Origin: an uncultured Bacteroidales bacterium
GTDB taxonomy: Bacteria; Bacteroidota; Bacteroidia; Bacteroidales; UBA932
Assembly (NCBI GenBank): GCA_949297365.1
Contig: CASFSL010000009.1
Coordinates: 1 to 64,000, forward strand
Length of the DNA: 64,000 bases
Direction of reading: 5' to 3'
The position numbers were made by a program, and so were the translations under genes. The notes under the pieces are model-generated. The model saw only the letters and a program-made list of their open reading frames with translations, was not told where the DNA came from and did no database searches. Of the stretch, positions 1-64,000 are shown one piece after another. Positions within the stretch are counted from its first letter, which is position 1; each line of letters opens with the position of its first letter.

Positions 1-120
1 CTTCTCCTTGTCGTAGACACATTTCGCCTCGTAGAGGTAGTAGAAGCCTCTTATTCTCCTGATTTCTGTACCGGGCCTCTTCTGTTCCAGGACCCACTGG
101 GGATATGATGATTCTGCCAT
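1..120 (-). CDS. Transposase, N-terminal fragment (runs off left edge)
   Basis: Forty codons read on the minus strand from the ATG at 118-120 to the window edge without a stop. The translation begins MAESSYPQWVLEQKRPGTEI and continues with a GFYYLYEAKCVYDKEK segment. This WVL-x-KRPGTEIR...YYLYE pattern resembles the N-terminus common to a group of IS4/IS1634-like transposases in Bacteroidota and Firmicutes; the family assignment is from memory of that motif and is not certain. A -7 box lies 26 bp upstream. The DDE catalytic core would lie outside the window, so intactness cannot be judged. Confidence 0.5.
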   Translation of the reverse strand, partial: MAESSYPQWVLEQKRPGTEIRRIRGFYYLYEAKCVYDKEK

Positions 121-146
121 AGTTATATATACCGTACCACGAAATA

Positions 147-154
147 CAAAGATA
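147..154 (-). promoter_or_regulatory. -7 promoter box of the transposase gene
   Basis: TATCTTTG on the minus strand, matching the Bacteroidota -7 consensus TAnnTTTG, 26 bp upstream of the transposase ATG. Confidence 0.45.
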
Positions 155-526
155 GAACAAAAAAACACACCTGCAATAGTGTGGCTTAGATTTTTGAAAA
201 ATATTCCGTGGTTTAGCGGAAGTTACAGTTTAAATGATTATCTGATTATCCGCAAATATACCCTCTACAGCCTTCACTATGCTTTTTAGTTGAATTGCAT
301 ATGCTTGAATATGAATGCTTTGTCTATCCGGCGATATTTTAAGTGGGGCGAATTACGCTTAGAATGAGCCTTTTTGTCGTCATTTAACCTTTTGCGAAAA
401 ACACAAAACCCAGCCAATCAGGTGGTTGCAATACAACTAAAAAGCAACGTGAGGATGCCGGGAGGATTGGACCGGAAGAGCGGAATGCACCGATGAAAGT
501 GTCGTAGGTGACGGATGTGGCGTGTA

Positions 527-655
527 GGCAGGCGGGGAGAAAAGACTTGCCGCCCTCGGCACAAGAGGGAAGAATCTGCCTTGAATATCACAGAGTTACG
601 GAGTAACGACGATGATATTCAAGGTAGAGGGGCCTGGTCTTTTCGACCGCCTGCC
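527..655. repeat. Palindromic module A (nested hairpin)
   Basis: The outer arms are 527-546 (GGCAGGCGG...AAAAGAC) and 637-655 (GTCTTTT...CCGCCTGCC). Inside them, 579-590 (CCTTGAATATCA) pairs perfectly with 613-624, and inside that GTTAC (595-599) pairs with GTAAC (603-607). One outer arm, GGCAGGCGG, recurs at 56576-56584 next to another copy of module B. Confidence 0.75.
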
Positions 656-695
656 TCCAACGCTGTCAGAGGAATGAGTGGGGTATGCGGATTCG

Positions 696-743
696 CCGGG
701 GAAAAGTGCCCGGGATTCGCACTGAATTGGTACACTTTCCCGG
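696..743. repeat. Palindromic module B, copy 1
   Basis: The arms are CCGGGGAAAAGTG (696-708) and CACTTTCCCGG (733-743), separated by a 24-nt loop. A second copy of arms and loop lies at 56526-56569 in the same orientation. Confidence 0.75.
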
Positions 744-853
744 TGGGGCCAGGGAGGATGGCCGCATGGTGGGAGATGGCAGTGCCTGCCGGGGACCTGT
801 CCTCTGTCGCTTTTGAGAAGTCCCTGATAACTAAGCGAATGCAAAATGGTGCG

Positions 854-910
854 GAGGATAGGGGTGTCCGAAAACCGTCAAAATGCCCGGAATCCGCCAC
901 CCCTGTCCTC
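854..910. repeat. Palindromic module C, copy 1 (31-bp core between 13-bp inverted repeats)
   Basis: GAGGATAGGGGTG (854-866) and CACCCCTGTCCTC (898-910) form a 12/13 inverted repeat around a 31-bp core (867-897). The core is 30/31 identical to 57688-57718 on the same strand, although the sequences flanking the two modules match only in reverse complement. Confidence 0.8.
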
Positions 911-1285
911 GGCCTTATTTGCATATGTTCTTGAGTACAAGTGAGTTGTTATTATGTGGCACAGGATAGGTGTCGTGGGCATGGCAATGGACTTGGATGA
1001 AAGTCGTGGGAAAAGTCGGGAGTACTTGCCCGGCGGCTCTTCTCCTGCCTTGAGCCGCGTAAAGTAATAGCCGTAGTCTGGCTGATGGCCTGGAAGAACT
1101 CCACAAGCCTGTCACTGCTGACATTGCGCGATAGCTGTGGCCTGGCCGGATTGGTTCTTTGGATTTTGGTGTCGCAGAGCCTTAAGCCGGGTAAGGTGTC
1201 AGATATAAGGGGATCTTTGCGGATAATCATTATTTTTTATGGAGGCGGAAAAGACGGAACGAGGAGGCAGTTGGGGGAAAAAGAG

Positions 1286-1293
1286 TATCTTTG
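1286..1293 (+). promoter_or_regulatory. -7 promoter box of the yfhO-mfs-regulator operon
   Basis: TATCTTTG followed by CA, a Bacteroidota -7 match just outside the right end of R1, 29 bp before the chosen ATG at 1323. No good -33 TTTG is seen at the usual distance. Confidence 0.45.
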
Positions 1294-1322
1294 CAGGTTG
1301 AGTATAATCATCAGTGAAGATT

Positions 1323-3926
1323 ATGAAGATAAAGGAAATATTGAAGAAAGTCCTGCCGTATGCGGTTATAGTGGCGGGATTCGTGGTGATAGCCTATGCC
1401 TATGCGCCGCAGGTGCTGCAGGGCAAGGTGGTCAATCAGTCGGACATATCCTCGTGGAAGGGAATGTCGCACGAGATACTGGAGTGGAATGAGGAGCATC
1501 CGGACGACCCCGCTCTGTGGACCGGCTCGATGTTCGGCGGTATGCCGGCCACCCAGATATCGGTGGACTACAGAGGGGATGCGACCGATCCGTTCTACAA
1601 TCTGCTTTTCTGGGGGCAGCGTCCGCCCAGTTATCTGATAATCTCGCTGCTCGGCGGCTTCCTGCTGTTCCTGGCCTTCGGGGTCAATCCCTGGCTTTCG
1701 GCAGTCGGTGCGATAGCCGTCACATTCTGCTCCTACAATATGCAGATTGTCCAGGTCGGGCACAATACCAAGATGGTGGCCATCGCTTTCATGCCCTGGG
1801 TTCTCGCAGCCCTGGTCTATGCCTACAGACGCAAGGCTCTGCTCGGAGCCGTATTCTTTGCTCTGGCACTGAGCTTCCAGATCAAGGCCAACCATCCGCA
1901 GATTACATATTATCTGGCATTCATCGTCTTTGGATACGCTATTGCAGAACTCTGCGGAGCGGTTGCTGCTCAGAGGAGACGGAAGGCGGCTGTCAGGAAT
2001 GCAGTTCCGGTATCCGACAGCATTCTGACATCAGGAACAACTGTTGAGCCTCCGTTCCGTGAGACACCCGTAGGCCGTTGGCTCACAGCCTCCGTACTGG
2101 TGCTGGTCGGCGGCCTGCTCGGCATAGCCACAAACGCCAACAAGCTCCTGCCCACCTACGAATATGCCGGGTACACCATGCGCGGCGGCTCGGAGCTGAC
2201 CCACGACGAGCACAACCAGACCGGAGACGGCCTCAAGCTGGACTATGCCACCGCCTGGTCCTACGGCATAGAGGAGACACCCAACCTGCTGATACCTAAT
2301 TTCAACGGCGGTTCATCCTCCGGCGAGCTCTCACGTGATTCTGAGACCTTCAAGGTCCTGCAGTCCTACGGGGTCAATGCCGAGTCCATGCGCAAGGGGA
2401 TGCCCCTGTACTGGGGCCCCCAGCCTTTCACCGCCGGACCAATGTACCTCGGAGCCGTATCCCTTTTCCTTTTCGTATTCGGCCTGTGCGTGATCAGAGG
2501 CCGGTACAAATGGTGGATAGCCGGAGTCTCCCTGCTGGCCCTGCTGCTGGGCTGGGGCTCGCATTTCATGTGGTTCTCGGAGATATTCTTCAAATACGCA
2601 CCGCTGTACAATAAGTTCAGGACGGTATCCATGATTCTGGTCATCCTGCAGGTTACGGTGCCGCTCATGGGCATACTCGGGGTCAATGCCGCGCTGTTTG
2701 CCAAGGAGCCGCTGCCCGACAGGAAGGTCAGGAACGGTCTGCTGACGGCTCTCGGTGTGACGGGCGGTATATCCCTGCTGTTTGCTCTCTTCCCGGGCCT
2801 GGCGGGTGACTTCTCCTCGGCGAGCGATGCCGCTGTCTTCGGAGGCAATGAGCAGCTCATCAGGGCCCTCCAGGACGACCGCCGCAGCCTGCTGCGCTCG
2901 GATGCCTTCCGTTCTCTGATATTCATCGTACTGGCGGCCGGGGTATTCTTCGCATCGTGGAAAGGCAAGCTCAAGACCATGCCTGCCGTGGCCCTGCTGG
3001 GTATCCTGCTGCTGGTGGACCTCTGGGGTGTGGACAAGCGGTATCTGAATAAAGAGCATTTCGTCACTGAGCGCAATTTTGACTCGCAGTTCGCTCCCCG
3101 TCCGGTGGACAACGCCATACATCAGGACACGGACCTGTCCTACAGGGTACTGGACCTGACTGTCAATACTTTCAACGACGCCATCGTCAGCTACCACCAC
3201 AAGACCATAGGCGGATACAGCCCGGCAAAGCTCCAGCGGTATCAGGACCTGATAGACTTCCATATCGCACCGGAGATGAGGACGATGATAGATGATGTCA
3301 ATTCGGCCATGTCCACGGCCAGGACTGTCGGTGATCTGGAGAATGCTCTGGGCTATTATCCGGTGCTGTCCATGCTCAATACCAAGTATATCGTCGTGGA
3401 TCCGGGCAGTCTGCCGCTGACCTATGACAGACGGCTGGGCAACGGATGGCTGGTAAGCCGCGTCCGCACCGCCCCGACCGCCGATGCCGAGATGGCTGCC
3501 CTCGGGGAGATTGACCCGGCGGTGGAGGCCGTGATATTTGACCCTGAGGCTCCGGAGGGCACCGTGACCGAATATGCCGGGGCTGACAGCGGCAGGGTGG
3601 AGCTCGTCCATTATTCTCCCAACCGTCTCAGATATGATGTGTCCGCTCCCGCAAAGGGCCTTGCGGTATTCAGCGAGATCTGGTACCCGGCGGGGTGGAA
3701 GGCTTTTGTGGATGGAAATGAAGTGCAGGTACTCAGAGCCGACTATGCGCTCCGGGCCCTGATGATCGAGGAGGGAGACCACGAGGTGGAGTTCGTCTTC
3801 GATCCGGCCTCGTTCACTGTCGGCAGAAACATTTCCCTGGCATCGTCCATCGCGATCCTGGTACTGCTGGCCGGAGCTGTTCTGTATTCAGTCTTATTTG
3901 CCGACAAGAGAAAACAACCGAGATGA
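1323..3926 (+). CDS. YfhO-family multispanning membrane protein
   Basis: The protein has 867 residues with many hydrophobic segments. An N-terminal helix is followed by a long extracytoplasmic segment (WKGMSHEILEWNEEHPDDPALWTGSMFGGMPATQ), then repeated membrane spans to about residue 560, a soluble C-terminal domain, and a last span near residues 840-860. That arrangement, with the conserved WTGSMFGGMP near the start, fits the YfhO family of GT-C-like membrane proteins. In Firmicutes YfhO is linked to glycosylation of lipoteichoic acid; the Bacteroidota role is unknown. A GTG at 1314 is in frame, but the ATG at 1323 is preferred. The stop overlaps the next start (ATGA), so it is translationally coupled to the MFS transporter. 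Confidence 0.82.
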   Translation: MKIKEILKKVLPYAVIVAGFVVIAYAYAPQVLQGKVVNQSDISSWKGMSHEILEWNEEHPDDPALWTGSMFGGMPATQISVDYRGDATDPFYNLLFWGQRPPSYLIISLLGGFLLFLAFGVNPWLSAVGAIAVTFCSYNMQIVQVGHNTKMVAIAFMPWVLAALVYAYRRKALLGAVFFALALSFQIKANHPQITYYLAFIVFGYAIAELCGAVAAQRRRKAAVRNAVPVSDSILTSGTTVEPPFRETPVGRWLTASVLVLVGGLLGIATNANKLLPTYEYAGYTMRGGSELTHDEHNQTGDGLKLDYATAWSYGIEETPNLLIPNFNGGSSSGELSRDSETFKVLQSYGVNAESMRKGMPLYWGPQPFTAGPMYLGAVSLFLFVFGLCVIRGRYKWWIAGVSLLALLLGWGSHFMWFSEIFFKYAPLYNKFRTVSMILVILQVTVPLMGILGVNAALFAKEPLPDRKVRNGLLTALGVTGGISLLFALFPGLAGDFSSASDAAVFGGNEQLIRALQDDRRSLLRSDAFRSLIFIVLAAGVFFASWKGKLKTMPAVALLGILLLVDLWGVDKRYLNKEHFVTERNFDSQFAPRPVDNAIHQDTDLSYRVLDLTVNTFNDAIVSYHHKTIGGYSPAKLQRYQDLIDFHIAPEMRTMIDDVNSAMSTARTVGDLENALGYYPVLSMLNTKYIVVDPGSLPLTYDRRLGNGWLVSRVRTAPTADAEMAALGEIDPAVEAVIFDPEAPEGTVTEYAGADSGRVELVHYSPNRLRYDVSAPAKGLAVFSEIWYPAGWKAFVDGNEVQVLRADYALRALMIEEGDHEVEFVFDPASFTVGRNISLASSIAILVLLAGAVLYSVLFADKRKQPR

Positions 3927-5128
3927 CCCATACCGCCCAGGATAAGCTCATATCACCGAGCTACTGTCTGATACTTGCAGCGAACTTCCTGCTGTATTTC
4001 GGCTTCTACCTGCTGATGCCGGTATTTCCGTTCTTTCTGGTAGAGGAGTTCGGAGTCACCGAGGGGGCTGTGGGTGCGATACTTGCCTGCTATACCGTCG
4101 CCGCCCTGGCAGTCCGCCCGTTTTCGGGCTACCTGCTGGACACATTTGCCCGAAAGCCGCTCTATCTGCTGGCTTTCTCGGTCTTCACCCTGATATTCGG
4201 AGGCTACATCGTCACCGGTACGGTGCTGATGTTCATCGCCCTGCGCATAGTACACGGCTTCTCATTCGGGACCGTGACCGTGGCCGGCAATACCATAGTA
4301 ATCGACATCACTCCGTCCTCGCGGAGGGGAGAGGCAGTGGGCTACTACGGCCTGGCCAACAACATAGCCATGTCCCTAGGGCCCATGACGGGTCTGTTCA
4401 TGCACGATCATGTGTCCTTTGACACGATATTCATCACGGCCCTGTGCTGCTGTCTGGCCGGACTGATATGCGCCTCGCTGATACGGACTCCGAAGAAACA
4501 GCCCATGCCCCGGGCGGCTCTGTCCCTGGACCGTTTCATCCTGCTCAAGGGCATACCGCTGGGCATCGACCTGCTGCTGCTCTCGATACCATACGGCATG
4601 ACTACGACTTACGTGGCGATGTACGCCAAGCACATAGGTATCACCGGCGGCACAGGCCTGTTCTTCACCTGTATGGCCGTCGGCCTGGCAATATCCAGGC
4701 TCTTCTCGGGCAAGCAGGTGGATCACGGGCACATCACCGAAGTGATACACATCGCCTTTTATCCGGTGATTCTATGCTTCCTGAGCCTGTTCTTCTGCGA
4801 GAGGGTGGCGTCGGTATCGGTTCATGCCGCTTCCCTGATGCTCTATGCCACTGCCCTTGTGCTCGGAGCCGGATTCGGGACCATGTTCCCGGCCTTCAAC
4901 ACCATGTTCGTCAATCTCGGCCGCCACGACCAGCGCGGCACGGCCACCTCCACCTATCTTACCTCCTGGGATATAGGTATCGGTATCGGCTTGGTGCTGG
5001 GCGGCATCATAGGGGAGCACAGCTCGTTCTCCTACGCCTATCTGATGGGAGCCGGCCTCAGCCTCATCTCCCTGCTCGGCTTCGTCTTCTACGCCTCTCC
5101 CCACTTCCACCGCAACCGCGTCGAATGA
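3923..5128 (+). CDS. Major facilitator superfamily transporter
   Basis: The 401-residue integral membrane protein has about twelve predicted spans. The N-terminal half carries the MFS pattern FGVTEGAVGAILACYTVAALAVRPFSGYLLDTFARKPL, in which the loop 2-3 motif A (G-x-L-x-D-x-x-x-R-K) is recognisable as GYLLDTFARKPL. The substrate cannot be told from sequence; drug/H+ antiporter-like members look most similar. It overlaps the upstream gene by 4 bp and the downstream regulator by 4 bp (ATGATGA), so all three are probably co-transcribed. Confidence 0.85.
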   Translation: MTHTAQDKLISPSYCLILAANFLLYFGFYLLMPVFPFFLVEEFGVTEGAVGAILACYTVAALAVRPFSGYLLDTFARKPLYLLAFSVFTLIFGGYIVTGTVLMFIALRIVHGFSFGTVTVAGNTIVIDITPSSRRGEAVGYYGLANNIAMSLGPMTGLFMHDHVSFDTIFITALCCCLAGLICASLIRTPKKQPMPRAALSLDRFILLKGIPLGIDLLLLSIPYGMTTTYVAMYAKHIGITGGTGLFFTCMAVGLAISRLFSGKQVDHGHITEVIHIAFYPVILCFLSLFFCERVASVSVHAASLMLYATALVLGAGFGTMFPAFNTMFVNLGRHDQRGTATSTYLTSWDIGIGIGLVLGGIIGEHSSFSYAYLMGAGLSLISLLGFVFYASPHFHRNRVE

Positions 5129-6798
5129 TGAAAATACGTGCGTTTATAGTATTCTCATGTCTGTTTTTCCCGGCACTGTGCGCTGCGGATGATACGTTGC
5201 TTCAAGGCATCAAAGGCGCAGACAGGACATTGTACGGCCTTTATAGGGACTTGTTGGAAAAAGATTATGATTCAGCTATGGAGTATGCCGCCATGTTTTT
5301 GGAGCGGGTAGATACATGCAGCGCCTCTTACCTCCTTGCGGATATGAGCAATGCCGTGGCACAATGGGAGGAGATGGAGAAGTTCGCTTTTTCCAAGGCT
5401 GTGATATGGCGTGAATATTCATATCATCAATATGTCAGACTCAATGATCATTACAGGCAGGCGAAGACTCAATATAATCTGGCCAAACTGTGGCTTAAAC
5501 TAGGGCAGTATCACAAGACGCTGGAGTGCGTGATGAGCGCTTCCAGATATTTTGAGAAAGAGGACATGCTGGAGGATTTGATGGAGTGCTATAAACTGCT
5601 GGCGGTCATATATTCCACGTGCAAGGATTACGAGAGGTCGGATGAGTATTTTCAGCGGTATATTCAGGCCGCGTCAGCCGTGAACGACAGTGCGAAGATG
5701 TTCGTCGGTCTCAATAACAAGGCGGCTTTCGCCAGTATGGTCGGGGACACTGTCATGACCGTGAAACTTTTGTATGAGTCCATAAGGATGGCCCATAACA
5801 CCCAGAATTCGGATTCGTGGTTGTGTGAACTGTATCTCAATCTGGCGGGAGCATATCTTAATCCGAAAACTTATGATTCTTGCGGAGTGTATCTGGCAAA
5901 AGCGGAGCCTCTTCTTTCCAATCTTGAACAGAGGGGACACTATCATGTTATTAAGGCGGACTTGTGTATTGCCCTGAATGATGTCCCTAATGCGGTCGAT
6001 AATTTGAACAAGGCCGTGTACTGGTACGGGCAGGGCGAGTTCGATGACAGGATCATAGACATTTACGAAAAGCTGCAGAATCTGTACATCTTTCAACGTG
6101 ATACGGCTAAGGCTTATCTTACGGTATTTGCCAAGGAGAAACTGGAAAAAAAGAATCCGAAGGAGGAAGTGCTGATCGAGCTATTCAAAGCTCAGAACGA
6201 GATTCAGCTCAATGCTGTGAAGGATGAGGTCACCAGACATAAAAACAGGCTTACAATATTGCTGATTACGACCGTATCGGCGGCATTGATTCTTATCCTA
6301 ATAATATTGTTTTTGCTGGTAAAGCGGACATACGATATCAAGCGCCGTGAGGTGGAAATGGACAATAAGGCAAAAATTGCTGAATTGAAAAAAATTCAGC
6401 AGTACAAAGAGGACCGCATCATGAAGGAGACTGCGGATAAGCTGTCTTTGCTTGAGAGTCAGGTAAAAGATTCGGATGTGAAAGATAAGATCAATGTCAT
6501 CCGCAATGAGCTCAAAGGGGCTAAGGATGACAACGAATGGAAGGAGTTTGCACGTTATATTCCTGAATTCAACGGTCCGTTTTACAAGAATCTCACCAAA
6601 GCCTTTCCCAATCTGTCCATCAATGAAAGCCGGATGTGTGTTCTGCTCAACCGCAATCTTTCCACTAAGCAGATATCTGCCATAACTGGGCAAAAACCGG
6701 AGAGTATCAACATCGCCCGTACCAGGCTGCGTAAGAAACTTGGTATAGCAGGCAATCCTATATCCATACAAGAATTCTTACGTAGATATGACATGTAA
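5125..6798 (+). CDS. TPR - transmembrane - LuxR-like HTH regulator
   Basis: The protein has 557 residues. The start chosen is the ATG overlapping the MFS stop, because it gives a signal peptide (MMKIRAFIVFSCLFFPALCAAD); the open frame continues upstream only as an artefact. A helical TPR-like region (about 40-330) is followed by one membrane span (about 375-398, LLITTVSAALILILIILFLL), a charged coiled coil (about 400-470) and a C-terminal helix-turn-helix (about 505-547, LSTKQISAITGQKPESINIA). This architecture, with a periplasmic sensor and a cytoplasmic DNA-binding end, is common in Bacteroidota and often sits beside the genes it controls. The three lipoproteins directly downstream are candidate targets, which is inference. 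Confidence 0.82.
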   Translation: MMKIRAFIVFSCLFFPALCAADDTLLQGIKGADRTLYGLYRDLLEKDYDSAMEYAAMFLERVDTCSASYLLADMSNAVAQWEEMEKFAFSKAVIWREYSYHQYVRLNDHYRQAKTQYNLAKLWLKLGQYHKTLECVMSASRYFEKEDMLEDLMECYKLLAVIYSTCKDYERSDEYFQRYIQAASAVNDSAKMFVGLNNKAAFASMVGDTVMTVKLLYESIRMAHNTQNSDSWLCELYLNLAGAYLNPKTYDSCGVYLAKAEPLLSNLEQRGHYHVIKADLCIALNDVPNAVDNLNKAVYWYGQGEFDDRIIDIYEKLQNLYIFQRDTAKAYLTVFAKEKLEKKNPKEEVLIELFKAQNEIQLNAVKDEVTRHKNRLTILLITTVSAALILILIILFLLVKRTYDIKRREVEMDNKAKIAELKKIQQYKEDRIMKETADKLSLLESQVKDSDVKDKINVIRNELKGAKDDNEWKEFARYIPEFNGPFYKNLTKAFPNLSINESRMCVLLNRNLSTKQISAITGQKPESINIARTRLRKKLGIAGNPISIQEFLRRYDM

Positions 6799-6811
6799 GT
6801 AAAATGTTATA

Positions 6812-6829
6812 GTGTGCGCGTCCGCACAG
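6812..6829 (+). terminator. Small hairpin after the regulator gene
   Basis: TGTGCG (6813-6818) pairs with CGCACA (6823-6828) 14 bp past the regulator stop. There is no T-tract, so termination is uncertain. The rest of 6799-6909 is the promoter region of the lipoprotein array; a weak -7-like TAATTTTA lies near 6877. Confidence 0.3.
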
Positions 6830-6909
6830 TAAGTATTAAGTAAGCCTATAATGTTTCGTTTTCTTGTCCGCAGCGTATAATTTTACTGTCGGTTCTAAAA
6901 TTTACTACT

Positions 6910-8208
6910 ATGCGAACAAGAAACTATTATTTTTCTGTTCTGATTGTGCTGTTCTTATGCTGCGCGGTACCTTCTTGTAATAAGGCGGAGGATAAACCGG
7001 TGGAGGCTACTGCGGTTCAGCTCAGTCAGGAAGTATTGGATCTTACGGTCGGAGATACTGTCCGGCTGTCTGCTTTTTTGGTGCCTGAAAATGCTGTCGG
7101 CCCGATTATGGTATGGAGCTCGACGGATGAAGGAGTCGCATCTGTTGATGAGCGTGGCCTTGTAACGGCGCTCGATGAAGGAGAAACAGTCATTCTTGCG
7201 AAATCTGGAGCACTTGGAGCGTCATGTCGTGTTAATGTTTCCAGGGTACAGTTGACATCGCTTAACATGGATCGTGCTGATTGGGAGATGCCTGTGGGAG
7301 ATGACGTGCATCTAGGACTTGTTGCTGCGCCTTTGGATGCCGTGACGTCTGGTGCCGTGTGGTCATCGTCCGACAATGCCGTCGTAACTGTCAATGACGG
7401 CATTGTCAACGCGGTATCTGCCGGTCAGGCGACAGTAACAGCATCTTTGGACGGTTTTAGTGCGGTCTGTGACATTACGGTTGTGGAAAAAAGTGTCAGC
7501 ATCGGGGAGTATCTGTATTCTGACGGGACTCATTCGGCGATGCTGGACTCGGGCAAGGAAGTTGTGGCGATTGTGTTCTGGGTCGGCAATCCGGGTAAGG
7601 ACGATCCCCTTCTCCGAAAAGAGTATCCTGAATGTACGCACGGACTGGCTGTCGCAGTCAATGACGTGGCATCTCCATGGCAGTCATCGTACCGGGACGC
7701 CTCAAATTCCGTTGCTCAATGGTGTGGAGCGTCTTTTCCTGAATACGAGTCTGTTTTAACCGGTACGTCTGCAGACGGAAATATGAACCGCATACTGGGC
7801 TTCAACAATACCAAAGCAATCATGGCCTATAACGGTACCAATCCTTCAACACCTGTTGAAGCTGTGTCTTTTGTGGAAGAATACTCATCATCCAATCCTG
7901 CGCCGGATAATACCAGCGGCTGGTATCTGCCGTCAGTCAAAGAAGTGTTTCTGCTATGTTGCGGGGACTATGACGGGAATATTTGGGATTATGAAGGAGA
8001 TGTTTCCCGTCCGGTTTGGAATACTGTCAATAACAAGTTGTCAAATCTTACAGGCGAGTATACTGAACTCGACGGGTCGGTTGCTTACTGGTCTTCCAGC
8101 GAATGTGGCGGAAGCCGTGCGTTCGGTGTCTTTTTTATGAATGGAGTCGTTGTGGATACGTATAAGGATTACGGGGAGGACAAGGCGAGATGTGTTCTGG
8201 CATTCTAG
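6910..8208 (+). CDS. Lipoprotein with two Big2 domains and DUF1566-like C-terminus (paralogue 1)
   Basis: The protein has 432 residues. A signal peptide ends in a lipobox (AVPSC, acylated Cys23), so it is a membrane-anchored, probably surface lipoprotein. Two bacterial immunoglobulin-like (Big2) domains follow, recognisable by V-W-S-S-x-D...V-x-x-x-G-x-V-x-A...G-x-x-x-V-x-A at about 34-115 and 116-193. The C-terminal part (about 196-432) begins with YLYSDGTHS and contains GWYLPSVKE and YWSSSECGGS...ARCVLAF, resembling DUF1566/FISUMP-type domains. It is first of three tandem paralogues, 18 bp before the next. Codon use is more AT-rich than in neighbouring housekeeping genes. Binding or adhesion is likely from the family; the ligand is unknown. 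Confidence 0.82.
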   Translation: MRTRNYYFSVLIVLFLCCAVPSCNKAEDKPVEATAVQLSQEVLDLTVGDTVRLSAFLVPENAVGPIMVWSSTDEGVASVDERGLVTALDEGETVILAKSGALGASCRVNVSRVQLTSLNMDRADWEMPVGDDVHLGLVAAPLDAVTSGAVWSSSDNAVVTVNDGIVNAVSAGQATVTASLDGFSAVCDITVVEKSVSIGEYLYSDGTHSAMLDSGKEVVAIVFWVGNPGKDDPLLRKEYPECTHGLAVAVNDVASPWQSSYRDASNSVAQWCGASFPEYESVLTGTSADGNMNRILGFNNTKAIMAYNGTNPSTPVEAVSFVEEYSSSNPAPDNTSGWYLPSVKEVFLLCCGDYDGNIWDYEGDVSRPVWNTVNNKLSNLTGEYTELDGSVAYWSSSECGGSRAFGVFFMNGVVVDTYKDYGEDKARCVLAF

Positions 8209-8226
8209 TTTTAAAATCAATTAATT

Positions 8227-9255
8227 ATGGGAAGAATAGGAATTGTTGTATTTGTGATTTCAGCCATATTGGCTGTAAGTTGCAGTAAAGATGAGATGAC
8301 GGGAAGTTGTAACGGGATACGACTTTCTGAAGATACGCTGATAATGCAGACAGGGGAGTCGTATTCTCTAACGGCTGTTACTGATCCTGCCGGTGTTGCC
8401 GTTAAGTATTCTTCATCCGATCAAGGTATTGTCGCTGTGGAGCAGGATGGCACTGTGACAGCATTGAATGTAGGTGCGGCTGTGATTACCGCAGAGGCTG
8501 GTGGGTTGACGGATGAGTGTATGGTTAATGTAATGAGAGCGCCTTCGATAGGAGACTATTATTTTTCTGACGGGACATTTTCTTCCAGTGTAGATGCTGT
8601 GGACGCGGATGTAGTAGGCATAGTGTTCTGGTCCGGCAATCCGGCTGAGTATGATCCGCTTCTGGCTCAGGAGCATCCTGAGTGTACTCACGGTCTTGTC
8701 GTGTCTTTGACTGGTATGGATGGTGTATGCTGGCAGTCCGTGATTCCCGACGGAGAATCTGTAGGTGACTGGGTGGAGGCCAATACTGATTATATGTCCG
8801 TGGATACGGATATCCTTCCGGAAAGCAACCTCAACCGTATAGTAGGCTACAGTAATACAAAAGCCATAACGGAATACAATTGTGCCCCAGAGAATGCCGG
8901 ACATCCTGTAGACCTGATAGCGCACCTTGATGCCTTCAGGGCGTCAGTTGAGGCCCCTGCCTTGTCAAGTGGCTGGTATATTCCTTCGGCAAAAGAGCTT
9001 ACTTTGTTGTGTTATGGAGATTATGAAGGGAATATCTGGGACCAGTATGAGGTGACTCCTGTCGTCATGGATGCCGTTAATATTGCAATGGAGGATGTTG
9101 CGGATGCGGTTGCGGTGAGTTATTCCTCTGCTTTGTGGTCATGTACAGAGTCCGGTTACGGAAAAGCCTTTGAAATGTCTGTCCGTAACGGTACTGTCAG
9201 TGACACACAAAAAAGTTATCAGTACAACAGTGTGAGGTTTATTCTGGCTTTTTAA
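8227..9255 (+). CDS. Lipoprotein with one Big2 domain and DUF1566-like C-terminus (paralogue 2)
   Basis: The protein has 342 residues with a lipobox LAVSC (Cys19). A single Big2 domain (about 27-102) leads into the same C-terminal domain as its neighbours: YYFSDGTFSS, VVGIVFWSGNPAEYDPLL, HPECTHGLVVSL, SGWYIPSAKELTLLCYGDYEGNIWD and a final VRFILAF. The region VGIVFW-GNP...HPECTHGL is almost the same in all three paralogues, so they arose by duplication and differ chiefly in Big2 number. Spacings of 18 and 17 bp indicate one operon. Confidence 0.82.
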   Translation: MGRIGIVVFVISAILAVSCSKDEMTGSCNGIRLSEDTLIMQTGESYSLTAVTDPAGVAVKYSSSDQGIVAVEQDGTVTALNVGAAVITAEAGGLTDECMVNVMRAPSIGDYYFSDGTFSSSVDAVDADVVGIVFWSGNPAEYDPLLAQEHPECTHGLVVSLTGMDGVCWQSVIPDGESVGDWVEANTDYMSVDTDILPESNLNRIVGYSNTKAITEYNCAPENAGHPVDLIAHLDAFRASVEAPALSSGWYIPSAKELTLLCYGDYEGNIWDQYEVTPVVMDAVNIAMEDVADAVAVSYSSALWSCTESGYGKAFEMSVRNGTVSDTQKSYQYNSVRFILAF

Positions 9256-9272
9256 TTTAAAACTACAATATT

Positions 9273-10835
9273 ATGAAAAAAGTATTTTTAATTGATTGTT
9301 TGTTTGCACTCTGTGCGTTTTTATTGTCAATGTCCTGCAGTGAAAAGGAGGTGGATTCAGAGCAGAATGGGCATGTAGATGTTTCAGATATTATAATGGA
9401 GAAGAGCAGTGTCTCGGTTGTACGGGGCTCAACATTGCAGTTGGAGATTATTGTTCTTCCTGACAATGCCGTCTATGATAAGGTGGACTGGACTACGTCT
9501 GATGCAGAAGTGGCCACGGTAAATGAGGATGGTGTGGTGACAGGAGTGAACATAGGAACAGTTGTTGTCAGGGCTTCGGTAGGCAGTGTCTATGGCGAGT
9601 GTGCGGTAGAGGTGTTGCCTGTGGATGTACAGACTATAACGGTAGACCCGGAACAGGTTGAGATTCAGGAAGGCGGGACTGCTCAGCTTAAAGTCTCTAT
9701 TCTTCCGGAAGATGCGGATTATGAGGAAGTGGTGTGGACCAGTGCGGACCCGGATATCGCTTCAGTTGATGAAAACGGTCTGGTGACGGGTGTGTCGGCC
9801 GGCAATACAGAGATAACTGTAAGTGCGGGTTCCATAAGTGACAATTGTATCGTGACAGTAACGGGTACACCCGTATCATCTATAGAACTCAGTGAGACGG
9901 AGCTGTCGCTCAATGCCGGTGAGACCCGGCAATTGACGGCTGAGGTTTTCCCGGAAGATGCTTACGACAAGACTGTTGTCTGGGCCTCGTCTGATGCTGC
10001 GGTAGCGTCTGTGAGTGTAGACGGACTTGTGACTGCCGTGTCCGCAGGAAACGCTGTAATCACGGCCTCTTCAGGAGATGTGTCCGCACAGTGTGATGTG
10101 ACAGTCGTGGGAGAGATTAATGTCGGGGACTGGTACTACTCTGACGGAACCATATCTACGGAACTCGATCCGTCTAAGACAGTTCTGGGTATAGTGTTCT
10201 GGGTCGGTGATCCGACTGCTGATGATGCCTCTCTGGCAAGAGAGCATCCGTCATGTATACACGGCCTGGTAATGTCATTGGATGAGGTGTCCTCCATGTG
10301 GCAGAGTGAGTGGCAGGCCTATGGAGGATTTGTAGGAGACTGGGTGACTCAGAACGCTACGGAGTACTTTTCGTGCGCGGTCAATAAGATGACCGAGACC
10401 GATCTTTTCAACAGGATAGCCGGGTATAACAATACCAAAGCGATAGAGGCATTCAATGCCGCTTCGGAAAATGCCGCCTGGCCGGTGGATGCCGTGCAGA
10501 AAGTTGTGGATTACCGGATCGCAGTTCCGGCACCGGATAATTCCAGTGACTGGTATCTCCCTTCGATTAAAGAACTTTCTCTTATTGTTACCGGACCATA
10601 TGACGGCAATATAGATGACATTTTCGGAGATACGTCAAACAGGGACATTCTAAACGGGCGACTTGCCTCTTTGGATGGAGCGCAGCCTTTGACCACATCG
10701 TCGTACTGGTCCAGTACGGAGAGTTCTCAGTACTCATCAGGGTCGGCATATGTCATGAATTTCAATTATTCATATCCGACAAGTGGTGTGACATACGTCG
10801 ATACATATTCCCTGCGTTACGTTCTCGCGTTCTGA
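9273..10835 (+). CDS. Lipoprotein with three Big2 domains and DUF1566-like C-terminus (paralogue 3)
   Basis: The protein has 520 residues with a lipobox LSMSC (Cys22). Three Big2 domains (about 38-120, 121-203 and 204-285) carry the usual W-T/S-S-x-D...V-x-x-x-G-x-V-T-x-V-x-x-G signature. The C-terminal domain (about 287-520) starts WYYSDGTIST and ends YSLRYVLAF, with SDWYLPSIKELSL and SYWSSTESSQYSSGSAY inside. It is last of the tandem set and is followed by a strong terminator. The second and third Big2 repeats are closer to each other than to those in the first paralogue, suggesting internal duplication. Confidence 0.82.
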   Translation: MKKVFLIDCLFALCAFLLSMSCSEKEVDSEQNGHVDVSDIIMEKSSVSVVRGSTLQLEIIVLPDNAVYDKVDWTTSDAEVATVNEDGVVTGVNIGTVVVRASVGSVYGECAVEVLPVDVQTITVDPEQVEIQEGGTAQLKVSILPEDADYEEVVWTSADPDIASVDENGLVTGVSAGNTEITVSAGSISDNCIVTVTGTPVSSIELSETELSLNAGETRQLTAEVFPEDAYDKTVVWASSDAAVASVSVDGLVTAVSAGNAVITASSGDVSAQCDVTVVGEINVGDWYYSDGTISTELDPSKTVLGIVFWVGDPTADDASLAREHPSCIHGLVMSLDEVSSMWQSEWQAYGGFVGDWVTQNATEYFSCAVNKMTETDLFNRIAGYNNTKAIEAFNAASENAAWPVDAVQKVVDYRIAVPAPDNSSDWYLPSIKELSLIVTGPYDGNIDDIFGDTSNRDILNGRLASLDGAQPLTTSSYWSSTESSQYSSGSAYVMNFNYSYPTSGVTYVDTYSLRYVLAF

Positions 10836-10861
10836 CATACAGCTTGTAATTTGATGCCTAC

Positions 10862-10902
10862 AGTCCGGCCTGCACAATAACAGTAGCAGCGCCGGACTTT
10901 TT
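10862..10902 (+). terminator. Intrinsic terminator of the lipoprotein array
   Basis: AGTCCGGC (10862-10869) pairs with GCCGGACT (10891-10898), followed by TTTTTC. It closes the plus-strand operon before the convergent efflux operon. Confidence 0.75.
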
Positions 10903-10962
10903 CTCATGCAAAAAGGGTGTAAATCCTCATGGAGTCATCTATAGTGTTGGCATGAGGCAGGC

Positions 10963-13953
10963 TTAGCGGGTGCGGCGGCCGGGCATGATCATGGGGAGGA
11001 AGATGATGAGGGCGATGAAGGAGAAGAGCATACCGCCGATGGTACCGATGGCGAAGGCGAACCAGAAGACCTCATCCTTGCCGTCAATCAGGAAAGGAGC
11101 CAATCCTAGTACCGTGGACAGGATGGTGAGCGAGATGGGGATGATTTTGTGGTTGTAGGCTCTTACAAATGTGCGGCGGTGTGCCGGCATCCTGTTGTAT
11201 TCGTTGACGATGTAGATGCCGGCATTGACCACAATGCCCGCCAGCATAATCATGGAGGCGAATCCTCCCTGGTCAAATGTCGTCCCGGTCAGCCTGAATG
11301 CCAGGAAGATGCCGATAAACGACACGGGTATGAGGGATATGATGGCCAGCGGCTGCAGCAGGGACTCGAACAGCACGGCGCAGATCATGTAGATGATGAG
11401 CGTTATCAGTATCAGCAGCATCCATTGTTTTTTGGCCTTCTGGTACCAGTCATATTGGGGAGACGAGGCTTTGAAGCCTATGGGCAGCACTCCTGAGTTG
11501 AGCCGGTCTATCTCCGATTCCATGAGCTTTTCCTCCAGTTTGTAGGAGCCGATGAAATTGTACTTGACATAGAGGATGTATTCTTGATTCTCGCGGTATA
11601 TATTGTTGCCGGAGTTGCGGCTTTCAATCCACCCTATCTCGGCGAAACGTATGTCGGTACTGTCGATACGGATGTACTCGTTCTCCAGATGCCACACATC
11701 GAAGTCCTCGTAGTCGTCGGATACTATGCGCACCTCTGTCCGGGTCCCGTCATTGTCCACCTGATATCCGGCCGTGCTGGTAAAAAGCCTGTCGCTGAGT
11801 ATCCGGAAGGCTGAGACGGGATGTATGCCGTAAAGCGCCATCCTGTCGTAGTCATACGTGATAAGGTATTCCTTGGAGGAAGTGCCGTAATAATAGTCGT
11901 TCGGCCCCTCTATGCCCAGATCGGTCACGCGGGGGTTGCCGGAGAGCCTGTCCACCAGTGCCTGGCAGTATCGGTACAGCATGTCGTAGTTGTACCCGGT
12001 CAGTTCTATGGTCCCGTTCTTCCACAGACTGGGTCCGACGTAGTTGTTGAAGTTCTGGTCGTCCACGCCATATACCTGCCAGTTGGCTCCTCCGTAGACG
12101 TTTGCCTTGCGGATGACCTGCTGCTTAAGGATGGACGGGAAAGAGGTCTTCATGGCCTCGTCGGTGAACTCCACCGTTATCCTTCCGGACGAGTAGGAGC
12201 TGATCTGAGTGCGGAAGAGCTTGATCTCGTCAAATCCGGCCAGGAAATTCTCCATGTACACCATGATGTCGTTGAGTTGTTGGACAGTACAGCCGTCAGG
12301 CAGACCTGCGCTGATGTAAAGTTCGGGCCTTTCCGGCTGGCGGAACATGGAGGCGAAGCCGTCCAGGCTCTTGCGGAAAAGCATGAACGAGCCTCCGAAA
12401 GCCAGGAGGAAGAAGAGTATGACGGCCCAGTTGAATTTCTTGATATAGAATATGAAACGGTCGTATCTCTGTGAGAAGCGCACTATCTTCCTGCGCCGGC
12501 GTATGGGAAAGGATATGCTCTCAGAGCGTATGGGAAAATAGTCCAGCAGGGCCGGTACAAAAAACAGTGCTACCATCATGGACACGCAGAGGTTGATGAT
12601 GATTACCGCCGAGAAATCCGAGAGGATACGCTTCTGTTCCTCAGGCAGGAAGAATATCACGGCCAGTGAGCCGATGGTGGTCAGAAGTGCCGCCAGAATG
12701 GCCAGAAAGACTTTTCTGTCCCTGTAGTAGGAATAGTGTGAGACCATGATAATCGAGTTGTCGATGATGATGCTCAGTGATATGGATATTCCTGCCAGGG
12801 AATAGATATGGATGTCGATGTCCAGCAGCACGTACAGGATGACGGCCACTATGATGTTCACGGCCAGAGTAACGGCTATCAGCATGGTGTACCTGGGACT
12901 CAGCGAGGTGAGGAAGATAAATACCAGGAGTATGATCACACACAGCAGGCTCCTGCGCACCAGTTTGCTGACTTCTTTCTGTATATCTACGGATACGTCA
13001 TAGGATTTCAGGGCGGAGAAGGTCTCCGGGAAACCTGCCTCCAGGCGTTTCATAGTCCCGGTTATCTCTGAGCACAGCTTTATGGTGTTGACGGACTCTT
13101 CCGGATATATGATGACATTGATGGTGTTGAGTCCGTTGATGCGGTTGTATGAGGACGGCAGTGCCTGACGGGTCTTTACCGCGGCCACATCCATGAGCCG
13201 TATGATGCGTCCTCCCGTGTTGGCTACGGGCAGCAGTTCCAGATCCATGGGAGCGTTTCTGACCACCATGTCGGGCTCGTCGGTCCTGTCCTTCATAGGT
13301 GCGCTTCCGATGACAGTACTGCCCCCCAGATAGCGGGTTACGGAGTTGTATACATCGGAGGTGCTGATGCCTGCGGATTTGATTTTCCCGGTATTGACCG
13401 ATATCTCCGTATAGTCGGGAGCTGCACCTGAAAGTTCCACGGAATGAACTCCATCTATGATGGCCAGGTCTTTGATGATATGGTCATTGATATATTGCTC
13501 TATACGGTTGGTCGGCAGGTCAGCGTTGATTGTGTACATGATGACCGGGTCTATGTCGGTGCCTGCTGCGGATACTGACAACTCAGGATATGAGACACCT
13601 TCCGGCAGTTTGTCGTAAAGGGAGCGGATGGCTGAGGAGACCTCGAAGCGGACGGCGTCCATATCCGCGTTTTTCTTCAGCCGCATTGAGATGGTCCCGC
13701 TGCCCTTGCGGCTCATTGATGCTATCGACTCAATGCCTTTTATCGAGGATATATAGCCTTCGATCTTGGATGTGACCTCACTTTCCATCACTCTGGCGGA
13801 TGCATTCTGCCAGTAGCAGTATATCGACAGGCTCTGCTGTTTCTCCCGTGGCAGATACTGGAGGTTGAGCGACGGTATAAGCGCGGCTCCTACGGTAATC
13901 AGCACGGCGAATATCAGCAGTACTGAGAATGACGGTATCCTGAAACCTTTCAT
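10963..13953 (-). CDS. RND efflux transporter, second subunit
   Basis: The protein has 996 residues with the RND layout: one N-terminal span, a periplasmic loop (to about 330), six spans, a second loop and a final membrane block (QPLAIISLIPVSFIGIFLAFRLTGTTFDQGGFASMIMLAGIVVNAGIYIVNEYN). The TM4 proton-relay site, VDD in AcrB, reads IIDNSIIMVSHY, keeping one Asp; the usual E-N after it is lost. The start overlaps the preceding RND gene by 4 bp. Two adjacent unequal RND genes recall MdtB/MdtC, which form a mixed trimer, and this more diverged partner may be the non-driving one (inference). Substrate is unknown. Confidence 0.88.
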   Translation of the reverse strand: MKGFRIPSFSVLLIFAVLITVGAALIPSLNLQYLPREKQQSLSIYCYWQNASARVMESEVTSKIEGYISSIKGIESIASMSRKGSGTISMRLKKNADMDAVRFEVSSAIRSLYDKLPEGVSYPELSVSAAGTDIDPVIMYTINADLPTNRIEQYINDHIIKDLAIIDGVHSVELSGAAPDYTEISVNTGKIKSAGISTSDVYNSVTRYLGGSTVIGSAPMKDRTDEPDMVVRNAPMDLELLPVANTGGRIIRLMDVAAVKTRQALPSSYNRINGLNTINVIIYPEESVNTIKLCSEITGTMKRLEAGFPETFSALKSYDVSVDIQKEVSKLVRRSLLCVIILLVFIFLTSLSPRYTMLIAVTLAVNIIVAVILYVLLDIDIHIYSLAGISISLSIIIDNSIIMVSHYSYYRDRKVFLAILAALLTTIGSLAVIFFLPEEQKRILSDFSAVIIINLCVSMMVALFFVPALLDYFPIRSESISFPIRRRRKIVRFSQRYDRFIFYIKKFNWAVILFFLLAFGGSFMLFRKSLDGFASMFRQPERPELYISAGLPDGCTVQQLNDIMVYMENFLAGFDEIKLFRTQISSYSSGRITVEFTDEAMKTSFPSILKQQVIRKANVYGGANWQVYGVDDQNFNNYVGPSLWKNGTIELTGYNYDMLYRYCQALVDRLSGNPRVTDLGIEGPNDYYYGTSSKEYLITYDYDRMALYGIHPVSAFRILSDRLFTSTAGYQVDNDGTRTEVRIVSDDYEDFDVWHLENEYIRIDSTDIRFAEIGWIESRNSGNNIYRENQEYILYVKYNFIGSYKLEEKLMESEIDRLNSGVLPIGFKASSPQYDWYQKAKKQWMLLILITLIIYMICAVLFESLLQPLAIISLIPVSFIGIFLAFRLTGTTFDQGGFASMIMLAGIVVNAGIYIVNEYNRMPAHRRTFVRAYNHKIIPISLTILSTVLGLAPFLIDGKDEVFWFAFAIGTIGGMLFSFIALIIFLPMIMPGRRTR

Positions 13954-16900
13954 CTCCTGTGCGTCTTGTCGGATTTCCTGTATATCAAATAATATATCAG
14001 CGGTATGCCGAAGATGCTGACTATGAGGCCGACAATCATGCCGCCGATCATCACTATCGACAAGGGAAACTGCAGATCCGAGCCCATATCACCCTTGGTG
14101 AGGAAGGGCACCATGGCCAGAACTGTAGTGAGGGTGGTCATCAGGATCGGGTTGAGTCTTCTGGAGCCGCCGGTCATGATGGCTCTCAACAGGTTGTAGC
14201 CGTTCTCCTTGCGCAGCCGGTTGATGGTGTCCACTTTCAGGATAGAGTCGTTGATGACGATACCGCTCATGACTACGATGCCTATCATCGACATGGCATT
14301 GATGCTGCCTCCGCACAGCTTGAGCAGCAGAAGCGCTCCGAAGATGTCCACGATTATCTCGGACAGGATGATCAGGGGCTGTATGAGAGACTCGAACTGT
14401 GCGGCGAGGATGAAGTACAGCAGCAGTATGGAGACTACGGCAATGAGCATCAGCTCGCTTATAATGTCCCTGCTGGAGAAATACGAGCCGCTGAATGCCA
14501 CGTCGTAGGTTCCGTCCTTTATGGCCAGATCCCTGGAGGCGTCCATTACGGCGGGGACAAGTCTGTCGGGTATGTCCAGTTCAAGAGGGTAGTAGTTGCC
14601 GGACATTCCTGAGACAATGGTTTTCAGGTCGCGGCTTCGTCCTTCGGTGGCGAATGTGCTGATGGGAATCTCCGTCCCGGAACTGTTCTGCACCGTTACT
14701 GACAGCAGGTCGGATGAGGAGTTTCTGTCTCCGATTACCACAGGTATGGAATAATCGCCGGTGGTGATGGAGAAAATATGGTCTTCCCGGGTGAATTTGC
14801 GCAGGGCGCTCAGCACACTGTTGTAGGATATGCCGTAGAGGGACATTTTCTCAGGGTCCAGGGTAAGCATTATCTGCTCCTGCCAGCGGATGGGGTTGGG
14901 GTGTATCCCGGGCACGGCATCGCTGATGCCGGTGATGATGGAATTGAGCTTGTCCGGCTCAGGAGTCCGGCCATCGCGTCCGCTGATCCGAACGGTGAGT
15001 TTCGGAGAGTTGTCCGAGAACATCAGGGTGAACAGGTTGCCTGCATCAGAGAAACTGAATGCGGCTTCAGGATACCGCTCTCTCAGCCAAGCGGAAGCTC
15101 CGTTGATGATGCTGTCCAGACCTTCCGGAGTCCGGGCCATAAAGTATATCTGGGCCTCGCTCTTGCTCATGTCCCGCGTGTGGGGCATGAGAAACTGCTG
15201 CGTTCCGCACATCTGAGTGGTCTGTACGGCGTGCTGCGCCACGACGGAGGCCAGAGAACAGCTGCGGGTATCGTTCTCCTCGGTGGTGAGCGGACTGTTC
15301 CAGTCCACGTTGAGGATGATGTCGCTCTTGGTTACAGGGGGGAAAGTGCTTTTCTCCAAGTTCATGAACAGGAGTACGGAAAGAGGTATGGTTGCCAGCA
15401 TCATGACCATTACGGCCTTGCCGTGCCTGAAAGTCCATTTGAGAGCCTTCTCATAGGAAGGTCCCAGCTCGGTATATCTGGCGATTCTGGCCAGATATCT
15501 GTTGTCCATCCTGCGTCCTCTCTTCTTATACAGAGCGTAGTAATATACCGGTACCACCAGTACTGCGAACAGCAGGGAGGAGAAGAGTCCGACGGTGATG
15601 GCCACGGCCTGGTCGAAGAATATCTCTCCGGCTATGCCGCTGAGGAACACCAGGGGTACGAATACGGCGCAGTTGGTGAGGATGGAACTGAGCATCGGGG
15701 CGAATACTTCCCCGGAGCCTATAGCCACGGCGTCCTCGAGGGTGTCGCCCCTCTCCCACCGCTGGGTGATGTTGTCTATGACGATAATCGAGTTGTCCAC
15801 CATCATGCCGACGCTCAGTATGAGGCCGGCAAGGGAGATGATATTGATGCTTATGCCCATCAGGTAGAGGGCGAGCATAGAGGTCAGCAGCGAGACGATG
15901 ATGGTGGGGATGATGAGCATGGAGAACCGGAAGTTGCGCATGAACAGCAGGATGACGATGCTGGCCAGAAGGATGCCGGCCACCAGGTTCTGCTCCAGGT
16001 TGTCGATAGTGTAGCGCAGCAGTTCGGTCTGGTCCCTGGTGATGGTGAAATGTACTTCCGGGTACTCTGTCTCAAAGCGTTCAATCCTATCATGCAGGGC
16101 CTTGCGCAGTGTGTTCATTCTGGCATCGCTCTGTTTTATGATAGCCATACTCACCGCCCTGTCTCCGTCGGAGCGTATGAGGCAGTTGTCCGTTCCCGGC
16201 TGCTCTATTATTTCAGCCAGTTCCTTGAAAAGGTATATGCGGCCTCCGATATTGAGCCGTATACGTTCTATATCCTCTCTGGAAGTCAGCTCTGACTGAA
16301 ATCGTATGTTCCAGTGGTACTGGCCGTCACGGATAGAGAGATTGCCCAGCTGGATGTTGTTGCTCTCGATGGCCTGGGCCAGCACGTCCGGGGCAGTTCC
16401 GATGGCCGCGAGCTTTTCGTTGTCCGGTATTATCAGCAATTCCGGAAACACCAGTCCGCTCAGGTCCACCATAGCCACTTCCGGAATCTGTTCTATCCGC
16501 TTGGATATCACGTTGGAAGCCAGACGGCTCATTTCCATTGCCATGGAAGGGTTGTCCACGCTCATATTGACGAAGAAGGCCGGGATATCAGTTGCGCTGG
16601 ATTTTATGGCCTTGGGTCTTTCGGCTCCCTCGGGTAGGGAGGACATGGAGCGGTCAATCCTCTCGTTGACATCCACGAAGGTGAAGTCAATATCCGTCCC
16701 GTACTCGAACGACAGGCGGATGATGCCTGTACCGCTTTCGGACTGGGAGCGGATGTCAGTGAGGGACGGTATCTGCATCAGTTCCCGTCGGAGGGTCTGG
16801 AGATACCGGTCCATCTCTCTTGCCGAACTGCCGTCCACCTTGACCTGAACGGTAATCTGCGGGATATCCACGTCCGGCATGAGCGATATGGGGATCAGCT

Positions 16901-16982
16901 TGATGGACACTGCTCCCAGGACGGCCACGGCGAACAGGACCATGGATACCGCCACCAGTCTTCTGATAAGCTGCCGTATCAT
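13950..16982 (-). CDS. RND efflux transporter, first subunit (AcrB/MdtB-like)
   Basis: The 1010-residue inner-membrane pump belongs to the hydrophobe/amphiphile exporter type. The N-terminus (IKLIPISLMPDVDIPQITVQV) shows the conserved P-D-V-D-I-P stretch. TM4 reads GMMVDNSIIVIDNI, with Asp then Asn where AcrB has Asp-Asp, a frequent variant. The C-terminal half has AAQFESLIQPLIILSEIIVDIFGALLLL and the TM10 segment GIVVMSGIVINDSIL. It overlaps the adaptor stop by 4 bp (ATGA) and the next RND gene by 4 bp. It should draw substrate from the periplasm or outer leaflet into the adaptor/TolC duct made by the two upstream genes. Confidence 0.9.
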   Translation of the reverse strand: MIRQLIRRLVAVSMVLFAVAVLGAVSIKLIPISLMPDVDIPQITVQVKVDGSSAREMDRYLQTLRRELMQIPSLTDIRSQSESGTGIIRLSFEYGTDIDFTFVDVNERIDRSMSSLPEGAERPKAIKSSATDIPAFFVNMSVDNPSMAMEMSRLASNVISKRIEQIPEVAMVDLSGLVFPELLIIPDNEKLAAIGTAPDVLAQAIESNNIQLGNLSIRDGQYHWNIRFQSELTSREDIERIRLNIGGRIYLFKELAEIIEQPGTDNCLIRSDGDRAVSMAIIKQSDARMNTLRKALHDRIERFETEYPEVHFTITRDQTELLRYTIDNLEQNLVAGILLASIVILLFMRNFRFSMLIIPTIIVSLLTSMLALYLMGISINIISLAGLILSVGMMVDNSIIVIDNITQRWERGDTLEDAVAIGSGEVFAPMLSSILTNCAVFVPLVFLSGIAGEIFFDQAVAITVGLFSSLLFAVLVVPVYYYALYKKRGRRMDNRYLARIARYTELGPSYEKALKWTFRHGKAVMVMMLATIPLSVLLFMNLEKSTFPPVTKSDIILNVDWNSPLTTEENDTRSCSLASVVAQHAVQTTQMCGTQQFLMPHTRDMSKSEAQIYFMARTPEGLDSIINGASAWLRERYPEAAFSFSDAGNLFTLMFSDNSPKLTVRISGRDGRTPEPDKLNSIITGISDAVPGIHPNPIRWQEQIMLTLDPEKMSLYGISYNSVLSALRKFTREDHIFSITTGDYSIPVVIGDRNSSSDLLSVTVQNSSGTEIPISTFATEGRSRDLKTIVSGMSGNYYPLELDIPDRLVPAVMDASRDLAIKDGTYDVAFSGSYFSSRDIISELMLIAVVSILLLYFILAAQFESLIQPLIILSEIIVDIFGALLLLKLCGGSINAMSMIGIVVMSGIVINDSILKVDTINRLRKENGYNLLRAIMTGGSRRLNPILMTTLTTVLAMVPFLTKGDMGSDLQFPLSIVMIGGMIVGLIVSIFGIPLIYYLIYRKSDKTHRR

Positions 16983-18055
16983 TGCCTTACGATTACTTTG
17001 GACTCATGGGCCAGGTTGAGATTGCCAGATGTGATGACTGCGTCTCCTAAGTTGAGTTCCGCCGTACGCTCTTCATTCACTTTGACGACATGGCTGTCGC
17101 TGTTGGACATGACGATATCCACGTACACCCAACGAGCCGTGCTGTCCGCGCTCTGGTAGACAAAGAGCACGTCCTGATTGTCCCTCATAACCACCGCGCT
17201 TTTGGGTACCACCTGCTGACACGGGATGATCTCTTCCACCATGACCCTTACATTCATGCCGTCCATCATACTTCCGTCCGCATTGCTCACCGAGGCAGTT
17301 ATCTCTATCCGGCCCTTGTCGTCCACCGTGGGATTGACTGAGATGATATGACCGGCGTATATCTTGTCCGGAGCATTGAACGGGGAGATTTTCACCGGCA
17401 TACCCGTTCTGACCGAGCCGATTTCCGACTCCAGCAGCGGAAATGTCACGTCAAAGCTGCTGTCATCGATTACCGAGCAGAAATTCTCGGACGGAGCACT
17501 TTCATAGACCCGTCCCTTGACATTCGCCACTTTCCCGGTAAACGGAGCCACAATCCGGGTTCCGTTGTAGTCGTACAGGGCCCTGCGCCAGTTCTGTTCC
17601 GCGTCTGCATATCCCGACCTGGTCCTGGCTATGGCCATTGTGGCAGCCGGTACTTCCGAGGTATCGGCATCTCCGTATCCGAAGCCGATCAGCACGTCGT
17701 TGAGGTCTATCTCAGCCTTGCGCATGGCATTCTCGGCCTGGGCCAGGGCTATGGAAGCCGCTTCCGGGTCAAGACACGCTATAAGCTCGCCTTCATGTAC
17801 TGTCTGTCCGTTGGCAAAATTCACTTCGGATATGGTGCCGGACGTATTGAACCTCAGGCCGCTCTTGCGTGCAGCGACAAGTTTGCCGTTGCTTATGGTC
17901 TGTCTTCTGAAATCCGTCAGCCTCAGGGTCATGGTGTCCACGTAGTTGGTCTCCACTGCCTGTGACAGGCGGGTCAGAGTGTCTTTTTCTACTGTATTTC
18001 TGTTTCCACATGCGGCTGTAAGCACTATCAGCGGCAGTATCATAAGTCTTTTCAT
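16979..18055 (-). CDS. RND efflux periplasmic adaptor lipoprotein
   Basis: The adaptor has 358 residues from the ATG at 18055, chosen because it opens directly into a lipobox signal (MKRLMILPLIVLTAAC, Cys16); the frame extends upstream without a better start. A biotinyl-lipoyl-like segment (GLRFNTSGTISEVNFANGQ...EGELIACLDP), a helical hairpin (IALAQAENAMRKAEIDLNDVL) and a second lipoyl half (GTRIVAPFTGKVANV) precede beta-barrel and membrane-proximal domains. This is the standard membrane-fusion protein order. It bridges the RND pump and TolC. It starts 16 bp after the TolC-like gene ends. Confidence 0.88.
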   Translation of the reverse strand: MKRLMILPLIVLTAACGNRNTVEKDTLTRLSQAVETNYVDTMTLRLTDFRRQTISNGKLVAARKSGLRFNTSGTISEVNFANGQTVHEGELIACLDPEAASIALAQAENAMRKAEIDLNDVLIGFGYGDADTSEVPAATMAIARTRSGYADAEQNWRRALYDYNGTRIVAPFTGKVANVKGRVYESAPSENFCSVIDDSSFDVTFPLLESEIGSVRTGMPVKISPFNAPDKIYAGHIISVNPTVDDKGRIEITASVSNADGSMMDGMNVRVMVEEIIPCQQVVPKSAVVMRDNQDVLFVYQSADSTARWVYVDIVMSNSDSHVVKVNEERTAELNLGDAVITSGNLNLAHESKVIVRQ

Positions 18056-18071
18056 ATAGCAGTCAGTATTG

Positions 18072-19589
18072 TCAGTCTTCAATGAGTTTGTCAAATTCGG
18101 CATCCAGGTCTTTATCGTAGATATAGTCGTAGAGCGTATCCTTGCGCAAGTTGTAATAGTAGGACCAATAGTTGGCCAGCTCCTCTATGTACTGGGCGGA
18201 GGCCTCGTCCCTTTCATTCTGCGCGGTGTTCATCTCCAGTATGCCTATGGTCCCGTTGCGGAATCTCTGGAGAGCCAGTTCGTATCTTTCTCCGGCTATG
18301 GCGTCCGCTTTCTGGGAGACATCGCACTGCTGCGACTGGGCGTTGAACTGCACCACGCGGATGTATATGTCCTGCCGGCGTTGCATCACCTCCTGCTCTA
18401 CCTGTGCCAGAACTATCTCCTGCTGGGTCCTGGCCATCTGTACCTTGCCCTTTCCGAGTCCCCAGTCCAGTATGGGGACGCTGAGTGTCAGACCTACTAT
18501 CTCCTGGTCCATGGGATTGCGGTAAGATGAGGTGAACTCACTGCCGGTCTGGGTAAGTCCGAACTGGGCCGTCAGCATCGCGCTGAATCCCCTCTCGGAC
18601 TTGGCCTGGGCGATGGCTGCCTCGGCCTCTATGAGGTTGAGTTCGTTGTCCAGACTGAATGTGGTGTTCTCCAGGCTGCGCCGGACGGCCTCCTCCTCGT
18701 CGATTTCGATGTTCGAGTAGTGCTGAGGCCTGATGAGTGTGAGATCGGTGTCATCTCCCATGCCTAGATAGGACTTCAGGGACAGCATGGCCTGCCTGAG
18801 TTCCACCTCCGAGCTGGCGACGGCTATTTCGGCGTTGAGTACCTGAAGCTCCATCTGCAGCAGCTCGTCCTTGGTGTATGTGCCTATATTGAAACGCTCC
18901 TGGGCGATGTCGTAGAGCTGCCGGGTGTTCTCATAGCGGCGGCGGGCCATCTCCAGGCTTTCCTGAGTACGCAGTACGGTGAAGAAGTATGTAGTGGCCG
19001 TTATGGCTATGTCCTCCAGATCCTCCAGATATTTCTTCTTGGATCGCTCATATTTTTTCGGCTCCGTCTTTCTTTCCCATTTGAGCCTGTTGTACTGGAA
19101 GATAGGCTGCTGGAGATAGACATTGACCGGGTTGGAATTCCAGGTCATGCTGCCGTAGGGTGAGAACTGGTCGAAGCGGTTGAGGTAGGTGTTCAGGGAT
19201 ATGATACCGCCTGTCCACGGGATGTTCTGGTCTATCGAGAGCTGCAGCCAGTTGTTCATGTTGTCGTTCTGCACGTAGTGTGTCTCGCCGGTCTCCGCGT
19301 CCTGCAGGGGCACGAGCGAGCGGTTGTACTGTCCCAGTCCGGCATTGAGATTGAGCGAGGGCAGAAACTGCGCCTTATACGAGCGGAACTCCCAGTAACT
19401 GCTTATGAACGAGTATTTGGCGATCATTGCCGGCAATGACTTGCTTTGCGCCGCCACTATCACGTCCTCCAGCGTAAACTCCCAGTGTGTCATCGGTTCC
19501 GCACATGTATCCGTTCTCAGTGTGTCATCTTGAGCACTCAGTCTCTGTAGGGTCGGGAATATTACAAGAACTACACAGGCAATACGCAT
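18072..19589 (-). CDS. TolC-like outer-membrane efflux protein
   Basis: The protein has 505 residues, beginning with a signal peptide (MRIACVVLVIFPTLQRLSAQD). The ATG at 19589 is preferred over upstream in-frame starts because a -7 box lies at 19608-19615, inside the longer frame, and the signal peptide starts here. Long alpha-helical segments with repeated structure (EMARRRYENTRQLYDIAQERFNIGTYTKDELLQMELQVLNAE and ELALQRFRNGTIGILEMNTAQNERDEA) are the OEP helical-hairpin repeats that form the periplasmic tunnel. It is first gene of the efflux operon. Confidence 0.88.
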   Translation of the reverse strand: MRIACVVLVIFPTLQRLSAQDDTLRTDTCAEPMTHWEFTLEDVIVAAQSKSLPAMIAKYSFISSYWEFRSYKAQFLPSLNLNAGLGQYNRSLVPLQDAETGETHYVQNDNMNNWLQLSIDQNIPWTGGIISLNTYLNRFDQFSPYGSMTWNSNPVNVYLQQPIFQYNRLKWERKTEPKKYERSKKKYLEDLEDIAITATTYFFTVLRTQESLEMARRRYENTRQLYDIAQERFNIGTYTKDELLQMELQVLNAEIAVASSEVELRQAMLSLKSYLGMGDDTDLTLIRPQHYSNIEIDEEEAVRRSLENTTFSLDNELNLIEAEAAIAQAKSERGFSAMLTAQFGLTQTGSEFTSSYRNPMDQEIVGLTLSVPILDWGLGKGKVQMARTQQEIVLAQVEQEVMQRRQDIYIRVVQFNAQSQQCDVSQKADAIAGERYELALQRFRNGTIGILEMNTAQNERDEASAQYIEELANYWSYYYNLRKDTLYDYIYDKDLDAEFDKLIED

Positions 19590-19607
19590 TGTCCAGGAGT
19601 TACACAG

Positions 19608-19615
19608 CAAAAGTA
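19608..19615 (-). promoter_or_regulatory. -7 promoter box of the efflux operon
   Basis: TACTTTTG on the minus strand, 18 bp before the TolC-like ATG, giving a leader of roughly a dozen nucleotides. Confidence 0.5.
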
Positions 19616-19678
19616 AGTTGGATCTGCGGATTCTTGTCGCCTTTATGCCCATAATAAGTAATCTTATCAAAGTTTCTG

Positions 19679-20293
19679 TCAGAATGTAAGGCCTATTCTG
19701 TACTGGATGTATGGTGTTGCGTACCATTCACTTTGCCATCCGAAGCGCACTCCGGCAGAGAATTCACCGAACCAATTCTGGCCCCAGACCCGTCTGATGC
19801 CGTACATTGGTGTGATGCTCACATCCACCGGAGAGTTGAGGCCGAGTCCGCCGCTTTCGCTTCCGGATATGTATATGCCTCCGAGAGCTCCTTGTATCTT
19901 AAGAGAGACGAAGTCGGCGGAGTTCTTGTATGTACTCTTTCCGAGTTTTGTGCGTCTGTCAAAGTTGGTGTAGAACCTGGGTTCAACGTTGACTCCCAGT
20001 TTCATGGCCGCAATTGCATCGGTGTAAAAGTTGTCGCTGTAGAGATATATACCGGCAGGGACGAGTCCTGCTCTGAAGATCATGGAGAAACTCCCTCCCA
20101 GCGTCTGCTCGTATCCATACTCCAGACCTAGTATCTGCAAGGACAAAGTGTGGTTGGATACGGTTGTCGGTTTCTGGACTGTAGTAGAATCACCGGATAT
20201 GTCAACTTTTTTGTCGTTGTCCCTGGCATAAGTTGACGGAATGAGCAGTAGGACTGCTGCTGCCGTAATGGTAAGTCTTCGGATAGTTTTCAT
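19679..20293 (-). CDS. Small outer-membrane beta-barrel protein
   Basis: The protein has 204 residues with a signal peptide (MKTIRRLTITAAAVLLLIPSTYA). The remainder is rich in alternating aromatic/hydrophobic strands and ends in YRIGLTF, with the C-terminal phenylalanine typical of barrels inserted by the BAM machinery. No enzymatic motif is seen. It lies 89 bp upstream of the TolC-like gene and has its own promoter, so co-regulation with the efflux system is possible but not shown. Confidence 0.7.
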   Translation of the reverse strand: MKTIRRLTITAAAVLLLIPSTYARDNDKKVDISGDSTTVQKPTTVSNHTLSLQILGLEYGYEQTLGGSFSMIFRAGLVPAGIYLYSDNFYTDAIAAMKLGVNVEPRFYTNFDRRTKLGKSTYKNSADFVSLKIQGALGGIYISGSESGGLGLNSPVDVSITPMYGIRRVWGQNWFGEFSAGVRFGWQSEWYATPYIQYRIGLTF

Positions 20294-20324
20294 AAGAATG
20301 AATGATTGGAATAAACTACGAAGA

Positions 20325-20332
20325 CAAAGTTA
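20325..20332 (-). promoter_or_regulatory. -7 promoter box of the small outer-membrane protein
   Basis: TAACTTTG on the minus strand, 31 bp upstream of its ATG. Confidence 0.45.
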
Positions 20333-20355
20333 CTAAAATTTTTACATGTCCCTCG

Positions 20356-22218
20356 TTAAAAAGCCAGGAACTTCATGAACTCGTCCTCGGAGCAGCTGCC
20401 GACGGGTCCGGAGAGGGTATTGCCCTCGGAGTCCACCACGGCGTAGAGGGGCTGGGAGGCCGAGCCGAACTGCCTGAGCTCCAGGTCGCGGTACCTTCTG
20501 CCCAGGGTGCGGAACTCCGCGTCCTCAGTCTTGTCATCCACATACAGGTTGGCGATGACGAAGTCACCGGAAAGCCGCTCCATGACCGCTGCGGAGGAGA
20601 GCACCGTGGCCTCCATCTGCTTGCAGACACTGCATGTGTGGGACTTGAAGGCTATGAATACGGGCTTTCCTGTAGCCTTGCTTTCGGCCAGTGCCTCGTC
20701 TAGGTTAGTGTAGCTCTTCAGGGTGGAGTAGCCTGATGCAGCCGCATTGTCCCCGGACACTGCCTGTGCATTGTTCTGGGAGAGCGTCAGCGTGGAGCCG
20801 TCCATCGGAGGGATGAGGCCCGAGATGCTCTGCAGCGGGGCTCCGAACAGGCCGGGAATCAGGTAGAAGGCGAAGGTGATGCAGACTATCGCCGCGATGT
20901 GCCTGCCCCAGCCGATGCCCTCGGAGGGAGTGTCGTGGCTGGTGCGGAACACCCCGAGGAAGTACAGGCCGAGCAGCAGTGCGAGCACTGCCCACGAGGC
21001 TATGAAGCCCAGTCGGGTGATGATGCCCCAGCCGAAGTATGCGTCGATGTTGTAGAGGAACTTCATGGCGAAGGCCAGCATGATGTAGGCGAACACGACC
21101 TTGACCATGTTGAGCCAGCCGCCGGACTTGGGCAGCTTCTTCATCACTCCGGGGAAGAATGACAGCACCACGAAGGGCAGGGAGAAGCCCAGTCCGAAGA
21201 CGGCCATGCCTACGATGGGCCTGAGGGCCACGCCGTCAAGTACAGCCGCTGCGAGGATGGAGCCTACGAAGGGACCGGTGCAGGAGAAGGATACGATGAC
21301 CATCGCCAGGGCTACGAAGAATGCGGCGATGTAGCCGCCCTTGTCGGCTTCGCGGTCCGCCTTGTTGGCCAGACCGGAGGGCAGGGTGATCTCGAACGCT
21401 CCGAGGAACGATACGGCGAAGACTATGAACAGCAGGGCGAATATCAGGTTCGGAATCCAGTGCGTGCCTATCGCGTCGGTGGCCGCCGTGCTCTGGAAGA
21501 GGGCAACAATCAGGCCCAGCAGGGTGTAGATGACCATGATGGAGAGGCCGAAGATGACACCCTTGAGGATGCCGGCCCGCCTGGTGCTGCCTCCGCCGAT
21601 GAGGAAGCCCACGGTCATAGGTATCATCGGGAAGACGCATGGGGTTATGACTCCGGCCAGTCCGGCCAGGAAGGCAATGAGCAGGAAGCCCCAGAAACTG
21701 CGGCCACCGTCAGCCCTGTCCGTATCCGAGGCTGCCGGCGCAATGCTCTCTTCCACAGGGGCGGCTGACGGATTGACGGTGACGGATATCTCCTCCTCGT
21801 TGAGGGTACACTCCAGTCCGTTGCAGGTCTGGAACTCCAGCCAGCCCCTGAATGTGAAGGTCTCTTCCGTCAGTGGCTTGATTATCTGTCTGAACCGTGC
21901 GGTACCCTCGAAGTAGTCCACCTCCATCCGGAAGCCCTGGTCGTACTTGACGTGCGGCTCCTCCACGTTCTCCAGGCCGCCTACGGGACTGTAGTCCGGG
22001 CTTTCCTGAGAGGTCAGGGCCGTGGCCATGGGGCCTCCCTTGACCGGTTCGGTGCTGTACATGTACCACTGGGGAGCCAGATTGACCGTGAGTATCAGCT
22101 CCACATTTCCGTCTGGCAGGACATTGGACTTGGTGTCTACGGATATTACGCCCTGAGCCGCCGCGCATACGGATATCAGGCAGGCAGCCATGGCGATTGC
22201 GAATCTTTTCAGTATCAT
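20356..22218 (-). CDS. dsbD: Thiol:disulfide interchange protein DsbD
   Basis: The protein has 620 residues. A signal peptide is followed by an N-terminal DsbD-alpha immunoglobulin-like domain (to about 150), an eight-span membrane domain with the two expected cysteines (GVITPCVFPMIP and SCTGPFVGSIL), and a C-terminal thioredoxin-like domain with CSVC (SHTCSVCKQMEATV). It passes reducing electrons from cytoplasmic thioredoxin through the membrane to periplasmic oxidoreductases or cytochrome c maturation. The length is usual for the family. It is divergent from glyS; both -7 boxes fit in the 71-bp gap. Confidence 0.92.
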   Translation of the reverse strand: MILKRFAIAMAACLISVCAAAQGVISVDTKSNVLPDGNVELILTVNLAPQWYMYSTEPVKGGPMATALTSQESPDYSPVGGLENVEEPHVKYDQGFRMEVDYFEGTARFRQIIKPLTEETFTFRGWLEFQTCNGLECTLNEEEISVTVNPSAAPVEESIAPAASDTDRADGGRSFWGFLLIAFLAGLAGVITPCVFPMIPMTVGFLIGGGSTRRAGILKGVIFGLSIMVIYTLLGLIVALFQSTAATDAIGTHWIPNLIFALLFIVFAVSFLGAFEITLPSGLANKADREADKGGYIAAFFVALAMVIVSFSCTGPFVGSILAAAVLDGVALRPIVGMAVFGLGFSLPFVVLSFFPGVMKKLPKSGGWLNMVKVVFAYIMLAFAMKFLYNIDAYFGWGIITRLGFIASWAVLALLLGLYFLGVFRTSHDTPSEGIGWGRHIAAIVCITFAFYLIPGLFGAPLQSISGLIPPMDGSTLTLSQNNAQAVSGDNAAASGYSTLKSYTNLDEALAESKATGKPVFIAFKSHTCSVCKQMEATVLSSAAVMERLSGDFVIANLYVDDKTEDAEFRTLGRRYRDLELRQFGSASQPLYAVVDSEGNTLSGPVGSCSEDEFMKFLAF

Positions 22219-22241
22219 TTCTTTATTTTTAATTATCGGGG

Positions 22242-22249
22242 CAAAAATA
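22242..22249 (-). promoter_or_regulatory. -7 promoter box of dsbD
   Basis: TATTTTTG on the minus strand, 23 bp before the dsbD ATG. Confidence 0.45.
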
Positions 22250-22261
22250 TTAAATAATTCT

Positions 22262-22269
22262 TATTTTTG
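22262..22269 (+). promoter_or_regulatory. -7 promoter box of glyS
   Basis: TATTTTTG followed by CG, 20 bp before the ATG at 22290. Two ATGs at 22282 and 22285 are out of frame with the enzyme. Confidence 0.5.
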
Positions 22270-22289
22270 CGAGATAAATCAATGATGCG

Positions 22290-23840
22290 ATGACACAGGA
22301 AGAAGTATTCAAGCAACTTACCGCCCATGCCAAGGAGTACGGCTTTGTATTCCAGTCAAGTGAGATATATGACGGACTGAGTGCCGTCTACGATTACGGC
22401 CAGATGGGCGTCGAGCTCAAGAACAACATAAAGAAATACTGGTGGGATGCCATGGTGCGTCTCAATGAGAATATCGTAGGTATTGACTCGGCCATCTTCA
22501 TGCACCCGAAGATATGGCAGGCGTCGGGCCACGTGGGGGCATTTAATGATCCCCTTATCGACAATAAGGATTCCAAGAAGCGTTACCGTGCCGACGTGCT
22601 CATCGAGGACTATATCGCAAAACTGGAGGAGAAGATCGCCAAGGATGTGGAGAAAGGCCGTCGCAAGTTCGGCGAGAGTTTCGACGAGGCCCAGTTCCGC
22701 GCCACCAATCCCAACGTGCTGCGCAATCAGCAGAAGATGGACGAGGTGCGCTCCCGCATGACGGAGGCGTTGAATGCCAACGACCTGCAGGGCCTGCGCG
22801 ACATCATCATCGACTGCGGCATCGTATGCCCCATTTCCGGTACCAAGAACTGGACCGAGGTGCGTCAGTTTAACTTGATGTTCTCCACCCAGCTCGGCAA
22901 CATCTCAGGCGAGGACGGTATCATCTACCTGCGTCCCGAGACAGCGCAGGGTATATTTGTCAACTTCCTGAATGTCCAGAAGACCGGCCGTATGAAGGTT
23001 CCTTTCGGCATTGCCCAGATCGGCAAGGCCTTCCGCAACGAGATAGTGGCCCGTCAGTTCATCTTCCGCATGAGGGAGTTTGAGCAGATGGAGATGCAGT
23101 TCTTCGTGCGTCCCGGCTCCGAGCTTGAATGGTTCGCCAAGTGGAAAGAGGCCCGTCTGCAGTGGCACAAGGCCCTCGGCCTGGGCGATGAGAAATACCG
23201 CTTCCACGACCACGAGAAGCTGGCCCACTATGCCAACGCCGCCACCGACATCGAGTTTGAATTCCCCTTCGGCTTCAAGGAACTCGAGGGCATTCACTCC
23301 CGTACCGATTTTGACCTGAGCAATCACCAGAAATTCTCCGGCCGCAAGATACAGTATTTTGACCCTGAGACCGGCGAAAGCTATACTCCCTACGTCATCG
23401 AGACATCCATCGGTCTGGACAGGATGTTCCTGACCGTGCTCTCCGCATCCTACTGCGAGGAGAAGCTGGACAACGGAGAGGAGAGAGTGGTTCTCCGTAT
23501 TCCGCCCGTATTGGCCCCTGTCAAGCTGGCCGTGCTTCCGCTGGTCAAGAAAGACGGTCTGCCTGAGAGGGCCAGGGCCATCATCGATGACCTCAAGTTT
23601 GACTTCAACTGCCAGTACGATGAGAAGGACAGCATAGGCAAGCGTTACCGCCGCCAGGATGCGATAGGCACGCCTTACTGCATCACGGTGGATCACCAGA
23701 CCCTGGAGGACAACTGCGTGACCATCCGCGACCGCGACACCATGGCCCAGGAGCGCATCCCCATCGCCGAGGTCGAGCGTATCATCAGGGAGAGAACGGA
23801 TTACAAGCCCGTATTACGGAAATTGAATAAAATAGGATAA
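22290..23840 (+). CDS. glyS: Glycyl-tRNA synthetase (alpha2 type)
   Basis: The 516-residue class II aminoacyl-tRNA synthetase is of the single-chain, eukaryote-like dimeric type rather than the bacterial alpha2beta2 type. Motif 2 (FRNEIVARQFIFRMREFEQMEMQFF) and motif 3 (IETSIGLDRMFLTVLSASYCEE) are clear, as is GTKNWTEVRQFNLMFST before them. The C-terminal anticodon-binding domain starts near PPVLAPVKLAVLPLVKK. The length suits the family. It is followed 4 bp later by the dihydroorotate dehydrogenase-like gene, so the two are co-transcribed. Confidence 0.96.
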   Translation: MTQEEVFKQLTAHAKEYGFVFQSSEIYDGLSAVYDYGQMGVELKNNIKKYWWDAMVRLNENIVGIDSAIFMHPKIWQASGHVGAFNDPLIDNKDSKKRYRADVLIEDYIAKLEEKIAKDVEKGRRKFGESFDEAQFRATNPNVLRNQQKMDEVRSRMTEALNANDLQGLRDIIIDCGIVCPISGTKNWTEVRQFNLMFSTQLGNISGEDGIIYLRPETAQGIFVNFLNVQKTGRMKVPFGIAQIGKAFRNEIVARQFIFRMREFEQMEMQFFVRPGSELEWFAKWKEARLQWHKALGLGDEKYRFHDHEKLAHYANAATDIEFEFPFGFKELEGIHSRTDFDLSNHQKFSGRKIQYFDPETGESYTPYVIETSIGLDRMFLTVLSASYCEEKLDNGEERVVLRIPPVLAPVKLAVLPLVKKDGLPERARAIIDDLKFDFNCQYDEKDSIGKRYRRQDAIGTPYCITVDHQTLEDNCVTIRDRDTMAQERIPIAEVERIIRERTDYKPVLRKLNKIG

Positions 23841-23844
23841 CATT

Positions 23845-24825
23845 ATGGCTACGACGGAAGTAAAGTATCTCGGACTGGACCTCAAGAGTCCGGTGATCGT
23901 CAGCAGTTGCTCATTGACCGCTGATGTGGACAAAGTAAAGGAAATGCAGCGTGCCGGAGCAGGTGCCGTGGTGATGAAGTCTCTCTTCGAGGAGCAGATC
24001 CGCGGCGAGGTGGAGTTCATGGCCTCGGCCGGACACTCCTATCCGGAGATGGACGACTATCTCCACGCCTATATCCGCAGCAATTCCATAGCCCAGTACA
24101 CCGAGAAGGTGAAGGCCCTCAAACAGGCCGTGACTATACCTGTCATCGCCAGCATCAACTGCTACAGCCCCGGAGAATGGGTCGAGTATGCCCGCCAGGT
24201 CGAGGCTGCAGGCGCTGATGCCCTGGAGATCAACCTTTACGATCCGGCAGTAGACCCCAGAACCTCTCCCGCTTCCATAGAGGAGGGATATATCAGCGTG
24301 ATACGCTCCATCGTGTCTGAGCTGCGCATCCCCGTGGCCGTAAAGATAGGCCAGCACTATACCAGCATAGTCAATTTCGCAGACCGTCTGGCTTCCTGCG
24401 GCGCGAAAGGAGTGGTGATATTCAACCGTTTCTTCAGACCCGACATCGATATAGAGAACTTCAGGCTCGTGCCGGCGGCACCCCTGTCCCACGAGGGAGA
24501 GTACGGAGAGACGCTGCGCTGGACGGCTATACTCTCGTCGGTGGTCAAGACCGATATAGCTGTCACCACCGGCATCCATACTCCGGAGACGGCCATAAAG
24601 ATGATACTGGCCGGAGCCGCTGCAGTGCAGATCTGTTCGGTGATATATCAGAAAGGCGTGGATGTGATTGCCGGCTTCAACGACAGGATTCAGAAATTCC
24701 TGGAGGACAACAATGTCGGAAGCCTTTCCCAGATCCGTGGCCGTCTGGACTACTCTACCATAGCCGATCCGGCCTTGTACGAGCGCGTCCAGTTCATGAA
24801 GACCTTCGGCTCCCTCGCCCTTTAA
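23845..24825 (+). CDS. Dihydroorotate dehydrogenase-like protein
   Basis: The 326-residue TIM-barrel flavoprotein is related to PyrD. Visible family features are GLDLKSPVIVSSCSLTADVDKVKEM at the N-terminus, SINCYSPGEWVEYARQVEAAGADALEINLYDP, IPVAVKIGQHYTSIVNFADRLASCGAKGVVIFNRF and a C-terminal phosphate-binding loop (AVTTGIHTPETAIKMILAGAAAVQICSV). The active-site region differs from true PyrD, so it is best called PyrD-like; members are common in Bacteroidota with unproven substrate. It is co-transcribed with glyS and ends beside the tRNA-Pro gene on the opposite strand. Confidence 0.85.
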   Translation: MATTEVKYLGLDLKSPVIVSSCSLTADVDKVKEMQRAGAGAVVMKSLFEEQIRGEVEFMASAGHSYPEMDDYLHAYIRSNSIAQYTEKVKALKQAVTIPVIASINCYSPGEWVEYARQVEAAGADALEINLYDPAVDPRTSPASIEEGYISVIRSIVSELRIPVAVKIGQHYTSIVNFADRLASCGAKGVVIFNRFFRPDIDIENFRLVPAAPLSHEGEYGETLRWTAILSSVVKTDIAVTTGIHTPETAIKMILAGAAAVQICSVIYQKGVDVIAGFNDRIQKFLEDNNVGSLSQIRGRLDYSTIADPALYERVQFMKTFGSLAL

Positions 24826-24829
24826 TCTG

Positions 24830-24903
24830 TCGGGGTAAAAGGACTCGAACCTTCGACCCCCTGCTCCCAAAGCAGGTGCGCTAGCCAACTGCGCCACACC
24901 CCG
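24830..24903 (-). tRNA. tRNA-Pro (anticodon TGG)
   Basis: Read on the minus strand, the 74-nt sequence starts CGGGGTG and ends TACCCCG plus discriminator A, with C1-G72 as expected for tRNA-Pro. The D-arm region is GGCGCAGTTGGCTAGCGC; the anticodon stem is CCTGC/GCAGG around loop TTTGGGA, which gives anticodon TGG; the T-loop is GGTTCGAGTCC. The terminal CCA is not encoded. Confidence 0.93.
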
Positions 24904-24967
24904 ATATTGTGGCTGCAAATATAAGTCATAATTTGTGAAATTTCAGTTTCTTTTCAGAATTCATCGC

Positions 24968-24975
24968 TAAATTTG
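24968..24975 (+). promoter_or_regulatory. -7 promoter box of the two-component operon
   Basis: TAAATTTG, 24 bp before the response-regulator ATG. A GGAGG at 24986-24990, 9 bp before that ATG, is an unusually good Shine-Dalgarno sequence for this genome and decides the start. Confidence 0.55.
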
Positions 24976-24999
24976 TGTGGATTTTGGAGGATAACTGTC

Positions 25000-25695
25000 A
25001 TGAAACTTCTTATAGTAGAGGATGATCCGTCGCTCAGGGAGTTGATGCATAGGGCATTGACCGAGGAGAAGTATGTCGTGGAGACAGCTTCGGACTTCGC
25101 TGAGGCCGACGCCAGGATTGCCGGGTACACCTATGACTGCATACTGCTGGACATCATGCTGCCGGGAGGGAACGGTCTCAGGCTGCTGGATCATATAAAG
25201 GAGCTGCACAGGAGGGAGAACGTAATCATCATCTCGGCCAAGGACTCGCTGGACGACAAGGTCTACGGCCTGGAGAAGGGTGCGGACGACTACCTGCCCA
25301 AGCCGTTCCACATGGCCGAGCTCAAGGCCCGTATCCGCAGCGTGCTCAGGCGCGGTCTGAGCGGAGGCGAGCTGACCATCGAGTACGGCAACGTAAGTCT
25401 CCAGCCGGACAACGGCTGCGTGCAGATTGACGGAAAGCCGGTGGAGCTGCTCAAGAAGGAGTTCGATATCCTGCTCTATTTCATGCAGCGTCCCAACCAC
25501 ATAGTGGACAAGTCGGTGCTGGCCGAGGCCGTATGGGGTGACCATGCGGACCAGGCGGACGATTTCCATTTTGTCTACGCGCAGATGAAGAACCTGCGCC
25601 GCAAGCTGCAGACAGCCGGTGCGGATATCGAGATAAAGGCCGTCTACGGTTTCGGATATAAGCTTGTTGAATCATCACAACAGAAAGGGGAATGA
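25000..25695 (+). CDS. OmpR/PhoB-family response regulator
   Basis: The protein has 231 residues. The receiver domain (1-115) has acidic residues at 8-9 (VEDD), the phosphoacceptor Asp51 (CILLDIMLPGG) and the conserved Lys in YLPKPF. The winged-helix DNA-binding domain (about 125-228) includes LLKKEFDILLYFMQRPNHIVDKSVLAEAVWG and a final VYGFGYKL. An in-frame TTG lies upstream, but the ATG after GGAGG is preferred. The kinase gene overlaps its stop by 4 bp. The two PepSY-like proteins downstream are likely part of the regulon. Confidence 0.92.
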   Translation: MKLLIVEDDPSLRELMHRALTEEKYVVETASDFAEADARIAGYTYDCILLDIMLPGGNGLRLLDHIKELHRRENVIIISAKDSLDDKVYGLEKGADDYLPKPFHMAELKARIRSVLRRGLSGGELTIEYGNVSLQPDNGCVQIDGKPVELLKKEFDILLYFMQRPNHIVDKSVLAEAVWGDHADQADDFHFVYAQMKNLRRKLQTAGADIEIKAVYGFGYKLVESSQQKGE

Positions 25696-26969
25696 AGCTC
25701 ATCTACCGCATAACGCTCAGACTGGCCCTGGTCCTGCTGCCGCTGATGGCCGCATGGGCCGCACTGTTCTATTTCAAGATGCTGGACGATGTCAACGACG
25801 AGACGGACGACGCTCTGGACCTCTTTACCGAGCTTGTCATAGAGAAGGCCCTCTCAGGCAATGAACTGCCGGCCAATGAGGGTACCAACATCATGTACGA
25901 CATCATTTCGGTGGGAGAGCAGTTCGCTCAGGACTATCCGCGCATACGCTACTATTACAGCGAGCAGTATTTCCCCTTGATAGGATACGAGCCCTCGCGC
26001 GTGCTGACGACGGTGTTTATGGACGATGACGGGGCGTACTATCTGCTGAAAGTCTATACTCCTACCATAGACAAGCAGGATCTTATGCGCTCGACGCTGG
26101 TCTGGATAGTGATACTGTACGTCCTGCTGCTGCTGACTGTCATGCTGGTTACGGTGCTGGTATTCTACCGCAATATGAGGCCGTTCTACAGGCTTTTAGA
26201 CTGGCTGGACCGTCTCAGAATCGGCGGCGGCAATCCACCGTTGGACAATCCGACGGATATCACCGAGTTCCGGAAACTGAATGCGGCGGCCGAGCAGGCC
26301 CTGGGCCGGTATCAGAAGGCATTCGAGGCACAGAAGGAGTTTATCGGCAATGCCTCCCACGAACTTCAGACTCCGCTGGCGGTAATGGGCAATCGGGTGG
26401 AGTGGCTTATCGACAACACAGAGCTGACACAGAAGCAGATGGAGGAGCTCATGGGTATCCAGCGCACCCTCGGTTCAGTGGTGCGGCTTAACCGGACCCT
26501 GCTCATGCTGACCAAGATAGACAACGGTCAGTTTCCGGAGAAGACCCGTGTCAGCATCCCCAAGACGGTGCAGGAGAGTGTGGAGATATTCTCGGAGATA
26601 TACGAGGACAAGGAGATAGAGGTGGATTTCCCTGTGCCTGAGACTGATCTGGTGGTGGAGATGAATGAGTCGCTGGCCTCGGCCCTTGTCAACAATCTGC
26701 TCAAGAACGCCTTTATATATACTCCGGAGCACGGCCGTATATGCGTCAGGATATCGGAGCGGACGCTGGAGATATCCAACACCGGTCAGTCGCCTCTGGA
26801 TTCGGAACATATCTTCGAGCGTTTCTACAAGAGCGGGGGCCGCGAGGGCTCGATGGGGCTCGGGTTAGCTATTGTCGGGGCTATTCAGAGGTACTGCAAC
26901 CTGGAGGTCAGGTACGCTTTTGAGGGAGGAATGCATAAGTTTTCTGTACGGTGGCCGAAAAATTTTTAG
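25692..26969 (+). CDS. Membrane-bound sensor histidine kinase
   Basis: The protein has 425 residues. Two membrane spans (about 8-28 and 135-160) bracket a periplasmic sensor region of about 105 residues. The dimerisation/phosphoacceptor box is FIGNASHELQTPLAVM with His near residue 223. The ATP-binding domain has NNLLKNAFIYTP (N box) and GSMGLGLAIVGAI (G2 box). It is the cognate partner of the regulator it overlaps. The signal is not evident; in related loci such kinases are paired with PepSY-like secreted proteins. Confidence 0.92.
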   Translation: MKLIYRITLRLALVLLPLMAAWAALFYFKMLDDVNDETDDALDLFTELVIEKALSGNELPANEGTNIMYDIISVGEQFAQDYPRIRYYYSEQYFPLIGYEPSRVLTTVFMDDDGAYYLLKVYTPTIDKQDLMRSTLVWIVILYVLLLLTVMLVTVLVFYRNMRPFYRLLDWLDRLRIGGGNPPLDNPTDITEFRKLNAAAEQALGRYQKAFEAQKEFIGNASHELQTPLAVMGNRVEWLIDNTELTQKQMEELMGIQRTLGSVVRLNRTLLMLTKIDNGQFPEKTRVSIPKTVQESVEIFSEIYEDKEIEVDFPVPETDLVVEMNESLASALVNNLLKNAFIYTPEHGRICVRISERTLEISNTGQSPLDSEHIFERFYKSGGREGSMGLGLAIVGAIQRYCNLEVRYAFEGGMHKFSVRWPKNF

Positions 26970-27053
26970 GATTTTAAATTCATTTCAGAATTGAGGATAA
27001 TCTTTGCACTGTGAAAATAAAACAACAGTGATAATTTTTAAAAAAGTAAAGTC

Positions 27054-27494
27054 ATGAAAAAAATTATGATTCTCGCAGCCTCGCTGCTGCTCTTCTCAGT
27101 TACATCGGCTTATGCCGACAATGACCGTCCTATCCAGTTCAACCAGCTGCCGGAGGCCGCACAGCAGTTCATCAACACTTATTTCCCCGACCAGAAAGTG
27201 TCCTTTGCCAAGGAGGAACGCGACTTCATGGAGGTGAGCTACGAGGTGATGTTCACCAACAGCATCAAGATAGAGTTTGCCGGCAACGGTGAGTGGAAAG
27301 AGGTGAAGTGCAAATATTCCACTCTGCCCGAGGGTATAGTTCCGCAGCCTATAGTGGACTATGTAGGCACCAATTTCCCCGGAGTGTCCATTTACGCCAT
27401 TGACCGCGGTTACAGAGATGTGGAGGTGAGTCTGACCAACGGTCTGGAACTTACTTTTGATTCCGATTACACACTTGTGGACATCGACGACTGA
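27054..27494 (+). CDS. Secreted PepSY-like (DUF2874) protein
   Basis: The protein has 146 residues with a signal peptide (MKKIMILAASLLLFSVTSAYAD). Two PepSY-like half-repeats follow: LPEAAQQFINTYFPDQKVSFAKEERDF and LPEGIVPQPIVDYVGTNFPGVSIYAIDRG, each ending in a strand such as VEVSLTNGLELTFDSDY. The family resembles the beta-lactamase-inhibitor-protein fold and occurs beside two-component systems in Bacteroidota. It is probably periplasmic; the function is unknown. A gap of 84 bp separates it from the kinase, with a weak promoter-like ATAATCTTTGC near 26997, so it may also be transcribed alone. Confidence 0.82.
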   Translation: MKKIMILAASLLLFSVTSAYADNDRPIQFNQLPEAAQQFINTYFPDQKVSFAKEERDFMEVSYEVMFTNSIKIEFAGNGEWKEVKCKYSTLPEGIVPQPIVDYVGTNFPGVSIYAIDRGYRDVEVSLTNGLELTFDSDYTLVDIDD

Positions 27495-27521
27495 TCCATG
27501 TCCTGACGGTGTCAGTCTGAA

Positions 27522-27555
27522 GACGGGTCCTCTTTATGCACGGATCCGTTTTTTG
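27522..27555 (+). terminator. Terminator between the two PepSY-like genes
   Basis: ACGGGTCC (27523-27530) pairs, with one mismatch, with GGATCCGT (27542-27549), followed by a run of six T. Confidence 0.6.
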
Positions 27556-27619
27556 TATGGAATGTCACAAATATCAACAGCCTCCATTAATCCAGCGAAA
27601 TCAATTAAAATCAAAATTT

Positions 27620-28906
27620 ATGAAGTATTTAAAACTTATTGTATCAGGGTGTATTCTGTCCCTTATGGTTATTACAACCTCCTGCAATAAGCAGGGCCCG
27701 GAAGGTGGTATCAACGATGAACTGAAGAATGAACTGCAGGCAGCTCTTCTGGAGAAGTATCCGGACGCCCAGAATGTCGTGTGGTCTGAGAAAAGCGGTT
27801 ATTACGTGGCGGACTTTACCGCCGCCATGGTCAAGGCGGATTCGGACAGGGTGCGTTATTCGGCGTGGTTCGACTCGCTCTGTGAGTGGCATATGACGGA
27901 GACGGATATTCCGTTTGACATGCTGCCCGAGGCTGTCAGGACGGCTTTCGCCGCCAGCGAGTATGCCGACTGGCGCATAGACGATGTGGATATGCTGGTC
28001 AGGAACGGAGTGGAACTTATCTATATCATAGAGGTGGAAGGCACCAATGCCGACGGAGTCAAGCAGGAAGTGGATCTGTATTACTCCGAGGACGGGGTAC
28101 TGGTGAAGACAGTTGTGGATGCAGACAAGGACTATGACTACGATGACTATATACCGGACAACCCTGCTCAGGGCATTTTCGAATTCATTGAGACCTACTA
28201 CCCTGAAGCGCGGATAGTGGAGATAGACATCGAGCACGGTATGACTGAAGTCGAGATTATTGACGGCCGCGTGTGCAGGGAGCTGCTGTTCGACTCGTCT
28301 GAGAGCTGGCTGTATACCAAGACCGAGTATCGTGTCGGAGATGTGCCTGCGGAGATTATGGCAGCATTGGAGGCTTCCGAGTATGGTGAGTACTGGATTG
28401 ACGATGTGGATTATTATGTGACACCTAAGGAAGAGTTCTTCCGTTTTGACTTGGAGTACAGAGATAAGGATGTCAAGGTGGATGTTCTTGCTGACGGTAC
28501 TGTAAGGGTAGTCGAAGGCGGGGAGAACTGGGGCGGTGACGGCAGCGGCCCGGCTTTGGACGGTGATATCGCCGCTCTGATAGAGCAGATGTATCCCGGT
28601 GCCCGTATCCAGGAGAGAGACTGGGACAACGGTTATCTGGAAGTGGAGATATGGCATGACGGCAGAGAGAAGGACGTGTACTTCAACGGAGCCGGTGAAT
28701 GGGTATGGACCGAGTGGGATGTGCGTTACTCCGAACTTCCCGAGGCCGTCAAGAGTGTGCTGACATCCGGGTACGGTGATTACGAAGTGGATGACGTGAC
28801 CTATGTTGAGACTCCCTCAGGAGAGTATTATCTGATTGAATTGGAGGGAAGTGGAGACCGCGAGCTCAACCTGCGGATAGATGCCTCAGGCAACATCCTC
28901 CAGTAA
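27620..28906 (+). CDS. Lipoprotein with three PepSY-like modules
   Basis: The protein has 428 residues from the ATG at 27620, chosen because it opens into a lipobox signal (MKYLKLIVSGCILSLMVITTSC, Cys22); the frame reaches 84 bp further upstream without a better start. Three PepSY-like (DUF2874) modules follow. Each starts with a helix carrying Y-P-x-A (LLEKYPDAQ, FIETYYPEARI, LIEQMYPGARI) and has a second half opening with LPEAV or VPAEI. The protein is very rich in Asp/Glu and Tyr. Linkers are Asp/Gly-rich (GGENWGGDGSG). It probably arose by repeat duplication from a gene like the 146-residue neighbour. Role unknown. Confidence 0.8.
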   Translation: MKYLKLIVSGCILSLMVITTSCNKQGPEGGINDELKNELQAALLEKYPDAQNVVWSEKSGYYVADFTAAMVKADSDRVRYSAWFDSLCEWHMTETDIPFDMLPEAVRTAFAASEYADWRIDDVDMLVRNGVELIYIIEVEGTNADGVKQEVDLYYSEDGVLVKTVVDADKDYDYDDYIPDNPAQGIFEFIETYYPEARIVEIDIEHGMTEVEIIDGRVCRELLFDSSESWLYTKTEYRVGDVPAEIMAALEASEYGEYWIDDVDYYVTPKEEFFRFDLEYRDKDVKVDVLADGTVRVVEGGENWGGDGSGPALDGDIAALIEQMYPGARIQERDWDNGYLEVEIWHDGREKDVYFNGAGEWVWTEWDVRYSELPEAVKSVLTSGYGDYEVDDVTYVETPSGEYYLIELEGSGDRELNLRIDASGNILQ

Positions 28907-28923
28907 ACTCATTACTACGAATA

Positions 28924-28963
28924 AAGCCAGCCCTGCACGACATGATGCGGAGCTGGCTTTTTT
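28924..28963 (+). terminator. Intrinsic terminator of the PepSY-like lipoprotein gene
   Basis: AAGCCAGC pairs with GCTGGCTT, followed by TTTTTG, 18 bp after the stop codon. Confidence 0.75.
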
Positions 28964-28979
28964 GCGTACAGTGGACCGC

Positions 28980-29942
28980 TTACTGTTCTTTGGCGATGTT
29001 CTCGCGCATGTCGGTGTCGGCCTGGATATTCTTGATGCGGTAGTAGTCCATGATGCCGAGATTGCCGGAGCGGAAGGCGTCGGCCATGGCCAGAGGTATC
29101 TCTTTCTCGGCCTCAATGACCTTTGCACGGGCTTCCTGGGCCTTGGCCTTCATCTCCTGCTCCTGGGCCACTGCCATGGCGCGGCGTTCCTCGGCGCGGG
29201 CCTGGGCTATGTTCTTGTCGGCGTTGGCCTGATCTATCTGCAGGACTGCTCCGATGTTCTTTCCGATGTCTATGTCGGCTATGTCTATGGAAAGGATCTC
29301 GAATGCAGTGCCGGCGTCAAGTCCCTTGGCCAGTACGACTTTGGATATAGAGTCCGGATGCTCCAGTACGTCCTTGTGGGACTCGGATGCACCGATGCTG
29401 GACACGATGCCCTCGCCTACGCGGGCCAGGACGGTCTCTTCGCCGGCTCCTCCTACCAGCTGTTTGATGTTGGCACGCACTGTCACCCTGGCCTTGGCTA
29501 TCATCTGTATGCCGTCCTTGGCCACGGCTGTTACGGGAGGTGTGTTGATGACCTTGGGGTTGACGGACATCTGCACGGCCTCGAATACGTCACGGCCTGC
29601 CAGGTCGATGGCGGCGGCCATCTTGAAGTCCAGGGCTATGTTGGCCTTGTCGGCGGAGATGAGGGCGTTCACCACGTTGGGAACATTGCCCTTGGCCAGA
29701 TAGTGCGCTTCAAGGGCATTGGCGTCCAGTTTCAGACCGGCTTTCGTGCCGGTCACCATAGCCATGACGATGGTGCTCGGGGGTACTTTTCTCCATCTCA
29801 TCAGCACGAGCTGGATGAGAGAGATTCTCACTCCCGATATCAGGGCCTGGAACCACAGGGTTACCGGGAAGAACCACAGGAGGATAATCAGGGCCACGAC
29901 GGCCACGGCTATCCAGATCAATAGAAGTCCTAAAGATGTCAT
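28980..29942 (-). CDS. floA: Flotillin-like protein FloA (UPF0365)
   Basis: The protein has 320 residues. An N-terminal hydrophobic hairpin (about 3-25) anchors it to the inner membrane. It continues with the UPF0365 body: [69 protein letters not shown], and a C-terminal Ala/Glu/Lys-rich coiled coil ([20 protein letters not shown]). Flotillins organise membrane microdomains and form large oligomers. The gene follows nfeD by 12 bp, the usual NfeD-flotillin pairing. Confidence 0.93.
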
Positions 29943-29954
29943 AAAAAGGTAGAA

Positions 29955-30416
29955 TTATTTTGGTTTTACATATATCTTATTGTCGTCTATGAGGATTACC
30001 GTCACTTCCTGGCCCGGGTCTATGAGTCCGTTGCGGGCGGTGCATTCCACCGTTACGTCTCCGAACAGGACTTTGCCCATCGGCGCCAGTCTGGTGATGG
30101 TCTTTCCCTCGCTTCCCACTGCTATGCCTTTGTCCTCAGGCGCGGAGTCGGTGCGGCTGTCTATCTCAGTGTGGAGCGACAGCTTTTTCCAGGTCTTGGA
30201 CCGCAGGGTCAGAACGGTACTTGTCACGGCCAGCAGGATATTGACAGCGATGGTGATGAGTCCTGCTGTCTGTCCGTACTGGTCGAAGGCCAGCCAGCAG
30301 GAGCCGGCCATGGCCAGCAACCCCAGAGTCCCGGCGACAAAGATGCCAGGGATAAGCACTATCTCAGCTATAATCAGAAGTATGCCTATAATGGTTAAAG
30401 AGATGATAAGAGCCAT
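29955..30416 (-). CDS. NfeD-family membrane protein
   Basis: The protein has 153 residues. Two to three N-terminal spans (LIISLTIIGILLIIAEIVLIPG and so on) are followed by a C-terminal OB-fold domain (GSEGKTITRLAPMGKVLFGDVTVECTARNGLIDPGQEVTVILIDDNKIYVKP), with the G-x-A-x-T-x-L-x-P-x-G-x-V pattern recognisable. NfeD proteins work with flotillins or stomatin-like proteins. It is preceded 4 bp upstream by the PD40/SPOR gene. Confidence 0.88.
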   Translation of the reverse strand: MALIISLTIIGILLIIAEIVLIPGIFVAGTLGLLAMAGSCWLAFDQYGQTAGLITIAVNILLAVTSTVLTLRSKTWKKLSLHTEIDSRTDSAPEDKGIAVGSEGKTITRLAPMGKVLFGDVTVECTARNGLIDPGQEVTVILIDDNKIYVKPK

Positions 30417-30420
30417 GTAG

Positions 30421-32304
30421 TTACAGTTTTATGCTTTTTATCGATGCGTTGATTCCTTCCTTGTCCAGTCCGTTCAAAAGATCTTCCGCTTCCTGCCGTC
30501 CGTTGAACGGGCCTATTGCGAAGACGGTCTCTCCGTCATCCTGGACTGTGCGGGTGATGTCCTTGCCGCTCAGTTGCTGTATAGTGGCGAGTACGGACTG
30601 CGGCAGCGTGTGTCCATAGCCGTAAAGAATTACCTGCCAGGCAAGTTCGCTGCCGGTTGCCGGCTTCTTTCCCTCCATGTTTCTGGCGGTCTTGACGGAG
30701 ATGCTCCTGCCGTTGTCAAAAGCTATTATGAACGCTTCGGGGAATCCGTTTTTCCTTACTCTGTTGAGATTGGACAGGGCCTCCTGGTAGGAGCCGAACA
30801 GGCCGACAGAGTGCAGGTATTTGCCTGAGGGCATCCGGGTCACGAATACAGGGCTCATACCTTTGATGTCCCTGACGGTGGCGCGGGATGACAGAACCAT
30901 GAACTGTATCTGGTATACTATGCCGTCCGGCAGGGTATTGTCTTCCGCAAACTGCCCCTTGTCCCTGCCGAGAATCTTGAAGCTGTAGTCAAACTCAGGC
31001 TCGGGTACTTCTACTATGATATATGGTATCTTTCCGGATGTATGTTTCCGGAATACGTACATGCTTCTGTTGTCTGTGACAGTCGCCGGCAGTTCCGTGC
31101 TTTCCTGTTGCTCTTCTTCGTATATGGGGATGATGCCGTCTGAGAGGAACTGTATCTCCATCTTCCTCACCTGGGCGCTTAACTCATCTATCTGTTTTTT
31201 GATGTTCATGGACTCCTGCTCTATGTCCCGGATGATTCCAGCCAGGAACTCGCGGTCGCCGGCAGAGGCTTTCGCGTATATGCTGCGGCTTTCCTCTATC
31301 TTGTCCAGTTTCTCTTTCTGCTCGCCCTGCAGTCTGCGCAACTGGTGTATGAGCAGGGAGTAACTGTCGGGCTGTCTGCTTCCGGCGGTATCGGCGGTCT
31401 TCTCTTCGGTTTCCGGCCGGTGTGTGAACGAGGATATCAGCAGAGGTGATTCATCTTTGCCGAGCGGAGTCTTTACAGGTGTGGCGATGAAGTCCGTCAC
31501 ATATATCTTCACGGAGTCCCCCTCTGTCTCGCGGTTGGATACGATGATGGAGCATGAGCCCGCCTCGTTGTTGAGGAAGAGGATGTCATCTCCTGTGGAG
31601 GAATAGGGGAATCCCAGGTTCTCGGGGGTACTCCAGTCTTCGTTTTCCTCATCCCAGGTGCTGCAGAAAAGATCATAGCCTCCCATACCGGGCAGGCCGT
31701 CTGATGCGAAATACAGTGTTTTTCCGTCTTTGCTCAGTATCGGGAATATCTCATTGCCGCTGGAGAGGATGTTCTCGCTCAGCAGGACCGGGGCAGTCCA
31801 TACGACGCTGTCCTTGAGACTGGAAGTGTAGAGATTCCATGCTCCTGATTCGTCTGGAGCGGAGAATATGACCCGGTTGCTTCCTTCCGGCAGGTACATC
31901 GAAGTGTAGAACCGGTTCATCCTGTGTCCGGGGGTCTTTATGAAAGGGTTGGGCACCGGAATCCAGGAGTTGTCGCTGAATTCGTTGATATATAGGAAAA
32001 ATTCGTTGATACGGAATATGCCGGAAGTAATCTCGTCCGGACGTACTATGTACTGCATCATGCTCTGTCCGTTCTGACATTCCACGATCCGTTCCATGAT
32101 CTCAAGCCTGAGGGTCGTGTCCGCAGTCTTGCCGAGTGCTTCGGAGTAATACTCCACGGCCTTTCCGAACTGATAGTTTCTGTGGAATATACCGGCTCTT
32201 CTCAAATCCTCCTCCACTTCATCTCCGCCCTGCTGTGCGTATGCCGCAAGACATATCAGCAGAACTGCCGGGAGTGCCAGGAAATATTTATATAGGGCAG
32301 TCAT
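30421..32304 (-). CDS. TPR/PD40/coiled-coil protein with C-terminal SPOR-like repeats
   Basis: The protein has 627 residues from the ATG at 32304, which opens a signal peptide (MTALYKYFLALPAVLLICLAAYAQ); a TTG seven codons upstream is less likely. A short TPR-like region (about 30-75) precedes a beta-propeller section with PD40 signatures (SKDGKTLYFASDGLPGMGGYDLF, NRVIFSAPDESGAWNLY). Then come a coiled coil (about 320-380, QLRRLQGEQKEKLDKIEES) and two C-terminal SPOR-like repeats (YQIQFMVLSSRATVRDI...SYQEALSNLNRVRKNGFPEAFI and WQVILYGYGHTLP...GRQEAEDLLNGLDKEGINASI). SPOR domains bind denuded peptidoglycan. It leads the nfeD-floA operon, an uncommon partner for flotillin, suggesting a link between envelope and microdomains (inference). 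Confidence 0.75.
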   Translation of the reverse strand: MTALYKYFLALPAVLLICLAAYAQQGGDEVEEDLRRAGIFHRNYQFGKAVEYYSEALGKTADTTLRLEIMERIVECQNGQSMMQYIVRPDEITSGIFRINEFFLYINEFSDNSWIPVPNPFIKTPGHRMNRFYTSMYLPEGSNRVIFSAPDESGAWNLYTSSLKDSVVWTAPVLLSENILSSGNEIFPILSKDGKTLYFASDGLPGMGGYDLFCSTWDEENEDWSTPENLGFPYSSTGDDILFLNNEAGSCSIIVSNRETEGDSVKIYVTDFIATPVKTPLGKDESPLLISSFTHRPETEEKTADTAGSRQPDSYSLLIHQLRRLQGEQKEKLDKIEESRSIYAKASAGDREFLAGIIRDIEQESMNIKKQIDELSAQVRKMEIQFLSDGIIPIYEEEQQESTELPATVTDNRSMYVFRKHTSGKIPYIIVEVPEPEFDYSFKILGRDKGQFAEDNTLPDGIVYQIQFMVLSSRATVRDIKGMSPVFVTRMPSGKYLHSVGLFGSYQEALSNLNRVRKNGFPEAFIIAFDNGRSISVKTARNMEGKKPATGSELAWQVILYGYGHTLPQSVLATIQQLSGKDITRTVQDDGETVFAIGPFNGRQEAEDLLNGLDKEGINASIKSIKL

Positions 32305-32322
32305 ATTCAAATTTAAGGTGAA

Positions 32323-32330
32323 CAAAATTA
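32323..32330 (-). promoter_or_regulatory. -7 promoter box of the PD40/SPOR-nfeD-floA operon
   Basis: TAATTTTG on the minus strand, 18 bp before the ATG at 32304. Confidence 0.5.
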
Positions 32331-32360
32331 CTAAATACTTTACAAATAAGAAAAAAATAG

Positions 32361-32368
32361 TACTTTTG
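32361..32368 (+). promoter_or_regulatory. -7 promoter box of secDF
   Basis: TACTTTTG in an AT-rich stretch, 61 bp upstream of the secDF ATG. Confidence 0.5.
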
Positions 32369-32429
32369 TACCCTCATTTTTATGCAAACTAGAAAAACAT
32401 TGTTTTAGAAAGTTTAAAAAAGAATTGAT

Positions 32430-35400
32430 ATGCAAAGTAAAGGTGCCATTTCTCTATTGGCGGTATTGATCGCTCTGGCCTGCCTGTATCAGCTCTCTTT
32501 CACAGCCGTTTCTGTCATTCAGCAGAACAAGGCTGACAAGTTTGCCGAGGCAGCTGTCATGGCCGAGCAGCAGAAACCCTCCTTCGCGGAGGTATCTGAG
32601 CTGGATAAGGCTTATTATCTGGACTCTATCAGAAAAGAAAGGAACAGGTATTACATCGACTCTGTAAGTGCCGAGAAGATATATCTCGGCCATACTTACA
32701 AAGAGGTGCAGGAGAAGGAAATCAATCTGGGTCTTGACCTCAAGGGCGGTATGAACGTCATGCTGGAGGTTCAGCTGAGCGACCTTGTAAGGGCCTTGTC
32801 CAACTACAACACCTCTCCCGAGTTCGAGCAGGCTCTTGCCCTGGCTAAGGAAAGAGAGACGGCATCCGGCGGAAACACCGACTTCATCACTCTTTTCCAT
32901 GAGGCGTGGAATGAGGTGGCTCCCAATCAGAGACTCTCCCAGATATTCGGTACCATCGACCTCAGGGACAGGATCAATGCCCAGAGTTCCAACGACGAGG
33001 TCATCGCAGTAATCCGCGAGCAGGCAGAAAGTGCTGTAGCCAACTCGTTCAACGTGCTGCGTAACCGTATCGACCGTTTCGGAGTGACATCTCCCAATAT
33101 CCAGAGACTCGGAACATCCAGCCGCATACTTGTGGAACTGCCTGGTGTTAAGGAACCCGAGCGTGTCCGCAAGCTCCTCCAGGGAACGGCTTCCCTCGAG
33201 TTCTGGACAACTTATGAGAATCCCGAGGTGTTCCGCTATCTCCAGGAAGTAAACACTATCGTGAAGGATATGCAGGCCGGTGAGGAGACACCGGTCGCGG
33301 AGAATAATGCTGAGGTTGCCGGACAGGCATCGGAGGCTGAGAACACAGGTCTTGACGAGCTCGTTGCCGAGCTGGAGCAGCAGGAGGACTCACTCTCTTC
33401 CGACGAGATTAACTTCGCCAGGAACAACCCGTTCTTCTACGCCCTCAATCCTTCGATGTACAACGGTCAGCTGATGCCCGGTCCCGTGATCGGTATCGCT
33501 CACTACAGGGATACGGCCAAGATCAACAACTGGCTCAGACTGCCTCAGGTGAAGGCGGCACTGCCCGCTGACCTCGTTCCCATGTGGACAGTCAAACCTG
33601 CTGCCGAATATCCCGGCGGCAACTATTATCAGCTTATCGCCATCAAGGTCAATACCCGTGACGGCAAGGCTCCCCTTGACGGAGGAGTGGTTTCCGATGC
33701 ACGTGTAGCATACAACAACATGGGCGGTCAGCCTGAGGTGGACATGGCCATGAATGCCGAAGGTGCCCAGACATGGGCCCGCCTGACAGCCGACAACATC
33801 GGCAGGAGCATAGCCATCGTGCTTGACGGCATGGTGTACTCGTTCCCCCGCGTCAATACAGAGATTACCGGAGGCCGCTCCGTAATCTCCGGCAGCTTCA
33901 CCATCGAGGAGGCTACCGACCTTGCCAACGTGCTCAACTCCGGTAAGCTGCCCGCTCCCGCCACTATCGTTCAGGAGCAGGTCGTAGGTCCGTCACTCGG
34001 TAGCGCGTCCATCCAGGCAGGTATGATATCCTTCGTTATCGCCTTCCTCTGCGTGCTGCTTTATATGATTATCTTCTACAAGGGCGCAGGTATTGCAGCC
34101 GATACTGCGCTGCTTTGCAACGTGCTCTTCCTCTTCGGTGCTCTCGCTTCCTTCGGAGCGGTCCTCACCCTTCCCGGTATCGCCGGTCTGGTGCTGACCC
34201 TCGGTATGGCGGTGGACGCCAACGTGATCATCTACGAGCGTGTCAAGGAGGAACTCCGTGCCGGCAAGGCTCTCCGTCTGGCTGTGTCCGAGGGTTACAA
34301 ACATGCTTACTCGGCGATTATCGACGGTAACCTTACCACCATCATCACCGGTCTGGTGCTCTTCTTCTTCGGTTCCGGTCCTGTACAGGGCTTCGCCACC
34401 ACACTGGTTATCGGTATCATCACCTCCATGCTGACATCGATATTCATCTCCAGACTTATCTTCGAGGCCCGTCTGAGCCGTGGCAAGAACATCTCGTTCT
34501 ACACCAAGTTCTCCAAGGACTTCCTGCAGCATACCCACGTGGATTTCGTCAAGATACGTAAATACGCCTATATCATCTCCACTGTGCTGGTGCTGATAAG
34601 TGTCGGCTCCATCATCTTCAAGGGCTTCACCTACGGTGTGGACTTCACTGGCGGCCGTACCTATGTAGTACGTTTTGACCAGGATGTGGCTGCTGAGGAC
34701 ATCAGGGCATCTGTCCTGGATGCATTCGGCGAGGGCGTTGAGGTCAAGCAGTTCGGAGGTGCCAGCCAGATGAAGATTACCACCACCTACATGATTGAGG
34801 ACCAGAGCACCGAGACTGACGCTGTCGTAGACCACATGCTGTACGAGGCTCTGAAGGAGTACTTCGTCAATCCCATCACATACGACCAGTTTATCTCGAC
34901 TTTGGAGAACCCCAACGGTATCATCCAGTCCGACAAGGTAGGTCCTACTATTGCGAACGACATGAAGCGTGACTCCCTCATAGCGGTGGCCATCGCCCTC
35001 TTCGCAATCTTCGCCTACATTGCAGTCCGTTTCAAGGGCTGGACATGGGGTCTCGGAGGAGTTGTCTCCACAGCGCATGACGCTATCCTGACAGTCGGCT
35101 TCTTCTCACTGTTTACCGGAGTGCTGCCGTTCACCCTTGACGTGGACCAGACATTTATCGCCGCAGTACTGACGATTATCGGTTACTCCATCAACGACAG
35201 CGTGATTATCTTCGACAGGATCCGTGAGTACCGCAAGCTCTATCCCAAACGCGAGCTTTACCAGAATATCAACGACGCCATCAACAGTACTCTGGCCCGT
35301 ACCGTCAACACGTCCGGTACCACATTCATCGTGATGCTTGCCATCGCCATCTTCGGAGGCGAGGTGATCAGGGGCTTCGCAGTTGCCCTGCTCGTCGGTA

Positions 35401-35510
35401 TCTTCGTAGGTACTTACTCTTCGGTATTCGTAGGAACGCCTATCATGTACGACCTGTCGCAGCGCAAGGCCCGCAAGGAAGCCAAGAAGCTCCAGGCCGC
35501 CGGCAAATAG
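32430..35510 (+). CDS. secDF: Protein translocase SecDF (fused SecD-SecF)
   Basis: The 1026-residue inner-membrane protein uses the proton gradient to help pull preproteins out of the Sec channel. The SecD half has an N-terminal span, LGLDLKGGMNVMLEV near residue 97, and a first periplasmic domain carrying a low-complexity Glu/Ala insert (about 285-320). It ends in a membrane block with LTLGMAVDANVIIYERVKEEL. The SecF half begins about residue 705 (VLVLISVGSIIFKGFTYGVDFTGGRTYVV) and ends with GYSINDSVIIFDRIRE. Fused SecDF of about 1000 residues is normal in Bacteroidota. It is a monocistronic gene with its own terminator. Confidence 0.96.
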   Translation: MQSKGAISLLAVLIALACLYQLSFTAVSVIQQNKADKFAEAAVMAEQQKPSFAEVSELDKAYYLDSIRKERNRYYIDSVSAEKIYLGHTYKEVQEKEINLGLDLKGGMNVMLEVQLSDLVRALSNYNTSPEFEQALALAKERETASGGNTDFITLFHEAWNEVAPNQRLSQIFGTIDLRDRINAQSSNDEVIAVIREQAESAVANSFNVLRNRIDRFGVTSPNIQRLGTSSRILVELPGVKEPERVRKLLQGTASLEFWTTYENPEVFRYLQEVNTIVKDMQAGEETPVAENNAEVAGQASEAENTGLDELVAELEQQEDSLSSDEINFARNNPFFYALNPSMYNGQLMPGPVIGIAHYRDTAKINNWLRLPQVKAALPADLVPMWTVKPAAEYPGGNYYQLIAIKVNTRDGKAPLDGGVVSDARVAYNNMGGQPEVDMAMNAEGAQTWARLTADNIGRSIAIVLDGMVYSFPRVNTEITGGRSVISGSFTIEEATDLANVLNSGKLPAPATIVQEQVVGPSLGSASIQAGMISFVIAFLCVLLYMIIFYKGAGIAADTALLCNVLFLFGALASFGAVLTLPGIAGLVLTLGMAVDANVIIYERVKEELRAGKALRLAVSEGYKHAYSAIIDGNLTTIITGLVLFFFGSGPVQGFATTLVIGIITSMLTSIFISRLIFEARLSRGKNISFYTKFSKDFLQHTHVDFVKIRKYAYIISTVLVLISVGSIIFKGFTYGVDFTGGRTYVVRFDQDVAAEDIRASVLDAFGEGVEVKQFGGASQMKITTTYMIEDQSTETDAVVDHMLYEALKEYFVNPITYDQFISTLENPNGIIQSDKVGPTIANDMKRDSLIAVAIALFAIFAYIAVRFKGWTWGLGGVVSTAHDAILTVGFFSLFTGVLPFTLDVDQTFIAAVLTIIGYSINDSVIIFDRIREYRKLYPKRELYQNINDAINSTLARTVNTSGTTFIVMLAIAIFGGEVIRGFAVALLVGIFVGTYSSVFVGTPIMYDLSQRKARKEAKKLQAAGK

Positions 35511-35534
35511 CAACTGATATCCGGTACTAAGATA

Positions 35535-35576
35535 GATTCCCGGGATGAGTCCTGTATTCATCCCGGGAATTTTATT
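35535..35576 (+). terminator. Strong terminator after secDF
   Basis: ATTCCCGGGATGA (35536-35548) pairs perfectly with TCATCCCGGGAAT (35558-35570), followed by TTTATT. Confidence 0.85.
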
Positions 35577-35602
35577 GTCTCCTTTGCTATTTCTTTTTAA
35601 AA

Positions 35603-35638
35603 TTTTGGGCGGAGTTGTTGCAATTATTCGTAATTTTG
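35603..35638 (+). promoter_or_regulatory. Promoter of tnaA
   Basis: TTTTG (35603-35607) and TAATTTTG (35631-35638) are 23 bp apart, matching the Bacteroides-type -33/-7 consensus. The ATG is 26 bp downstream. No tnaC-like leader peptide with a Trp codon fits in the short leader, so regulation by the enterobacterial tnaC mechanism is not expected. Confidence 0.55.
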
Positions 35639-35664
35639 GGGATAACTTTTAAAAATAGATATTT

Positions 35665-37047
35665 ATGGAACTTCCTTTTGCAGAATCTTACAGAATCAAG
35701 ATGGTGGAGACCATCAGAAAAAGTACCCGCGAGGAGCGCGAGAAATGGATTAAAGAGGCCAAGTACAACCTCTTCCTGCTGAAGAGCGACTATGTATTCA
35801 TCGACTTGCTGACCGATTCCGGTACAGGCGCCATGAGCGACAAGCAGTGGGCTGCCATCATGGAGGGCGACGAGAGCTATGCCGGCGCACGTTCTTTCTA
35901 CAGACTGAAAGACACTATCGAGATGCTGACCGGTCTGCCCTACGTACTGCCTTCGCATCAGGGCCGTGCCGCAGAGAACGTGCTGTTCTCGAGCATCGTG
36001 AAAGAGGGTGACATCCTCCCCGGCAACTCTCATTTCGACACCACCAAGGGTCATATCGAGTACCGCAAGGCAGTAGCTCTGGACTGCACCATCAAGGAGG
36101 CATCCAACACCGAGCTGGAGATTCCCTTCAAGGGCAATATGGATCTGGAGAAGCTTGAGGAAGTGCTTAAGACCACTCCCCGCGAGAAGATACCGTGCGT
36201 AGTGCTGACCGTTACCAACAACACCGCCGGCGGACAGCCCGTATCCATGGAGAACATCAAGGGCGTATCCGCTCTGTGTAAGAAATACGGTGTCAAGCTG
36301 CTTATGGACTCCGCACGCTTCGCCGAGAACGCCTACTTCATCAAGACCCGCGAGAAGGGCTATGAGAACAAGACCATCCGCGAGATTGTCCATGAGATGT
36401 ATGAGGGCGCAGATTATATGACCATGTCGGCCAAGAAGGACGCCATCGTCAACATCGGCGGTTTCGTGGCATTCCGTGACGAGGCTGATATGCGCAAGGC
36501 CCAGATGTTCACCATCATGAACGAGGGCTTCCTGACCTACGGCGGTATGGCCGGCCGCGACATGAACGCACTGGCTCAGGGTCTGCTCGAGGGTACCGAG
36601 TTCGAGTACCTGGAGACCCGCATCAACCAGGTGGCCTACCTCGGCAAGAAGCTGGACGAGTACGGAGTGCCTTATCAGAGACCTGCCGGCGGACACGCCA
36701 TCTTCCTCGATGCCAAGAAGATCCTGACTCACCTTCCCAAGGAGGAGTTCATCGCCCAGACCCTCGGTATCGAGCTCTACCTCGAGGCCGGTATCCGCGG
36801 TGTGGAGATCGGCTCGCTGCTCGCAGACCGTGATCCCGTTACCCGCGAGAACCGTTATCCCGCCCTGGAGCTGCTCCGTCTGGCCATTCCCCGCAGGGTG
36901 TACACCAACAACCACATGGACTACATCGCTGCCGCAGCCAAGAACGTCTACGACCGCCGCGAGAGCATCACACGCGGTTACAAGATCGTCAAGGAGTTGC
37001 CTATCATGAGGCACTTCACCATCGAGCTTGACAGGGCTGACAGATAG
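35665..37047 (+). CDS. tnaA: Tryptophanase
   Basis: The 460-residue PLP enzyme splits tryptophan to indole, pyruvate and ammonia. The N-terminus MELPFAESYRIKMVETIRKS and the blocks IDLLTDSGTGAMSDKQW, PSHQGRAAENVLFSSIVKEGD, NSHFDTTKGHIEYRKA and TVTNNTAGGQPVSM are those of beta-eliminating lyases. The PLP lysine lies in MSAKKDAIVNIGG. Tyrosine phenol-lyase is the close alternative; residues around NSHFDTTKGHIE and the N-terminus favour tryptophanase. Indole made here would act as a signal or be exported. A LuxE-like gene follows after 7 bp. Confidence 0.88.
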   Translation: MELPFAESYRIKMVETIRKSTREEREKWIKEAKYNLFLLKSDYVFIDLLTDSGTGAMSDKQWAAIMEGDESYAGARSFYRLKDTIEMLTGLPYVLPSHQGRAAENVLFSSIVKEGDILPGNSHFDTTKGHIEYRKAVALDCTIKEASNTELEIPFKGNMDLEKLEEVLKTTPREKIPCVVLTVTNNTAGGQPVSMENIKGVSALCKKYGVKLLMDSARFAENAYFIKTREKGYENKTIREIVHEMYEGADYMTMSAKKDAIVNIGGFVAFRDEADMRKAQMFTIMNEGFLTYGGMAGRDMNALAQGLLEGTEFEYLETRINQVAYLGKKLDEYGVPYQRPAGGHAIFLDAKKILTHLPKEEFIAQTLGIELYLEAGIRGVEIGSLLADRDPVTRENRYPALELLRLAIPRRVYTNNHMDYIAAAAKNVYDRRESITRGYKIVKELPIMRHFTIELDRADR

Positions 37048-37054
37048 CGGACGG

Positions 37055-38011
37055 ATGGACACAGGAGAGATTCTGGAGGTATTCCGCTACCAGTATGACT
37101 GTTGTCCCCAGTACCGCAGATATGCGGAGCTGCTGGGAGTCACGCCGGAGGGATTGACCGATATATCAGACATACCTTTCCTGCCCATACGCTTCTTCAA
37201 GCAATATGACATCATATCTTCTGCGGACCCGTCTGCGGTGCCGCAGAAGATTTTTTATAGCAGTTCCACGACCGGCCAGACACCGTCAAGGCACTGCGTG
37301 CTGGACATATCGCTTTACGAGAAGAGTTTTCTGGGCGGATTCAGACAGTTCTACGGTGAGCCGGAGAATTATGTCATCCTGGCTCTGCTGCCGTCCTATC
37401 TGGAGCGGAAGGGCTCGTCGCTGGTCTATATGGCCGACCGTCTGATAAAGGAAAGCGGACGGCCCGAGAGCGGCTACTACCTCTACGACCATGACCGTCT
37501 TTACAATACCTTGACGGAACTGAGACGGAGAGAGCAGAGGACTCTGCTGCTGGGAGTGGCGTTCGCCCTGCTGGATTTTACTGAAAAATACAGTCTCGAA
37601 GGGCCTAATGACTCATGGCTCACGGTCATGGAGACCGGAGGCATGAAGGGACGGCGGGAGGAACTTTCCAGAGAGGAGCTGCACAGCCGTCTGTCTGAGG
37701 GATTCGGCTTGCAGGCCATACATTCGGAATATGGGATGTGCGAGCTGCTTTCGCAGGCCTATTCCAAGGGGGACGGAGTGTTCCGGACACCGGACTCGAT
37801 GCAGATTGTCATCCGCGATATCAACGACCCGTTCAGGGATGCGGCTCCGGGGGAGCGCGGCATCATCAACATCATCGACCTGGCCAACCGCAACTCGTGC
37901 TCGTTCATCGAGACCGAGGATGTCGGCAGAGCATGGCCGGACGGCTCCTTCACCGTCGAGGGGCGGCTTAAAGGGGCTGAGCGGCGCGGCTGCAATATGC
38001 TTATCGAATAA
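37055..38011 (+). CDS. LuxE-like acyl-protein synthetase/AMP-binding protein
   Basis: The 318-residue protein starts at the ATG at 37055, 7 bp after tnaA; an in-frame TTG at 37028 would overlap tnaA. The segment KIFYSSSTTGQTPSRH is the Ser/Thr-rich adenylate-forming loop of LuxE-type acyl-protein synthetases. Further matches are HSEYGMCELLSQAYSKGDGVF, GERGIINIIDLANRNSCSFIETEDVG and GRLKGAERRGCNMLIE. LuxE proteins activate fatty acids with ATP and carry the acyl group on a cysteine. A link to tryptophan or indole metabolism is not known. The stop directly abuts the stop of the convergent DUF2723 gene. Confidence 0.75.
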   Translation: MDTGEILEVFRYQYDCCPQYRRYAELLGVTPEGLTDISDIPFLPIRFFKQYDIISSADPSAVPQKIFYSSSTTGQTPSRHCVLDISLYEKSFLGGFRQFYGEPENYVILALLPSYLERKGSSLVYMADRLIKESGRPESGYYLYDHDRLYNTLTELRRREQRTLLLGVAFALLDFTEKYSLEGPNDSWLTVMETGGMKGRREELSREELHSRLSEGFGLQAIHSEYGMCELLSQAYSKGDGVFRTPDSMQIVIRDINDPFRDAAPGERGIINIIDLANRNSCSFIETEDVGRAWPDGSFTVEGRLKGAERRGCNMLIE

Positions 38012-41000
38012 TCAGACAGCGGAGTTGAAGAAGTCTTCAAGGGCCTGGGAGTATTCCCGGGCCTTTTCTGTATCTGCCTGGTTCACTATATCGACAGCGT
38101 ACTGATAGAACTGGAAGTTGCTTTCCAGATCGGTGCGGGACAGTACGGAGCCGTGGAACGGTTTGGAGAACAGTACGATGGCATCCATCGTCTCGTTGAT
38201 GAATCTGTCAGCCAGGTCAAGACCTTTCTCTTTCTCGCCGCATTTGATGTACAGTTCTATGGCACTGAGCACCATCCATTCGTTGACGTAGCGCACTGCG
38301 GCTGAGGAGTTGAGCGGGAAATTCCTGTCGGGGAAGGTCTCCTGCATCCGGTCGAGCAACTGTACGGCTTTCTCTTTCTCGCCCTTGTCGTACAGGGCCA
38401 GCGCGGTCTGGACGAAGATGAATCTGTGGGACTGGACTCCGTTGAATGTGGACAGATTCTGATAGTCCACGAAGAAGTCGTCGGCGAAGCGGTCAAGTCT
38501 GAAGACGTTCATAAGTCTGTCATAGAGGGCATCTGTATCCACCTGGCTTACGTTGGTCAGGGACAGACTGCTCTTGATGGGCACGAACTTATAGGTATAG
38601 CCGTCCAGCTGGAGATAGTCCCGTATGCCTATCTCCAGGGAGCCTCCCTGGGTCATGAAGTAGATAGGACGGTCCCAATCGTAGTTGGCCAGCATGTCGA
38701 GTATCATCAGCTCGGTCTTGTTCAAGTATCTCTTGTCGGCTGGTATTTCCAGGCAAACAGTGTCCACAATCTTGTCATAGTCGCACTCGGGTACTATGCC
38801 GTATTTCATGACATTCTCCTTATTGACGGGTATCAGCAGCTTTCTTGCCGCCAGGAAACTCTCCTGGTTGCCGTAGATGTTGACCTTTACACGTGGGTCG
38901 TTGAACAGGTCTATGGCGTCCTTGAGCAGAATAGGACGGTTGACACGGTCGATGATGTTGACATAGTCATTGGTCCCGTACAGGTAGTTGATGCGCTTCG
39001 TGGTGAACTTTATCGGCTCGGCGTCATACTGTTTCCACTGCATCTGGTCGATGTACCAGTCAATGCCCAGCAGGGACGTGTTCATTACCCTGGCATCCAG
39101 ACGGACTCCTTCCACCTCCTGGATGTACCAGAGGGGGAATGTGTCGTTGTCTCCGTGGGTCACGAGGATGGCCTGGGGGTCTGTGGACATAAAGTAGTTG
39201 TAAGCCATGTCGCGGGCCGTGTATCTGTTGCTGCGGTCGTGGTCGTCCCAGTTCTCGGCGGCCATGAGGACGGGCACTCCGAGCAGTACGACGCTGACAG
39301 CGACTGCGGTCACCTTTTCAGGGATATGTATCTTCGAGAAAGGCTTGCGCAGCCAGTCATAGACGGCCATGACTGCCAGGCCTATCCATATGGCGAATAC
39401 GTAGAAGCTGCCGGCATAGGCGTAGTCCCTCTCGCGTACTTGATAAGGAGACTGGTTGAGGTATAGTATGATGGCGATGCCCGTGAGGAAGAAGAGCAGG
39501 AAGGTGATCCACCAGTTGCGCTTGTCCTTGCCCAGCTGGAAGAGCAGGCCGATGATGCCCAGCAGCAGCGGCAGCATGTAGTAATGGTTCTTGGCCTTGT
39601 TGTGTATGATGTAGTCCGGGCCTTCGGACTGGTCTCCCAGTCTGGCCCTGTCTATGAAGTCTATGCCGCACTCCCAGTTGCCGGATATCGGGTCACCGGG
39701 CACCTGCCCGTGCAGGTCGTTCTGACGGCCGGCGAAGTTCCACATGAAGTAGCGCATGTACATCCAGTTGAACTGGTAGTCGAAGAAGAACTTGAGATTG
39801 TCCCCGAATGTGGGCATCTTCTCCTTTGTGCCCGGAATGACCTTGCCGCGGTCCTGGGTGTAGCTCTTGTAGAACCGGATATGCGAAGGGTCCTTGCTGT
39901 GCATCCTGGGGAAGAACATCTTGCTGTCGGATGCGTAGACATAGTCTATGGGGTTGGTGGTCTTGTGGTATTTGCCGTCCAGCTTGGTATAGTATGATGA
40001 TTCCTTATAATCAATAGGTACTGATGCGAATGTGGGTCCGTATACAAGAGGGGTGCTGCCGTACTGCTCGCGGCCCAGATATTTGACGAGGGCGAACGGG
40101 TTGTCCGGCTGTCCCTCGTTTGTGGGGGTGTTGTTGGCCGAGCGGATGACCACCATCGCGAAGGCCGAGTAGCCGATGACTATCATCGTGAAGCAGAGCA
40201 TGACGGTGTTCCAGATATGCTTTCCCTTCTTCCGGGTGAAATATATGGCCCAGAAGCTGAGGGCGAGCAGTGCTAGGACGAAAAATGCCGCTCCGGTGTT
40301 GAAAGGCAGGTTGAATACATTGACGAACAGCAGGTCGAACAGCGCGGCTATCTTCGGCAGGTAGGGAATGATGCCCCAGAGTACTACGGCCAGTATGACC
40401 GCTGAGACGGCGAATACTCCGACGCAGCCCCAGGTGGTGACTTTCGTCGCTTTCTTGTAGTAGTAGACAAATGCTATCGCGGGTATGGTCAGCAGGTTGA
40501 GCAGGTGTACTCCGATGGAAAGTCCCATCAGGAAGGCAATGGCCACTATCCAGCGGTCAGCGTATTCGGTGTCGGCCTGTTCCTCCCATTTGAGGATCAT
40601 CCAGAACACGACAGCGGTGAAGAGAGAGGACATGGCGTACACCTCGGCCTCGACAGCGGAGAACCAGAAAGTGTCGGACCAGCAGTAAGCGAGGGCTCCG
40701 ACGACACCGGCTCCTATCAAGGAGATTCCCTCACCCATGGAGAGAGTTCCGTTCCCGCCGTTTTTCTCTATGATGCGGCGTCCCAGATGGACTATGGTCA
40801 GGTACAGGAAGAATATGGTGAATGCAGAGCAGAGGGCACTCATGATATTGACCGCCATGGCTGCATGTTCCGGAGAGGCGAACATGGTGAAGAACCGGGC
40901 TATCATCTGGAACACCGGGTTGCCCGGGGCGTGTCCCACTTCCAGTTTGTAGGATGAGGCGATGAACTCGCCGCAGTCCCAGAAACTTACCGTGGGTTCA

Positions 41001-41086
41001 ATGGTCATAAGGTATGTGATGGAAGCGGTCACCAGGACGATGACCGAGAAGATACGGTTGATAAGAGTGAACTTTTTCTGCTCCAT
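38012..41086 (-). CDS. DUF2723 (TMEM260-like) GT-C membrane glycosyltransferase
   Basis: The 1024-residue protein begins with a membrane block of about a dozen spans (about 1-590), followed by a soluble C-terminal part with TPR-like helices (ALYDKGEKEKAVQLLDRMQETFP). The N-terminus (TIEPTVSFWDCGEFIASSYKLEVGHAPGNPVFQMIARFF) carries the W-D-C/S-G-E-F-I...H-x-P-G-x-P signature of the family. The acidic residues there correspond to the catalytic loop of GT-C enzymes. Human TMEM260 is a protein O-mannosyltransferase, so a role in glycosylation of exported proteins is plausible; acceptor and donor here are unknown. It is divergent from the SUI1-like gene. Confidence 0.85.
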   Translation of the reverse strand: MEQKKFTLINRIFSVIVLVTASITYLMTIEPTVSFWDCGEFIASSYKLEVGHAPGNPVFQMIARFFTMFASPEHAAMAVNIMSALCSAFTIFFLYLTIVHLGRRIIEKNGGNGTLSMGEGISLIGAGVVGALAYCWSDTFWFSAVEAEVYAMSSLFTAVVFWMILKWEEQADTEYADRWIVAIAFLMGLSIGVHLLNLLTIPAIAFVYYYKKATKVTTWGCVGVFAVSAVILAVVLWGIIPYLPKIAALFDLLFVNVFNLPFNTGAAFFVLALLALSFWAIYFTRKKGKHIWNTVMLCFTMIVIGYSAFAMVVIRSANNTPTNEGQPDNPFALVKYLGREQYGSTPLVYGPTFASVPIDYKESSYYTKLDGKYHKTTNPIDYVYASDSKMFFPRMHSKDPSHIRFYKSYTQDRGKVIPGTKEKMPTFGDNLKFFFDYQFNWMYMRYFMWNFAGRQNDLHGQVPGDPISGNWECGIDFIDRARLGDQSEGPDYIIHNKAKNHYYMLPLLLGIIGLLFQLGKDKRNWWITFLLFFLTGIAIILYLNQSPYQVRERDYAYAGSFYVFAIWIGLAVMAVYDWLRKPFSKIHIPEKVTAVAVSVVLLGVPVLMAAENWDDHDRSNRYTARDMAYNYFMSTDPQAILVTHGDNDTFPLWYIQEVEGVRLDARVMNTSLLGIDWYIDQMQWKQYDAEPIKFTTKRINYLYGTNDYVNIIDRVNRPILLKDAIDLFNDPRVKVNIYGNQESFLAARKLLIPVNKENVMKYGIVPECDYDKIVDTVCLEIPADKRYLNKTELMILDMLANYDWDRPIYFMTQGGSLEIGIRDYLQLDGYTYKFVPIKSSLSLTNVSQVDTDALYDRLMNVFRLDRFADDFFVDYQNLSTFNGVQSHRFIFVQTALALYDKGEKEKAVQLLDRMQETFPDRNFPLNSSAAVRYVNEWMVLSAIELYIKCGEKEKGLDLADRFINETMDAIVLFSKPFHGSVLSRTDLESNFQFYQYAVDIVNQADTEKAREYSQALEDFFNSAV

Positions 41087-41114
41087 TTGTCGTCTATTTC
41101 ATGTGTATAAACCG

Positions 41115-41122
41115 CAAATATA
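41115..41122 (-). promoter_or_regulatory. -7 promoter box of the DUF2723 gene
   Basis: TATATTTG on the minus strand, 28 bp before its ATG. It is separated by one base from the opposing -7 box at 41124. Confidence 0.5.
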
Positions 41123-41123
41123 C

Positions 41124-41131
41124 TAAATTTG
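41124..41131 (+). promoter_or_regulatory. -7 promoter box of the SUI1-DUF4271 operon
   Basis: TAAATTTG followed by CA, 16 bp before the ATG at 41148. Confidence 0.5.
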
Positions 41132-41147
41132 CACAAAAATTACCGTT

Positions 41148-41465
41148 ATGCCATTGGTTTACTCAACAAATCCCGACTTCAATATCCCCTCTGAGGAGAA
41201 AAGCGTGGTGGAGACTCTGCCTCCGGCCAGACAGAAACTGACAGTATATCTGGACCGCCGCAACCGGGGCGGCAAGCAGGTTACTCTGGTAAAGGGCTTT
41301 GTCGGCAGTGAGGAGGACCTGACGGAGCTGGGCCGCAAGCTCAAGAGCAGATGCGGTACTGGCGGAAGCGTCAAGGACGGGGAGATACTCATACAGGGAG
41401 ACTGCAGGGACAAGGTCACGGCATTTCTGACATCTATGGGCTATGTGGCAAAACGCGGTAACTGA
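41148..41465 (+). CDS. SUI1/eIF1-like translation factor (YciH)
   Basis: The 105-residue protein is a single SUI1 domain: RQKLTVYLDRRNRGGKQVTLVKGFVGSEEDLTELGRKLKSRCGTGGSVKDGEILIQGD. The R-x-x-G-G-K-x-V-T and C-G-T-G-G-S-V-K-D-G motifs are exact. Bacterial homologues of eIF1 are thought to affect fidelity of start selection, though this is little tested. The next gene starts inside its last codons (23-bp overlap). Confidence 0.9.
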   Translation: MPLVYSTNPDFNIPSEEKSVVETLPPARQKLTVYLDRRNRGGKQVTLVKGFVGSEEDLTELGRKLKSRCGTGGSVKDGEILIQGDCRDKVTAFLTSMGYVAKRGN

Positions 41466-42147
41466 CGGAAGCGTGGAAAGACTGTGGCCCGGCTCGCAGC
41501 TGCAGCATTATGTGTTGCCGTCAGCCGTGGAATCCGGGATTCAGGGCGGACAGTATTTCGTGTGGACGATACTGTTCCTGATAGTCTTCGGACTTGTCTT
41601 CCGCAGGCCATTCTCCGTATTCTTTACATGGATGGGCGGCTTCTTCAAGTCCCCAGTGCGCCGTACCTATTTCGACACTTCCCCGGCGGTAAGATACGGC
41701 CTGCTGCTGTCGTTTGTCATCACTCTGCCGATATCGGCTTTCCTGGTGTACGGTACGCAGGCGGTGGAGGCTCCGTATTATGTGATTCTGGGGTGCATAT
41801 GCGCGTATTTCGCCCTGCGCTTCATCGTCACATCGGGCATATCCTATGTCTCGGGAGAGGACGGTTTTGTCACGGCCGTCAACAGGATGTCGTGTGTGTC
41901 CTTTATGACGGCAGTCATGGTTTTCTGCGTTATCTACATTCTGGGAATGTTCATGCCGGATCTCTTTCCGGTGCTGACGGACAAGGTCGCTCCGGCGGTC
42001 TCGGGAGTGCTGGTATTTTTGTATCTGACGGAGCAGCTGAGAATAATTTTTGCATTTAAAGAGCCGCTTTTAATGTCTATTTTGTATCTTTGCACGCTTG
42101 AAATACTGCCTATAGCGATAGCTGTAGCGACAATATTAAAATTTTAA
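41443..42147 (+). CDS. DUF4271 membrane protein
   Basis: The 234-residue protein has about six predicted membrane spans and ends EILPIAIAVATILKF. The pattern YFVWTILFLIVFGLVFRRPF near the N-terminus and LYLTEQLRIIFAFKEP near the C-terminus match the DUF4271 family, which sits next to hemD in many Bacteroidota. Function unknown. The hemD -7 box lies inside its last codons. Confidence 0.85.
   Translation: MWQNAVTDGSVERLWPGSQLQHYVLPSAVESGIQGGQYFVWTILFLIVFGLVFRRPFSVFFTWMGGFFKSPVRRTYFDTSPAVRYGLLLSFVITLPISAFLVYGTQAVEAPYYVILGCICAYFALRFIVTSGISYVSGEDGFVTAVNRMSCVSFMTAVMVFCVIYILGMFMPDLFPVLTDKVAPAVSGVLVFLYLTEQLRIIFAFKEPLLMSILYLCTLEILPIAIAVATILKF
42085..42092 (+). promoter_or_regulatory. Possible internal -7 promoter box for hemD
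   Basis: TATCTTTG followed by CAC within the end of the DUF4271 gene, 67 bp before hemD. Confidence 0.35.
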
Positions 42148-42159
42148 CAATAGATTGCA

Positions 42160-42903
42160 ATGAAGATAAGCAATATCTTGGTCTCGCAGCCGGCTCCGGG
42201 AAACACTCAGTCTCCATTCAGTGAGATCACCTCAAAATACGGTGTACAGGTTGACTATTTCCCTTTCTTTAAGATAGAGCCATTGACAGCCAAGGAATTC
42301 CGGGCGCAGAAAGTTGCGATTCTGGATTATACGGCGATATTTTTCTCGGCAAAGTCCTCTATAGATGCCTTTTTCTCAGTGTGTGAGGCCATGAGGGTCA
42401 CTGTTCCCGAGACGATGAAATACTTCTGTACGACGGAGAACATAGCTCTGTATCTCCAGAAACACATAGTGTACCGCAAGCGCAAGATATTCTTCGGCAA
42501 AGGGACTGTGGATTCAGTAATAGATACGATCGGCCCCAAGCACAAGGGGGAGAACTTCCTGATAGCTTCCACGGACACTACGAAGCCGGATGTCATCAAG
42601 GCCTTCACCAAGGCCGGTCTCAAGTTCGGCAACGCAGTCTTCAGCAAGACCGTCTACAGCGACCTCAAGGACGTGGACCTCTCGAAGTACCAGATGGTGG
42701 TGTTCTACAGTCCTTCGGATGTCAAGTCCCTTGCTCAGAATTACCCTGACTTCAAGCAGGGCGACCTGCTGTTTGTCACCTATGGCCCGTCTACCGCCAG
42801 GGCATTGAAGGAAAACGGTTTCGCGGTGGAGGTCGAGGCTCCGACTCCCGAGGCTCCCTCGGTGTCGAAGGCTCTGCTGCTTTACCTTGAAAACCGCAAA
42901 TAG
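42160..42903 (+). CDS. hemD: Uroporphyrinogen-III synthase
   Basis: The 247-residue protein has the two-lobed HemD fold: ILVSQPAPGNTQSPFSEITSKYGVQVDYFPFFKIEPL starts lobe one, and KHKGENFLIASTDTTKPDVIKAFTKAGLKFGNAVFSKTVYSDL begins the second. The conserved late segment is YQMVVFYSPSDVKSLAQNYPDF...FVTYGPSTARALKENGFAVEVEAPTPEAPSVSKALL. It closes hydroxymethylbilane with inversion of ring D in tetrapyrrole synthesis. The sequence is divergent, as always for this family, but the position after DUF4271 supports it. Confidence 0.87.
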   Translation: MKISNILVSQPAPGNTQSPFSEITSKYGVQVDYFPFFKIEPLTAKEFRAQKVAILDYTAIFFSAKSSIDAFFSVCEAMRVTVPETMKYFCTTENIALYLQKHIVYRKRKIFFGKGTVDSVIDTIGPKHKGENFLIASTDTTKPDVIKAFTKAGLKFGNAVFSKTVYSDLKDVDLSKYQMVVFYSPSDVKSLAQNYPDFKQGDLLFVTYGPSTARALKENGFAVEVEAPTPEAPSVSKALLLYLENRK

Positions 42904-42904
42904 C

Positions 42905-43714
42905 ATGTTGTTCCGTCACGGTTATACGGTAGCTCTTCTCTGTGCGGTAATCTTTGCCGCAGGTATGACCGTGTCGTGCAGTCAGGAAAGTCCGGCCTAC
43001 AACAGGGAGAACCTCAAGGCCACGTGGATTGTGGATACCTACGACGGCAATCTTCTGGACGAGCGCAACTATACCGTCATGACATTCACCTCCTCCGGAA
43101 CCGTGAAGTACGAGGGTGTGCTGACTCTTGACAGCGCGAATTATCAGTGGGGGGAGAACACGCTCAGATACGACATTTACTGCTGCGACTTCTCCATCAG
43201 CGGGACTTATTCCGGCCTGTACGGCTATCTGAACGGGGTGGACACATATCAGGAATACAGTTTCGTTCTGTCTCAGGACTCGCTGATGACCCTGGGAGTG
43301 GACAGCTACACGATAAACGGTGCGGAAGTCACTCCCGAGTACAGTCAGATGACCATGCGCAAGATACCTCTGGACTATGCCGCGGCCGATACTCTCTACG
43401 GTATCTGGCAGTTCAATACCAGGAATGGAGAGGAATTCATGAACTACAGGGTGCAGTTCCTCCCTGACAATGTCCTGTCCATGTCCGTCCGCAGCGGTGA
43501 GAACTCCTGGGACCCGGTAGGTGACGGCGAGGACTATTACCGTCTCTACGAGGACTTTCTCGTCATGACTCTATACGACAACTGGGAGTTCGGCACTACC
43601 GGTAAATGGGATGTCAAGTGCTTCCTCATAGACTCCATATCCATGGCATCGGGACGGATGTCCCTGCGCTCAGGCCCGGATGAGTTCGTACTTTCGTATA
43701 TATCCTCCAACTGA
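42905..43714 (+). CDS. Unidentified lipoprotein between hemD and rnpA
   Basis: The 269-residue protein starts at the ATG one base after the hemD stop and opens into a lipobox signal (GMTVSC, Cys25). The mature part is beta-rich with two similar halves: NLKATWIVDTYDGNLLDERNYTVMTFTSSGTVKY and TLYGIWQFNTRNGEEFMNYRVQFLPDNVLS. This suggests a duplicated lipocalin-like domain (W-x-x...F...G-x-x-x). No catalytic motif is seen. rnpA follows after 3 bp, so it is part of the same transcript. Confidence 0.72.
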   Translation: MLFRHGYTVALLCAVIFAAGMTVSCSQESPAYNRENLKATWIVDTYDGNLLDERNYTVMTFTSSGTVKYEGVLTLDSANYQWGENTLRYDIYCCDFSISGTYSGLYGYLNGVDTYQEYSFVLSQDSLMTLGVDSYTINGAEVTPEYSQMTMRKIPLDYAAADTLYGIWQFNTRNGEEFMNYRVQFLPDNVLSMSVRSGENSWDPVGDGEDYYRLYEDFLVMTLYDNWEFGTTGKWDVKCFLIDSISMASGRMSLRSGPDEFVLSYISSN

Positions 43715-43717
43715 TCT

Positions 43718-44035
43718 ATGACCAAGGTAGAGAGGCTGCATTCCGAAGGGAAGAAATACTACTCCTATCCATACCGTCTGTATGTACTGGACAACACTGA
43801 CGGAGATGCGGACGAGACGGTCATATCCGTTCCCAAGAAGATATTCAAGCGGGCGGTCAAGCGCAATCTGGTGCGCCGCAGGACCAGGGAGGCTCTGCGT
43901 CATATAAAGAAAGAATGTCCGGACTTTGCCGGCAAGGATATCCTGATGGTCTACACGGCCAATGAAATACTGGAATATGGAAAGATCGCCGAATGTCTCT
44001 CAAACGCGCTGGCAAAAGTGGCGCAGGGTGCTTAA
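43718..44035 (+). CDS. rnpA: Ribonuclease P protein component
   Basis: The 105-residue basic protein carries the family motif [18 protein letters not shown] (RNR motif) and an N-terminal [19 protein letters not shown]. It binds the RNase P RNA and helps cut 5' leaders from pre-tRNA. The usual rpmH gene is not upstream here; in Bacteroidota rnpA commonly follows hemD. yidD starts inside its last codons. Confidence 0.92.
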
Positions 44036-44252
44036 GAAGATCCTGATAGCTCCTTTTGTGTTCCTGATCCGGTTCTACCAGGTGTGCATATCTCCGTACA
44101 AACCTGCCTCGTGCCGCTTTACGCCCACCTGCTCGGCATACGCCCTGGAGGCCTTCCGCAAGCACGGTCCCGTAAAGGGTCTCTATCTGACGGTCAGGAG
44201 ACTCCTGCGCTGTCATCCCTGGGGCGGCAGCGGCTACGACCCCGTCCCATAA
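44028..44252 (+). CDS. yidD: Membrane protein insertion efficiency factor YidD
   Basis: The protein has 74 residues from a GTG at 44028 that overlaps the rnpA stop; an ATG at 43962 in the same frame would add 22 residues not expected in the family. The conserved core is [43 protein letters not shown]...[17 protein letters not shown], with the three family cysteines. It assists YidC-dependent insertion at the inner membrane. Confidence 0.92.
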
Positions 44253-44291
44253 CCCGCCTGCCCCGTGTGCTGTCAGATATAATATCCGGGG

Positions 44292-46076
44292 TTATTGCTT
44301 GAAGCGTTCGAGGAGGGTCTCGGGGTTGTCGCTGCCCTTGGTCAGGAGGACGACCTCGCTGCGGGGCACTTTGTCTATGTCCAGGAAGATCATGCCGTCC
44401 ACGCAGTAGTTGAATTCCTTGTCCACGTTGTAGGCCAGGATGTCCGCGCCCAGCTTGACGTACTTTTTGAGCAGGGTGGGGATTCTGTACCGGCCGTCGC
44501 TCAGACGCTGGATGCATTTGTCCAGAGAGTCCACGTTTCCGGCCTTGCCTTTCAGCAGCAGGGCGGGGTCCACCCTCAGAAAGTCGTACTTGAAAGGTGT
44601 GCGCGGTGTCACCGGGCATTCTGGACTGCCGGGAGTGCACATTGACAGCCCGTAGATGATCAGGCTTCTGTAGAACGGCGGCAGCCAGCTCGTTATGCTG
44701 GCCGGTCCGAACAGGTATTTGCAGTTGCTGTATCGGATCACCGTGAACAGCAGACCCTTGATGAGCAGCATCAGGGGCAGGGCCTCTTTCTTGTACTCGA
44801 CAGAGAGGAATGACCGGCCCAGCTCTATACATTCGGGCAGTTTTTCGGTGAACTCTTTGGAGTACTTGAAGAGGGTATGGGTGTAGAATCCTTCGACTCC
44901 GTATCTCTCATATATCTCCCGGCCGATACCCAGCCGGTATGCTCCGGCCAGTTTACAGCTGTCCTTGTCCCAGAGTATGAGGTGCTTGTAGTAGCGGTCG
45001 TACTTGTCGGTGTCGATGCCTGCTCCGGTGCCTTCTCCCACCTGCCGGAATGACTCCTCCCTCCTCCGGCCTATCTCGGTCATCATGGCCGGGATCTGCT
45101 CCGTGTCGGCCAGATAGCAGCGGTATTTGTAGACCTCGAAGAGGGGGGTGAGGGCATCCATCTCCTTTGCCAGTTCCCGGCTGTCCACCGGCGGTATGAG
45201 CGGTTCCTGGGGCCTTTCGGTCAGATGTACCTCGAACCTTCCGGGTGTGTTGGCCTCCATGGCGTACACCCTGTTGCGCAGCATCCGGCCGAGTTCCCTG
45301 ATGTCGTCGTATCTCTGAATCTCGGAGGCGGGGAAGGGCCGGCCTATGCGCATTGTCACCGTCCTGCCGCTGCGCTTGAGCAGTTCATTGGGCAGATTGA
45401 CGGTACGCAGCATCGGATGGATTTTCCCTACGAAATGAAACCACCTGGAGTTGGTGCCGTCAAAATACACCGGAACCACGGGAACTCCGCTGTTGCGGAT
45501 CAGCTTCATGACAGTGCCTGACCATACTTTGTCGGCGGGCCTGCTGTATCCTTTGTAGCGGGTGGACACTTCTCCGGCAGGGAATATCCCCACGCATCCT
45601 CCTTTCTCCAGGATCTCCATCGCGGCCTTGATGCCGGAGAAGCTGCTCTTGAGCCCCTTGTTGTCGGAAAAGGGATTGACCGCCAGGAAACTGTCCTTGA
45701 GATTGGGGATGTGGGACAGTATGAAGTTGGTCATGATCTTGAAGTCAGGCCGGATGGCCGCCACCGTGTTGTACAGCACTATGCCGTCCCAGCCTCCGAA
45801 CGGGTGGTTGGAGACGATGATGAAGGGCCCTTGTTTCGGGATGTATTCCAGCTCCTCCTGCAGGATGTCGGCCGATATGCGGAATGTCTTCATGGCGGCC
45901 TTGGTGAACTCCCTGCCTCGGAACTCTCCGAACTCCGGATACAGACGGTTGATGCGGTTCAGCCCCATCATGGACATGGCGCAGGAGGCTGCGAGAGAGC
46001 CTGCAGGTCCCTTCAGGTTGAGAGCTTTCTGAATGTCAGATTTATTGATTAACTTTGTATCCGGCTTCACTGTCAT
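44292..46076 (-). CDS. Fused PlsC-type/GNAT-type acyltransferase (OlsF/Gls-like)
   Basis: The protein has 594 residues. The N-terminal lysophospholipid acyltransferase domain shows SNHPFGGWDGI (HX5D form of the catalytic box) and GIFPAGEVSTRYKG (glycerol-phosphate box variant). The C-terminal half is the hemolysin/OlsB-like N-acyltransferase: YRCYLADTEQIPAMMTEIGRRREESFRQVGEGTG, LGRSFLSVEYKKEALPLMLLIKGLL and FGPASITSWLP. In Flavobacterium a similar fusion (OlsF) makes ornithine lipid, and in Bacteroides separate glsB/glsA make glycine lipid. Here one chain holds both activities; the amino acid is not predictable. The ATG at 46076 is used because the -7 box lies just upstream of it and downstream of an earlier ATG at 46106. 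Confidence 0.85.
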   Translation of the reverse strand: MTVKPDTKLINKSDIQKALNLKGPAGSLAASCAMSMMGLNRINRLYPEFGEFRGREFTKAAMKTFRISADILQEELEYIPKQGPFIIVSNHPFGGWDGIVLYNTVAAIRPDFKIMTNFILSHIPNLKDSFLAVNPFSDNKGLKSSFSGIKAAMEILEKGGCVGIFPAGEVSTRYKGYSRPADKVWSGTVMKLIRNSGVPVVPVYFDGTNSRWFHFVGKIHPMLRTVNLPNELLKRSGRTVTMRIGRPFPASEIQRYDDIRELGRMLRNRVYAMEANTPGRFEVHLTERPQEPLIPPVDSRELAKEMDALTPLFEVYKYRCYLADTEQIPAMMTEIGRRREESFRQVGEGTGAGIDTDKYDRYYKHLILWDKDSCKLAGAYRLGIGREIYERYGVEGFYTHTLFKYSKEFTEKLPECIELGRSFLSVEYKKEALPLMLLIKGLLFTVIRYSNCKYLFGPASITSWLPPFYRSLIIYGLSMCTPGSPECPVTPRTPFKYDFLRVDPALLLKGKAGNVDSLDKCIQRLSDGRYRIPTLLKKYVKLGADILAYNVDKEFNYCVDGMIFLDIDKVPRSEVVLLTKGSDNPETLLERFKQ

Positions 46077-46092
46077 AGTGCAAAAATATCCT

Positions 46093-46100
46093 ACAAAGAT
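46093..46100 (-). promoter_or_regulatory. -7 promoter box of the acyltransferase gene
   Basis: TATCTTTG on the minus strand, 16 bp before the chosen ATG and inside the longer frame. Confidence 0.5.
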
Positions 46101-46114
46101 AAACATATTTTCAA

Positions 46115-47935
46115 ATGGACATATTGGACAAACTGAAAATGCTGCCTCACAGTCCCGGAGTCTACCGTTTTCTGGACGCTTCGGGGACGGTGATATACGT
46201 GGGCAAGGCCAAGGACCTGAAGAACCGGGTGTCGCAGTATTTCAGGCCCAACGGGCTGAACCGCAAGACCCGTGTGATGGTCTCGAAGATAGCCGACATA
46301 CACCATACCGTAGTAGGCTCGGAGGCGGATGCATTCCTGCTGGAGAACAATCTTATCAAGCAGTATCAGCCGCGCTACAATATCCTGCTCAAGGACGGGA
46401 AGACCTATCCGTGGATCTGCCTGAGGAACGAGAAGTTCCCCAGGGTGACGGTTACCCGCCGGTTCGTCAAGGACGGTTCCAGGTATTTCGGGCCGTACAG
46501 CTCGGCCATGCACGCGCACAATCTGCTGGCTCTGATCAATACACTCTACCGGCTGCGGACCTGCAAGTCCGCCATTACGGCCGAAGGTATCGCCAAAGGC
46601 AAGTACAAGGTATGCCTGGACTATCATCTGGGCAAATGCGCCGGGCCGTGTGTCGGGAAGATGAGCGAGGAGGAATACGGGGCGCAGATCGAGGCGATAG
46701 TGCAGATACTCAAGGGCAACTCCTATACGCTCATAAAGGACTTTGAGAAGCGGATGAAAGAGAGGGCGGCCGTGCTGGACTTCGAGGAGGCGCAGCTGTG
46801 GAAGGAGAAGATGGAGCTGCTGGAGAAGCATTATGCCAAATCGTTGATAGTAAATAGTAAAGGTATCAATGTGGATGTCTTCTACGTACTCATGGAGGGG
46901 CAGGATGCCTTCGGCAGCTTCCTGAGGGTGCATGACGGCGGCATCGTGCAGTCCATGAATCTGGAGATCAAGCTGCGTATAGAGGAGGAAGCTCCGGCTG
47001 TCCTGGGCTCGTTTATCTCCGGCATATACGAGAAGCTGGAGGAGTATGAGGGGCAGGATAGTGAGCGTCCTCAGGAGATAGTCGTGCCTTTCCTGCCGGA
47101 TATGCCCGAGGCGCTTCCGGGTGTCACGTTCACCGTGCCGGAGAAAGGGGACAGGCTCGCGCTTCTGGAGCTGGGGCGCAAGAATGCGGCTGCCATCAAG
47201 TTCGAGCGGCTCAAGCACGAGGAGTTCGTCAATCCCGAGGAGCACTCGCAGCGTATCGTGGAGAATCTGCGCAAGGATCTGGGTATGGATGTGCCGCCGG
47301 TGCATATCGAGTGCTTTGACAACTCCAACATCCAGGGCACCAACCCGGTCGCCTCATGCGTGGTGTTCCGGGACGGTGCTCCGTCCAAGAAGGACTACCG
47401 GCATTTCAACATCAAGACTGTGGTGGGGGCCAATGACTTCGCGTCGATGAAGGAGGTGGTCAACAGAAGGTACTCCCGCCTGCTGGCCGAGGGCCAGGAA
47501 CTGCCTCAGCTGATAGTCATAGACGGCGGGCGCGGACAGGTGAATGCGGCGTACGAGGCGTTGAATGAGCTGGGCCTCATCGGGAAGGTGACGCTCATAG
47601 GCCTGGCCAAGCGGCTGGAGGAGGTCATAGTGCCGGGCGATCCGTATCCTCACTTTATCGACCGCAACTCCACGTCCCTGAAGGTGCTCATGCACATCCG
47701 GGACGAGGCGCACCGCTTCGGCATCACTCATCACCGCAACCGGCGCAGCGCGTCCTCCCTGGTCTCTGAGCTGGACAATATTCCCGGAGTAGGGGCGGTG
47801 AGCCGGGAGAAGCTGGTGACCAAATACAAGACCCTCTCCAGGATAAAGAGCGCGCCTTACCGCGAAATAGTCAATGTGATCGGAAAGCGCAGCGCGGAGG
47901 CGCTGTTTACCTGGTTCGGCCTGGACAAGGCCTAG
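46115..47935 (+). CDS. uvrC: UvrABC system protein C
   Basis: The 606-residue protein is full length. The GIY-YIG domain is at the N-terminus (LPHSPGVYRFLDASGTVIYVGKAKDLKNRVSQYF), the UvrBC (UVR) motif near residues 205-240 (KDFEKRMKERAAVLDFEEAQLWKEKMELLEKH), the RNase H-like nuclease domain with HIECFDNSNIQGTNPVASCVVF and VIDGGRGQVNAAYEAL, and a C-terminal helix-hairpin-helix (NIPGVGAVSREKLVTKYKTLSRIKSA). It makes the two incisions of nucleotide excision repair. Its stop codon overlaps the convergent gene's stop on a shared CTAG. Confidence 0.97.
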   Translation: MDILDKLKMLPHSPGVYRFLDASGTVIYVGKAKDLKNRVSQYFRPNGLNRKTRVMVSKIADIHHTVVGSEADAFLLENNLIKQYQPRYNILLKDGKTYPWICLRNEKFPRVTVTRRFVKDGSRYFGPYSSAMHAHNLLALINTLYRLRTCKSAITAEGIAKGKYKVCLDYHLGKCAGPCVGKMSEEEYGAQIEAIVQILKGNSYTLIKDFEKRMKERAAVLDFEEAQLWKEKMELLEKHYAKSLIVNSKGINVDVFYVLMEGQDAFGSFLRVHDGGIVQSMNLEIKLRIEEEAPAVLGSFISGIYEKLEEYEGQDSERPQEIVVPFLPDMPEALPGVTFTVPEKGDRLALLELGRKNAAAIKFERLKHEEFVNPEEHSQRIVENLRKDLGMDVPPVHIECFDNSNIQGTNPVASCVVFRDGAPSKKDYRHFNIKTVVGANDFASMKEVVNRRYSRLLAEGQELPQLIVIDGGRGQVNAAYEALNELGLIGKVTLIGLAKRLEEVIVPGDPYPHFIDRNSTSLKVLMHIRDEAHRFGITHHRNRRSASSLVSELDNIPGVGAVSREKLVTKYKTLSRIKSAPYREIVNVIGKRSAEALFTWFGLDKA

Positions 47936-50928
47936 AATGTCAGGTTGAACAGCAGTTCGAAATGGTTTCTGGACCGGTCTTCGTTCGGCCCGGTGCGGGC
48001 ATATCTGACTCCTGCGCTTATGGGGAAACTGAGCTGTATGATGTTGAAGTCCAGGAGTACGTCGGCTCCGTATGAGAAGTAATCCTTCAGACTCTGTCCC
48101 CGGTTCAGCTCCATGGCGTAATCGGCGAAGGGTATCAGCTGCAGCCGCTTGACGTAGAGGAAAGTGCCTAAGCTGAAGTCACCGAGATAAATGGGGATGG
48201 CGTAATCTGCCGTAAGATTGACATAGGTGTCGGCGTAGCTGTACATGTTATAGCCTCTCGGCAAAGCCGCTATGGAGGAGGTCAGATACCTGTCCTGTCT
48301 CATCTGCATCTGGGCCGCGAAACTTAGCTTGAGACCCTGCTGGCGGGTGATGCCTGGGAGGTAGACGTATCCGCCGGCGTGTATCAGATCCCTGAAATAT
48401 CTGCCGCTGCCCGGTGAGGTCACTCCGCGCAATGTGATGCCGAAGCCCCATCTGGGATAGATCTGCGACTTGGCCGTGGGGATGACCTGACCGTAGGAGA
48501 TACCGTACTGGAGCTGGTGTCTCATGGTGGTATAGTCTCCGCCGACGGGCATGATCCTGTTCTCGGAAAGGCTGCACGAGTAAGCGAAATACCGGTCGTT
48601 GTTGAATCCCCATGAGACAAATGGAGTCAGACTGCGGTACCAGCCCCTGCTGTCGAACCTGAGCGGCCAGTACAGCATCGCACTGGCGGACAGGAGGGGA
48701 GTGTTGCGGTTCTCGTACATGTACTGCCCTCCGAAAGTCATGTCATAGACGGTGGTCATGGCATTGCGCTCATTGACATCGAACCGGGCTTCTAGTGCCA
48801 GGTTCCCTACGAGCCTGGTGTCTATGGAAAAATGGCCTGAGTGAAAGTATTTCCCGGTGTAGATGTCCTTTACGTAGCCGTAGCCCAGGGAAGTGATGAC
48901 AGAGCCGAGGGTGTTCTGGGAAAGTATGGTGGCTCCGAGAGAGGCGACTTGAGAGAATCTCTCGAACGAGAAGGTCATGATGCGGTCCACGTCCACATAT
49001 ACCGGGAACCACGAGTGTATCCTGAACGCATGGAGCAGCTTGCTGTACCGGCGGGAGGGATATTCCTGCGGATTGAGTATGCCGGAGTCAGCCGGAGACT
49101 TGCCGGTCGGAGTGTTCTTCAGTCTCTTTTCGCTCTGGGCTGAGAGAAGCTCCGCCAGCGGCCATCTATAGGGCTTGCTGAAGTCTGCCGCAGTGTCGCA
49201 CAGCTGTGCGTAGGCCGCTTTGACCGGACGGTATCCGTCGGGGCCGTATTCGCAGTAGTACAGTGTCTTTCCGGAGGGATCGAAATACGGGAAATCGGCT
49301 CCGTATCCGGAATTGGTCATCTTCAGGAGGGAGTCTGTCCCGAGGTCGTATCTGTAGATGTTGAGGACTCCGTCCAGGTCGCTGGAGAAGTACAGATGGT
49401 CTTTGTATGCTTTCAGACCCGATATGCTCTGGTGCTGCGGAGCCACTGTCCCGCTCCATTTTCCAGACTGAGGATCCAGCCTGAATATGCCGATGCCGTC
49501 CTCCATGATGACCGAGCAGTAGAGGATGCCGCCTACGAAGACGGACTCTCTTATCTGGCCTTTCCCGGGGGCCTCGGTCCGGCTCAGCGGCTCGCCGGTC
49601 TCTGACGACAGCAGTGTCAGATAGGAACTGCCGGTGACCGGGTACTCCGCGACGGCCAGGGTGTCACCTGTGGTCGATGGTGCCGGATTGAAATATTTGG
49701 CCCTGCGCTGGAGCGACTTGGTCCGGCCTGTGAGGATGTCGAAGCTCATGATGACCGAGAAGTCTTCTATGCCGGCCGCATTGTTGGTGATGCTCTCGGA
49801 CCAGTAGATGCGGTTCTTGCCGTCGTATGTCGGACGGGAGGCCGTGGAGTTGAAGAATCTCATGAAATGTTCCTTGCCGGAGGAGTCTATCATGACCAGT
49901 TTGCGTGCGGTCTCCATGCCCTCTTTCAGGAGCAGGACGGACCCGTAGTACGGCGATGCAGGGTTGGATATGTAGATAGGGTTGGAGAAATCGGTGTAAA
50001 GCCTTTCCTTTTTGGACGCCAGTCCGGTATATCCGGTGAAAGGGCTTCTGGACAGATAGTCGTTGCGCCACATCTCGCTCAGTACCTTCTGAGACCTTCG
50101 GAAATATTCCGCCTTGCCGGTCCCTGTCACGTATTTCACTGGGTCGATGAGCTTCCCTATGTTGTACCAACCCCTGACCGGTGTGGACAGATACTGTCCG
50201 ATCAGGTCGGTTACTCCGGATTCGTACCGGATATAGCTTTCCAGCAGATATCCGAACACATATTCATCCGGGGTGTGGTATCTGGAAGAGCCGAAAAGCA
50301 TCCTGTCCCAGGAACGGAAGTCCCGGTTGATGTACATTGCTCTCATGTATCTGGTGAAGTCGGCGTTTCTGCCCCGTCCTCCGCGCGTCAGTTCGGTCTC
50401 CGCCACCACTGCGTCGCCCTCCAGGACGTGTCCGCTTATGAAAAGTCCGAGCCCCAGGCCTGTAATCTGCTCTCCGAACGGATAGTAGAATACATTGTAT
50501 ATCCCTTTTGTGAAATGCTCCACCTGACCGACGTGCCTGGACTCGTGGGTGATGAGATGAGGTATCCATGAGTCGGGGTTGCTCCCGTAAGGGTCGGGAG
50601 ACGAGAACAGGTCCATGCGTTTCGGGGCCCATGTCACGACTCCGTTGCTAAGGGTAGTGTAGGGATGCAGTACTGCCGGTATGGGCTTGGGATTGATATT
50701 CAGCTCGGACATTACTGCCGGCCGCATCTTTTCAAGTGTGTACAGGTAGAGTCTGGCCAGGGAGTCCGTCTCCTCGGGATAGATGATGCTGTAGTGCTCA
50801 GAGGATATCTGTCTCCAGCGGGCCCGGAAAGGGTCGTTGCCCAAGGTGTAGTACTGGCAGAGCGCGGTCTGGGACGAGAGCACTGACAGGAACAGTAATG
50901 ACAAAAAAAACCGGGCTTTGTTCAACAT
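47932..50928 (-). CDS. HExxH/PD40-propeller/outer-membrane beta-barrel protein
   Basis: The 998-residue protein starts at the ATG at 50928, opening a signal peptide (MLNKARFFLSLLFLSVLSSQTALCQ). Residues about 27-300 form a metallopeptidase-like domain with HESRH at 128-132 (a zinc HExxH) and a downstream LEGDAVVAETE whose Glu170 could be the third ligand, as in gluzincins. Residues about 330-600 are beta-propeller with PD40-type blades (YFDPSGKTLYYCEYG, YFSSDLDGVLNIYRYD). The last about 350 residues are aromatic amphipathic strands ending FELLFNLTF, an outer-membrane barrel. Location is therefore probably outer membrane with a periplasmic or surface peptidase. Annotation as TolB-like would describe only the middle part. 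Confidence 0.75.
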   Translation of the reverse strand: MLNKARFFLSLLFLSVLSSQTALCQYYTLGNDPFRARWRQISSEHYSIIYPEETDSLARLYLYTLEKMRPAVMSELNINPKPIPAVLHPYTTLSNGVVTWAPKRMDLFSSPDPYGSNPDSWIPHLITHESRHVGQVEHFTKGIYNVFYYPFGEQITGLGLGLFISGHVLEGDAVVAETELTRGGRGRNADFTRYMRAMYINRDFRSWDRMLFGSSRYHTPDEYVFGYLLESYIRYESGVTDLIGQYLSTPVRGWYNIGKLIDPVKYVTGTGKAEYFRRSQKVLSEMWRNDYLSRSPFTGYTGLASKKERLYTDFSNPIYISNPASPYYGSVLLLKEGMETARKLVMIDSSGKEHFMRFFNSTASRPTYDGKNRIYWSESITNNAAGIEDFSVIMSFDILTGRTKSLQRRAKYFNPAPSTTGDTLAVAEYPVTGSSYLTLLSSETGEPLSRTEAPGKGQIRESVFVGGILYCSVIMEDGIGIFRLDPQSGKWSGTVAPQHQSISGLKAYKDHLYFSSDLDGVLNIYRYDLGTDSLLKMTNSGYGADFPYFDPSGKTLYYCEYGPDGYRPVKAAYAQLCDTAADFSKPYRWPLAELLSAQSEKRLKNTPTGKSPADSGILNPQEYPSRRYSKLLHAFRIHSWFPVYVDVDRIMTFSFERFSQVASLGATILSQNTLGSVITSLGYGYVKDIYTGKYFHSGHFSIDTRLVGNLALEARFDVNERNAMTTVYDMTFGGQYMYENRNTPLLSASAMLYWPLRFDSRGWYRSLTPFVSWGFNNDRYFAYSCSLSENRIMPVGGDYTTMRHQLQYGISYGQVIPTAKSQIYPRWGFGITLRGVTSPGSGRYFRDLIHAGGYVYLPGITRQQGLKLSFAAQMQMRQDRYLTSSIAALPRGYNMYSYADTYVNLTADYAIPIYLGDFSLGTFLYVKRLQLIPFADYAMELNRGQSLKDYFSYGADVLLDFNIIQLSFPISAGVRYARTGPNEDRSRNHFELLFNLTF

Positions 50929-50932
50929 GGCG

Positions 50933-50940
50933 CAAAGATA
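50933..50940 (-). promoter_or_regulatory. -7 promoter box of the HExxH gene
   Basis: TATCTTTG on the minus strand, ending only 4 bp before the chosen ATG at 50928, so the transcript may be leaderless or nearly so. Confidence 0.45.
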
Positions 50941-50942
50941 AC

Positions 50943-50950
50943 TATATTTG
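50943..50950 (+). promoter_or_regulatory. -7 promoter box of the Na/Pi transporter gene
   Basis: TATATTTG followed by CA, with TTTG at 50917-50920 (22-bp spacer). It is 17 bp before the ATG and only 2 bp from the opposing -7 box. Confidence 0.55.
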
Positions 50951-50967
50951 CACAAATAAGCTGTTAA

Positions 50968-52659
50968 ATGAGTACTGTATTTCAGATCCTGACACTGCTC
51001 GGAGCACTGGGCATGTTCTTGTACGGAATGACCCTGATGAGCGAGGGGCTTCAGAAAGTCGCCGGCAGCCGTCTCCGCTCCATCCTTTCGGCCATGACGG
51101 CCAATTCGTTCACCCGTATCCTGACAGGTACTTTGATTACGGCCATCATTCAGTCTTCCAGTGCGACGACGGTGATGATCGTCAGCTTCGTCAATGCCGG
51201 TCTTCTGAGCCTGACCCAGGCTGTGGGAGTCATCATGGGAGCCAATATCGGTACGACCGTCACCTCGTGGCTCATCTCCCTGCTGGGTTTCACCGCGGAC
51301 ATATCCACCCTTTCCATACCCCTGATAGGCATAGGCTTTGCCTTCATGATGTTCAAGTCGCAGAAGCGCAAGAACATCGGAGAGATGATTATCGGTTTCG
51401 CCATGCTCTTCCTCGGACTGAGTTTTCTCAAGGACTCAGTCCCGGACCTGAGTACCAATCCCGAGGCCATCGCATTTATCCAGAGATGGACTGACTGGGG
51501 ATTCTTCTCAGTCCTGATATTCGTGCTGGTAGGTACGGTGATGACTATCGTCCTGCAGTCTTCCAGTGCCACCGTCGCATTGACCCTGGTCATGGCCAGT
51601 CAGGGATGGATTCCGTTCGAGATGGCCGCAGCGATGGTGCTCGGCGAGAACATAGGCACCACCATTACCGCCAACATAGCGGCCTCTGTCGGCAACATCT
51701 CCGCGAAACGGGCGGCATTGGCCCATACGGTGTTCAACGTTTTCGGAGTCATCTGGGTGCTGGCACTGTACAAGCCGTTCCTGTGGCTGGTGTCCAAGAT
51801 CGTCGTAGGCCTGGGCGGCGAGGATCCCTTTGTATCGTCCGCGTCCCTGCTCTACGCCATATCCACCGTGCATACTCTGTTCAACCTGCTCAATACCTGT
51901 ATCCTCGTGTGGTTTACTCCGCAGATTGTCAAGTTCGTCACCTGGGTGCTCAAGGGGCACAAGGACGAGGAGGAGGTCTTCCGTCTCCGTTATATTCAGG
52001 GCGGTATGATGAGCACGGCCGAGCTTTCCCTGGAGCAGGCCGAGCAGGAGGTCGTGCATTTCTCCGAGATAGTCAAGAAGCAGTACAGATATGCCCGGCA
52101 GGCCGTCAACGAGGCGGATGACGAGAACCGTTTTGACGAGTTGTTCAAGAAGCTCGAGCATTACGAGCAGATAACCGACCGGATTGAGTTCGAGATCGCC
52201 AAGTATCTCAGCAATATACAGGAGAGCGACCTGAGCCAGGAGGGTACCAATAAGCTTCAGGCCATGTACAAGATCATCAGCGAGCTGGAGAGCATGGGGG
52301 ATTCCGGGTTCAATGTAGGCCGTATCCTGCAGCGCAAGAATCTGCACAGCCAGAAGTTCGATGAGGCTACGGTCAGGAAGCTCAACCACATGCTCGATCT
52401 GGTGGATGTGGCCATCGACAGCATGATAGCCAACCTCAAGGAGGGATTCCACCACGTGATCAACATCTCCAATGCGCAGGACGCCGAGCATGACATCAAC
52501 GAGTACCGTGACAATCTGAAGGAGGAACATCTGCGCAATATCGAGTCCGAGGAGAGCAGCTATCTCCGTGGAGTCTACTACATGGACCTTGTATCTGAGT
52601 GCGAGAGGGTCGGGGACTTCATCATCAATGTCTCCGAGGCTCTCGTGGAGCTCAACTGA
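50968..52659 (+). CDS. Na/Pi cotransporter family protein with PhoU-like tail
   Basis: The protein has 563 residues. The two inverted Na/Pi repeats are recognisable by the QSSSAT motif, present twice (TAIIQSSSATTVMIVSFVNAGLLS and TIVLQSSSATVALTLVMASQG), and by GANIGTT and GENIGTT after them. Spans reach about residue 320. A cytoplasmic helical PhoU-like domain (about 345-555) ends the protein. This family moves phosphate with sodium at the inner membrane. It is followed 10 bp later by the DUF1648 gene. Confidence 0.92.
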   Translation: MSTVFQILTLLGALGMFLYGMTLMSEGLQKVAGSRLRSILSAMTANSFTRILTGTLITAIIQSSSATTVMIVSFVNAGLLSLTQAVGVIMGANIGTTVTSWLISLLGFTADISTLSIPLIGIGFAFMMFKSQKRKNIGEMIIGFAMLFLGLSFLKDSVPDLSTNPEAIAFIQRWTDWGFFSVLIFVLVGTVMTIVLQSSSATVALTLVMASQGWIPFEMAAAMVLGENIGTTITANIAASVGNISAKRAALAHTVFNVFGVIWVLALYKPFLWLVSKIVVGLGGEDPFVSSASLLYAISTVHTLFNLLNTCILVWFTPQIVKFVTWVLKGHKDEEEVFRLRYIQGGMMSTAELSLEQAEQEVVHFSEIVKKQYRYARQAVNEADDENRFDELFKKLEHYEQITDRIEFEIAKYLSNIQESDLSQEGTNKLQAMYKIISELESMGDSGFNVGRILQRKNLHSQKFDEATVRKLNHMLDLVDVAIDSMIANLKEGFHHVINISNAQDAEHDINEYRDNLKEEHLRNIESEESSYLRGVYYMDLVSECERVGDFIINVSEALVELN

Positions 52660-52669
52660 TTGCAATATC

Positions 52670-53134
52670 ATGATACGGCGTTACATCAACTCTGTCCTGA
52701 ATATAGTCGCTGCGGTGGCGGTGCTTACAGCCTTCGCGCCCATGCTGTCATGGTCGCGGCTGGAGGGAGTGCCGGTGCCGAACCACTTTGATATCCACGG
52801 AGTTGTGGACAGAGTCGGAGACAGGAGCATCCTGCTGGTTGTCGCCCTTGTAGGACTTGGAGTCTACATACTGACGCTTCTGGCCCAGATTTTCCCCAAT
52901 ATCGTCAACCTTCCCGTCCCTGCCCGGAAAGCTGGAATCGCAAATGACGCCAAGCGGGACCTGGCCGCGCAGCTGGGCCTGCTGCTGTCCCTGCTGTTCT
53001 CTTTCTGCGCCAACTCTACGCTCTCGGTGGCCGCAGGTAAGACGCAGACGCTGAATATGTGGTTCATCTGGGGGATGATAGCACTGGTTCTTGTTTGTAT
53101 CGGTGCCGCCCTCTTCCGCATATACCGCCGATAA
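52670..53134 (+). CDS. DUF1648 membrane protein
   Basis: The protein has 154 residues from the ATG at 52670. It has four predicted spans. After the first, PMLSWSRLEGVPVPNHFDIHGVVDRVGDRSILLVV is the DUF1648 signature (P-x-H-F...G-x-x-D-x-x-G). Such domains occur in SdpI-type immunity proteins, but standalone members have no assigned role. It is probably co-transcribed with the Na/Pi gene. Confidence 0.78.
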   Translation: MIRRYINSVLNIVAAVAVLTAFAPMLSWSRLEGVPVPNHFDIHGVVDRVGDRSILLVVALVGLGVYILTLLAQIFPNIVNLPVPARKAGIANDAKRDLAAQLGLLLSLLFSFCANSTLSVAAGKTQTLNMWFIWGMIALVLVCIGAALFRIYRR

Positions 53135-53145
53135 CAAAAAATCAC

Positions 53146-53153
53146 TACCTTTG
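53146..53153 (+). promoter_or_regulatory. -7 promoter box of tyrS
   Basis: TACCTTTG followed by CG, 38 bp before the tyrS ATG. Confidence 0.5.
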
Positions 53154-53191
53154 CGTGGATTTACAACAGCAAAGCAGTTATTTCTCATACG

Positions 53192-54481
53192 ATGAAGAAT
53201 TTTATCGAAGACCTCAAATGGAGAGGCATGATCCAGGATATCATGCCCGGAACCGAAGAACTTCTGTCCAAAGAGCAGTGCACGGCTTACGTGGGCATCG
53301 ACCCCACAGCTGATTCGCTGCACATCGGCCATCTGGTCAGCGTCATGATGCTCAAGCACTTCCAGGACGCAGGCCACCGTCCCATCTCCCTCATCGGCGG
53401 AGCCACCGGCATGATCGGCGACCCCTCGATGAAATCCCAGGAGCGCAACCTTCTCGACGAGGCGACCCTGCGCCACAACCAGGAATGCATCAAGGCCCAG
53501 CTCTCCAAGTTCATCGACTTCGAGAGCGACGCTCCCAACGCCGCCATACTGGTCAACAACTACGACTGGATGAAGGACTGGAGATTCCTCGACTTCACCC
53601 GCGAGATAGGCAAGCTGATCACCGTCAACTACATGATGGCCAAGGACTCCGTCAAGAAGAGACTCAGCGGAGAGGGCCGCGAGGGCATGTCGTTCACAGA
53701 GTTCACCTACCAGCTCCTCCAGGGTTACGACTTCACATACCTCTACGAGCACTACGGCTGCAAGCTCCAGATGGGCGGCAGCGACCAGTGGGGCAACATC
53801 ACCACCGGCACCGAGCTCATCCGCCGCAAACTCGGCGGCGAGGCCTACGGACTGACCTGGCCCCTGATGACCAAGTCCGACGGCGGCAAGTTCGGCAAGA
53901 CCGAGAAGGGCAATATCTGGCTCTCCCCGGAGTACACCACTCCTTACGCCTTTTACCAGTTCTGGCTCAACGTCAGCGACGAGGACGCCGCCAGATACAT
54001 CAAGATATTCACCACCCTCAGCCGCGAGGAGATTGAGGCCGCAGTGGCAGAGCACGCCAAGGCACCCCATCTGCGCGAGCTCCAGAAACTGCTCGCCCGC
54101 GAGATTACCGTAATGGTACACGGACAGGAGGAATACGGCAAGGCTGTGGATGCCTCGCAGATTCTTTTCGGCAAGTCCACCTCGGAGACACTGCGTTCTC
54201 TTGACGAAAGGACATTCCTGTCGGTCTTCGACGGTGTGCCCCAGTACAGTCTGAGCAAGGACGTGCTGCCTCAGAACGTCATAGACCTGCTGGCAGTGAC
54301 TACCGACGTGTTCCCCTCCAAGGGCGAGTGCCGCAAGATGATTCAGGGCGGCGGTCTGTCGCTCAACAAGGACCGCTGCGACTCGGCCGACCGTACAGTC
54401 GGCGCGGAGGACCTGATCGACGGCAAGTACATCCTCGCCCAGAAAGGCAAGAAGAACTATTATATCCTCAAATTCGAATAG
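53192..54481 (+). CDS. tyrS: Tyrosyl-tRNA synthetase
   Basis: The 429-residue class I enzyme is of the TyrRS-S type. The HIGH-like motif is [18 protein letters not shown], tyrosine/tRNA recognition includes [34 protein letters not shown], and the KMSKS-like loop is [14 protein letters not shown], in which KFGKT replaces KMSKS as often in this type. A C-terminal S4-like domain ([20 protein letters not shown]...[18 protein letters not shown]) binds tRNA. Codon use is strongly C-ending, consistent with high expression. rbfA follows after 12 bp. Confidence 0.97.
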
Positions 54482-54493
54482 GAGGCCGTAGAT

Positions 54494-54838
54494 ATGGAAG
54501 GAGAAAGTACCAGACAGCTCAAGGTGGCCAGGGAGATTCAGAGACATCTGGCCGAGATTATCCGCTCCAAAGGCATGGCGGCCTTTGACGGTGCCCTCGT
54601 GTCCGTAAGCGGAGTCTCCATCAGTCCTGATCTGGCAGTGGCCAAGGTCTATGTCAGCATTTTCCCCTCGGCCAAGCAGGGGAAGGTATTCGGGATGATT
54701 CAGGACTCGGTCAGGGCCTTGCGTGGAGAACTGGGCCGGCAGATGGCCAAGCAGCTGCGCATAGTGCCCGAGCTGGTCTTCTATCTGGATGACTCGCTGG
54801 ATTACGTGGAGCACATAGACGAGCTTCTCGCCAAGTAG
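54494..54838 (+). CDS. rbfA: Ribosome-binding factor A
   Basis: The 114-residue KH-like protein has TRQLKVAREIQRHLAEIIRS at the N-terminus, VSVSGVSISPDLAVAKVYVSIFP in the middle and LGRQMAKQLRIVPELVFYLDDSLDYVEHIDELL at the C-terminus, all typical for RbfA. It helps mature the 5' end of 16S rRNA in the small subunit, notably in cold. It is co-transcribed with tyrS. Confidence 0.94.
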   Translation: MEGESTRQLKVAREIQRHLAEIIRSKGMAAFDGALVSVSGVSISPDLAVAKVYVSIFPSAKQGKVFGMIQDSVRALRGELGRQMAKQLRIVPELVFYLDDSLDYVEHIDELLAK

Positions 54839-54911
54839 CGGGTCCCGCAGCCATACTTTAGTCCATCCCGGCTGTCGCAGACCAAGCATCACACTCAGTC
54901 AGAAAGCCATT

Positions 54912-56123
54912 ATGCATCTGTCATACTTCATAGCCAGACGTTACCTCTTCGCCAAGAAGTCGCACAATGTCATCAATATCATCTCGCTTATAAGCGCGAT
55001 AGGCATTGCGGTGGGCAGTTGCGCACTGATCATAGTCCTCTCTATTTACAACGGATTCGAGGAGGTGGTGCGGAGCATGTATGACAGAGCCATGCCCGAT
55101 ATCGCCGTGACCTCCGCTTCGTCCAAGTATTTCCGCACCGATACCCCGGCCTTCGATGCCGTCCGCTCGATGCCGTCCGTGGCTCTTTATTCCGAAAGCA
55201 TAGAGGAGACCGTGTTTCTGACCTATGACCGCGAGGAGGGTACGGCTGTGCTGAAAGGGGTGGAGCAGGCCTACACCGAGGACCCTGAACTGCGGTCCTG
55301 CATCGTGGACGGAGAGTTCACCCTCATGCACGGAGAGGTGGCCCAGGCTGTGACCGGCAGGGGCCTGGCCGTAGAGATGGGCATAAGACCGCGTTTCCTG
55401 GATCCGATAGAAGTGTACTTTCCGGCCAGGGACAGGGAGATCTCCCTTGTCAATCCCGCCGCATCGCTCAACAAGGAGACGTTTTATCCCATAGGGATGT
55501 TCTTCTCGGGCGGAGAGAGTTATGCCAATACGCTTTTCGTGCCGATAGAGCGGGCCAGGAGACTGGTAGGGGTGTCCGACAACGAGGCGGGTGTCGTGGA
55601 GCTGCGTCTTGTGCCGGGGGCGGATGTCCAGGACGCGGTACGTCAGGTCCGGGAGACTCTCGGCCCGGGGTATTCGGTCAAGGACAAGTATATGCAGAAC
55701 GAGACCGTCTACCGTATGATGCGTATCGAGAAGGCCGTCATCTTCATGATACTGCTCTTTATCATCATAGTGGTCTCATGCAATGTCTTCGGCTCCCTGA
55801 CCATGCTCATCATCGAGAAGCGGGACGATATCGCCACGCTTCAGTATCTGGGCGCCAGGCCAGGGCTTATCCGCCGTATCTTCTTTGACGAGGGCTGGAT
55901 GATAGTGCTTTTGGGTGCCGTCGTCGGTATGCTGGCCGGTATTGCTCTCTGCCTGATACAGTATCATGTGGGTGTCATCCGTATGCCCGGCAATTTCGTA
56001 GTGGAGTATTATCCCGTCGTCATCAAGCCTCTGGACATCCTGATTACCCTTGCCGGCATCGCCCTCATCGGCCTGTTCATCACTGCCCTCCCCACACGCC
56101 GCACCCTCTCCCGCATCCTCTGA
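54912..56123 (+). CDS. LolC/LolE-type ABC transporter permease
   Basis: The 403-residue protein has four spans. The start is HLSYFIARRYLFAKKSHNVINIISLISAIGIAVGSCALIIVLSIYNGFE, the LolC/E N-terminus, followed by a periplasmic MacB-like domain (about 45-270) and the FtsX block (VIFMILLFIIIVVSCNVFGSLTMLIIEKRDDIATLQYLGARPGLIRRIFFDEGWMI). The role in the family is release of lipoproteins from the inner membrane to LolA. The ATPase partner is not adjacent. A gap of 73 bp separates it from rbfA. Confidence 0.88.
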   Translation: MHLSYFIARRYLFAKKSHNVINIISLISAIGIAVGSCALIIVLSIYNGFEEVVRSMYDRAMPDIAVTSASSKYFRTDTPAFDAVRSMPSVALYSESIEETVFLTYDREEGTAVLKGVEQAYTEDPELRSCIVDGEFTLMHGEVAQAVTGRGLAVEMGIRPRFLDPIEVYFPARDREISLVNPAASLNKETFYPIGMFFSGGESYANTLFVPIERARRLVGVSDNEAGVVELRLVPGADVQDAVRQVRETLGPGYSVKDKYMQNETVYRMMRIEKAVIFMILLFIIIVVSCNVFGSLTMLIIEKRDDIATLQYLGARPGLIRRIFFDEGWMIVLLGAVVGMLAGIALCLIQYHVGVIRMPGNFVVEYYPVVIKPLDILITLAGIALIGLFITALPTRRTLSRIL

Positions 56124-56158
56124 CCTTCTTCAGGAAACAATATTTTCCCAATACGCAA

Positions 56159-56476
56159 TTACAGACCGAAGTAGAGTGAGAGTACGCAGACTGCCAGCAT
56201 TATGACAGCGGTGGAAACGAACCGTATGACTTCGGCAGTGCTCTTCTCTTCCGAACGGGAACGGGGAGACAGCCACAAGACAAGCGAGGTGACAGCGGCT
56301 ATCAGCGCACAGGCGGCGCAGAACCAGCTTACGCCCCTGATATAGCCGGCCTGCATACCCATAGAGTCTCCCCAGACGGAGAAGATAAACAGGACCATGG
56401 CGACATCCCTCATGGAGCAGGCGGTGACAGTTCTCCGCAGTTCTGTCCTGGTCATGTTGATGTGAACTTTATTCAT
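56159..56476 (-). CDS. Small membrane protein, unidentified
   Basis: The 105-residue protein has two or three hydrophobic segments (VAMVLFIFSVWG, VSWFCAACALIAAVTSLVLWL and FVSTAVIMLAVCVLSLYFG). No family is recognised. A minus-strand -7 box lies 30 bp upstream, supporting expression. It is convergent with the LolC/E gene and divergent from the next small membrane protein. Confidence 0.65.
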   Translation of the reverse strand: MNKVHINMTRTELRRTVTACSMRDVAMVLFIFSVWGDSMGMQAGYIRGVSWFCAACALIAAVTSLVLWLSPRSRSEEKSTAEVIRFVSTAVIMLAVCVLSLYFGL

Positions 56477-56505
56477 GGCATTCAGTCTTAAGTATATTAT
56501 TTGTG

Positions 56506-56513
56506 CAAAGTTA
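56506..56513 (-). promoter_or_regulatory. -7 promoter box of the 105-residue membrane protein
   Basis: TAACTTTG on the minus strand, followed by CAC, 30 bp before the ATG at 56476. Confidence 0.5.
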
Positions 56514-56525
56514 GCAAATTTTTTA

Positions 56526-56584
56526 GGAAAAGTGCCTGGGATTCGTACTTAACAGGTACACTTTCCCGGTGAGGAGGCAGGCGG
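56526..56584. repeat. Palindromic module B, copy 2, plus module A arm
   Basis: GGAAAAGTG (56526-56534) pairs with CACTTTCC (56559-56566). Loop and arms match module B at 696-743 in the same orientation. Immediately after, GGCAGGCGG (56576-56584) matches the outer arm of module A. It sits between two divergent small genes. Confidence 0.72.
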
Positions 56585-56587
56585 AGG

Positions 56588-56618
56588 TTGTGATAGTCGT
56601 TCAATGTGTGTATCTTTG
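56588..56618 (+). promoter_or_regulatory. Promoter of the 130-residue membrane protein
   Basis: TTG at 56588-56590 and TATCTTTG at 56611-56618 are separated by 20 bp. The ATG is 26 bp downstream. Confidence 0.5.
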
Positions 56619-56644
56619 ATGTCGTATAGTTAAAAATCAGGATT

Positions 56645-57037
56645 ATGAAGCAAAGTTCGTATTGGTTGAGAATGGGTGTGGTGGCGTTGGCCGCTCTGGT
56701 GGTGGCGGTGCTGTCGCATTACTTCTGGGTGAGCGGGGAGAAGGACCTGGTGTACTCGATAGGCAGCAGTGTGCCGATTATCGCCGCGGTGATAATCCTT
56801 CTGCATTTTGCGAATATGCAGAGAGCAGGCTTCGACAAGATGCGCCTGTCATACGGGTGGAGCCTGACAGTTGGGGCTCTGGTGCTGGTAGTACTGGATT
56901 TTCTCTCGTACTGGCTGCTGTGCGGGACTACTCCTTTAAAGGCACTTGTCATCGGAATCGTATGTCCGTTGATTACAGTTCTGGCAATAATGGTCTTTTA
57001 CAGACCGGGTAAAAAGGCGGAAAAGAAAAATTTTTGA
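56645..57037 (+). CDS. Small membrane protein, unidentified, ending inside element R2
   Basis: The 130-residue protein has four predicted spans (MGVVALAALVVAVLSHYFWV, SSVPIIAAVIILLHFA, LTVGALVLVVLDFLSYWLL and ALVIGIVCPLITVLAIMVFY) and a basic tail (RPGKKAEKKNF). No family is assigned. The last codons and the TGA lie in the AT-rich boundary of R2, so insertion of the element may have set or altered the C-terminus. Confidence 0.65.
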   Translation: MKQSSYWLRMGVVALAALVVAVLSHYFWVSGEKDLVYSIGSSVPIIAAVIILLHFANMQRAGFDKMRLSYGWSLTVGALVLVVLDFLSYWLLCGTTPLKALVIGIVCPLITVLAIMVFYRPGKKAEKKNF

Positions 57038-57138
57038 TTATCCGCAAAGATTCCCCCTGGCAGACCTCATACAGCTAAAGCCGGACTGAGCAGGAGATGC
57101 CGACGCGCGGCTCTACCACGTCCGCCATCATCCAACTC

Positions 57139-57387
57139 GCCGCTATACATTCTCGTCAACTTGCCACTATACATTCTCATTATATTGCATTTTGCTGATT
57201 AACAAGATGTTCTGCTTTTGCAAGAATGTCAGATGCTCCGATTCTCCTCAAAATACGGCATTTTGGGATGCTCCTTACATTTTGTGATTTTGCCAACACC
57301 GGGATTTACAGGCATTTCTGACTTAACGAAAATGTATAGTGGCATTTAGGACTGTGTCGTGATACGTCAACTGTGTCGTGGTACGTC
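57139..57387. repeat. Repeat-bounded insert within R2 (possible insertion-sequence remnant)
   Basis: GCCGCTATACATTCTC (57139-57154) and GCCACTATACATTCTC (57163-57178) are direct repeats. The inverted copy GAAAATGTATAGTGGC is at 57328-57343. Just beyond, ACTGTGTCGTGATACGTC (57351-57368) repeats at 57370-57387 with one change. Multiple end-proximal repeats of this kind occur in IS21-family termini, but no transposase code remains, so the family is a guess. The block has no counterpart in R1. Confidence 0.45.
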
Positions 57388-57674
57388 GCGGGACTTTTAC
57401 TCCGCACCGTGAGTGTCCGGCTTTGATGATCGTGTCTGGCAGACAGGTGCAATTATTACCGGACAGACGCAGAGAATGTTATGCTGCCGTCTCCGATTTC
57501 AGAGGGTGACTCTCCTTTGCCAGGCCCCAGGCTCAATGCTGGGGATGCTACCTGGTGGGGACTCCCGACCTTTCCCAACGGCTTTCATCCAAGTCCATGG
57601 CCATATCCTCGAGACCTATCCTGCACAGGGTGATGACAAATCGCTAGTGTTCAGGCATGTATGTGAAAGGGCCC

Positions 57675-57731
57675 GAGGATAGGGGTGGCCGAAAACCGTC
57701 AAAATGCCCGGAATCCGCCACCCCTATCCTC
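57675..57731. repeat. Palindromic module C, copy 2
   Basis: GAGGATAGGGGTG (57675-57687) and CACCCCTATCCTC (57719-57731) are perfect 13-bp inverted repeats around a 31-bp core (57688-57718). The flanks match the reverse complement of the flanks at 854-910, but the core matches in the direct orientation. Confidence 0.8.
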
Positions 57732-58062
57732 CGCACTGTCTTACATCCGTCTCGTTATCAGTCACTTCTTAAAAACAGCGGAGGACAGGTCCTCGGCAGA
57801 CACTGGAGTGCCTCCACGCCATCCCCGTCACCTGCGACATCTTGCACCGATGCATTTACGGAATGTGCGGGCATACATTCTCCTTGACTGTCCTAGGGGT
57901 ATCTTTGCGGATAATTATTAAAAATTTTTGAAAATTTTTTGATTTTCATGCAACGAAATGCAACAAACCTGCATCTATGTAGTAGGTTTAGGTTTTAGTA
58001 CACAAGGAAGGGGTACCTGTTGTAGCAGAGGGGTGCCTCTTTTTTTATGTCTTAATTTATTC

Positions 58063-58070
58063 TAACTTTG
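58063..58070 (+). promoter_or_regulatory. -7 promoter box of the transaldolase gene
   Basis: TAACTTTG followed by CG, 27 bp before the ATG at 58098. Confidence 0.5.
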
Positions 58071-58097
58071 CGCTAGAATTTAAAAACAATCCGAATA

Positions 58098-58754
58098 ATG
58101 AAATTCTTTCTCGACACAGCTAATCTGGACCAGATCCGCGAGGCATACGCCATGGGCGTGCTCGACGGTGTCACTACCAATCCTTCCCTGATGGCCAAAG
58201 AGGGCATCAAAGGCAAGGATAATCAGTACAAGCATTATATCGACATCTGCAACATCGTAGGCGGAGATGTGAGCGCGGAGGTGATCGCCACCGACTATGA
58301 AGGCATGGTACGCGAGGGCGAGGAACTTGCAGCCCTCAACGAGCACATCGTCATCAAGCTTCCCTGCACGGAGGCGGGCATCAAGGCCGTGAAGTATTTC
58401 GCCGGCAAGGGCATCAAGACCAACTGCACTCTCGTATTCTCTCTCGGTCAGGCTCTTCTGGCCGCCAAAGCAGGAGCTACATACGTATCGCCTTTCGTAG
58501 GCCGTCTGGACGATATCTCCGAGGACGGTGTCGGTCTTATCGAGGACATCGTGGAGATGTACAATTACTACGGTTTCGGCACCATGGTGCTTGCGGCCTC
58601 CATCCGTCACACCCGTCACATCATCGACTGCCTCAAGGCCGGCGCAGATGTGGCTACCTGTCCTCTTCCGGCCATCAAGGGTCTGCTCAAGCACCCTCTG
58701 ACCGACTCAGGTCTGGCCAAGTTCCTTGAGGACTACCACAAGGTCAACGGCTGA
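58098..58754 (+). CDS. Transaldolase / fructose-6-phosphate aldolase (TalC/Fsa type)
   Basis: The 218-residue TIM-barrel enzyme is of the short transaldolase class. MKFFLDTANLDQIREAYAMGVLDGVTTNPSLMAKEG and IVIKLPCTEAGIKAVKYFAGKGIKTNCTLVFSLGQALLAAKAGATYVSPFVGRLDDI are family blocks. The Schiff-base lysine is the K in HIVIKLPCT. It transfers a dihydroxyacetone unit between sugar phosphates in the non-oxidative pentose phosphate pathway. Whether it acts as transaldolase or as fructose-6-phosphate aldolase is not decided by length alone. C-ending codons suggest high expression. Confidence 0.93.
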   Translation: MKFFLDTANLDQIREAYAMGVLDGVTTNPSLMAKEGIKGKDNQYKHYIDICNIVGGDVSAEVIATDYEGMVREGEELAALNEHIVIKLPCTEAGIKAVKYFAGKGIKTNCTLVFSLGQALLAAKAGATYVSPFVGRLDDISEDGVGLIEDIVEMYNYYGFGTMVLAASIRHTRHIIDCLKAGADVATCPLPAIKGLLKHPLTDSGLAKFLEDYHKVNG

Positions 58755-58831
58755 TGCCTTATCTGATTTTTGAACTGATGGTGCATCGTGGATGATGATG
58801 TTGTTGAGCATCAGTGAATAGCATTTCTACG

Positions 58832-58871
58832 CTGCACATTTGACCTGCTTTGAATGTGGCCAAATGTGCAG
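58832..58871. terminator. Inverted repeat after transaldolase gene
   Basis: CTGCACATTTG (58832-58842) and CAAATGTGCAG (58861-58871) form a perfect 11-bp inverted repeat with an 18-nt loop, followed by TATGTTTTG. It may be an operator or a terminator. Confidence 0.55.
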
Positions 58872-58934
58872 TATGTTTTGTAAATCATTGTTAATCAGGC
58901 AAGTTTTTTCAGCAACTGCACCATCGCAAAAAAT

Positions 58935-58974
58935 AAAAGCCGATCCGCACAAAAAGATTGCGGGCCGGCTTTTG
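58935..58974. terminator. Bidirectional terminator
   Basis: AAAAGCCG (from 58935) pairs with CGGCTTTT at the far end, with an inner CCGCA/TGCGG pairing. A-rich and T-rich flanks on both sides serve the convergent transaldolase and membrane-protein genes. Confidence 0.8.
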
Positions 58975-58991
58975 TTATTGTACTTCAGGAC

Positions 58992-59672
58992 TTATTCCTG
59001 AGGCTGATTTTCAGGCTGTTGAGGCTGTGACTGGGACTCGGGTGCCGCGCCTGTATCTTCAGGGGCTCCCTGGCCGATCTGTTTCCAACCGCGCAGGATG
59101 GTGAAGAATACCACGAGGGTGATGACGGCATTCAGGAAACCGCCGACGAACGGGATGATGCTTAAGACAGCACCAACCAGTATCCAGATGGTGGACTTGT
59201 ACAGGATATCAGCTCCGTTTTTGGCACACGGGGTCATGTTTGCGGAGTCGCGGAGGGCCTTGAATCCAGACAGCAGCTTGACATATCCTATGATTACCAG
59301 CACAAGCCATGCGATGCCGCCTATGACTGGGATGAAACGTACCACGACACCTATGATCAGGAGCATGTACGCGATGTAGATGTTCTTTGCGGCAGCGCGG
59401 TCAGCATCAGTAGGCTGGACATCCACAAATTTCTTGATGTTGAGGAAGAACAACACGTATCCGGCGATAACTGCTATCTGGCAGATGGTGTCCAGTACGC
59501 CGAAAGCTCCGGTCGGGCCTTCTTCGCCGGCCATAGCGGATAGGAATCCGACAGGGTTGAGGATGCCGTCAATGGCTCCGAAGATTGCGCCCAGAATACC
59601 GGCGATAGTGTAGATCCAGATGGACTTGATGATCATGTCCACGCTCTGTTCCCATAATTGTTTATTTACCAT
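58992..59672 (-). CDS. Multispanning membrane protein with Gln/Pro-rich tail
   Basis: The 226-residue protein starts at the ATG at 59672; an earlier in-frame start would add a hydrophobic extension across the promoter. About six spans (SIWIYTIAGILGAIFGAI, QIAVIAGYVLFFLNI, AYMLLIIGVVVRFIPVIGGIAWLVLVIIGYV, WILVGAVLSIIPFVGGFLNAVITLVVFF) are followed by a low-complexity tail (GAAPESQSQPQQPENQPQE). No family is recognised with confidence. It is divergent from the ECF sigma gene. Confidence 0.68.
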   Translation of the reverse strand: MVNKQLWEQSVDMIIKSIWIYTIAGILGAIFGAIDGILNPVGFLSAMAGEEGPTGAFGVLDTICQIAVIAGYVLFFLNIKKFVDVQPTDADRAAAKNIYIAYMLLIIGVVVRFIPVIGGIAWLVLVIIGYVKLLSGFKALRDSANMTPCAKNGADILYKSTIWILVGAVLSIIPFVGGFLNAVITLVVFFTILRGWKQIGQGAPEDTGAAPESQSQPQQPENQPQE

Positions 59673-59708
59673 AAGTACACAAATTAGTAGGTTAACAAAT
59701 AATACTCT

Positions 59709-59716
59709 CAAATTTA
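59709..59716 (-). promoter_or_regulatory. -7 promoter box of the 226-residue membrane protein
   Basis: TAAATTTG on the minus strand, 36 bp before its ATG. Confidence 0.45.
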
Positions 59717-59750
59717 CGATTTGTTTTTTTACTTTTCAAGCCGCAAGACG

Positions 59751-59758
59751 TATATTTG
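59751..59758 (+). promoter_or_regulatory. -7 promoter box of the ECF sigma operon
   Basis: TATATTTG, 16 bp before the sigma-factor ATG. A match to the housekeeping consensus suggests the operon is at least partly expressed without autoregulation. Confidence 0.5.
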
Positions 59759-59774
59759 GTAAAAATGGCGGAAA

Positions 59775-60314
59775 ATGATGATACCGGAAACGATAGATGC
59801 TGCAAGGAACGGAGATGCCGGGGCATTTGCCCTGATAGTGGAGCGGTACCGGCAGAGTGTGTTCCGCATCTGTGTCAGGATACTGGGGGACGGCGATGAG
59901 GCTGAGGATGCGGTGCAGGAGACATTTGTCCGGGCATGGCAGTCGCTGCAGGGATATGATCCGCGCTACAGCATTGCCACATGGCTGAGGACCATTGCGT
60001 GCCGTCTGTGCTATGACGTGCTGCGCAGGCGCAAGAGGCGGCGGAGGTACGAGCAGGAGGCTCTCAGGCAACGCGGTGGAGACTGCGCCCGGGATCCGGA
60101 AAGCGATGCGGCCGGAAGAGACCTGGAAACGCTGTTCCGGAAAGTGACCTCGGCCTTGGCTCCGATGCAGAAGACCGTATTCGTACTTGCCGAGATAGAG
60201 GGGCTTCCGTTTGAGGAGGTCCGCCGTATCACCGGATGGAGCGCGGTGCAGATTAAGAGCAATCTGTACATTGCCCGTCAGAAAGTCAGGATGGCTCTTG
60301 AAAAGGAATTATAA
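59775..60314 (+). CDS. ECF-family RNA polymerase sigma factor
   Basis: The 179-residue protein has region 2 at about 20-85 (FALIVERYRQSVFRICVRILGDGDEAEDAVQETFVRAWQSLQGYDPRYSIATWLRTIACRLCYDVLRRRKRR) and region 4 at about 125-175 (ALAPMQKTVFVLAEIEGLPFEEVRRITGWSAVQIKSNLYIARQKVRMAL). The order and length are normal for ECF sigmas. The gene 17 bp downstream encodes a one-span protein that looks like its anti-sigma factor. Confidence 0.94.
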   Translation: MMIPETIDAARNGDAGAFALIVERYRQSVFRICVRILGDGDEAEDAVQETFVRAWQSLQGYDPRYSIATWLRTIACRLCYDVLRRRKRRRRYEQEALRQRGGDCARDPESDAAGRDLETLFRKVTSALAPMQKTVFVLAEIEGLPFEEVRRITGWSAVQIKSNLYIARQKVRMALEKEL

Positions 60315-60331
60315 TCTGGTAAATTTATAAT

Positions 60332-60742
60332 ATGAGATACAGCGAATTTATAGAAAAGATGCGTGGCTCCGAGCCGCAGATGCCTCATCCGGAGGAGGTC
60401 ACCGGGCGGATTCTGGAGCGCATTCAGACTTTGCCGCAAAGTGGCGCCAAGACCGTGACAGCACTTCAGAAGGCACCCGTAATCCGGCTAAGAAGAATTA
60501 TCCCTGCTCTTGCGGGCATAGCGGCGGCTGCAGTGATGATATGTGCCCCGCTGACCGCCCGTCTGAAAGCGGACACTGCTGTCCGCACGGATATCAGCAG
60601 TCTGAATATGCGCACATACGCCGCAATGAGCCGGCCGGACGCGCAACTGGAACATTATCGTAAAATCAAGGCCCTCAGGCAGTCCGTTGCCGGTCTGGAA
60701 GACAGGGCCGCAAAACCTCAAGATCATGAAAACAGACATTAG
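60332..60742 (+). CDS. Probable anti-sigma factor, one transmembrane span
   Basis: The 136-residue protein has a soluble N-terminus of about 50 residues (YSEFIEKMRGSEPQMPHPEEVTGRILERIQ), one membrane span (about 55-75, IIPALAGIAAAAVMICAPLTA) and a short extracytoplasmic part. Position directly after an ECF sigma gene and this topology suggest an anti-sigma role, but no zinc-binding ZAS motif is present. The next gene starts inside its last codons. Confidence 0.65.
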   Translation: MRYSEFIEKMRGSEPQMPHPEEVTGRILERIQTLPQSGAKTVTALQKAPVIRLRRIIPALAGIAAAAVMICAPLTARLKADTAVRTDISSLNMRTYAAMSRPDAQLEHYRKIKALRQSVAGLEDRAAKPQDHENRH

Positions 60743-61838
60743 AAATTTCCGTATGATAGTCAGAATGACTCTGACAATGCTTGCTGTAGTGGCGATATTC
60801 CCTTCCTGCGTCACCTATTATGCCGTCGTGCCCGAAGTACACCCTGACGGGAGCATGACCCGGACTGTCTACGCCGAGGCCGACTCGGCCTGCCTGGCCG
60901 GAGACCTGTCTTCGCAGCCTTTCCTTTTTGAACCAGGATTAGGGTGGGAGACCGGCCGGATGGCAGAACCGAGGGTATGGTGGTTCCTGGACGACTCCGC
61001 CACCATGAATTTCTACGCCAGCCGGACATTCCGGCCTTCCGACACCTCATACCGGGAGATTCCAGCTTCGGAAGAATATGCGGGACTGCCCTACCTCAAG
61101 GCCCGTGAGCGGTGGGACCGGAAAAGGGGACTGCTGTTCAACACCTACAGCTATTCCTGCACATTTCCGGGCATAGCGGAACGGATGCCAGTGCCGCCGG
61201 ACAGCCTTATGACCCGGGACGAATTGGACAGATGGTTCCGGAGCGCAGGCAGTTACTCCGGGATGAACGGAGCGGAGGCATACACCAGCCTGACAGACCT
61301 CTATGACAAATACGCCGGTTGGATTAACGCCTGTTATCGTGAGCAGATATACCGCGTCATCTGCTCTGCTGTCGGAGAGGAACTTACAGACAGCCTGAAA
61401 ACGGAATTGATGCAGTGGATGAAGAAGCATTACGACTTCTATGAGGATATGCTTTTCGCTTTCGACGGCAGTGACGGTTCCGTGCTGACTGATATCGCTG
61501 GACAGATGAGCCGACTGAGCGGCAGTCCGATCTACGTTGATGCGGCCGCAGTTCGTGCCACGGCCTGGGAAGAGGAGTTATCCGCTCTCGAGGAAAAACT
61601 GACAGTTCCTTTCTGTTATGAAATGCTGTACCAGGTCCGGATGCCCGGACGGCTGACATCGGCCAACACTGAACTTATGGATGACGGTACTCCGGTGTGG
61701 AAAGTGAACGGCTTCCGTCTCCTGGCCGGTGACATTACCATCAAGGCTACATCCCGTCGTGCCAATCCCCTCGGCTTCATCCTCCTCGGCCTTATAGTTC
61801 TGGCCAGCGCCATTCTTTTCTTCCGTCCTCGCCGATAA
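60726..61838 (+). CDS. Lipoprotein with C-terminal membrane span, unidentified
   Basis: The 370-residue protein overlaps the preceding stop by 17 bp. It has a lipobox-like signal (AVVAIFPSC, Cys28; an ATG at 60753 would give a shorter signal) and a second hydrophobic segment at the end (PLGFILLGLIVLASAILFF) before RPRR. The middle part is charged and helical, with no recognised domain. Co-translation with the sigma/anti-sigma pair suggests that it takes part in sensing (inference). Confidence 0.68.
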   Translation: MKTDIRNFRMIVRMTLTMLAVVAIFPSCVTYYAVVPEVHPDGSMTRTVYAEADSACLAGDLSSQPFLFEPGLGWETGRMAEPRVWWFLDDSATMNFYASRTFRPSDTSYREIPASEEYAGLPYLKARERWDRKRGLLFNTYSYSCTFPGIAERMPVPPDSLMTRDELDRWFRSAGSYSGMNGAEAYTSLTDLYDKYAGWINACYREQIYRVICSAVGEELTDSLKTELMQWMKKHYDFYEDMLFAFDGSDGSVLTDIAGQMSRLSGSPIYVDAAAVRATAWEEELSALEEKLTVPFCYEMLYQVRMPGRLTSANTELMDDGTPVWKVNGFRLLAGDITIKATSRRANPLGFILLGLIVLASAILFFRPRR

Positions 61839-61964
61839 AAAACTGCCGCAACTCAGCGGAATCTGCAAAAACATAGAAATGCCGTCACAAAAACGAGCAT
61901 CTACATTTAAATCTTGCATGAATGAAAATATATGCAGAACTTTGGCATTCAATACCCAAGAGTG

Positions 61965-61998
61965 TTTGTCCGAGTTTGGGAATATTTTCATATATTTG
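61965..61998 (+). promoter_or_regulatory. Promoter of the 115-residue lipoprotein
   Basis: TTTG (61965-61968) and TATATTTG (61991-61998) are 22 bp apart. The ATG is at 62302, so the leader would be about 300 nt. 61839-61964 shows nothing else recognisable. Confidence 0.5.
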
Positions 61999-62000
61999 CA

Positions 62001-62018
62001 ATGCTGAGTGATCAGCAT
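62001..62018 (+). promoter_or_regulatory. Hairpin at the predicted transcript start
   Basis: ATGCTGA (62001-62007) pairs perfectly with TCAGCAT (62012-62018) around GTGA, beginning two bases after the -7 box. It could stabilise the mRNA 5' end or be an operator. Confidence 0.45.
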
Positions 62019-62163
62019 ACATTTTGTTGAAAGTGTTTTCGCACTGTCCTTAACAGAAAAGTAGCGACTTTCTAGACACGGGGACATAACGGACAGCACT
62101 CTTTCTTGTTTAGATACAGGTGGACCGTGGCAACTCTTATGCCAGGGTATCTCATATCTATTC

Positions 62164-62252
62164 AAGTGTGGGGTATTGGATAACGTTTATCTGTGTCAGG
62201 TTCGCTACACCTTCTGTTGGATAGACGAAACCGGCTCCACACTTTCTTTTTT
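62164..62252 (+). promoter_or_regulatory. Leader structure with T-run (possible attenuator)
   Basis: AAGTGTGG (from 62164) pairs with CCACACTT (62237-62244), followed by TCTTTTTTA, about 50 bp before the coding start. The pairing encloses about 65 nt. It resembles a terminator-type element in the leader; no known riboswitch was recognised. Confidence 0.35.
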
Positions 62253-62301
62253 AAAGAACCCTAATAAGTCCTCCAGAAGCCGGGAAGACACGGTAAAAAC
62301 T

Positions 62302-62649
62302 ATGAAGTCTAAGATACTGGTAAGACTGGCCGCGATGTCTTTGGCACTGCTGGCATGTCTTTATGTAACTGGCTGCGACGATGAGATCAGTTACGACTTT
62401 TTCGCTACGATTCACGGAGCCGTGTATGATGCGTCTACCGGCGAACCTCTTCCTAATGCCGCTGTGGTTCTTAATCCTACGAACCGCACTCTCCAGACCG
62501 ATGAGGACGGAACATTTATCTTTGAGGAACTGGACCCCGGTCAATATACCCTGTCAGTGCAGAAAGAAGGGTACTATGTTGACCGTAAGTCCGTAACCGC
62601 CATCAGCGGAGAGACTGTCCAGACTGACATCCTTTTACGTAAGATATAA
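62302..62649 (+). CDS. Lipoprotein with carboxypeptidase regulatory-like domain
   Basis: The 115-residue protein starts at the ATG at 62302, chosen for the lipobox (LYVTGC, Cys25); the frame extends 126 bp upstream but without a signal peptide. The mature part is one beta-sandwich of the CarboxypepD_reg type: ATIHGAVYDASTGEPLPNAAVVLNPTNRTLQTDEDGTFIFEELDPGQYTLSVQKEGY. It is probably surface-exposed. It lies 17 bp before a larger lipoprotein with a similar first domain, so the two may be co-expressed. Confidence 0.8.
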   Translation: MKSKILVRLAAMSLALLACLYVTGCDDEISYDFFATIHGAVYDASTGEPLPNAAVVLNPTNRTLQTDEDGTFIFEELDPGQYTLSVQKEGYYVDRKSVTAISGETVQTDILLRKI

Positions 62650-62666
62650 TATAAGGTATATACGCT

Positions 62667-64000
62667 ATGAAAAAAGTATTGTGGATATTTCTGGTGACTT
62701 TGATGCTGGCCGGTCTTGCACTGTACTCGTGCAAGGATGAGCTGGTTCAGGAACTGACGGGCAGCATCCTCGGGACGGTGGCGGATGCGACCACCGGTGA
62801 GCCCGTCCCCACCGTCAATGTATCGTTGGAGCCGGGCGGCAAGTCCGCCCTGACCGGCAGCGACGGCAACTATCTCTTCTCCGACCTGGAAGTGGGCAGC
62901 TACACGGTCTCGATCAGCAAGCAGGGCTATACTCCCGACAGCCGGGTAATTGAGGTGGAGCCCGACAAGTCCGCCAACGGGGATTTTCTCATCGAGCGCA
63001 TCCCGGCGGTGGTGACAGTAGACCGCGACACCCTGGACTTCGGTGACGGCTCTGATGTCAACTCCCTTTCCTTCAACATCGTCAACAGCGGATATGAAGA
63101 TCTTGAATGGAAAATAGAGTATGACTGTGACTGGATAAAAGAGATTAGGGATTCATCCGGAGTACTGGCATATGGTAAAACTCAATCGATAGTGGTGTTT
63201 ATTGATAGAGATAAGCTTGTTACCGGTAAAAACGAGACAGTGGTAGTTGTACGCTCTTCCAACGGAAGTTCCGATCTTACGGTTCTTGCCATAGGTGCGG
63301 AAAGGGAAGAGGTGGTGCTTAACACATTGTCTGTCGAGGATATTACTTCAAATTCCGCGACATTCTACGGCAGGATAATAAACTCAGGTCTGCCGAAATA
63401 CACTGCCAGAGGATTCGTGTATTCAACATCTTCAAAGCCTACTGAGGCAACGGCTATAGAAGTGCTGACTTCGCCTGTTACTGAGGATTCGGTGTTTTCA
63501 TCCAGAGTGTCAGGCCTTGAATTAGGCCGGCGTTATTATGTCCGCGCTTTCGCCAAGAGCGATCTGGGCACTTTCTACAGCACCAACGAAGAGTCATTTA
63601 TTGTGCAGGGGACAGATCCGAAGGTTACTGTACTGGATGTCAGCAATGTCAACGTAAGGGAATTGACAGCCACGTTCAATGCTACAGTTGAGGCAGTGGG
63701 AGATCCTGAATATACAAGTCGAGGCTTTGTTTACGATACAATCATCAGTCCTACTATATATAATAAGGTATTAGTGGCAACCGGGACAGGGGCCGGGACA
63801 TATAGTGCGGATGTGAAGAATCTTGAATTTGATAAGACCTATTATGTACGTGCTTATGTTGAAAGTGAGGCGGGTATCTTTTACAGTGACGCAGAGGTTG
63901 CTTTCAATACAGAAGGGGAAGACCCTGTGGTGTCAGTACAGGAAGTAAGCGGTATCAACGTTGCTCAGCATACGGCGGTTTTTAATGGGACTGTTGAGAA
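62667..64000 (+). CDS. Surface lipoprotein with carboxypeptidase-regulatory, BACON-like and FN3-like domains (partial)
   Basis: The frame is open from the ATG at 62667 to the window edge (444 codons seen). Lipobox LALYSC (Cys22). A CarboxypepD_reg domain (about 30-107, GSILGTVADATTGEPVPTVNVSLEPGG) is followed by a BACON-like domain (about 110-210, VTVDRDTLDFGDGSDVNSLSFNIVNSGYEDLEWKI). At least two complete FN3-like repeats and the start of a third follow, each containing RGFVY...YYVRA (TARGFVYSTSSKP...RRYYVRAFAKSDLG; TSRGFVYDT...KTYYVRAYVESEAG). The C-terminus is outside the window. Such proteins bind glycans or host surfaces in this phylum; the target is unknown. Confidence 0.85.
   Translation, partial: MKKVLWIFLVTLMLAGLALYSCKDELVQELTGSILGTVADATTGEPVPTVNVSLEPGGKSALTGSDGNYLFSDLEVGSYTVSISKQGYTPDSRVIEVEPDKSANGDFLIERIPAVVTVDRDTLDFGDGSDVNSLSFNIVNSGYEDLEWKIEYDCDWIKEIRDSSGVLAYGKTQSIVVFIDRDKLVTGKNETVVVVRSSNGSSDLTVLAIGAEREEVVLNTLSVEDITSNSATFYGRIINSGLPKYTARGFVYSTSSKPTEATAIEVLTSPVTEDSVFSSRVSGLELGRRYYVRAFAKSDLGTFYSTNEESFIVQGTDPKVTVLDVSNVNVRELTATFNATVEAVGDPEYTSRGFVYDTIISPTIYNKVLVATGTGAGTYSADVKNLEFDKTYYVRAYVESEAGIFYSDAEVAFNTEGEDPVVSVQEVSGINVAQHTAVFNGTVE

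Follow-up and report, generated by a model that had tools for sequence, protein, structure and literature searches.

Two copies of a short hairpin module, each built from a 31-nt core between inverted arms, are found in the window, by which we refer to the whole 64,000-nt stretch of Bacteroidales DNA that was analyzed (Table 1). Six reading frames beside or within the copies were compared with Pfam; four belong to ordinary families (FtsX/MacB, transaldolase, YfhO and MFS) and two were unmatched. The two cores are identical at 30 of 31 nt when both are read on the plus strand, and the arms pair at 12 of 13 positions in copy 1 and at all 13 in copy 2. A repeat search of the window placed the cores in a direct repeat of 69 nt (90% identity, 845-913/57666-57734), which is itself enclosed by an inverted repeat of 236 nt (72% identity, 780-1015/57570-57805). 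This arrangement confirms the original prediction of same-strand cores within flanks that align only in reverse complement. The accompanying description of 31-bp cores between 13-bp repeats is accurate in that such modules exist, but the boundary of the turning segment is a 12-bp box, GAGGATAGGGGT. Specifically, only the segment within GAGGATAGGGGT...ACCCCTATCCTC turns, and in the copies inspected the two variable bases that follow the 12-bp box move along with the core.

Table 1. Positions of the carrier elements, boxes and hairpins in the window.
Feature	Position	Strand	Details
MITE-like element, copy 1 (class 2)	242..1230	+	TIR 242-264 (3 mismatches) and 1208-1230 (2 mismatches, reverse)
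Inner hairpin, copy 1	579..624	+	12-bp arms CCTTGAATATCA/TGATATTCAAGG, 22-nt spacer; opposite in paralog L079
Box 1, copy 1	795..804	-	ACCTGTCCTC
Central hairpin, copy 1	854..910	+	GAGGATAGGGGTG + 31 nt + CACCCCTGTCCTC; arms 854-866 and 898-910, core 867-897; orientation A
Box 4, copy 1	962..971	+	CAGGATAGGT
MITE-like element, copy 2 (class 1)	57034..57918	-	TIR 57034-57056 and 57896-57918; flanks opposite to copy 1
Outer box, copy 2, left	57614..57623	-	ACCTATCCTG
Central hairpin, copy 2	57675..57731	+	GAGGATAGGGGTG + 31 nt + CACCCCTATCCTC; orientation B, flipped relative to its own flanks
Outer box, copy 2, right	57781..57790	+	GAGGACAGGT

Each module forms the central hairpin of one copy of a non-coding, MITE-like element, a description of the carrier that is based on its terminal inverted repeats (TIRs), its target duplications and the empty site of copy 2. 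The latter element has AAAAATTTTT on either side, and its insertion site is empty in genomes G013, G018, G016 and G015 and takes a slightly shorter empty form in G012; copy 2 arrived by insertion. For the copy 1 element a clear target duplication was sought and none was seen. Of the 27 core copies identified across genomes, 13 are enclosed by a pair of TIRs (ATGATTATCCGCAAAGATACCCC), 7 have a single one and the remaining 7 have none, when up to 5 mismatches were allowed within 1.5 kb of each copy and with some copies lying close to contig ends. A 9-bp target duplication is clear at locus L060 (TCTTAGGAA) and is found with a 1-nt offset at L079 (ACTTTTTAA); at several other copies checked it was not clear. 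The TIR pattern was also scanned in 19 genomes of the genus, and no autonomous partner element was seen among the matches examined further. In one TIR pair approximately 2 kb apart (L181, 1114-3171, G007:C88), there was no open frame longer than 150 codons. We considered L064 as an old, decayed copy and dropped this reading; homology to close relatives ends at the insertion, which makes a separate insertion more likely. Searches of the open-licence literature by title and abstract (MITE/Bacteroidales, MITE/hairpin/inversion and Coprenecus/repeat) yielded no recognizable description of this element family.

Several further features of the elements were observed. Bacteroidetes promoters contain the motif TAnnTTTG, and the TIR read outward (for example at 1208-1230) carries TATCTTTG-like letters that resemble it, so the elements might drive neighboring genes. 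A hairpin-like direct repeat (88% over 49 nt) is shared between 700-748 and 56526-56574, the second copy lying outside the copy 2 element. Positions 515-665, inside the copy 1 element, form a long hairpin with an RNA fold of -81.9 kcal/mol (z -10), the edge of which (542-570) matches the second hairpin repeat discussed below.

With respect to the distribution of the core, a search with up to 3 mismatches gave 11 matches in the 2.28-Mb source genome (12 with one Y position) and 0 for the reversed pattern used as a control, so the repetition of the core is not due to chance. The same threshold applied to 59 genomes, the source genome counted, identified 27 copies in five of them (G000, 12; G013, 10; G015, 3; G016 and G018, 1 each), and the reversed control again gave 0. 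All five genomes fall in one Bacteroidales genus, with Candidatus Coprenecus among the named records. In assembled contigs an exact 25-mer was present in 12 stretches from four named MAGs, namely Candidatus Coprenecus stercoravium, with a single stretch, and three MAGs labelled ‘uncultured Bacteroidales’, with 9, 1 and 1. Model R1, run on 199 genomes of the family, matched in 7; the strong matches are in 5 genomes of the same genus, and inspection by eye showed no outer boxes at the weak ones, 3 of which lie in G087 and 1 in G034. A phage or plasmid origin was considered and set aside: one viral contig has a short core match and no boxes, the box-spaced pattern matched none of the viral contigs searched, and there was no plasmid match. 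A structured RNA was likewise rejected, as an Rfam gathering scan of the window returned tRNA only. The module folds well as both RNA (z -5.5) and DNA (z -3.3), as palindromes do, and irregularities of the stem are of the T-G as well as the A-C kind on one strand, so that neither RNA strand is favored.

Relative to its flanks, the core is in orientation A in 19 of the 27 copies and in orientation B in 7; the remaining copy (L064) is unclassed owing to its divergent flanks, L074 was classed from one flank, and L080 was classed by reading, its motif score being tied. Both orientations are present in three genomes (G000, with 8 A, 3 B and 1 unclassed; G013, with 7 A and 3 B; G015, with 2 A and 1 B), and G016 and G018 each hold 1 A. 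All 7 B copies belong to flank class 1, whose other 6 members are A. On a tree of the flanks from 24 copies (L064, L067 and L074 were omitted as too different or chimeric), 5 changes of orientation are needed (4-5 on bootstrapping), at least 2 of which are forced by well-supported branches, and the orientation labels cluster no more than shuffled labels do. Taken together, these counts uphold the original prediction that the core has inverted relative to its surroundings and show that it has done so recurrently; the tabulation across this genome and its relatives did not show one fixed orientation apart from a single ancient event.

Flips of the core itself were seen between paralogs only. We found no orthologous locus with a differing core hairpin, and at the two core-bearing loci common to genomes (L062/L069 and L062/L069/L082) orientation A is retained. 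L064 and L184 have flanks that are about 72% alike and cores that are opposite, which is weak evidence for flipping, as the cores are of different types and the alignment is loose. L066/L074 was left uncounted as an orthologous flip, since past one flank (96.5% identity over 1.6 kb) the two loci share only short matches. This restriction to paralogs leaves room for the main rival explanation for the core, namely that element copies recombine or undergo gene conversion, in which case the core with its inverted arms would be copied either way and orientation would thereby be shuffled. Module halves have indeed been exchanged: in the chimeric L074 and L174, class 1 homology and homology to the module beside an aldose epimerase gene are joined at the hairpin. 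Also in line with exchange, the epimerase locus of G013 resembles a recombinant of two modules, and the core of window copy 2 carries C where other class 1 copies carry T. Arms of 12-14 bp are, however, short for RecA-type recombination.

Further evidence against exchange between copies comes from a second hairpin repeat, to which the related module adjoining the aldose epimerase gene pointed. A search with this repeat returned 70 matches across 9 genomes, and 40 loci (41 copies) were compared; 27 of the 40 loci form 9 groups whose flanks are collinear. The interiors agree in 5 of these orthologous groups and run in opposite directions in the other 4 (L334/L342; L349 versus L353 and L336; L339/L361; L340 and L345 versus L358 and L365). 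L349 and L353 have their flanks and arms in common, together with GCCACGYAGTG, an interior variant private to the pair (2 of 41 copies), and L334 and L342 have common arms and GCACCGGAGGT, likewise in 2 of 41. These private variants indicate that in each case one insertion was turned in place, and together with the flipping of an ordinary hairpin outside any repeat family (below) they render exchange between copies unlikely as the source of the flips. The other two groups were not counted: L340 and L345 are opposite to L358 and L365, but their arms differ, and L339 and L361 are opposite, but their interior variants differ. At the epimerase locus, the second-repeat interior is reversed in G013 relative to G000 and G018; the outer hairpin there was not counted, because its state is explained by recombination of two modules. 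A difference of another kind separates L348 from L352, which are 99.6% identical over 1394 nt and differ at one hairpin junction. The left junction of L348 is the exact complement of its right junction, the one case of arm perfecting; of 41 copies, 1 has this form and 22 have the other. At loci L329-L368, the second hairpin repeat lies within locus-specific inverted repeats, as if it had inserted into existing hairpins.

In-place inversion extends to hairpins of other sequence. Across 164 locus pairs, each sharing a collinear match of 600 nt or more, a scan detected 27 pairwise inverted segments, 10 of which are core hairpins and some of which count one place twice; the loci had been chosen for their repeats, so the scan yields no rate. 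Those segments that were inspected are hairpins. One, an ordinary hairpin whose 11-bp arms enclose a spacer of 14 nt, is inverted in L072 relative to L172 and L175, inside a 3-kb match (93.8% identity) between L072 and L172. Another is the inner hairpin of the copy 1 element (579-624), where a 22-nt spacer is inverted between paralogs. The arms of at least four flipping hairpins (GAGGATAGGGGT, AAATATAAAGC, GGATAAATACAGCA and ATTCCCGGAAC) are unrelated to one another. What the flipping hairpins have in common is palindromy, not arm sequence.

This finding bears directly on the first reading offered by the original prediction, site-specific inversion, in which a recombinase would recognize the inverted GAGGATAGGGGT boxes and flip the core as a switch. 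The geometry of the module lends itself to such a proposal. The boxes are conserved (up to 3 mismatches in 10 positions were allowed) and their spacing is fixed: in 7 of 13 modules 61 nt separate box and arm in both halves, and in the other 6 one half has 61 nt and the other 59. The interior between the arms is exactly 33 nt in all 21 palindromes that 19 genomes yielded with 28-38 nt allowed, most of these palindromes being closely related. In one G000 module, moreover, the segment between the direct boxes 2 and 4 is deleted. Nonetheless, hairpins with unrelated arms flip as well, orthologous loci included, which argues against a site-specific recombinase, and by eye none of the 27 displayed modules had a flipped spacer between its other inverted box pairs. 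Considering also the one instance of arm perfecting, we regard a dedicated recombinase as very unlikely and site-specific inversion as unsupported.

The rigid 61-33-61-nt geometry of the module is a puzzle in its own right. Ungapped comparison of spacers from 9 modules (153 pairs) gave a median identity of 36% (range 16-94%) versus 26% for shuffled sequences, which shows that the spacers have diverged strongly, but not wholly. Eight picked cores share A-tracts centered near positions 7, 16.5 and 26.5 of 33, a 10-bp periodicity that was reached by 0 of 5000 column permutations among cores that are related by descent. The module is present in TIR elements and also where the TIR ATGATTATCCGCAAAGATACCCC was not found. 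At the epimerase locus, a segment of approximately 4 kb that separates two modules is missing from G013, whereas G016 has most of it at that place; this segment (L171, G000:C31 6797-10866, compared with L296, G013:C29) contains a WG-repeat/caspase-domain gene. With its fixed box spacing, diverged spacers and phased A-tracts, the module could be a dedicated site of DNA-protein assembly whose bound complex would promote recombination at the boxes (core inversion, half exchange and deletion between boxes 2 and 4). We consider this proposal rather doubtful; were it true, the modules would actively reshape the genome.

An artefact of assembly, in which repeat copies were misjoined, was also weighed. 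Every one of the genomes is assembled in fragments, the four named among them being MAGs, and contigs may end inside elements, as with G000 contigs C31 and C10, which have a 128-nt end in common. Core arms of 12-15 bp are nevertheless shorter than the k-mers that assemblers usually employ, flipped junctions show locus-specific arms beside a reversed interior, and both forms recur in several genomes, all of which makes misjoining extremely improbable.

We therefore favor hairpin-mediated template switching, which the original prediction had raised as its alternative and which best fits the flipping of hairpins with unrelated arms and the perfecting of one arm. It is probable, in our assessment, that the core flips recurrently by this route during replication, without a dedicated recombinase. 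In such a replication error, synthesis at a hairpin would switch to the complementary arm on the other strand, copy through the loop and switch back, leaving the spacer reversed in place; the same switch could also render the arms perfectly complementary. The process would recur wherever hairpins have good arms and would need no dedicated enzyme. Consistent with this model, spacers are reverse-complemented in place between collinear flanks at orthologous loci of the second repeat and at one ordinary hairpin, and between paralogs for the 31-nt core. Spacer inversion and arm homogenization are both given as products of template switching in the cited parts of PMC8604942, where spacer inversion in yeast is reported only with arms longer than 9 bp and the events involve 2-5 substitutions. 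Loop inversions in rRNA genes, those of bacteria included, are mostly of 4 and up to 8 nt in the material cited from PMC8794818, and small inversions in plastids are described in that from PMC6824564 as always bounded by hairpins. Against template switching, the spacers here (14, 22, 31-33 and approximately 80 nt) are longer than the cases in the cited parts of PMC8604942 and PMC8794818, 5 of the 9 orthologous second-repeat groups are unflipped, and 2 of the 4 opposite groups are not clean. As for why inversion of the core would be tolerated, the core may act as an A-tract-phased spacer; inversion moves the tract centers by about 1 base, and their positions would thus hardly be altered.

One bacterial genus thereby provides a natural collection of hairpins at which comparison of relatives makes several events legible: inversion of spacers from 14 to approximately 80 nt long, the perfecting of an arm and the swapping of module halves. 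Such a collection could serve to measure how often hairpin template switching occurs and within what size limits. These observations also serve as a warning that a short segment inverted between inverted repeats in a Bacteroidales genome is not necessarily a recombinase-driven switch. The rigid four-box geometry and phased A-tracts stand as an unexplained signature of the MITE family.

In terms of known systems, bacterial MITEs are short, non-coding elements with terminal inverted repeats, a target duplication, many copies and empty sites. The element described here shares each of these properties, and it differs in having a central four-box hairpin module of fixed geometry. Like gut Bacteroidales invertons, as characterized in the portions of that literature considered here, it presents DNA between inverted repeats in both orientations; unlike them, its flipping hairpins have no arm-sequence specificity, and no switched promoter was identified. 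The closest parallel is with template switching at short inverted repeats as set out in the cited parts of PMC8604942 and PMC8794818, which likewise features in-place reversal of the spacer, arms of about 11 bp or more, conversion of an arm to the exact complement and repetition over evolution, whereas our cases have spacers of 14 to approximately 80 nt and lie in bacterial intergenic DNA and mobile repeats. Plastid small inversions, in the account cited from PMC6824564, are similar in their hairpin-bounded loops and several orientation changes on a tree, and differ in that the present case is bacterial and lies within a family of transposable elements. Seen against these systems, the finding is a known mutational process that here takes an unusually long and recurrent form, set in a mobile repeat family with a rigid module that is unexplained.
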